From positions 1 to 23,071 of the IMG/VR virus record IMGVR_UViG_3300042892_000788: a DNA stretch of 23,071 nt; one strand, written 5' to 3'. The translations under genes were made by a program, and so were the position numbers. The notes below the pieces were generated by a model that had not been told where the DNA came from, made no database searches, and saw only the letters and a list, made by a program, of their open reading frames with translations. Positions 1-23,071 of this stretch are shown here, piece by piece. The stretch is from a virus. Every line of letters begins with the position of its first letter. The first letter of the stretch is position 1.

Positions 1-31
1 GGTCTACGCCGGTAGTGTTCGTTACCTGCAT
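1..31 (-). CDS. 5' end of a tail gene, probably major tail protein (partial)
   Basis: Only the first ten codons lie in the window, reading MQVTNTTGVD and running off the left edge. An AAAGGAA Shine-Dalgarno sequence stands at a usable distance before the ATG, and the gene follows the tail terminator gene by 13 bases. In HK97-like siphovirus maps the gene after the tail terminator usually encodes the major tail (tube) protein. The identity is therefore inferred from order only; the start itself is visible. Confidence 0.5.
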   Translation of the reverse strand, partial: MQVTNTTGVD

Positions 32-44
32 TGTTTACGTTCCT

Positions 45-491
45 TTATAAAAGGCGGGTAGAAACTGTTACGACAACTTCCGCGAAACCGGTAGGCCCTT
101 CGGGAAACATCGCGGACGTTTGTCGTTCTTCGGTTACTTCTGCGGAAAGAACGCCGTCGAGATCAGCTAGAGAAGTGTCATCAGCTAGCGTGTCTTCGAT
201 CGTTGCGACGATTTGCGTTAGCCGTTGCATAGTGTCGGTGAGTGTTCCGTAGCCGAGTACGCGAATTTGTAGCGGTAGGTTAAAAATGTCGTCGCGTTGT
301 TTACGTCCGCCGGTCATTACCGGAATATTTACGGTGCCGTCGATTTCGTCTAGCCATATAAGTTCGGCTTGCGGTACTCGGTCGCCGGGCCAGCCCGGTT
401 CTACGCTGACGTTCGCTAGTAGCGGCTCAGCGCGTAGCAAAGATACTACGCGTTCGGCGGCTTGCCAGCGGATAGACGTAGTAGCGGTCAC
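45..491 (-). CDS. Tail terminator-like / tail completion protein
   Basis: The 148-aa protein has the length and character of siphovirus tail terminator proteins, which cap the tail tube and join it to the head. It begins with a helix-rich stretch carrying LLRAEPLLANVSVEP, followed by alternating hydrophobic strands such as LPLQIRVLGYGT and EVVVTVSTRLL at the C-terminus. The start is GTG and overlaps the stop of the head-tail connector gene (GTGA), which implies coupled translation. It lies between the connector and a probable tail tube gene, the usual place for this family. The call depends on position and fold-like pattern, since I see no diagnostic motif. Confidence 0.6.
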   Translation of the reverse strand: MTATTSIRWQAAERVVSLLRAEPLLANVSVEPGWPGDRVPQAELIWLDEIDGTVNIPVMTGGRKQRDDIFNLPLQIRVLGYGTLTDTMQRLTQIVATIEDTLADDTSLADLDGVLSAEVTEERQTSAMFPEGPTGFAEVVVTVSTRLL

Positions 492-1060
492 GCTAGACCC
501 GGTGCGATGTATTCGCGGAAACTGTTTAGCAGTCGGTCAACCTCTAAGAATCCAGTCGGTCGGCCTCTATTCCAGTCCGGGGTCGAGTAGCGAGTCATAG
601 AACCGTCGAAGCTTTGCGCGATAACATCGCGAGATTGTCCCGAACGATCCGCGAAAGCAACAGACCGACAGTATTCCGCGCAAGCGCGTAGCAACGGTTC
701 CGGCGGTGTCGCGATACCGTAGGTATATGTCACGGTCAGTACGTCCGCCCCATACCATGCAGGACCGTAAATTAAGCCCGTAGCCTTCTCCGTAGTTAGG
801 TCCGTTAGTAGTCCGGCTACGCCGTCCACGCTGAACGCTGAGACGCTAACTACCGGACGGTTCGCGAGCTGAACCCATTTATTCGGGCGTACCGTTTGTT
901 CAGCGGTCGCGGTCCGCGTCTGAAAAGCGGTTTGAAGATACCGTTCGGCGATATCTTCAAACTCGGCCACTAGGTTAGTTAGTTCCGTATCCGTGTACGT
1001 CGTCTGATTAGATAACGCCGGGATACGTGAACGAACCTGTGCGGGAGTGAGATACGCCAC
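488..1060 (-). CDS. Head-tail connector / adaptor protein (gp6-like)
   Basis: The 190-aa protein begins MAYLTPAQVRSRIPAL and has an acidic helix ending in FEDIAERYLQ, a layout typical of gp6-like adaptors that bind the portal ring and extend the DNA channel. A central part is rich in strands (RPVVSVSAFSVDG, ADVLTVTYTYG), and the C-terminus is helical (VDRLLNSFREYI). The start is GTG, preceded by an AAGGAA Shine-Dalgarno sequence; its TGA overlaps the next start. It sits two genes after the major capsid gene, as expected for a connector. Family assignment is fairly secure, the exact structural role less so. Confidence 0.7.
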   Translation of the reverse strand: MAYLTPAQVRSRIPALSNQTTYTDTELTNLVAEFEDIAERYLQTAFQTRTATAEQTVRPNKWVQLANRPVVSVSAFSVDGVAGLLTDLTTEKATGLIYGPAWYGADVLTVTYTYGIATPPEPLLRACAEYCRSVAFADRSGQSRDVIAQSFDGSMTRYSTPDWNRGRPTGFLEVDRLLNSFREYIAPGLA

Positions 1061-1065
1061 GGCGT

Positions 1066-1296
1066 TTATTCCTTAGCGGCGCGACGTGCGCGCGGCTTCG
1101 GTTCGGCGGCGGTTTCGGTAACCGGGTCAATGGTGGTCGTCTCGACCTTTGCCGTCTTGCGGGTTACTGGTTCCGCGAAACCGTTTGCGAATAGATCCGC
1201 TGCGACGTTTTCGGGTACGTCGAATTCGTTATCTTTACGCGGCCAGTCTTGGCCGTCAATGGTTCCCGAAATGTCAGCAAGCATACGAATACGCAT
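1066..1296 (-). CDS. Small conserved head-region protein, function unknown
   Basis: The 76-aa protein has a compact N-terminal half (MRIRMLADISGTIDGQDWPR, then NEFDVPENVAADLFANGFAE), followed by a charged tail ending PKPRARRAAKE. A short protein of this kind, with an N-terminal fold and a K/R/E-rich tail, often follows the major capsid gene in actinophages, but I do not know a proven role. An AAGGAA Shine-Dalgarno sequence precedes the ATG, and the gene ends five bases before the connector start. A second ATG lies four codons in. It is separated from the capsid gene by a strong inverted repeat, so its expression may differ from that of the capsid protein. Confidence 0.65.
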   Translation of the reverse strand: MRIRMLADISGTIDGQDWPRKDNEFDVPENVAADLFANGFAEPVTRKTAKVETTTIDPVTETAAEPKPRARRAAKE

Positions 1297-1324
1297 AAGA
1301 GAAAATTCCTTTATAGGTGGTGGC

Positions 1325-1368
1325 GGTTTACGCCGGTCCGGGAAGGGGATACCAGACCGGCGTAAACC
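1325..1368 (-). terminator. Perfect 14-bp stem-loop after the capsid gene (partial terminator or RNA processing site)
   Basis: Positions 1325-1338 and 1355-1368 are exact reverse complements over 14 bases (GGTTTACGCCGGTC), separated by 16 bases. The structure begins 21 bases beyond the capsid stop codon in the direction of transcription. No T-run follows on the minus strand, so it is not a textbook Rho-independent terminator. It could reduce readthrough, protect the 3' end of capsid mRNA or be an RNase site. Confidence 0.6.
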
Positions 1369-1389
1369 AAACCAAAAGGCGAAGCTAGA

Positions 1390-2589
1390 TCAGCTTGCGC
1401 CGCCGACGAAATGCTTAACCGCGCCGGTCTGGTCAATGAGTAGACCATCGGTACGGAGCTGCACACGGAACGTACGAACGGAGTAGTCGAACGCGAAGTC
1501 ATCTGAGACAGCGACGTCGAGACCGTTAGCCTCGCGGATGTAGTAGCTCGGAAAGTGTCCGAACAAAACTGACTTAGCCGAAACTGCCGGGTTAGCCATT
1601 GAGTCATTCAGGTACACCGGGAAGCCGAGAAGCTGATCGGGGTCGCCATTCATGCCCGGAGCGAAAAGGTAGTGATCGTTCGCGGTACCCTTAAGCTTAC
1701 GAGCTGCGGCCATAGCGGTATTATTCATCATGAAACCGCAGCCGGGTTGCGACGTGTACGCTGATCCAACGCTATAGCGAAGGTCGATCAGATTATCGCC
1801 GGTGAAAGCACCAGAGACAGAAGTCGCACCGGTCTTGCCAGCGGTTGAGCTAGTCACGATACCGGTCGGCTTGCTCGATCCGTCGCCCGTGGTCATATGT
1901 CCACGCGTCGCCACGCCGATAGCGGTACCGGCCTGACGTGCAAGGAACCCTGCAACGTCTACGGCACCATCGGTAGCAAGCTCGTTAGAGAGCTGCACAA
2001 GTACGGTATACTTGTAAGCTCCGAGCGCGCGGGTAGCCAGAGTCGGATCAGAAGCGGTAGCTTGCGCAGCTTCGCCAACGATAGAAGCGGTACTAAACGC
2101 GGTAGACGTAGGAACGTTCAGCGTCTCGCCTGAATTAGTGGTAACGACAGTAGCGACATTACGCACAACGTTCGTCTGAACGAGGTGTTCCACGATGCGA
2201 TCGTAAACAGAAGTAGGAACCGCACCACCCGAAGACGACGACGTAATAGCGCGCTTCTCGAAACGTGCGCTACGAATTTCGCCATTCATAAGTGAACGAA
2301 CGGTATCTTCGTCGCTGTTCTCAACAGAAGCGGTAACGGTTGCGCCGAGGTCGGCCGGGACGCCAAGACGGGCGCGGCTTTCTTCGATATCGCGATTACG
2401 CTGCTCCGCGTCAATGATTGACTTAATACGCGCATCGGCGGTATCAAGTTCGGCGTTAATGCGGTCGAACTGCTCTGATTCCTCGGCGGACAGATCGCGT
2501 GCTTCGGTAGCGGCGTGGTCAAGTAGACCCTTAGCCTGCTCCCATGCGCGGGCGCGCTGTTCGCTAAGGTTCTTAATAAACTCGGACAT
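1390..2589 (-). CDS. Major capsid protein, HK97 family
   Basis: This 399-aa protein has the classic HK97 layout. Residues 1-75 form a charged coiled-coil scaffold-like delta domain (EQFDRINAELDTADARIKSI). A Ser/Gly-rich linker follows near residues 111-124 (EKRAITSSSSGGAVP), a plausible maturation cleavage region. The mature shell domain contains strand-rich stretches including GETLNVPTSTAF, GCGFMMNNTAMAA and the C-terminal VRTFRVQLRTDGLLI. The length fits the family. It follows the prohead protease gene, as usual. An AAGGAAAGGA-type Shine-Dalgarno sequence lies upstream of its ATG. The exact cleavage position is inferred. Confidence 0.95.
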   Translation of the reverse strand: MSEFIKNLSEQRARAWEQAKGLLDHAATEARDLSAEESEQFDRINAELDTADARIKSIIDAEQRNRDIEESRARLGVPADLGATVTASVENSDEDTVRSLMNGEIRSARFEKRAITSSSSGGAVPTSVYDRIVEHLVQTNVVRNVATVVTTNSGETLNVPTSTAFSTASIVGEAAQATASDPTLATRALGAYKYTVLVQLSNELATDGAVDVAGFLARQAGTAIGVATRGHMTTGDGSSKPTGIVTSSTAGKTGATSVSGAFTGDNLIDLRYSVGSAYTSQPGCGFMMNNTAMAAARKLKGTANDHYLFAPGMNGDPDQLLGFPVYLNDSMANPAVSAKSVLFGHFPSYYIREANGLDVAVSDDFAFDYSVRTFRVQLRTDGLLIDQTGAVKHFVGGAS

Positions 2590-2638
2590 AGTTCGAGTCC
2601 TTTCCTTAGTTGGATTTTTGTAGGGGTAGCAAGTGAAG

Positions 2639-2673
2639 AACCGCGGTGGTGCGCTGAGCGTCCGGGCGCGGTT
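2639..2673 (-). other. Inverted repeat between protease and capsid genes
   Basis: AACCGCG at 2639-2645 pairs with CGCGGTT at 2667-2673, with a partly complementary inner segment (GGTGCGCTGAGCGTCC). It lies in the 97-base gap just before the capsid Shine-Dalgarno sequence. The gap itself is unusual in a genome whose genes mostly overlap. A 5'-leader hairpin that stabilises capsid mRNA is one possible role. No T-run follows at a distance expected for a terminator. Confidence 0.4.
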
Positions 2674-2686
2674 TTCGGGTCGCTGG

Positions 2687-4018
2687 TTACTTACGCTTTC
2701 GCGCTAGTTCTAAATACCGTCGGGCGATATCTACAGACCGTCCCGGTTCGGGAGTGTCGGTAGCATCGTCGGCGGTGCGTACGGTTGCTCCGGTCGTCGC
2801 TGCGTAGGCAGGCTGACCGCTGACTACGCTGACTTCGTGCAGGCGAATCTCGCGAAGGGTGCGCGCGGAACCGTCCGCGCTCCAAACGTCGCCGGATTTC
2901 GGGACAGTAAAACCGAAGCTCATAGAGTGAACCACGCCTTCGCGGAGAAGTACCGAAAGGTCACGCCCGGCGGTAGTGTCGGGTAGCGTCATATTAACGC
3001 GTAGCCCGCGCTCATCCTCTGCGAGCTGTAGCGAACCGTTTTTAGTGGTCGCTAGTGGCATATCGGAATTATGGTTTACGTATGCGCGAATTTCCTTACC
3101 GGAATTCAGCGAACGTTTGAACGCGCCGGGTGCGATCGTCTCGATAAACGGCAACGGTTCGCTAGGTGAATTAAAGACGGCAGCGTAACCAGTAAACGAA
3201 CGCGCGAAACCTTCGTCGTCTTCGTCGCTAGCCTCTAGCGTCCCTACCTCTACGGTACGAAACTCCACGTCGCGCCCGGCAATACGGCGAGCCTCTACCG
3301 GATAGGCGGCATAGCGCACCGGTTCCGGTTCCGTAACTGTTTCTTCGGTCATATCTTGCACCGTCTCTACGTCAACCGGCGTAACGCCCGACGTTAAACT
3401 TTCCGGGATAATCCAAAACTTACATACGCCCATAGGGTCAATATCGCCCGCGACAATTTCGCACGCGCGCGGACCCTCATAAAAAGAACAGTTAGAACAA
3501 ACCAAACCTTCGCTAGCGAACGGGTTAGCGGCAGCGTCCACGTAATGCGCGCCAGCCTCACCGATGCCAGTATTAAACTGCCCGAACAATTCGGTAACCG
3601 CTTCTAGGTCTTCGTACTGTTTCTGCTGACGCGGCGTAAGCGGGTACATACCCTCGCCGTCGCGGGTTTCGTTTTGATCTTCCATAGCTGACGCTTTCGT
3701 TTCGTTAGCGGTTTCTACGATTGACTGCGCACGCGAATAGCCTGCGTCGCCTCCCCATAACGCCCACGCGATACGGCCATTAGAAGGGTAACCGTCTTCG
3801 CCGGGACTGAACCCTTCTGCGCGTTTATCTACTTCGTGCCTATCGAAATAGGCTTTAATCCGTCGCCATGTAGCTACGGGTAAATCTTTGCGGTTAACAA
3901 TGTCGCGCGCTCTAGCGATACCGATAGCGGTACCGCCGCGGTTGTATTCGCTGCGCCACGCTAAACCGCGTGCAGCTTCGGTAACCATTCCGTCGGTAGG
4001 CGGGAAAGCGTCGGGCAT
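2687..4018 (-). CDS. Prohead (capsid maturation) protease with N-terminal extra domains
   Basis: This 443-aa protein is about twice the length of a standard HK97 prohead protease. Residues 245-415 form the serine protease domain (S78-like fold). It has FTGYAAVFNSPSE, then H316 in YVNHNSDMPLA, S367 in MSFGF and E395 in LHEVSVVSG, matching the expected His/Ser/Glu catalytic set. Residues 10-105 form a separate basic module (RGLAWRSEYNRGGTAIGIAR, RIAWALWGGDAG), a type I associate with phage virion proteins but cannot name. Residues 174-199 hold four Cys spaced C-x2-C-x8-C-x12-C, resembling an iron-sulfur or zinc site. The start overlaps the portal stop (TAATG). The protease would trim the capsid delta domain. 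Confidence 0.9.
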   Translation of the reverse strand: MPDAFPPTDGMVTEAARGLAWRSEYNRGGTAIGIARARDIVNRKDLPVATWRRIKAYFDRHEVDKRAEGFSPGEDGYPSNGRIAWALWGGDAGYSRAQSIVETANETKASAMEDQNETRDGEGMYPLTPRQQKQYEDLEAVTELFGQFNTGIGEAGAHYVDAAANPFASEGLVCSNCSFYEGPRACEIVAGDIDPMGVCKFWIIPESLTSGVTPVDVETVQDMTEETVTEPEPVRYAAYPVEARRIAGRDVEFRTVEVGTLEASDEDDEGFARSFTGYAAVFNSPSEPLPFIETIAPGAFKRSLNSGKEIRAYVNHNSDMPLATTKNGSLQLAEDERGLRVNMTLPDTTAGRDLSVLLREGVVHSMSFGFTVPKSGDVWSADGSARTLREIRLHEVSVVSGQPAYAATTGATVRTADDATDTPEPGRSVDIARRYLELARKRK

Positions 4019-5196
4019 TATTCGGGCGGGTCTGCGTCTACGCCGACCGGCGGTAAATCGGGATTGCCACCGGGACCGGCCATAGGTGCGCCCGGCAACG
4101 CCATAACGAACGCGTCGCCACCGGGGAAATACGGTTCCATTCCCTCGACGTGGCGCGCTTCGTTCGGCGTAATAAACCCGGAAGTAATGCCGAGCTGATG
4201 CGCGCGATATCGGTTAATCGTATCGGCGCGAAGAAACGCGGACGTATCAAACTCGACGCGCTGCGCCGTAGGCATAAGGTTAGAAAACGCCGCTTCGATC
4301 CGACGCAACCACGGCAACAGAGTGAACGTTAGAAAGTTGAGACCAGCCTGTTCGTTATTTGTGTACGTTTGGCTAGCTGATTTCGCGCCGATCATATGCG
4401 CCGGGATACGGAAGATGCGCGCGATTTCTGCTACTGCATACTCTCGCGACGCGTTTAGTTCCATATCGGCAGCGGACGCGCTAATAGGTTTCCACTTAAC
4501 GCCACCGGAAAGTACCGCGGGACGGCGGCGGCGGCGGTGCTGCGTCTCCCAAGTAGCTTGTAAAACCTTCGCGGCCTCGACGGTAATGTCGCCGTCTACC
4601 TCTAGAACAGACGACGGTGTACCGCCTTCTCCGTACCATTGCGATACGTGGCGTTCCACGGCAAGCGCGGACCCGATCGTATTCCGCTGCTGATGTAACG
4701 GGCTAATACCCTTAGCGGCTTGCGGCGGTGTAAACCATCGCAGGTGCAAAATCTGGTTAGCGTCAATCGCTGAACCGGCAACCGTGTACGTACGCGAATT
4801 TCCTACGATAGTTACGTTTACGTTGTCCGGATGTAGCGGCACAATCTGAGAAGGAAGCCCGCCGGTACCGCCTGCATAGTCAAGCCATAAGTACGCGTTG
4901 CCATGCAATGCCAGCGACGAAACGACCATATGAATAAGTTCGTATTGCGTAACAGTTTCCGCCGGGTCAGTTAAAAACGTAGGGGTCTCGATACGTGTAT
5001 TACGTTCGCCGGTCTGACTGACCGCGCGCAACGGCAACGCCGCTACCGAATCGGCCAGTAGAGAAACGCACGACAGAACCGCAGCAACCTCTAACGCGGT
5101 TTCTTCCGTAACGTTTTCGCCCGACCAGTTATTGCCGACAAGGAAACCGGTATTCCGCAACGGTGCGGGCATGGCCCGCTTAACGAAGAGACTCAT
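4018..5196 (-). CDS. Portal protein, HK97 family
   Basis: The 392-aa length and sequence fit the HK97 gp3-type portal, the dodecameric ring through which DNA enters the head. Recognisable parts include the N-terminal ALEVAAVLSCVSLLADSVAA helix, a middle segment with GNAYLWLDYAGG, HLRWFTPPQAAKGISPLH, and the clip and stem region around REYAVAEIARIFRIPAHMIG near residues 248-268, followed by LLPWLRRIEAAFSNLM. The C-terminal tail is Pro/Gly-rich and acidic. Its ATG overlaps the stop of the 47-aa membrane protein gene (ATGA), and its stop overlaps the protease start. Confidence 0.93.
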   Translation of the reverse strand: MSLFVKRAMPAPLRNTGFLVGNNWSGENVTEETALEVAAVLSCVSLLADSVAALPLRAVSQTGERNTRIETPTFLTDPAETVTQYELIHMVVSSLALHGNAYLWLDYAGGTGGLPSQIVPLHPDNVNVTIVGNSRTYTVAGSAIDANQILHLRWFTPPQAAKGISPLHQQRNTIGSALAVERHVSQWYGEGGTPSSVLEVDGDITVEAAKVLQATWETQHRRRRRPAVLSGGVKWKPISASAADMELNASREYAVAEIARIFRIPAHMIGAKSASQTYTNNEQAGLNFLTFTLLPWLRRIEAAFSNLMPTAQRVEFDTSAFLRADTINRYRAHQLGITSGFITPNEARHVEGMEPYFPGGDAFVMALPGAPMAGPGGNPDLPPVGVDADPPE

Positions 5197-5336
5197 CGGG
5201 TAGCCGCCAAATAAGAACCGGCAATAACCAAAACGCCGCCACTAATAAAAGCAACCGGAACCGAAACCATAGCGATACCGCAAACGATCGCCGCGGCCCC
5301 AATAATCTCAGCGAAAGTAGTTAAGGCGTTACGCAT
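5193..5336 (-). CDS. 47-aa membrane protein between terminase and portal
   Basis: A short frame reads MRNALTTFAEIIGAAAIVCG followed by a second hydrophobic stretch (MVSVPVAFISGGVLVIAGSY) and ends YLAATR. Almost the whole peptide is hydrophobic, so it could cross the membrane once or twice as a hairpin. The start overlaps the terminase 3' end by eight bases, and its TGA overlaps the portal ATG, so it fills the gap exactly. This coupling supports a real gene. The function is unknown; a small holin-like or membrane-anchoring role is only a guess. Confidence 0.75.
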   Translation of the reverse strand: MRNALTTFAEIIGAAAIVCGIAMVSVPVAFISGGVLVIAGSYLAATR

Positions 5337-6873
5337 CGGTAAAGCTCCACGGGTCGATAATCTGCGGCACCGTAGCCGGTGTCGGAACGTGCGTAGCGTG
5401 CCATACGGCGCGCTCTAAACCTGCAACCGCGCAAACGCCTAAGTCGATATGGCGGGTGCTTTGTTTGTTTTCTTTTGTAGGGCGCGCGCCGCGAGCGTCA
5501 ATCTTTAGAACCATATTTTCTACATGGCGTGCTAGTCGCGGGTCGCCGCTATGAGTAAACGTTTTATCTAGGACCGCATCGTAAAAAAGTTTCCACGCGG
5601 TCACCATGCGCTGAACAGAACCCATAGGGTATTCGAGCATCGGTAGACCTTCGTCTTCTAATGCTTGCATAGATCGTTGCCAGCGGTACGGGTCCATCCC
5701 GATTTCGGCAACCTGCATAGAACGAGCTGCGTTACGTATAGCGGTTTCTACTTCGCTAATCGGTACGCGCCATTCGTTAGAGTCGCCGGGCTTTTCCCAT
5801 AAATCGAGAACGTACATATGCGGCCGTTCCTCAACCGTTACCACTACTACGCCGGTACTATCACCGCTCCACGATCCATCGGCCATAAGCACAACGGGTA
5901 TAGACGGGTCCGGTATACGGTCCGGGTCGGCAAGCTTTCCCCACGCGCCATGCGGCAGCGCAGCAGAAGAACCCACTACCCATACGTTCGTTCGTTTCGT
6001 ACGAAATTCGGATTCAGGAGTACGCACAAGCGTAGACCGGAAATCTTCGTAACTGTTTAGATCGCCTATGCCGGGGTTAGCTTCGGCCCAAACTTTCGGG
6101 TCGGTATGGTCGGAGTCTGAACCGGCTTTAGGTTCCCACCATGCAAAGAAAAACGTAGGGTCGTCTATCTCTTTAGCGGCTACTTGTTTGCCATGCTGGT
6201 AAAGCGAGTAGCAGAAAGAATCGCGGCCGTAGTTGTCGGTACGTGAACCGGCAGTAGTGATACCCAACATTAAAGGTTCGTGCCGAGCGCCAGCGCCGAG
6301 CGCCATAACATCCCATAGCTCGCGGTCCGGCTGAACGTGTACCTCATCGAAAACGACCATCGTCGGAGAGAGACCCTCGGAAGCGCCAGCTTCGCGGCTT
6401 AGTACCCGATAAACCGAACCGGTTTCGGGAACCTCGATAGCGTCCCGGTAAACTTTAGAGATACTCGAAAGCTCCGGGTCTAACTCAACCATGCGCTTAG
6501 CCGAACCGAAAACAATACGAGCCTGCTCACGGGTACCAGCGCAAGAATAAACCTCACCGCCCGCGTCGCCGCAATAAAGCGACCACAACGCAAGCCCGGC
6601 ACCTAACGCGCTCTTGCCCTGCTTACGTGGTAAGCCGACAAGCGCGGACCGGTGCTTAAGTTTTCCGTCGGGAGTCTCCGCTAGCAAACTGTCTAGTAGC
6701 TTTAGCTGCCACGGCCGTAGGCGAATAAGGTCGCCAGCGGAACCGCCGACAGACGCTTTAACTACACGGGCGTAACTGTTAATAAATTCGGAAGCCTCAC
6801 TACCGCGCGTTTTCGTCTTAGCGGTTGCGTTAAACGAAAGCCATCGCGACGGCCAGCCGCTAACCTTCGCCAC
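5329..6873 (-). CDS. terL: Terminase large subunit
   Basis: The 514-aa packaging motor has both domains. In the ATPase domain, the Walker A-like loop is GLPRKQGKSA (residues 80-89). Walker B is TMVVFDEVHV (171-180), with D176-E177 as the acidic pair, and a coupling motif GITTAGS follows at 204-210. The RNase-H-like nuclease domain supplies acidic residues in LMADGSWSGD (D332), IGMDPYRW (D394) and RHIDLGVCAVAG (D477). This places it in the HK97/phiC31-like terminase group. The start is GTG, overlapping the small subunit gene by 14 bases. It would translocate DNA through the portal and cut concatemers. Confidence 0.96.
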   Translation of the reverse strand: MAKVSGWPSRWLSFNATAKTKTRGSEASEFINSYARVVKASVGGSAGDLIRLRPWQLKLLDSLLAETPDGKLKHRSALVGLPRKQGKSALGAGLALWSLYCGDAGGEVYSCAGTREQARIVFGSAKRMVELDPELSSISKVYRDAIEVPETGSVYRVLSREAGASEGLSPTMVVFDEVHVQPDRELWDVMALGAGARHEPLMLGITTAGSRTDNYGRDSFCYSLYQHGKQVAAKEIDDPTFFFAWWEPKAGSDSDHTDPKVWAEANPGIGDLNSYEDFRSTLVRTPESEFRTKRTNVWVVGSSAALPHGAWGKLADPDRIPDPSIPVVLMADGSWSGDSTGVVVVTVEERPHMYVLDLWEKPGDSNEWRVPISEVETAIRNAARSMQVAEIGMDPYRWQRSMQALEDEGLPMLEYPMGSVQRMVTAWKLFYDAVLDKTFTHSGDPRLARHVENMVLKIDARGARPTKENKQSTRHIDLGVCAVAGLERAVWHATHVPTPATVPQIIDPWSFTDA

Positions 6874-7291
6874 GCGCCCGGCGTAACTGTTCTAGTTTCG
6901 TAGCCGATTTCACTTCGGCCAGTCCAAGACGCGAACGGCCCGACGGATCAAAACCGAGCGCAGACATTTGCGAAAGTATTTGCTTCTCAAGATCGCGTAA
7001 AGCCTTACGAGCTTCGGCGGATTGCGTAGCCATTACAACGGTGCGCAAGCTTGCGCGTTCCTCGATTGCCTCGCGCAGCATTGCTAGCGCGAGGGTATCG
7101 GTTTGGGCTAGCCAAATTTGTCCGGCCGTTAGCACGTAATCCAACGCGCTAACCGGGTCTAGTTCTACTGGTTCCGGCATGATGGCGGGAACCGCGGCGA
7201 GGTTAGACAAATTCGGTACCCGGTCGCCGCGAGCAGTCCCGCGGCGTTTCTTTACTTCGGTCGGCGTAGGCGGTCTGCCTCTAGGTGCCAT
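6860..7291 (-). CDS. terS: Terminase small subunit (P27-like family)
   Basis: The 143-aa protein starts MAPRGRPPTPTEVKKRRGTA, the basic GRPP-type N-terminus characteristic of P27-family small terminases. It continues with helices (LREAIEERASLRTVV) and ends in a conserved-looking SALGFDPSGRSRLGLAE segment, the usual family signature near the C-terminus. It would bind the packaging start site and recruit the large subunit. An AAAGGGGA Shine-Dalgarno sequence lies seven bases before the ATG. The region directly upstream holds a terminator-like hairpin whose T-run ends only 21 bases before the start, leaving no room for a promoter after it. Confidence 0.9.
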   Translation of the reverse strand: MAPRGRPPTPTEVKKRRGTARGDRVPNLSNLAAVPAIMPEPVELDPVSALDYVLTAGQIWLAQTDTLALAMLREAIEERASLRTVVMATQSAEARKALRDLEKQILSQMSALGFDPSGRSRLGLAEVKSATKLEQLRRARGEG

Positions 7292-7312
7292 CGGTTCCCC
7301 TTTGTAGAAAGT

Positions 7313-7382
7313 AAAAAAGCCCTACCCGCCGGAAGTCCGAACCGGTTCGGGAATTATGACAATGCACAAAATTGGGTAGGGC
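7313..7382 (-). terminator. Terminator-like stem-loop before terminase genes, with nested palindrome
   Basis: On the minus strand GCCCTACCC (7382-7374) pairs perfectly with GGGTAGGGC (7327-7319), followed at once by six T (7318-7313). Stem plus T-run is the form of a Rho-independent terminator. The 46-base loop contains a perfect 14-base palindrome, CCGAACCGGTTCGG (7337-7350), able to form its own hairpin or bind a dimeric protein. It separates the HNH gene from the terminase small subunit gene, so it may insulate the early and late operons or act as an attenuator overcome late in infection. Confidence 0.65.
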
Positions 7383-7510
7383 GTGGGTCTTGGCCGCTCG
7401 CGTGTTGTGAAAAAATGGGGGTCCGGGGGGGGTACCGGCGCGGGTGCGGTCGAGTCCGTTCGGATTTGCGCGCGATTTCGTTAGCGATTCGTACCGCATA
7501 TGTCTAGCGG
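7383..7510. other. Non-coding gap with G8 run, candidate packaging (cos) region
   Basis: This stretch lies between the HNH gene and the terminator hairpin. It contains an unusual run of eight G (7425-7432) inside GTCCGGGGGGGGTACCGG and an A6 tract at 7410-7415. In many cos-type phages the HNH gene, the cohesive-end site and the terminase genes lie side by side, and cohesive ends are often GC-rich. I infer a cos-like role from place and composition only; no overhang can be fixed from sequence alone. Confidence 0.3.
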
Positions 7511-7822
7511 TCAACCTCTAACGCGTCTGCGCTTCGCACGTTCGTTACATGATCGGCAAGAGGGTAACCACCCGGCGGACGGGTCGCCGTCTATTACGTG
7601 AGCTGCAACCATATCGCTAGCCGTGACCAGTAGGGTGCCGCACCCGTACCCGCATAGGGTAGGTAATTGCGTTAGTAGGTCGGCTCTAGCTTGCTTGTGT
7701 TGTAGGTCGTAGCCGCGTGCGGTTGAGCTTGCGCGTATTCGTCTGCGGTTCCGTACCAGTCGGCAGGGGTTACATCGGTCGGCAGGGGTGGGGGTTCCGC
7801 AGTCGATACACGGGCGACGCAT
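7511..7822 (-). CDS. HNH endonuclease-like protein
   Basis: The 103-aa protein has two Cys-pair clusters and an HNH core. The N-terminus carries C5-x2-C8 and C17-x2-C20, a probable zinc knuckle. A basic linker follows (RLVRNRRRIRASS, RGYDLQHKQARADLL), then C57-GYG-C61, H75 in VAAHVIDGDP and C89-x2-C92 before NERAK. The RGY...R...L segment and the AHVID followed by CRSCN layout are typical of phage HNH proteins near terminases, which nick DNA and can assist packaging. No strong Shine-Dalgarno sequence is visible before the ATG, and it follows the HTH gene after 47 bases. Confidence 0.82.
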   Translation of the reverse strand: MRRPCIDCGTPTPADRCNPCRLVRNRRRIRASSTARGYDLQHKQARADLLTQLPTLCGYGCGTLLVTASDMVAAHVIDGDPSAGWLPSCRSCNERAKRRRVRG

Positions 7823-7869
7823 TTGTTTAAGCGTTACCTAGTTCTTGCATTATCGCCGTAGCGTAATCG

Positions 7870-8169
7870 TTAGTTATCCACAAGGCTAAGGTATTCGGGG
7901 TCGTCCCACCATAAGCCCCATACGGCTATGGGGTTATAGCCGAGCCGGGTAGCTAACTGGTCTGCGTAATGCAGCGGGACACCGGGCTTTGTCCAGCGTT
8001 GGATAGTGCGCCGGGTGACGCCGAGTAGCTGCGCTAGTTCTTCTTGCTTTACGCACGCGCTTCGTTCGTTTGCTATGTCGTGGCAGTAACGGCAGTCGGG
8101 TCCGTGTAGGGGTTTACCGGCTACGTATGCGGCGGCGTCGTATAGGGGTCGAGAGGGTAGGCGATTCAT
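7870..8169 (-). CDS. Small helix-turn-helix DNA-binding protein
   Basis: I use the ATG at 8169 (99 aa), which overlaps the stop of the preceding gene as ATGA; the longer upstream frame merely shadows that gene. Residues 41-61 (KQEELAQLLGVTRRTIQRWT) form a convincing helix-turn-helix, followed by YADQLATRLGYNPIAVWG, which resembles excisionase/MerR-like or Cro-like small regulators. A Cys pair (C26-RY-C29) with neighbouring His (H22, H30) lies before the HTH and may bind zinc. It could be a transcription regulator at the end of the early operon, but its target is not visible. Confidence 0.75.
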   Translation of the reverse strand: MNRLPSRPLYDAAAYVAGKPLHGPDCRYCHDIANERSACVKQEELAQLLGVTRRTIQRWTKPGVPLHYADQLATRLGYNPIAVWGLWWDDPEYLSLVDN

Positions 8170-8765
8170 TCGGGAAACATCGGTTCGGTTCGCGGGTGCG
8201 GGCATCGGACGCGCGCGCCGCTGTGATGCTGGTCTAGTTCGTCGGTGTTCGGTTTCGTTCCGGTTTGTGCTACGTGGTCGTAGCACCATCGGCAGAGCCA
8301 TAGCGGTTCGGGTAGGCGGTCGCCTACGGTGCTGCGCTCTTGCGTTAGTGGCGGTTCCCACCGTGGGATTCCGTTTGCTACTTCGATTCGTGAGCAGCTT
8401 TCGCAATGCGGTTCGTTAGCGTCGGCCATGCGCTGACGTTCTAGCGCGTTAGGTGGTCGCGGCGTGTAAGTGTTCACAATGGCTAGGGCGCGGTCTAAGT
8501 GTTGTCGGGCTTTAGCTAGGTTCTGTTCTAGGTCGTGCTGGTCTCTAGCGGCGTTGTCGGGTCTGAGCGCGGCGGCGGCGGTGGGGTCGCTGGTTCCGGT
8601 TGCGGTGATTTTGTCGGAGTCGTATCGGATCGCGGACGGTTGGCCGTTGCGGGCGTCGCGTATGCGGTCGAGAACGGTCCCGCCGTATTCGTCGCGTGTT
8701 TGAATTAAGCGCAGGATCGTTAGCGCCGTGGTCGCGGTTTCGTAGGTGTCGCGCGGTATTGCCAT
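8166..8765 (-). CDS. Hypothetical protein with Cys4 zinc-finger-like C-terminus
   Basis: I do not recognise a named family. The 199-aa protein has a helical N-terminal part (residues 1-100, for example LTILRLIQTRDEYGGTVLDR and NLAKARQHLDRALAIV). The C-terminal part has two Cys pairs, C121-ES-C124 and C158-RW-C161, 33 residues apart, in the pattern of a treble-clef or zinc-ribbon finger. A GGAG Shine-Dalgarno sequence stands 10 bases before the ATG. It lies between the replication-initiator-like gene and the HTH gene, suggesting a DNA-linked role, but this is only context. Confidence 0.7.
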   Translation of the reverse strand: MAIPRDTYETATTALTILRLIQTRDEYGGTVLDRIRDARNGQPSAIRYDSDKITATGTSDPTAAAALRPDNAARDQHDLEQNLAKARQHLDRALAIVNTYTPRPPNALERQRMADANEPHCESCSRIEVANGIPRWEPPLTQERSTVGDRLPEPLWLCRWCYDHVAQTGTKPNTDELDQHHSGARVRCPHPRTEPMFPE

Positions 8766-8817
8766 TGCTTAGGGTCTCCGGTCGTCTGTAGTGGCGTAGG
8801 TTCGTTAGTTAAGCGTT

Positions 8818-9519
8818 CTAAGGCGTTGCGGGTTCGTTCGGTTGGCTTTCCCGCTTAAGTAGTCTTAGGGCGACGGTAGAGCCGTTAAGCGCCGCGGCGA
8901 TTTGGGAAGTGTTCGCCGTCGGGTATTGCTCTAAGAGTCGCGTTGCTTTCGCTATGGCGTCTTCGTCGCTGGTCATTTGTTCGCGTACGGTGCGTCGCCA
9001 TGCTTCCGGGTTTCGTATCCCGGTCGTAGTTGCTTGCCGCTGACGTACTGCCTCTTCGATTGCCGCGGTAACGGTTTCGGTTGCGGACGGTTCCGAAGAT
9101 GGTTTTCCGGGTCGGGTCGGGTCGGGATGGGTACCTGCTTCGTAGCTTTGCTTCGCTAGCAAAACGTTTTTGCTTGCGGTTTGCTTCGGCTTTGCTTCGG
9201 CTTTGCTTCGTTTCTGACCGGAAACTATGCCGCCTTTACGCCCGGCTTCGGCTCTGCGTTCCGATACCGTGAGCGTTTGGTATTCGGTCCAGTTATGGAT
9301 TCGGTAGCCGTCGTCGGTTGCGATCCATAACCCGGCGTCCACTAATGCGGCAGCGTCTTCGGTTGTGCCGCCGACCATGCGTACGAACGTTTCCGGCACT
9401 AGGTCGAGTCGCTGAGCGCACGACCACGACAACGCGCGCACCCATAAACCCGATGCGGCTAGGGGTAGCCCGATTACTTTCGGGTGGCACCAGAACCCGT
9501 CGTCTACTTTGGCCCACAT
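8818..9519 (-). CDS. Replication initiator-like / winged-helix protein
   Basis: The 233-aa protein starts MWAKVDDGFWCHPKVIGLPL, a hallmark N-terminus of actinophage and lactococcal replisome-organiser-like proteins with a winged helix fold (residues 1-80). A basic GRKGG segment (residues 93-97), a Lys/Ala-rich linker (104-125), a variable stretch rich in Pro, Ser and Thr, and a C-terminal helical part with RNPEAWRRTVREQM follow. Such proteins bind origin DNA and load a host helicase. It is the only replication-like gene in the window. The linker is encoded by repeats of 11-bp period, which could be origin iterons. The start overlaps the previous stop (TAATG). Confidence 0.65.
   Translation of the reverse strand: MWAKVDDGFWCHPKVIGLPLAASGLWVRALSWSCAQRLDLVPETFVRMVGGTTEDAAALVDAGLWIATDDGYRIHNWTEYQTLTVSERRAEAGRKGGIVSGQKRSKAEAKPKQTASKNVLLAKQSYEAGTHPDPTRPGKPSSEPSATETVTAAIEEAVRQRQATTTGIRNPEAWRRTVREQMTSDEDAIAKATRLLEQYPTANTSQIAAALNGSTVALRLLKRESQPNEPATP
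9147..9210. repeat. 11-bp-period repeats inside the replication initiator-like gene (candidate iterons)
   Basis: TTTGCTTCG occurs at 9147, 9180, 9191 and 9202, with TTTGCTT at 9169. All starts fall on one 11-bp register, and the full unit GCTTTGCTTCG is exact in two adjoining copies (9189-9199 and 9200-9210). Because 11 is not a multiple of three, the copies are read in different frames, so protein repetition does not explain them. One helical turn per unit and placement inside an initiator-like gene match an iteron origin. Confidence 0.5.
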
Positions 9520-9731
9520 TAGGCACGCTCTCTAGCTTCGGCGCGCATACGTGAAAGCTCCGCGCCGCGTTCGTTTACGATCTTCTGCGACTGCTCATAG
9601 AGACGACATACGCCGTCTAGCGCTGCGCGTAGTTCGTCTATCTCGCGTACCGCTTGCCTAAGCCATATAGGGTCGATTGCGTTAGGTGCTACGGATACGT
9701 TACGTAGCCGGGTTAGTTCGTCGCGCGTCAT
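9519..9731 (-). CDS. Small coiled-coil protein, function unknown
   Basis: The 70-aa protein is almost entirely helical and charged, with a likely coiled coil across WLRQAVREIDELRAALDGV and SQKIVNERGAELSRMRAEAR. No catalytic motif is seen. Its ATG overlaps the preceding stop (ATGA), and its TAA shares a base with the initiator-like gene start. The tight coupling to a replication-type gene suggests co-expression and possibly a partner role, which is inference. Confidence 0.65.
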   Translation of the reverse strand: MTRDELTRLRNVSVAPNAIDPIWLRQAVREIDELRAALDGVCRLYEQSQKIVNERGAELSRMRAEARERA

Positions 9732-9937
9732 TGTTCGCCGTCCTCGCGGGTTTCATATGCCATAGGTCGGCCGTCGTGACCAATAAGAACCATTACTTCA
9801 ATAACGTGAGACGTAACTACCCGCCGCCCGTTACCCATACAACCGCCGCACCACCATATAGCGCCGGTATTCTGCGTACACGGTGCGTCTATAAAGCAAT
9901 CCGAGATAGGCGATAACGCCCATACCTCACTTTCCAT
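9728..9937 (-). CDS. Small Cys-rich protein, function unknown
   Basis: The 69-aa protein has four Cys (C14, C20, C30, C33), the last two as WWCGGCMGNG, and a C-terminal strand-rich segment (SHVIEVMVLIGHDGRPM). The spacing suggests a zinc-binding knuckle. The start overlaps the 3' end of the 54-aa gene by 11 bases, and the stop overlaps the next ATG. I know no family for it. Confidence 0.65.
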   Translation of the reverse strand: MESEVWALSPISDCFIDAPCTQNTGAIWWCGGCMGNGRRVVTSHVIEVMVLIGHDGRPMAYETREDGEQ

Positions 9938-10091
9938 AACTGGCCCCTTCGGCTAGTGCGTCGTACTGCTCTACCAGTAGGCGAGCTGCCTCTAGTAGAT
10001 ATACGCCGTCGAATATGTCGGTAGTTTCTTCGCTGAGTCTCATAAGACGCGCCGCGATTTTTGCGACGCTGAACCCGGTGTAGTGCTGCAT
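9927..10091 (-). CDS. 54-aa helical protein, function unknown
   Basis: A short frame begins MQHYTGFSVAKIAARLMRLS and ends EQYDALAEGASYGK. It is predicted to be helical and acidic in its second half (DGVYLLEAARLLVEQYD). An AAGGGGAAACA Shine-Dalgarno stretch stands directly upstream, the same form used by other genes in this operon, and the frame fills the space between the Rpf-like and Cys-rich genes. These points make it a real gene, but no function can be assigned. Confidence 0.72.
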   Translation of the reverse strand: MQHYTGFSVAKIAARLMRLSEETTDIFDGVYLLEAARLLVEQYDALAEGASYGK

Positions 10092-10111
10092 TGTTTCCCC
10101 TTGCTAGTTAG

Positions 10112-10591
10112 TTAGTTAAAGCCGAGCTTCGCCCTACAACCCGGCCACGGTTGCCAGCCGCGCGCGCGCCATAAACGTAACGCTATTTCGATTTGCTGCG
10201 CTCGTGAAGCTTGCCACGCTTGCGGCGCGTACTCTTGTCCGCCGTACCCGTTCCACGTAGCGTAATGAAACATCAGTAGCCCGGAGTAGCCGCCGCTTAC
10301 CGGCGGGTAGTCGTGCCGGTTACTCGACTCGCAGAACGCGAGCGCGTCCCATTGCGCTTCGGTTGGTTCGCTGGTTTGCGGTTGAATTGTTACCGGTTGC
10401 GGTGCCGGTCGCGGTTTCGGTTGCGTTGTCGTCGTATTCAAAAACGAAAGGTCCGGTAGCGTCGTCGTCGTTTCCGGTAGCGATGCGCCTTGCATTTGAT
10501 TCGTAGGCGATACTCCCGGTGCGTCGGCTTGCGCGACACCGCAACCAGTCAGCAACAACAAAAGCACCGTTAACGTAAGTTTCTTTTTCAT
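10112..10591 (-). CDS. Rpf-like transglycosylase lipoprotein
   Basis: The 159-aa protein has a lipoprotein signal peptide: three Lys, then a Leu-rich core and lipobox LTGC with C17 as the lipidation site. A Thr/Pro-rich linker spans about residues 30-78. Residues 79-158 match the resuscitation-promoting-factor transglycosylase-like domain: WDALAFCESSNRH with catalytic E88, SGGYSGLLMFHYATWNGYGG, and WQPWPGCRAKLGF with C152 positioned to pair with C87. Rpf proteins cleave peptidoglycan at the cell surface and are typical of actinobacteria. Gene order places it in the early operon, away from the endolysin. It could alter the wall or block superinfection; either is inference. Confidence 0.85.
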   Translation of the reverse strand: MKKKLTLTVLLLLLTGCGVAQADAPGVSPTNQMQGASLPETTTTLPDLSFLNTTTTQPKPRPAPQPVTIQPQTSEPTEAQWDALAFCESSNRHDYPPVSGGYSGLLMFHYATWNGYGGQEYAPQAWQASRAQQIEIALRLWRARGWQPWPGCRAKLGFN

Positions 10592-10734
10592 TTCGTAGCC
10601 TCTTTCGGTTTCATCCAGTAATCACGGTTAGCACGTTTCGAGCATCCGCACCGCACCGCCGTAACGGGCAGCGGAGAAACATAATCGGTATCGCATTTAG
10701 GGCAATGCCATTCGGTAACCGGTTCGGGTCGCAT
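10588..10734 (-). CDS. 48-aa zinc-ribbon protein
   Basis: The frame begins MRPEPVTEWHCPKCDTDYVS and later has VRCGCSKRANRDYW. Two Cys pairs (C11-PK-C14 and C29-G-C31) form a minimal zinc ribbon. The start shares a base with the WhiB gene stop (TAATG) and the stop overlaps the lipoprotein start (ATGA), so the gene exactly bridges its neighbours. A small nucleic-acid or protein-binding role is plausible but unproven. Confidence 0.75.
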   Translation of the reverse strand: MRPEPVTEWHCPKCDTDYVSPLPVTAVRCGCSKRANRDYWMKPKEATK

Positions 10735-11141
10735 TAAATAAAATCCTCTTGCGCGGCGAGTAGCTCTAGTTCCGGGTCGGAAAGTTTACGTAAGTGTTTA
10801 CGGGTTTCGGACCCTTCGCTAGATCGGGACCATACCCGGCGGTATGCCTCACGTATCCGCGGATCGTTTAAACCCTCGAAACGGTCGGTGTGCTGCGGGT
10901 GATACCAGTCCGCAAAGCTCACGCCGCCCCATATGCCGTACTTTTCTTCCGTCTCGAAAGCGTGTTTACGGCAGTCATACGCGACCGGGCAGCGGTCGCA
11001 TACCTCGCGCGCCTGAGACGTAGCCGAATAAAACGTTTCGGTCGGTACCTTCTCAATTCGGCATAGCGCGTCGGTCATCCAGTCGGTTACGCCTTGCTTG
11101 CGGTGTCGCGCCCGGAACCACGCTAGGCGGGTGTTACTCAT
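10734..11141 (-). CDS. WhiB-family regulator
   Basis: This 135-aa protein holds the four WhiB cysteines, C27, C48, C51 and C57 (EVCDRCPVAYDCRKHA), which would bind a [4Fe-4S] cluster. The diagnostic turn YGIWGGVSF follows at residues 68-76. WhiB proteins occur only in actinobacteria and their phages, where they bind the housekeeping sigma factor and alter promoter use. The C-terminal half (about 80-135) is basic and longer than in minimal phage WhiB proteins, with a helix RIREAYRRVWSRSS that may contact DNA. It sits in the early operon, consistent with takeover of host transcription. Confidence 0.92.
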   Translation of the reverse strand: MSNTRLAWFRARHRKQGVTDWMTDALCRIEKVPTETFYSATSQAREVCDRCPVAYDCRKHAFETEEKYGIWGGVSFADWYHPQHTDRFEGLNDPRIREAYRRVWSRSSEGSETRKHLRKLSDPELELLAAQEDFI

Positions 11142-11506
11142 AGTTTCCCCTTTCGTATGTCGGCGATAACGTCGCCGAACGTACCACTAAACCATTCCGT
11201 ACCGTGATCCGGTAGCCATCGGGCAGACCATTGCGCCACGTCCGGTACGCCACGGGTCCGCCGGACCACGATCGGCAGTCGGTCCGGTCCCGCTTGCGTT
11301 TCCGCTTGCCTGCACCATGACGGCCACGCCGACGCGGCTACGTCTTTAACTTCAATCACTACGCCCGGTATGGCGTCAATGTCGCCCGGTTGCCGTCCGT
11401 CGCCCGCTAAATAGCGGCGAGCGTCCGGGTAGCCGTTGTCGCGTAACCAGTTAACTACCTTGCGTTCAGCATCGGCACCACGCCGCCGAGAAGCCGCACC
11501 GGTCAC
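11138..11506 (-). CDS. Holliday-junction-resolvase-like nuclease
   Basis: The 122-aa protein has the PD-(D/E)xK fold signature. An N-terminal helix carries E14 (RRGADAERKVVNWLR), then D42 and D44 in QPGDIDAIP and E52-V-K54 in VVIEVKDV. This set fits Hjc-like or related phage resolvases and small endonucleases that process recombination and replication branches. The start lies within the 3' end of the methyltransferase gene and the stop overlaps the WhiB start. With an ERF recombinase upstream, a role in phage recombination or in concatemer processing is likely. A restriction partner for the methyltransferase cannot be excluded. Confidence 0.78.
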   Translation of the reverse strand: MTGAASRRRGADAERKVVNWLRDNGYPDARRYLAGDGRQPGDIDAIPGVVIEVKDVAASAWPSWCRQAETQAGPDRLPIVVRRTRGVPDVAQWSARWLPDHGTEWFSGTFGDVIADIRKGKL

Positions 11507-12579
11507 GGGTTAAACGCCTTACCAGTAACGCGCGCAAGGATATGCGCGGCGAGTCGCGGCGGTACCGCGTTCCCTACTTGCTGAAACTGTTTACTTTTAG
11601 AACCTTGTAACGGATAATCCGCCGGGAACGATTGCAAAACAAGCGCGTCGTTTATGCTAATACGGACGGACCCGGCGCGGTCCTGTCGTGGTCGAGTGAG
11701 GTCAACGCCGGGTCCGGCGACGATATCGGGACAAAAAGAACCGACAAGGGTCGTAGCGGGACGGGTAAACCACCACGCTTCCGTCTGACCTGTTAGTGCC
11801 GGTGCCGGTGCCGGTGCCGATGCCGGTACGGTTTGCGCGTCCTCACGCGTACCGCCCTTCACCCATCCACGACCCGTATTAACCGACCATTCGCCACGCT
11901 CTATTTCTCGTTTGATAGTTTCGTACGCACCCGAACCGCCATGCATAAGAGGAGAAGCCCTAGCCGTTAAGGTCCACGCCGGTTTAGGTCGACCCCATCC
12001 GAGCGCGTCAGCCATAGATACCCACGGTCGTAACGCATCACCAAAAAGCGACGGTTCCGGGTGTCGGTCGTGCGTCGGGTTCGGCGGTCCGATCGGCCCC
12101 ATACGAGAAGCCACTAAAATAGCGCGTCGCCTAGTTTGCGGTACTCCATAGTCCGCAGCGTTTAAAACGCCCGACCAAGTGCTATAGCCAAGCTTACGTA
12201 GTTCCGTTTCGTAGTCACGCCATACCGGTAACGCGGGCGGTACCTGTTCGCATGCTATCCACTCCGGCCGTAATCCCTCAGACCAGCGCAGCACCTCGCG
12301 AATAAGCTGCCCGCGTTCCCCTTCAATACCGGCACGTTTACCGGCTAACGAAAAGTCTTGGCAAGGCGGCGACGCGATTAAACCCGTAACCCGATCGCCA
12401 AACTGCTCAAGAGGATAAGCGGCTATATCGGTTCTTATAGTCGCGTGACCGGCAGCGGCGCGAGTCTCGCACGCGGCAGCGTCCCACTCTAAACCGATCT
12501 CCGTAGCGTGCAGCTCCGGCGAAAGCATACGTAAACCCTCAGACCAGCCGCCCGGACCCGCGAATAGGTCAACGATCAC
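11503..12579 (-). CDS. C5-cytosine DNA methyltransferase
   Basis: I choose the GTG at 12579 (358 aa) because it overlaps the stop of the 31-aa membrane gene as GTGA and begins directly at motif I; the upstream extension shadows that gene. Motif I is VDLFAGPGGWSEGL (3-16). Motif IV is SPPCQDFSL with catalytic C73. EQV (111-113) stands where ENV is usual, QTRRRAILVAS (148-158) is motif VIII, and VGNAVPP near 335 is motif X. The target domain (about 160-305) holds an Ala-Pro run. It would methylate phage DNA to protect it from host restriction; no matching restriction gene is evident. Confidence 0.93.
   Translation of the reverse strand: MIVDLFAGPGGWSEGLRMLSPELHATEIGLEWDAAACETRAAAGHATIRTDIAAYPLEQFGDRVTGLIASPPCQDFSLAGKRAGIEGERGQLIREVLRWSEGLRPEWIACEQVPPALPVWRDYETELRKLGYSTWSGVLNAADYGVPQTRRRAILVASRMGPIGPPNPTHDRHPEPSLFGDALRPWVSMADALGWGRPKPAWTLTARASPLMHGGSGAYETIKREIERGEWSVNTGRGWVKGGTREDAQTVPASAPAPAPALTGQTEAWWFTRPATTLVGSFCPDIVAGPGVDLTRPRQDRAGSVRISINDALVLQSFPADYPLQGSKSKQFQQVGNAVPPRLAAHILARVTGKAFNP
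11797..11826. repeat. Hexamer tandem repeat inside the methyltransferase gene
   Basis: TGCCGG is repeated five times in a row (the fourth unit has A for the final G). Read on the minus strand it encodes alternating Ala-Pro within the target-recognition region. The unit is two codons, so copy changes would keep the frame and only alter linker length. Confidence 0.6.
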
Positions 12580-12671
12580 AACGCACCCGCCGCGATTAAA
12601 TAAACAAAAAACATAACTACCCATACGATCGCGCAGACCGCGACCATCGGCCATACCGGTTCTCTATCCAT
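12576..12671 (-). CDS. 31-aa single-pass membrane peptide
   Basis: The frame reads MDREPVWPMVAVCAIVWVVM and continues FFVYLIAAGAL, one long hydrophobic segment after a short acidic start. The ATG overlaps the HNH gene end by eight bases and the TGA overlaps the GTG of the methyltransferase. That bridging of neighbours is the main support. Function unknown; such peptides are frequent in actinophage early operons. Confidence 0.6.
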   Translation of the reverse strand: MDREPVWPMVAVCAIVWVVMFFVYLIAAGAL

Positions 12672-12993
12672 TGTCTACCCTTCGTACTAGTAAACCGTAC
12701 GCGTATGCGTCGGCCGGGTTCTCATGCGTCCACGTATGATGCCCACGGCAGATAGCAATAATAACCGTCGGGTCTAGGTGCGCGCCCGGATGCGTTGCGC
12801 GTGGCGTAATCTCATGCGCGTCGAGACCGCCAAAGCAAACGACCTGCGGAACTATCGCGGCGGCTTCGCAACGGTAGTCGGCTTTCTCGAATACGTCCCG
12901 GCGTAGATTCATACGCTGCGCATATTCGCTACGTCGTTTCTTAGACATTTTCGCTAGCGGTTTGTTCCTGCGTAACGGTCCCGAACGTTTCAT
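12664..12993 (-). CDS. HNH endonuclease
   Basis: I place the start at the ATG at 12993 (109 aa), preceded by a GGCGGGTGA Shine-Dalgarno stretch, rather than the TTG five codons upstream. The N-terminus MKRSGPLRRNKPLAKMSKKR is typical of this HNH family. C42 and C53 flank the core entry, H60-E61 lies in LDAHEITPR, and the second half of the motif is VIIAICRGHHTWTHENP with C82, H85, H86 and H90. It would cut or nick DNA with a metal ion. It overlaps the 80-aa gene by 53 bases, a longer overlap than elsewhere here. Confidence 0.85.
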   Translation of the reverse strand: MKRSGPLRRNKPLAKMSKKRRSEYAQRMNLRRDVFEKADYRCEAAAIVPQVVCFGGLDAHEITPRATHPGAHLDPTVIIAICRGHHTWTHENPADAYAYGLLVRRVDNG

Positions 12994-13183
12994 ATTCACC
13001 CGCCTCAATTAGTTCTAGATCAAAATACGGTAGACGAATACGCCGACCGCCGACCACGACCGTAGCAATAAGCGACTCCGGCGTTACATGCTGCATACGA
13101 CCTAGACGGCCGTCCGGTAACCGGACAAGCTGCCGGTTATGCGCTTCCCATTGCGAAACCGTTAAGCGTTTGCGTTTAGCCAT
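12941..13183 (-). CDS. 80-aa hypothetical protein
   Basis: The protein starts MAKRKRLTVSQWEAHNRQLV, a basic stretch, followed by a strand-rich core (GRLGRMQHVTPESLIATVVV, GRRIRLPYFDLELIEAG) with an SH3-like look, and an acidic, polar C-terminus. It overlaps the ERF gene by 22 bases. I cannot name a family. A small nucleic-acid-binding fold is possible from the basic N-terminus. Confidence 0.65.
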   Translation of the reverse strand: MAKRKRLTVSQWEAHNRQLVRLPDGRLGRMQHVTPESLIATVVVGGRRIRLPYFDLELIEAGEYETFGTVTQEQTASENV

Positions 13184-13806
13184 GTAACGACCGCTTCGGC
13201 TTGCTTAACCGTCAAAGATTCGGAGAGCTTCGGAATATTAGTAGTCGCGCGCCATTGCCCGTACTGGTCGAGAATGTCGGCGGGTAGTGACGCTAACCGG
13301 GTATGTAGTTCGTCCACGGTTGCGCGCGTGGCGACGGGTTCGCCGGATGGTTTCGCTGCGGCCTGTCGTTTCGGTTTCGGTGCCGCTTCGAATACTTCCG
13401 CGTCCGGGTCCGGGTCGTCGGTCGGAATGGTGAGGGTCTGTAGTAGGCACGTCCGATAGGCGACGCTATACGCCTTTGCTAGTGCTTTGTCGCCCATGTC
13501 GAAAGACTCGCCGTATACGACCGCTTCTAATGAGTCGCCGCCGGGACCGTAAAATACGTACCGGATTTTCACGACCACGCGTGTAGCCGTCTTACCGCTC
13601 GCAAGCTGCATCGGCTCGAATTGAACGTCTTCGGTTTGCGGAATACAGATAATCCCGTGTTTACGGAACGCCGGACCGCACGCGTTCATAACCGCATCGA
13701 TACCGCGGAAGTTAAACCGCTGCGCTTCGTTCTTACTGTCCTTGCGTACGCTACGTACGTCTTCGGATGCGGCCGCGAGAGCCTGCACAACACTAAGCGT
13801 AGTCAT
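13162..13806 (-). CDS. erf: ERF-family single-strand annealing recombinase
   Basis: The 214-aa protein matches the ERF family. KNEAQRFNFRGIDAVMNACG occupies residues 26-45, a strand segment VVVKIRYVFYGPGGDSLEAV runs from 77 to 96, and the conserved GESFDMGDKALAKAYSVAYR occupies 99-118, followed by LLQTLTIPTDDPD. A Pro/Lys-rich linker (about 142-158) joins a small helical C-terminal part. ERF proteins anneal complementary single strands and support phage DNA circularisation and recombination. The ATG follows an AAGGGGA Shine-Dalgarno sequence and overlaps the stop of the 58-aa gene (ATGA). It probably works with the HNH and resolvase-like nucleases downstream. Confidence 0.9.
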   Translation of the reverse strand: MTTLSVVQALAAASEDVRSVRKDSKNEAQRFNFRGIDAVMNACGPAFRKHGIICIPQTEDVQFEPMQLASGKTATRVVVKIRYVFYGPGGDSLEAVVYGESFDMGDKALAKAYSVAYRTCLLQTLTIPTDDPDPDAEVFEAAPKPKRQAAAKPSGEPVATRATVDELHTRLASLPADILDQYGQWRATTNIPKLSESLTVKQAEAVVTWLNANA

Positions 13807-13979
13807 TCGTTCCCCTTATCGTTGTTACCACGTCGAGCCAAGTAGATGCCCCAACAGTTAGGACTACATAGTAAATCGGTTTTCCCGGCGTCCACCCGTT
13901 CGGCACTTTCCACGCTTACCGGTAGCTGATATTCACCGCATCGGCAAGGTCGGGTAGTTTGATCGTCTTCTAATTCCAT
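13803..13979 (-). CDS. 58-aa small Cys protein
   Basis: The frame begins MELEDDQTTRPCRCGEYQLP and has a second Cys pair in LLCSPNCWGIYLARRG, giving a likely zinc-binding ribbon (C12, C14 and C38, C42). The start overlaps the 93-aa membrane protein gene by 10 bases and the stop overlaps the ERF start. The C-terminal codons include the ERF Shine-Dalgarno sequence. Function unknown. Confidence 0.75.
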   Translation of the reverse strand: MELEDDQTTRPCRCGEYQLPVSVESAERVDAGKTDLLCSPNCWGIYLARRGNNDKGNE

Positions 13980-14251
13980 TGCGTACGCTCCCGCTGCCAG
14001 TTATACGTTTCTTCCATCATCCGGGCGCGATCCTCTGACGCCCGGTAACGCTGTTCGCGTGCCTGTTCGCGTTTCGTTTCCGCGCGGTGATGCACCAGTA
14101 ACAGACCGATACCGGCCGTAGCCGAAACCAAGGTCAGCAACGCGTAAACGATCGTCCCGGCAGCTATAGACGTTTCTATAAACCAGTTCAGCGTAAACAA
14201 TGCGAAACCGATAAACGCGAGAGCGGCACCGTACTTAGCTGCGCTATTCAT
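13970..14251 (-). CDS. 93-aa membrane protein with charged cytosolic tail
   Basis: Two membrane segments are clear, AALAFIGFALFTLNWFI (about 9-25) and TIVYALLTLVSATAGIGLLL (33-52). They are followed by a long charged helix (HHRAETKREQAREQRYRASE onward) with coiled-coil character. It overlaps the previous gene by eight bases. A membrane anchor for another early protein or a superinfection-exclusion factor are possibilities, but nothing decides between them. Confidence 0.7.
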   Translation of the reverse strand: MNSAAKYGAALAFIGFALFTLNWFIETSIAAGTIVYALLTLVSATAGIGLLLVHHRAETKREQAREQRYRASEDRARMMEETYNWQRERTQWN

Positions 14252-14663
14252 TGTCGCCGCCCGTCGCGATCGTTACCCGGTCGCCGTGGTCAAACGCGAA
14301 CCATTCGTTACGCGTTGTCTTAACGGTTACGCCGTGGCGACGTTCTTTAATTTCCTCGACCCGATGCCACCATCCGCCGACCCGGATTTGGTCGCCTACG
14401 TTTACGTCTTCAATATCTACCGAACGCGTCGAAGTGTTGAGACGTTCGAAAGGGTCGCGGGCTTTTAGTTCAGTCCCGGCGAGCTGCGTCGCGTTGTATT
14501 CGTCTAGTGCTTTGCGTAGCGCTGCGGTCGCCTTTGTGAGCTGGTCGAGAAGCGCGGCGGGATCGTCGCCGGAGAATAGGAGACCCTTAAAATTTACAAG
14601 CGGTCGCCCGGTCTTAGTTACGGAAGCGTAAATAAACTGCGCTTCGTTTTCGATTACGTACAT
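14244..14663 (-). CDS. 139-aa hypothetical protein
   Basis: The N-terminal half (MYVIENEAQFIYASVTKTGR ... LLFSGDDPAALLDQLTKATA) forms strands and a helix. The C-terminal half (about 85-135) is a small beta-rich unit, IEDVNVGDQIRVGGWWHRVE followed by VTVKTTRNEWFAFDHGDRVT, of a type seen in small phage SH3-like or Hint-like folds. A GGGGAAAGA Shine-Dalgarno sequence precedes the ATG. It is the first gene after the structured non-coding stretch, so its translation may be influenced by it. No family recognised. Confidence 0.7.
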   Translation of the reverse strand: MYVIENEAQFIYASVTKTGRPLVNFKGLLFSGDDPAALLDQLTKATAALRKALDEYNATQLAGTELKARDPFERLNTSTRSVDIEDVNVGDQIRVGGWWHRVEEIKERRHGVTVKTTRNEWFAFDHGDRVTIATGGDNE

Positions 14664-14878
14664 TCTTTCCCCTATCTGTTTGGTTAATGGTCTACTACTC
14701 GCCGTCCGATAAGACGAAACCGGTACTCATATGGTGCGGCTATGGCCCGTAGTATTCCGATAGCCGTACCGGTGACGGGTGGCGGGTACCCGGAGTCGCG
14801 CGCCTTCCTAAGTTACGCGACTCGCCGCTATTTATAGAGCGACCACCGATACGACTACCGCAATACTACGCGGCCTAC
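14664..14878 (-). other. 215-base non-coding region, promoter-like box and folded elements
   Basis: I find no gene in this stretch; the longest frame is 11 codons. Near its upstream end the minus strand carries TATAAA (14831-14836), a possible -10 box, though no good -35 lies 16-19 bases before it. Several perfect inverted repeats follow. The region separates the first set of small early genes from the recombination genes, so an internal promoter with a structured leader is plausible. Confidence 0.5.
14719..14823 (-). ncRNA. Candidate structured RNA (three perfect inverted repeats)
   Basis: GAGTCGCG at 14793-14800 pairs with CGCGACTC at 14816-14823 (15-base loop). Directly beside it is the palindrome CGGGTACCCG (14783-14792). 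Beyond that, ACCGGTAC at 14719-14726 pairs with GTACCGGT at 14766-14773, enclosing a second stem, CGGCTAT (14737-14743) with ATAGCCG (14760-14766). All pairings are exact and the region has no gene. It may be a regulatory leader, a small RNA or a protein-binding DNA site. No tRNA features or T-run are seen. Strand is assumed from neighbouring genes. Confidence 0.5.
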
Positions 14879-15214
14879 CTACTCTCTCCTTAGTGTACGC
14901 GTTTCGAATAGGTCGGAAAATTCCGGGCGACGATCGACCAGTAGCCGGGCGTAGCGAGACGTAAAATCGTTGTCGATTCTGAACGGCTGCCCGGTCGTGG
15001 CACGTCGGTAGTTCCATCGCAGCACCTCTATTAGATATTTAATCCCTATGCGACCGTCTCCGTGTCGGTATTCCACGTCAGCGAGCTTTTCAAGCTCATC
15101 GGCTACCCACGGGTTTGCGTCGTGAAAGGCGCGAAACTTTTCGTCTATGGTCTCAAATTTGCCGGTCGTCGTTTGCCATGCCGGAAATAATGTAGGTGCT
15201 TCGTAGATGGTCAT
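14879..15214 (-). CDS. Conserved phage protein of unknown function (111 aa)
   Basis: I use the ATG at 15214, which has an AAGGGGACCGA Shine-Dalgarno stretch, over a GTG 16 codons upstream. The protein has the layout of a widespread phage family of unknown role: KFRAFHDANPWVADELEKLA, then GRIGIKYLIEVLRWNYRRAT, then NDFTSRYARLLVDRRPEFSD and FETRTLR. The pattern of a helix, the GIK..IEVLRW motif and (N/D)..TSRYARL is characteristic. It lies just upstream of the structured non-coding region. Confidence 0.8.
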   Translation of the reverse strand: MTIYEAPTLFPAWQTTTGKFETIDEKFRAFHDANPWVADELEKLADVEYRHGDGRIGIKYLIEVLRWNYRRATTGQPFRIDNDFTSRYARLLVDRRPEFSDLFETRTLRRE

Positions 15215-15274
15215 TCGGTCCCCTTGCGTTGTGTTAGATAGTTTGTCGCGTCCGTGTGACACTCGCGCGAATAG

Positions 15275-15481
15275 TTACATTTCGTCACGGCCAGTAGTGG
15301 CGCGGTAATACGTTCTAGAACGTTCAGCCAAGACGGTACGACATAGATCGCAGACCGGTTCGCCTTTACGGCGGTGCCGGACCGCTGCGGCATAGGTGCC
15401 GCAAGGCTGTAGTTCTCTAGGTGGTCGGCCGCGTTTGCGGTCTCGATATTCGCGGGCGCGTTGTGCATCATTCTTCGCCAT
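15275..15481 (-). CDS. 68-aa basic Cys protein of a common actinophage type
   Basis: The protein begins MAKNDAQRAREYRDRKRGRP and has CGTYAAAVRHRRKGEPVCDLC followed by an Arg-rich helix. The C-G-T-x-A-A...RH...GE...C-x2-C pattern is common in small actinophage proteins and supports this frame over an overlapping 86-codon frame. The basic N-terminus and Cys set (C27, C44, C47) suggest nucleic-acid binding, perhaps with zinc. It overlaps the preceding gene by 14 bases. Its role is unknown. Confidence 0.78.
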   Translation of the reverse strand: MAKNDAQRAREYRDRKRGRPPRELQPCGTYAAAVRHRRKGEPVCDLCRTVLAERSRTYYRATTGRDEM

Positions 15482-15689
15482 CGGTTAGGACCGCACCGCC
15501 TGTAGTACGGATGTAGTCGGTAAGGATTTCGGCGTGTAGGTCTCGTATTACGGCGGCGTCTGCGGCGTACTGGTCGTTATTCTCGACCGCTAAAGAATGT
15601 ACGTAGCCGAGTAGGTGCGAACGGTATTGCAGGAGAGCGGCGACTAATAGCCGCCGATCCCCTTCGGTAAATTCCAGCGGTGCGGTCAT
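15468..15689 (-). CDS. 73-aa helical hypothetical protein
   Basis: The ATG at 15689 is chosen because it overlaps the preceding stop as ATGA, rather than a start ten codons upstream. The sequence (FTEGDRRLLVAALLQYRSHL, DAAVIRDLHAEILTDYIRT) is predicted to form two or three helices and is acidic overall. No motif or family recognised. It belongs to the run of small genes driven by the promoter near 16170. Confidence 0.68.
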   Translation of the reverse strand: MTAPLEFTEGDRRLLVAALLQYRSHLLGYVHSLAVENNDQYAADAAVIRDLHAEILTDYIRTTGGAVLTDGEE

Positions 15690-15928
15690 GCCGTCACCGC
15701 CTGAACCGTTGCGCTGCAACGCAACCGCGGAGCCATTGAATAGCTACCCAACGGGTAACAGTATTCGCCTTCGCCGTCTGTCTTAATACCTACGCGCTTC
15801 GGCTCGCCGTAATAGTTCAGCGTTACAAATTTCGCGGTACGTGAAACGACCGTAAAGCGATAGACGCAATCCCAATCGCCGAGCGACCGAACCGCTAATT
15901 CCTGTCCTACCTCAAACTTGGTATTCAT
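15686..15928 (-). CDS. 80-aa beta-rich hypothetical protein
   Basis: I start at the ATG at 15928, which overlaps the previous stop (ATGA). The protein reads MNTKFEVGQELAVRSLGDWD and continues with strands (YRFTVVSRTAKFVTLNYYGE, RVGIKTDGEGEYCYPLG), a pattern of a small beta-barrel. No catalytic residues stand out. Function unknown. Confidence 0.68.
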   Translation of the reverse strand: MNTKFEVGQELAVRSLGDWDCVYRFTVVSRTAKFVTLNYYGEPKRVGIKTDGEGEYCYPLGSYSMAPRLRCSATVQAVTA

Positions 15929-16107
15929 GCTGACACCGCCCACGGGAAACGAAATTCTTCGGCAGTAACAGTAACTTCAACCGCCGGAACGCCGTCGCGA
16001 ACGGTAACGCGGCATTGCGCCGCGAAATATTCGGCCGCGTTGCGCTCATAGGTCACGCCTTCGGAAATTTTGCCATCTGCATAAGTGGTGGTAACTAAGT
16101 AACGCAT
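15925..16107 (-). CDS. 60-aa hypothetical protein, first gene of the early operon
   Basis: The protein (MRYLVTTTYADGKISEGVTY, then YFAAQCRVTVRDGVPAVEVT) is a small alpha/beta fold without a known family. A GAAGGGGAGA Shine-Dalgarno stretch lies just before the ATG, and the promoter is about 47-76 bases upstream. Being first in the operon it should be among the earliest and most highly made phage products. Confidence 0.72.
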   Translation of the reverse strand: MRYLVTTTYADGKISEGVTYERNAAEYFAAQCRVTVRDGVPAVEVTVTAEEFRFPWAVSA

Positions 16108-16153
16108 TTTCTCCCCTTCGGAGCTGCGGAACGCTTGTCGTCCCGATAGAGAT

Positions 16154-16183
16154 ATTCAACTACAAACCGTCACGGTCTGTCAA
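16154..16183 (-). promoter_or_regulatory. Early promoter with operator-like palindrome
   Basis: On the minus strand a perfect -35 box TTGACA (16183-16178) is followed after 18 bases by TTGAAT (16159-16154), a fair -10. Between them lies an interrupted palindrome, ACCGTCACGGT (16166-16176), placed where a dimeric repressor could block polymerase. It drives the run of small genes from 16107 downward and lies just after a terminator that isolates it from the late genes. Confidence 0.7.
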
Positions 16184-16233
16184 GCCTTTATTTTTCGAGC
16201 CTCTGACGTGGGGAAATGCACCGGAAAACGCAA

Positions 16234-16269
16234 AATGGCCCGGCTACCCGTGAAGGTAACCGGGCCATT
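16234..16269 (-). terminator. Terminator at the end of the late tail/lysis operon
   Basis: AATGGCCCGG (16234-16243) pairs with CCGGGCCATT (16260-16269). One mismatch separates this from a further TACC/GGTA pairing, and the loop has six bases. On the minus strand the stem runs into TTTT, then GC and a second TTTT. It lies between the last late gene and the early promoter, so it probably ends the late transcript. Confidence 0.8.
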
Positions 16270-16369
16270 CGCGACCGGCTCTAATGGTATTAGTTAGCGG
16301 ATGCTCCATTACGGTGCATACCGTCTATTCGGCGCGTGCAGGAATACGCGCCGTCGCTGAGCCGGAGAC

Positions 16370-16960
16370 CTACGCCACCCGCGTAACCGTACAAATAACC
16401 GACGGCACCGCCGGGCGAACCGGACCCGTCCGGGTACCCGCCGCCAGTAGCCTCATACTCGAATCGGGAGACGACCATACAAGCTCTACATACTGACCAG
16501 CGGTAAACGTATAAACGAAATTCCACGCCGCAACGATGCGCCTAGCGGACTGCTCTAGGGTTACATCCGTAGCGGTACGGGCAACGTCGGTACCGTTTAC
16601 ACGTAACCAAATAGTCGCGTCGTCTTGGCCGCCGTCGGTTTTATCTAGTTGCGCGGAGAATTGAACGTTATAGGTACCGGCGTTAGCGATCACGAGCCGC
16701 GACGTAGGCGACCCTACTGTTACGCCGTTGCTTTCTTCGGTCGTATTAAACCGGATAGGCGTAGCCGTATTTGCGGTGATCGTTTGCGTCGTCGAGTCGC
16801 TGAACGATCCGTAATAACCTTGCCACGTTGCGCCAGCCGGGCCCGTAGGACCGGAACCGCCCGCAGCGACGATAACGGGACCGGCAGACCGTACGACAAC
16901 ATCCGAAGACGCCGACCGTACGACTACATCCGTAACCCGAACCGTCACGTTGCTACTCAT
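16370..16960 (-). CDS. Collagen-motif plus jelly-roll virion protein
   Basis: The 196-aa protein has a short strand-rich N-terminus, a collagen-like GGSGPTGPAGA at about 34-44 and a C-terminal domain with C1q/TNF-like jelly-roll features (TATPIRFNTTEES, AGTYNVQFSAQLDKTDGGQD, IWLRVNGTDV, ARRIVAAWNFVYTFTAGQYV). Such trimeric domains are common in tail fibres and head decoration proteins that contact host surfaces. It is the last gene of the late operon and its start overlaps the previous stop (ATGA). Whether it sits on the tail or head cannot be told. Confidence 0.7.
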   Translation of the reverse strand: MSSNVTVRVTDVVVRSASSDVVVRSAGPVIVAAGGSGPTGPAGATWQGYYGSFSDSTTQTITANTATPIRFNTTEESNGVTVGSPTSRLVIANAGTYNVQFSAQLDKTDGGQDDATIWLRVNGTDVARTATDVTLEQSARRIVAAWNFVYTFTAGQYVELVWSSPDSSMRLLAAGTRTGPVRPAVPSVICTVTRVA

Positions 16961-17301
16961 CGCGTAACGTCGTAGTCAATACGAACCGGTCCCGCGAGGA
17001 TCGTAGTTTTAACGGTGCCGCCGCCGCTGGTTTCCTGTAAATCCCATACGCCAGTTCCGATACTGAGCGCACCGGTCGTAGTCGCGGAAAGCGTGCAAGC
17101 GAATTGCCCGGCAGCGGCGTTCGTAATCGCGCAAGTAAACGTAGCAATAGTGGAAGCGGCATCGGCGGTAGCTCGAATCTGCGCGGCATATGTACGCCCG
17201 GTGATATCTACCGGCGTGCCGTTAGATTCCTGCAAAGTAACGGTTACCGTTTCCGTATCGCCAATACGAATCGAAATAGGATAGTAAGCCGGGGTAGCCA
17301 T
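16957..17301 (-). CDS. Beta-sandwich virion protein, BppU-N-like
   Basis: The 114-aa protein begins MATPAYYPISIRIGDTETVT and has the segment NGTPVDITGRTYAAQIRATA, a pattern seen in the N-terminal domain of baseplate upper proteins and similar small phage structural proteins. It ends with strands GVWDLQETSGGG and VRIDYDV. The family resemblance and its place before the jelly-roll protein suggest an adaptor that attaches receptor-binding parts. The start overlaps the holin stop (TAATG). Confidence 0.62.
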   Translation of the reverse strand: MATPAYYPISIRIGDTETVTVTLQESNGTPVDITGRTYAAQIRATADAASTIATFTCAITNAAAGQFACTLSATTTGALSIGTGVWDLQETSGGGTVKTTILAGPVRIDYDVTR

Positions 17302-17528
17302 TACTTACCCGACAGAAGCGAAGCGGAACCTTTAGCGCCGAGCGGCGCGGAGATAACCGACGTAAGAACAGACAGAACCGCAGCACCCGCCGCGATACCG
17401 GCGACGTTCTGCCAGTCAGCAGAGAACAGGTCAAAGCCTTGCGACGCGCCTAACGCGAGTACGATCGCCTGCGCAGCGGATTTAAGCGCGCGTTCGGTAG
17501 CGTCGCGTAGCCATTGAATATTGAACAT
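17301..17528 (-). CDS. Holin, r1t type
   Basis: I use the ATG at 17528 (75 aa), with a GGAG Shine-Dalgarno sequence, over a longer Arg-rich extension that shadows the acidic protein gene. MFNIQWLRDATERALKSAAQ, a first hydrophobic helix AIVLALGASQ, a short loop with DLFSADWQN and a second helix VAGIAAGAAVLSVLTSVISA are followed by APLGAKGSASL. The WLRDATERA...AAQ start and SAP.G.KG.AS ending are characteristic of the r1t-type holin family. It would form holes that release or activate the endolysin. Confidence 0.88.
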   Translation of the reverse strand: MFNIQWLRDATERALKSAAQAIVLALGASQGFDLFSADWQNVAGIAAGAAVLSVLTSVISAPLGAKGSASLLSGK

Positions 17529-17644
17529 TAGTTTTCTCCGGGTGTAGTTAAGGGTACTGCGGGTTCGTCTTCGTATTCGCGTTCGTCGTCGTCGAGATCG
17601 TCGTCTAGGTCCCATTCAGGATGCGGAAACGTTATTACTGCCAT
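17528..17644 (-). CDS. 38-aa acidic protein
   Basis: The frame reads MAVITFPHPEWDLDDDLDDD and then EREYEDEPAVPLTTPGEN. It is extremely acidic, with Asp/Glu making up close to half of the first thirty residues. A GGAG Shine-Dalgarno sequence lies eight bases before the ATG, and the TAA shares a base with the holin ATG. It overlaps the upstream membrane protein gene by 29 bases. A DNA-mimic or charge-bridging role is conceivable but has no direct support. Confidence 0.62.
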   Translation of the reverse strand: MAVITFPHPEWDLDDDLDDDEREYEDEPAVPLTTPGEN

Positions 17645-17882
17645 TGTCTAATCTCCATCGGTAGGCGTTCGTTAGGTGTACGGAAAGCCATAGAAGCGAC
17701 AACGCTACGAAACCGTAACGCGGTCCGGTAGTGAGCGAGTAGGTAAGCCACGGTAGCGACATACACGCCGCCACGATAAGCCACCCGTACCAGCGTTTAC
17801 GTTTCCCGACGAGCTGCGACATAGCGAATAAGCCGACCAGCTCGAAAGCGAACAGTAGCCACGGCCACGTATCTTCGGTCAT
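17616..17882 (-). CDS. 88-aa membrane protein, three membrane segments
   Basis: The start at 17882 overlaps the previous stop (ATGA). Hydrophobic segments occupy about residues 7-25 (PWLLFAFELVGLFAMSQLV), 32-50 (YGWLIVAACMSLPWLTYSL) and 57-75 (YGFVALSLLWLSVHLTNAY), separated by basic KRKR and short loops. Lying two genes upstream of the holin, it may be a second holin, an antiholin or another lysis helper. No family is recognised. Confidence 0.7.
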   Translation of the reverse strand: MTEDTWPWLLFAFELVGLFAMSQLVGKRKRWYGWLIVAACMSLPWLTYSLTTGPRYGFVALSLLWLSVHLTNAYRWRLDNGSNNVSAS

Positions 17883-18229
17883 TCGTCGTAGTCGTCGTCG
17901 GGTTCTGTATCGTCTTCGGGTTCGTAAATCATAATTCCCCATAGCACTTCGGCGTAACCGGCTAGGTCTACGATTGAGTCCCGCACTAGTTCGGCCGGGT
18001 GCATTTGTTCTAGTCCGTAGGCGATGCGCGACAACTTAACCGCCGCCATAAAAAGCGCGCCTTCTTCGGGTGTCATTTCAATACCAGTGATAGCGCGGAA
18101 GATATCTACGGTACGACCGTAATCTACGGCCGGGTGCGAATACACGTACTGCCGGTCGCCGTAAACGAGCTTATGCGCATCGGCGGTAATCGAGTCCCAC
18201 TTAATCGTTTCGGGTTCCTGCGTACCCAT
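17879..18229 (-). CDS. DUF6378-like phage protein
   Basis: The 116-aa protein has TADAHKLVYGDRQYVYSHPA followed by DYGRTVDIFRAITG, the layout of the DUF6378 family (A..L..GDR...YGHP..D..R...I). A helical second half carries MTPEEGALFMAAVKLSRIAY and DSIVDLAGYAEVLWG, and an acidic tail follows. The family occurs in many phages; no activity is established that I know of. The regular helices with conserved acidic and Lys/Arg residues resemble MazG-like all-alpha nucleotide hydrolases, which is a hint only. Confidence 0.75.
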   Translation of the reverse strand: MGTQEPETIKWDSITADAHKLVYGDRQYVYSHPAVDYGRTVDIFRAITGIEMTPEEGALFMAAVKLSRIAYGLEQMHPAELVRDSIVDLAGYAEVLWGIMIYEPEDDTEPDDDYDE

Positions 18230-18232
18230 TGC

Positions 18233-19309
18233 TTACCATCCTTCTTTTTTACGGTCCGCGACCATGACCGGCGCGGAAAGTGTTATACCGCGCTCCGGTG
18301 TAACTAACCATAAAGCTTGCTGCGCTTGCTCCGGTCGGAAGTTAGAAACCGCTGCGTATTCGTCGTAGCCTTTAAGCGAACCGTTCACAATCAAACCCTG
18401 TTCAGGTGCTGAAATTAACTGATGCCAATGACCCATAACCATAGTGTCAAAGGTGCGCCCTTCGGCCGCGTAACGTTGCGCCTTACGCGCCGCCATTCGC
18501 ATAATCGGAGACCAGATACCGCCGATACCGCCGCCGCCCGTAGTCTGGTCGCCATGCGTCAGCAGATGCGTAACCCCGTAAACCGGTACCCACGCGTCCG
18601 TTCCGTCAGGAATATCAAACGTTATAGAGTCGCTGCGTAACTGCCGGGCGAGCATATGCCCTAACAGATAATCGAGATTATCGCGGGCGCGTTGCTTCGT
18701 TCGCGGCTTGCGCGTTAAACGACCGTGATTACCTACCACTACGGGTACGTGCAGTCGGCCGAATTCGTCCGCGATTAATTGCAGAGCCGCGGCTAACTGC
18801 TCAGACCAGTAGAGCAGAGAACCGAAAATAGTATCTTCGTTTGTTTCCGCTAGGTCGTGAAGGTTGCCGGTAAACATATCCCCGCCGAGCATCACTACCG
18901 CACCGTCATAAGTGACGCCGGTTAGGTAATGCCTAGCTAGTTTTATGACGCCTTCCGACCAACGTTCGAGCCGTTGCGTAGCTATGACCCGGTTATAGGC
19001 GTTCAGTCCGCCGACTTCGTGCGGGTTTACTACCTCATCGAAATGAGTGTCGGAAAGCACCGCGACTAGTGTCGCGTGATGACCGCTACGCGGTTTCTTA
19101 GGTGCAAGCCATTTAGGCGGCCGGGTGTCCGCTGCGGTTATTGCATCGTGAAAATCTAGTAGCCGCGTTAGTTCTTCCGTCTTCGCTTCGGACTGGTCTA
19201 ACTGACGGCGTAGCGTTGAATTGTCGCGGCGTAGTTTCGCGTTGCGTCGTGCGATCGCGTCTACGTCTAGTGCTACTTCTTCTTCGTCTAGTTCGTCCCT
19301 AAACGCCAC
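18233..19309 (-). CDS. Metallophosphoesterase (calcineurin-like)
   Basis: The 358-aa protein has all core motifs of the calcineurin-like family: DTH (87-89) in VLSDTHFDE, GGD (142-144), GNHGR (193-197), HGD (252-254) and GHWH (293-296). They bind two metals in a DNA-phosphatase/exonuclease-like core. An N-terminal coiled coil (about 18-55, RRNAKLRRDNSTLRRQLDQ) may make it multimeric. The start is GTG and overlaps the preceding gene by 11 bases. It could be a SbcD-like nuclease or a phosphodiesterase. Its place inside the lysis/late segment is odd for a DNA enzyme. Confidence 0.9.
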   Translation of the reverse strand: MAFRDELDEEEVALDVDAIARRNAKLRRDNSTLRRQLDQSEAKTEELTRLLDFHDAITAADTRPPKWLAPKKPRSGHHATLVAVLSDTHFDEVVNPHEVGGLNAYNRVIATQRLERWSEGVIKLARHYLTGVTYDGAVVMLGGDMFTGNLHDLAETNEDTIFGSLLYWSEQLAAALQLIADEFGRLHVPVVVGNHGRLTRKPRTKQRARDNLDYLLGHMLARQLRSDSITFDIPDGTDAWVPVYGVTHLLTHGDQTTGGGGIGGIWSPIMRMAARKAQRYAAEGRTFDTMVMGHWHQLISAPEQGLIVNGSLKGYDEYAAVSNFRPEQAQQALWLVTPERGITLSAPVMVADRKKEGW

Positions 19310-19523
19310 AACGTAACCGGTGCTTTCTAACTGCGTTGCCGGAGATATCTAGCCCGCGGTTATTCATTGCGCGTACGATCGGTTCCGTAGGTATTGCTTT
19401 ATCTGCGAGTACGGTAGCGATTTCTGCGGCTTCGTTAGGGTCTAACTGTTCGAGAAGTACGCACGTCCGGCAGCGTTGCCCGGTTCCGCGGTTCTCTTTC
19501 TTTACTTCGTCTGCAAAGCTCAT
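19299..19523 (-). CDS. 74-aa small Cys protein with HTH-like C-terminus
   Basis: The ATG at 19523 with AAAGGGGAC Shine-Dalgarno is preferred over a start nine codons upstream. MSFADEVKKENRGTGQRCRT begins the protein, C18-RT-C21 is a Cys pair and a C-terminal Cys lies in HRLRCGV. The middle (EAAEIATVLADKAIPTEPIV, ISGNAVRKHR) has the rhythm of a terminase-small-subunit or HTH-like helical fold that pairs short helices with a basic end. It sits directly before the phosphoesterase gene and may be its partner. Function not established. Confidence 0.7.
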   Translation of the reverse strand: MSFADEVKKENRGTGQRCRTCVLLEQLDPNEAAEIATVLADKAIPTEPIVRAMNNRGLDISGNAVRKHRLRCGV

Positions 19524-19543
19524 ACCGTCCCCTTTCGGCGGGT

Positions 19544-19861
19544 TCACCATTTACGGCGGCCGCGGTGATGGATATTCTCGTGCCTATGTAGCTCGTCGGT
19601 AACTGCGTCGAAACGTGCGTCTACTTTGTCGTCTATTTTGTTTACCGAATTGTGAAGGTCTAAGAGTCGGTCGCGTACGTCGGTTACGAGCGCGCGCCCT
19701 TCGGCGTGTTGCGTCGTGTTCTCACGGCGTAGCCGTACTAGTTGGACGATCGCGCCGACGATCGCGCCGACCGCGACGGTAAATACCGTTGCGATTCCGA
19801 GCCATTCGGCAACGCCGAAACCCGGACCGTCTACTATCGTTGTCGAAGCTTGCGCGAGCAT
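19544..19861 (-). CDS. DUF2746-type membrane protein, holin-associated
   Basis: The 105-aa protein has an N-terminal periplasmic stretch, one membrane segment (about 22-43, GIATVFTVAVGAIVGAIVQL) and a coiled-coil tail (LLDLHNSVNKIDDKVDARFD) ending in HHRGRRKW. This layout fits the DUF2746 group of actinophage proteins, usually found beside the endolysin. It follows the endolysin gene with a four-base gap. It may be a pinholin, a holin regulator or a spanin-like link; the r1t-type holin further on is the better holin candidate. Confidence 0.75.
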   Translation of the reverse strand: MLAQASTTIVDGPGFGVAEWLGIATVFTVAVGAIVGAIVQLVRLRRENTTQHAEGRALVTDVRDRLLDLHNSVNKIDDKVDARFDAVTDELHRHENIHHRGRRKW

Positions 19862-19865
19862 GGCA

Positions 19866-20738
19866 CTACGCGACTAGTGCGCGGAGATCGTTTACGCGGA
19901 ACCAGTCGCACCACGGACCCGCGGACGGTGCCGCCTGCCATGATCCCCAAAGCTCACCCATAGCGGCGAGCGTGACACAAAGGCGACCGTCTGCGGCGTA
20001 CTCTGCGACAAGGTTCGAACCTGCGATACCGGGCTTTAGTTCCATCCACGGGCCAATAGGACCGCCGGGTGTACCTGACCAGCACGATACGACCTGTCCG
20101 CCGTCGGTGAGCGCTATAAATTCGTCGCGCTTGTCTGTATTAACCATATGGAACATATCGTTAGCTTTCGTAGAAATCGGTCCGGGTGTCGGCGTCGCCG
20201 TTCGGATTGCGTTTATAAGTTGCTGGTCAAACGTCGCGCGGTCCGGGTGTCGGCTCCACGCGTCGGAACGGTCCGCCGGCTGAACGGTGCCGTGGCAGAA
20301 CAGACCGACGCGGTTAAGTGCGTCGGTCCCTACCCATTGCGCCGCCTCGTTTACGTCAATGCCTAGCGACTGCCATAGTTCGCGGATAGCTGAACCGGCG
20401 CGCGTAATCATTGCTTGCGTATTCGGGTCGTTAGGGGAAAGGTCCGCCGAGCGGCCCGCTAAACAGATATGCCACGTACGCGAATTGTATCCGGCACTAG
20501 CTACGCTGAACGTCGTATAATCCGGCGGCACAAGGTAAACGGTTTCGTCGCTATCAACTATCGCGGCATACGATCCCGGATCGGTACGGCGCGCAATAAA
20601 AGCCGCTAACGCACGTGCGCTACCCGGACCCGTTGCGCCTTCGGAAGTGTGAACCCCTACCGCCCACGTCGGGCTAGCGTTGCGCGACGTATAAAACTGC
20701 CGCGACTTAGGCGGGTTTTCTAGCAGGTAGTAGGTCAT
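19866..20738 (-). CDS. Endolysin: N-acetylmuramoyl-L-alanine amidase with beta-propeller-like tail
   Basis: The 290-aa protein has an N-terminal amidase domain (about 1-180), with H30 in WAVGVHTSEG, H149 in GLFCHGTVQPADRSDAW and a late RHPDR, which resemble Amidase_2 zinc ligands; TWHICLAG (88-95) is a core strand. After a Thr/Pro linker (180-190), residues 195-285 have repeated WSG/GSW-type segments (VVSCWSGTPGGPIGPWMELK, GELWGSWQAAPSAGPWCDWF), in the style of tectonin or sialidase-like blades that bind glycans. It would cut the wall amide bond at lysis. No signal peptide is present, so export relies on holin. Confidence 0.88.
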   Translation of the reverse strand: MTYYLLENPPKSRQFYTSRNASPTWAVGVHTSEGATGPGSARALAAFIARRTDPGSYAAIVDSDETVYLVPPDYTTFSVASAGYNSRTWHICLAGRSADLSPNDPNTQAMITRAGSAIRELWQSLGIDVNEAAQWVGTDALNRVGLFCHGTVQPADRSDAWSRHPDRATFDQQLINAIRTATPTPGPISTKANDMFHMVNTDKRDEFIALTDGGQVVSCWSGTPGGPIGPWMELKPGIAGSNLVAEYAADGRLCVTLAAMGELWGSWQAAPSAGPWCDWFRVNDLRALVA

Positions 20739-20744
20739 AGGTTC

Positions 20745-21218
20745 CTAGAACGTTTGAACGATTAGTGAGCGACTCGAAAAGTTTACATTCCCGCCGGTCG
20801 AGCGATACTTAAGAAGAAAGGTATGCGGACCCGCCGTTAAACCCGTAAAGACTCGCGAGCTAAAAACGTTCGCCGCAATTTGCGAAGACTGATTAGAAAG
20901 CCCGGCAATAGACGAAGATAAAATGCCGTCGATATATAAACCAATAGTCGCCGTCTGACCCGTTGCGTCTAACCCGATATACGCGCCAGCGGAAACCAAT
21001 ACCCGGCCAGTTTGCGTAACGTTAATAGTTACCGTCGGCCCCGGCGGCGACGCGTCAACGTCTACAGTAGAAGACGTACTAAACGTCGCGACGGTTGAAG
21101 AAAACTGCCACGGTTGCGTAGTGTCTTCCGCGCGCGGTGCGGTTTCGAGCGCACGTATACGCGATTCCATACTACGAATGTAGGTAGACAAATCTTCGGG
21201 TAGCGGAATGTCCGGCAT
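20745..21218 (-). CDS. Minor tail protein with C1q/TNF-like jelly-roll domain
   Basis: The 157-aa protein has a short N-terminal helix (STYIRSMESRIRALETAPR), likely a trimerising coiled coil, followed by a beta-rich domain (TGRVLVSAGAYIGLDATGQT, ATIGLYIDG, TGLTAGPHTFLLKYRSTGG) of the C1q/TNF jelly-roll type. This form is typical of trimeric tail tip or fibre proteins that bind carbohydrate. The start shares a base with the preceding stop. The gene lies between a minor tail gene and the endolysin. Confidence 0.75.
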   Translation of the reverse strand: MPDIPLPEDLSTYIRSMESRIRALETAPRAEDTTQPWQFSSTVATFSTSSTVDVDASPPGPTVTINVTQTGRVLVSAGAYIGLDATGQTATIGLYIDGILSSSIAGLSNQSSQIAANVFSSRVFTGLTAGPHTFLLKYRSTGGNVNFSSRSLIVQTF

Positions 21219-22360
21219 TAGTTAGGTTCCTCTCCCAAGATTAACGAAACCGCTTCGGTTCCTTCGTCGTCTACGCGAACATTCCACCCGACAATTCTAC
21301 GGTACTGGTCGAGACCATCCGGGAAACGTGGCGAAAGGTTCGGCGGGATAATCAGACGGCACGCGTCGCCCGTAATGTACGAACCGAAAACCGGGTCTAG
21401 GTCTGCGCGTACCGTAATCTCCGGTAGCACGACCGGCGTAGCTACTGCCGTGATACGTCCGGCGGTAAGCGCGTCTAGTTGCGTCTGCCCGTCAGTACCG
21501 CGCGTACGTTTAGAAGCTGTCACTTCCTCTAGCAGCGGGTAGCCGGGACCGCCTGAGCTGCCGGGCAGAATTTGGAACGTATCAGCGGCGGAGCTAATAA
21601 GCATCGCGTCGCCTTCGCCGTTGCCGGTCGCCCATACTTTATTTGCTACGCGGGTACCATCAGACGGCCACGTAAATTCGGTTACGTTGCGGCCTACTTC
21701 GAATACGTGACCGGAACGGGAGAAGTTACGACCGCGGCGCGGGTACGACATTGTTAACGTTTTGTCTACGGTGCCGCCGCTATTCCACGCGTACGAATAG
21801 TCGTATTCAAACCCGGCGTCGGCTTTCGCTAGTTCCTCGATTACGTCGCCTACGGTCTGTAGTTCGTAGCGGTCTAGCGTTAACGTTACCGGCGGTTCTG
21901 TAAACGCTGCGTCTATTTCGCGTACTACCGTTACGTTTACGTTTCCGCCTTGCGCAGCTTGCGCCGTCGTTATGACGGTCTGCGCGATCGTTGTCGCGGT
22001 AGATGCGGTAAACGTTTGGTCGTAGTTTACGATCCGTTTCCGCCAGTACGAACCGTCATCGGATGCGCGTATATCGCGGGACTGGTCGCTATCGTTGTAG
22101 GCCGCTACCCAAATAATGCCGCACCATACGATAACGCCGTCGCGCTCGATAATGAGCATACGCCGGGCTTCGTCTACCGCATCGTTTAGGAGTGTCGCTA
22201 GCGCGCGGTTAGTTGCGCTATTAGGTGCCGGAAGCGGAAGCTTGCCGGACGCTTGCCCTACGTCGTTTAGGCGTGCGCCGAAACTGAGACCGGCTAGCGG
22301 TAACTCGGTTATGCGCGTACCGGTTCGAAGGTCCGCGGCTATGCAACGATAAACGGCCAC
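21218..22360 (-). CDS. Minor tail protein (tail-tip, Gp37/Dit-like)
   Basis: The 380-aa protein is a large minor tail protein similar in style to the Gp37-like family of actinophages. LAGLSFGARLNDVGQASGKL and MLIIERDGVIVWCGIIW form the N-terminal strands typical of tail hub proteins, and LQTVGDVIEELAKADAGFEY with TLTMSYPRRGRNFSRS lies in the middle. The C-terminal part has YITGDACRLIIPP and RRIVGWNVRVDDEGTEAVSL. The start is GTG, three bases after the previous stop. It is expected at the tail tip, between tape-measure-end proteins and receptor-binding parts. Confidence 0.82.
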   Translation of the reverse strand: MAVYRCIAADLRTGTRITELPLAGLSFGARLNDVGQASGKLPLPAPNSATNRALATLLNDAVDEARRMLIIERDGVIVWCGIIWVAAYNDSDQSRDIRASDDGSYWRKRIVNYDQTFTASTATTIAQTVITTAQAAQGGNVNVTVVREIDAAFTEPPVTLTLDRYELQTVGDVIEELAKADAGFEYDYSYAWNSGGTVDKTLTMSYPRRGRNFSRSGHVFEVGRNVTEFTWPSDGTRVANKVWATGNGEGDAMLISSAADTFQILPGSSGGPGYPLLEEVTASKRTRGTDGQTQLDALTAGRITAVATPVVLPEITVRADLDPVFGSYITGDACRLIIPPNLSPRFPDGLDQYRRIVGWNVRVDDEGTEAVSLILGEEPN

Positions 22361-22363
22361 GTA

Positions 22364-23071
22364 TTATGCCGGTGCTCCGGCCGGACCGACGTCGGTAACG
22401 GTAAGCGTTGCGCCAATTAGAACAAGCGCGGCAGACGATACGCCGACAAACTGTAAACGTTCCGTTACCGCCGACGCGGAGCTTGTGTAGTTATGGTAAA
22501 CGCTAACCGAAGCTCTGTAACCGATAGGCAGATAAACGCCCATTTGTTTAACCGGGGTCCCTAATGTCGGGCCTACGCCTACGTTAAATTCACTAGCGGA
22601 AGCGCCGTTATTGAATATCGTTAGGTTTCCTTCAACGCGAATACGTCGGTTAGCGGGAACCGTGAAACCCAACGTTGTTGCGTTTGTCCATGTTCCGGCG
22701 GTGCCGGGAACGTTGGCGGCTGTGACAACAGATTCGCCCACGTAGCCCCATGGCATATTCCACGGGCGGCGGTATTGCGAGCCGTTAAACCAATATGGGC
22801 CTTCGTCTACCGTGTTCAGATTCAGGTAGTACGCCTGACCGTCAACCGGTGACGGATTCGCGACAGTAGCAAGCGCCGACGTGTTATACGTAGGAATCTT
22901 GCCGATCTGATTAGCGACCGTTCGAAGGTCCGTAATGTCTGCCGTATTTATAGCGGTATCGCCTGCGGCAACCGTGATACGTGCAAGAACGAGCGCGTTA
23001 GGAAACGAAGCTAACGAAGGGTCTGCGGGCGACGCCGCCGGAGTACCAGTAACAACGGTAATACGTGCATC
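22364..23071 (-). CDS. Minor tail protein, C-terminal part (5' end outside window)
   Basis: The frame stays open to the right edge, giving at least 235 codons; the ATG at 22756 is internal. The first visible residues DARITVVTGTPAASPADPSL and LARITVAAGDTAINTADITD are a motif common in actinophage minor tail proteins. They are followed by a linker with YYLNLNTVDEGPYWFNGSQY and by a C-terminal beta domain (TLGFTVPANRRIRVEGNLTI, YRASVSVYHNY, ALVLIGATLTVTDVG) like a jelly-roll fibre head. The protein ends GPAGAPA. It probably forms part of the tail tip or a fibre. The missing N-terminus prevents a fuller call. Confidence 0.8.
   Translation of the reverse strand, partial: DARITVVTGTPAASPADPSLASFPNALVLARITVAAGDTAINTADITDLRTVANQIGKIPTYNTSALATVANPSPVDGQAYYLNLNTVDEGPYWFNGSQYRRPWNMPWGYVGESVVTAANVPGTAGTWTNATTLGFTVPANRRIRVEGNLTIFNNGASASEFNVGVGPTLGTPVKQMGVYLPIGYRASVSVYHNYTSSASAVTERLQFVGVSSAALVLIGATLTVTDVGPAGAPA

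Follow-up and report, generated by a model that had tools for sequence, protein, structure and literature searches.

Tightly packed phages of about 30 kb spare little sequence for non-coding DNA, and a stretch without genes in the early region of such a phage raises the question of what it is kept for. Such a gap is found in the viral contig IMGVR_UViG_3300042892_000788, which was analysed at its full length of 23,071 bases (hereafter the window) and is coding almost wholly on the minus strand. A first-pass annotation, made from the sequence alone, had noted a dense set of exact inverted repeats in this gap and had proposed that it holds a new structured phage RNA, a translational leader for the following gene or a binding site. 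The analysis reported here indicates that the minus strand of the gap almost certainly codes for a structured RNA, about 133 nt long and conserved.

Genomic context of the gap

The window carries head genes of the terminase, portal and capsid families and also encodes an Erf-like annealing protein, a DNA methyltransferase, a RusA-like resolvase, WhiB-like proteins and a replication initiator. The large terminase is of the phrog_9 type, and because the nearest isolate by terminase is the Pontimonas phage phiPsal1 (45%), the host is presumably actinobacterial, perhaps a member of the Microbacteriaceae. No DNA-level relatives beyond chance were found among 50,697 phage records in a BLAST search with the 2-kb region around the element, and Erf and terminase searches of bacterial and archaeal genomes revealed no prophage relatives. 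In many relative contigs (L039, L042-L045, L048, L051 and L052), the large terminase is preceded by about 495-560 bases, and in phiPsal1 it starts at 528, which suggests a physical, cos-like genome end near window position 7400, across which the window contig reads. The DNA methyltransferase gene (11503-12654) is complete in the window and in G029, is represented only by a 22-aa end match in G028, G038 and G027 and by about 219 aa in G030, and appears to be either a present/absent or a decaying gene among these relatives.

The gap is real and, as annotated, contains no gene and is not followed by a T-run (Table 1). The RNA lies about 1.2 kb past the start of the presumed early operon, with 7 kb of genes ahead of it, and its 5' edge falls approximately 1-11 bases past the stop codon of the upstream gene (gene X). 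Neither a sigma-70 promoter nor an intrinsic terminator was recognised on the minus strand at the element, which is also absent from the list of terminator-like sites, 17 in number over both strands against 13.7 expected by chance. Two other hairpins of the minus strand were recorded in the window. The first (16233-16270), terminator-like with 17 bp and a short T-tract, is located between a tail-type gene (16370-16960) and the first small early genes and probably marks the boundary of the late and early operons. The second (1296-1390) is a long, near-perfect hairpin downstream of the major capsid gene; it lacks a T-run and is likely a terminator or processing hairpin, and it recurs in several relatives (L128 14220, L125 10441, L113 8556) and has another sequence in G007.

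Stability and architecture of the RNA

Folded in the direction of transcription, the whole gap reaches -97.6 kcal/mol (z = -5.5 relative to shuffled controls, against z = -2.2 for the opposite strand), and almost all of this excess lies in the core. The core alone gives -85.8 kcal/mol compared with a shuffled mean of -49.8 (z = -9.48), none of 1000 shuffles falling below -69.0, and its antisense fold is much weaker (z = -5.2). The leader between the core and the next gene (gene Y) is not unusually structured by itself (z = +0.95). In a fold scan of this phage and its relatives, the element ranks first of 20,598 scanned windows. Most of the remaining extreme folds are single hairpins, either terminator-like or post-capsid, or fall in coding sequence, with the exception of the fold in G007 described below; a long hairpin that shares bases with the end of a small gene in contig 3300032232_001056 (L119, 15961-16100, z = -8.75) is not a four-way structure.

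The predicted RNA is closed by a stem of 26-30 bp, formed in the mRNA sense by 14844-14875 with 14744-14774, from which three hairpins follow one another contiguously at a four-way junction before a lone U and the return of the helix. The inner helix P1 consists of 17 unbroken pairs in all seven members of the family, placing the G.G mismatch at exactly 17 bp from the junction, and the arm-3 loop ends in CCGCC in every member. In the outer helix, several two-sided changes are found in the 9-bp part, and the GGCC part is without covariation support; the model is less secure in these outermost GGCC pairs and in the outer stem of G007. Two further interactions were considered. A pseudoknot of loop 3 with the junction GGYGG was dropped, as those bases sit in covarying helices, and a switch between the leader (GUAGUA) and the 3' strand of the main stem, which by eye amounts to 8 bp in G029 and is weaker elsewhere, was judged unproven.

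Table 1. Coordinates of the gap, its flanking genes and the elements of the RNA in the window.
Feature	Position	Strand	Description
Gene X, upstream of the RNA	14879..15214	-	phrog_13625, 111 aa
Gap	14664-14878		Bounded by the stop codon of gene X (15214..14879, minus strand) and the start ATG at 14663
RNA core, 133 nt	14743..14875	-	Long closing stem, four-way junction, three arms; scores 120 bits with model R2 (E 4.5e-26)
Outer helix, 5' strand	14862..14875	-	9 bp (14862-14870 with 14748-14756), then GGCC (14872-14875 with 14744-14747)
G.G mismatch, first G	14861	-	Invariant in 7/7 members
Inner helix P1, 5' strand	14844..14860	-	17 bp with 14758-14774
Arm 1	14824..14843	-	6-bp hairpin, variable loop of 5-8 nt; two-sided change in 3/6 pairs
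Arm 2	14793..14823	-	Hairpin of 8-9 bp that begins with GAG; length and loop vary; contains stem 14793-14800/14816-14823
Arm 3	14776..14792	-	5-bp hairpin, 6-7 nt loop; two-sided change in 4/5 pairs
Lone unpaired U	14775	-	Between arm 3 and closing stem; invariant
Inner helix P1, 3' strand	14758..14774	-	Partner of 14844-14860
G.G mismatch, partner G	14757	-	Opposite 14861
Outer helix, 3' strand	14744..14756	-	Partner of 14862-14875
3' edge GGGCCAUA	14741..14748	-	GGGCCAU in all seven members (one with GGGCCAUG) though the 5' partner varies
Linker/leader	14664..14742	-	Separates the RNA from the start codon of gene Y; most members have two small hairpins here
RBS of gene Y, AGGGGAAAGAATG	14661-14673	-	Ordinary for this phage
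Gene Y, downstream of the RNA	14244..14663	-	139 aa

The exact repeats listed in the first-pass annotation are all present, and their density is unusual, with three exact stems of at least 7 bp within the 105 bases of 14719-14823 against a shuffle mean of 0.36 (P about 0.007). As elements of structure, only the stem included in arm 2 survives, being both predicted and conserved. The stems 14719-14726/14766-14773 and 14737-14743/14760-14766 are missing from the minimum free energy fold, since the main stem with which they compete is far stronger; G027 has lost their left arms altogether, and in G030, G038 and G029 these arms have a different sequence. G027, G029 and G007 also lack the 10-base palindrome (14783-14792), and what they conserve is the 5-bp hairpin with its CCGCC loop. 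The dominant element, a 34-nt imperfect inverted repeat (14741-14774/14844-14877), had been overlooked because it contains G-U pairs and one G.G mismatch.

Conservation and covariation among related phages

Relatives were sought in IMG/VR by means of the flanking genes, erf, the terminase and a DNA pattern, and six RNA-bearing contigs were identified beyond the window (G028, G030, G038, G027, G029 and G007). The most distant one, G007, was first spotted by the fold scan and is missed under the default filters of the covariance-model search; with filters off, a model built on the five close members assigns it 53.6 bits (E 7e-11), against 19 bits for its antisense. It shares only 41 of 98 paired positions (42% identity) and retains the 17-bp inner helix, the G.G mismatch, the unpaired U and the CCGCC loop of arm 3; when folded in a longer context, it shows a competing local hairpin. 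With model R2, all seven members score 95-120 bits in the sense orientation and 43-46 bits in antisense.

In the seven-member alignment, which was fitted to the model, 98.3% of the cells are paired; sliding the partners lowers this to 30-49%. Two-sided change was observed in 26 of the 49 pairs among these seven members, which represent about four distinct lineages, all of them phages with related early regions, and no measure was reached in any of 500 shuffles. An unfitted MAFFT alignment of six members, used as a check, gave the same consensus fold with two-sided change in 9 of 70 pairs. The element is on these figures a conserved structured RNA in the general sense, and the structured phage RNA suggested by the first-pass annotation is strongly supported by stability beyond shuffled controls, covariation in relatives and the lack of a corresponding Rfam family. 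The selected strand is the mRNA-sense RNA and not a DNA cruciform, because every member contains 3-6 G-U pairs but no more than one A.C. This strand asymmetry disfavours the DNA version of the binding site that had been proposed, and a site for a protein or RNA polymerase at the RNA level is possible.

Other candidates were discarded during the searches. Nine of 14 matches to the arm-3 hairpin pattern in IMG/VR had other structures; an R2 match in L155 (27.7 bits) was rejected, as it falls inside a coding gene that carries GC-rich DRSRP-type repeats; and a descriptor search over all loci returned many false matches in coding regions with 15-16 of 17 pairs. A gap near erf in Caudovirus D_HF2_7 (L162 1261-1565, z -2.3) folds into a long hairpin that is not four-way, and no comparable gap was found by erf in Arthrobacter phage Hum25.

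Neighbouring genes and linker

The locus has the same organisation in the seven members: a 68-aa zinc-finger-like gene and gene X flank the RNA upstream, and gene Y flanks it downstream, followed by a membrane-protein gene (or its counterpart) and erf. The immediate neighbours are exchanged between members. Gene X belongs to phrog_13625 in six of them and is an unrelated 118-aa gene in G007, and gene Y belongs to a 139-aa family in four phages and to a 63-76-aa family in three, these two families displaying a faint N-terminal similarity (hhalign probability 19%, E 0.0012). As judged from these comparisons, the conserved unit is the RNA rather than the neighbouring genes. The linker that separates the RNA from the start of Y is 79 nt long in the window and varies from about 43 to 90 nt among members, and both of its small hairpins are deleted in G027. 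The RBS of Y is not special, because AGGGGAAAGAATG recurs at several other gene starts. A start-associated motif, AGGGGAAAnAATG (a ribosome site of the Y type), has nine matches with at most two mismatches against 0.86 expected; the gene starts concerned in the window are 16105, 15212, 14661, 13804, 11139, 10089 and 7289, and the motif is also present in G007.

Possible roles of the RNA

We tentatively favour a discrete RNA that would be freed from the early transcript and work by way of a protein bound to it, a reading that is quite possible though short of probable. Because the RNA starts a few bases past the stop codon of X and a promoter or terminator of its own was not found, it would be transcribed within the early polycistronic transcript. 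The long near-perfect duplex would be a natural substrate for the double-strand RNase III of the host, and cleavage within it may release a stable small RNA that would be a functional unit in its own right, independent of the flanking genes. This RNA would most likely act by offering its junction, G.G site and arm-3 loop to a protein partner, which could be RNA polymerase or an RNA-binding protein of phage or host origin. The fixed position in one operon would suit a cis-acting role equally well. That the element represents a new class of phage RNA cut from the early transcript, the first of its architecture and acting in trans on the actinobacterial host or on the virion, is a speculative possibility; it might, for example, sequester a protein as a decoy, serve a phage enzyme as RNA cofactor or modify the polymerase.

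The main rival is a cis-acting RNA that would modify RNA polymerase by processive antitermination, similarly to HK022 put or EAR, and allow read-through of the remaining early operon. We consider it unlikely, although the location near the beginning of the presumed early operon, with 7 kb of genes still ahead, and the elaborate, fixed structure that is independent of the flanking genes are what such an RNA would display, and the HK022 putRNAs provide a precedent for cis action on polymerase over at least 10 kb (PMC9378689). No convincing intrinsic terminator is present downstream, given the count of terminator-like sites reported above, and the architecture is unlike that of put, which in lambdoid phages comprises two stem-loops over about 70 nt directly downstream of the early promoter (PMC9378689).

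Next comes a cis leader controlling the translation of Y, for example by binding the Y product, which would be close to the translational leader of the gene at 14663 envisaged in the first-pass annotation and which we regard as quite unlikely. The RNA always precedes Y at the linker distances given above, and the two Y families share the faint N-terminal similarity already mentioned; nevertheless, Y differs between members, neither the linker nor its hairpins are conserved, the RBS is the ordinary one of the phage, and a fold of -86 kcal/mol is too stable for switching by itself.

A plain duplex for processing or stabilising mRNA, without further function, is the third alternative. RNase III sites in the early mRNA of T7 uncouple upstream and downstream mRNA, and a long intergenic duplex in a co-directional operon, in whose outer stem the compensatory changes preserve pairing only, could do the same here. 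We find this improbable, as it leaves the conserved junction, the exact 17-bp spacing and the invariant G.G, U and CCGCC loop unexplained. Finally, a DNA element (a cruciform, a replication origin or a protein-binding inverted repeat) or a recombination anchor at a swapped-gene boundary might be read into the 34-nt inverted repeat and the exchange of genes on both sides, but it is very improbable in view of the G-U versus A.C asymmetry, the much weaker antisense fold and the low identity of G007, which leaves little homology for recombination.

The RNA likely does something important early in the infection of its apparent hosts, freshwater actinobacteria that are abundant and hard to culture, because 133 bases are kept for their shape while the paired positions diverge to 42% identity and the neighbouring genes are swapped. 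The covariance model and the fixed synteny make it easy to seek in metatranscriptomes, and its structural invariants (17 bp, G.G, CCGCC loop and single U) are open to mutation.

Comparison with known RNAs

Searches of Rfam 15 gave no match over the window at the gathering threshold, and none on the element up to E 10; in two distant members the only matches were chance ones outside the element. The closing stem with three arms recalls a tRNA, as do arm 3, whose 5 bp and 7-nt loop resemble a T arm, and the conserved GGGCCA near the 3' edge. However, the closing stem has 26-30 bp against the 7 bp of a tRNA acceptor stem, the junction is without linkers, the arm-3 loop (ACCCGCC, CCCGCC, ACCGCC or AACCGCC) lacks the T-loop consensus, and ARAGORN called no tRNA. 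The pRNA of phi29 is likewise a small phage-encoded junction RNA; it has a three-way junction, is encoded at the genome end and works with the packaging ATPase gp16, whereas the present RNA has a four-way junction and is encoded in the early region of a phage with a phrog_9-type large terminase.

EAR is an operon antitermination RNA element that acts by its structure. With it and the phage-borne put of HK022, the RNA has in common that it may act by structure, and a position in an early operon would fit; it differs from put in its 133 nt, in its four helices around a four-way junction and in its mid-operon location. GOLLD and ROOL are structured RNAs from phages and metagenomes that were known by covariation before any function was assigned (PMC12286853). 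These are homo-oligomeric and several hundred nt long, compared with 133 nt for the present RNA, which fits no Rfam family and, though it belongs to the broad known kind of structured phage RNAs, constitutes a new family.
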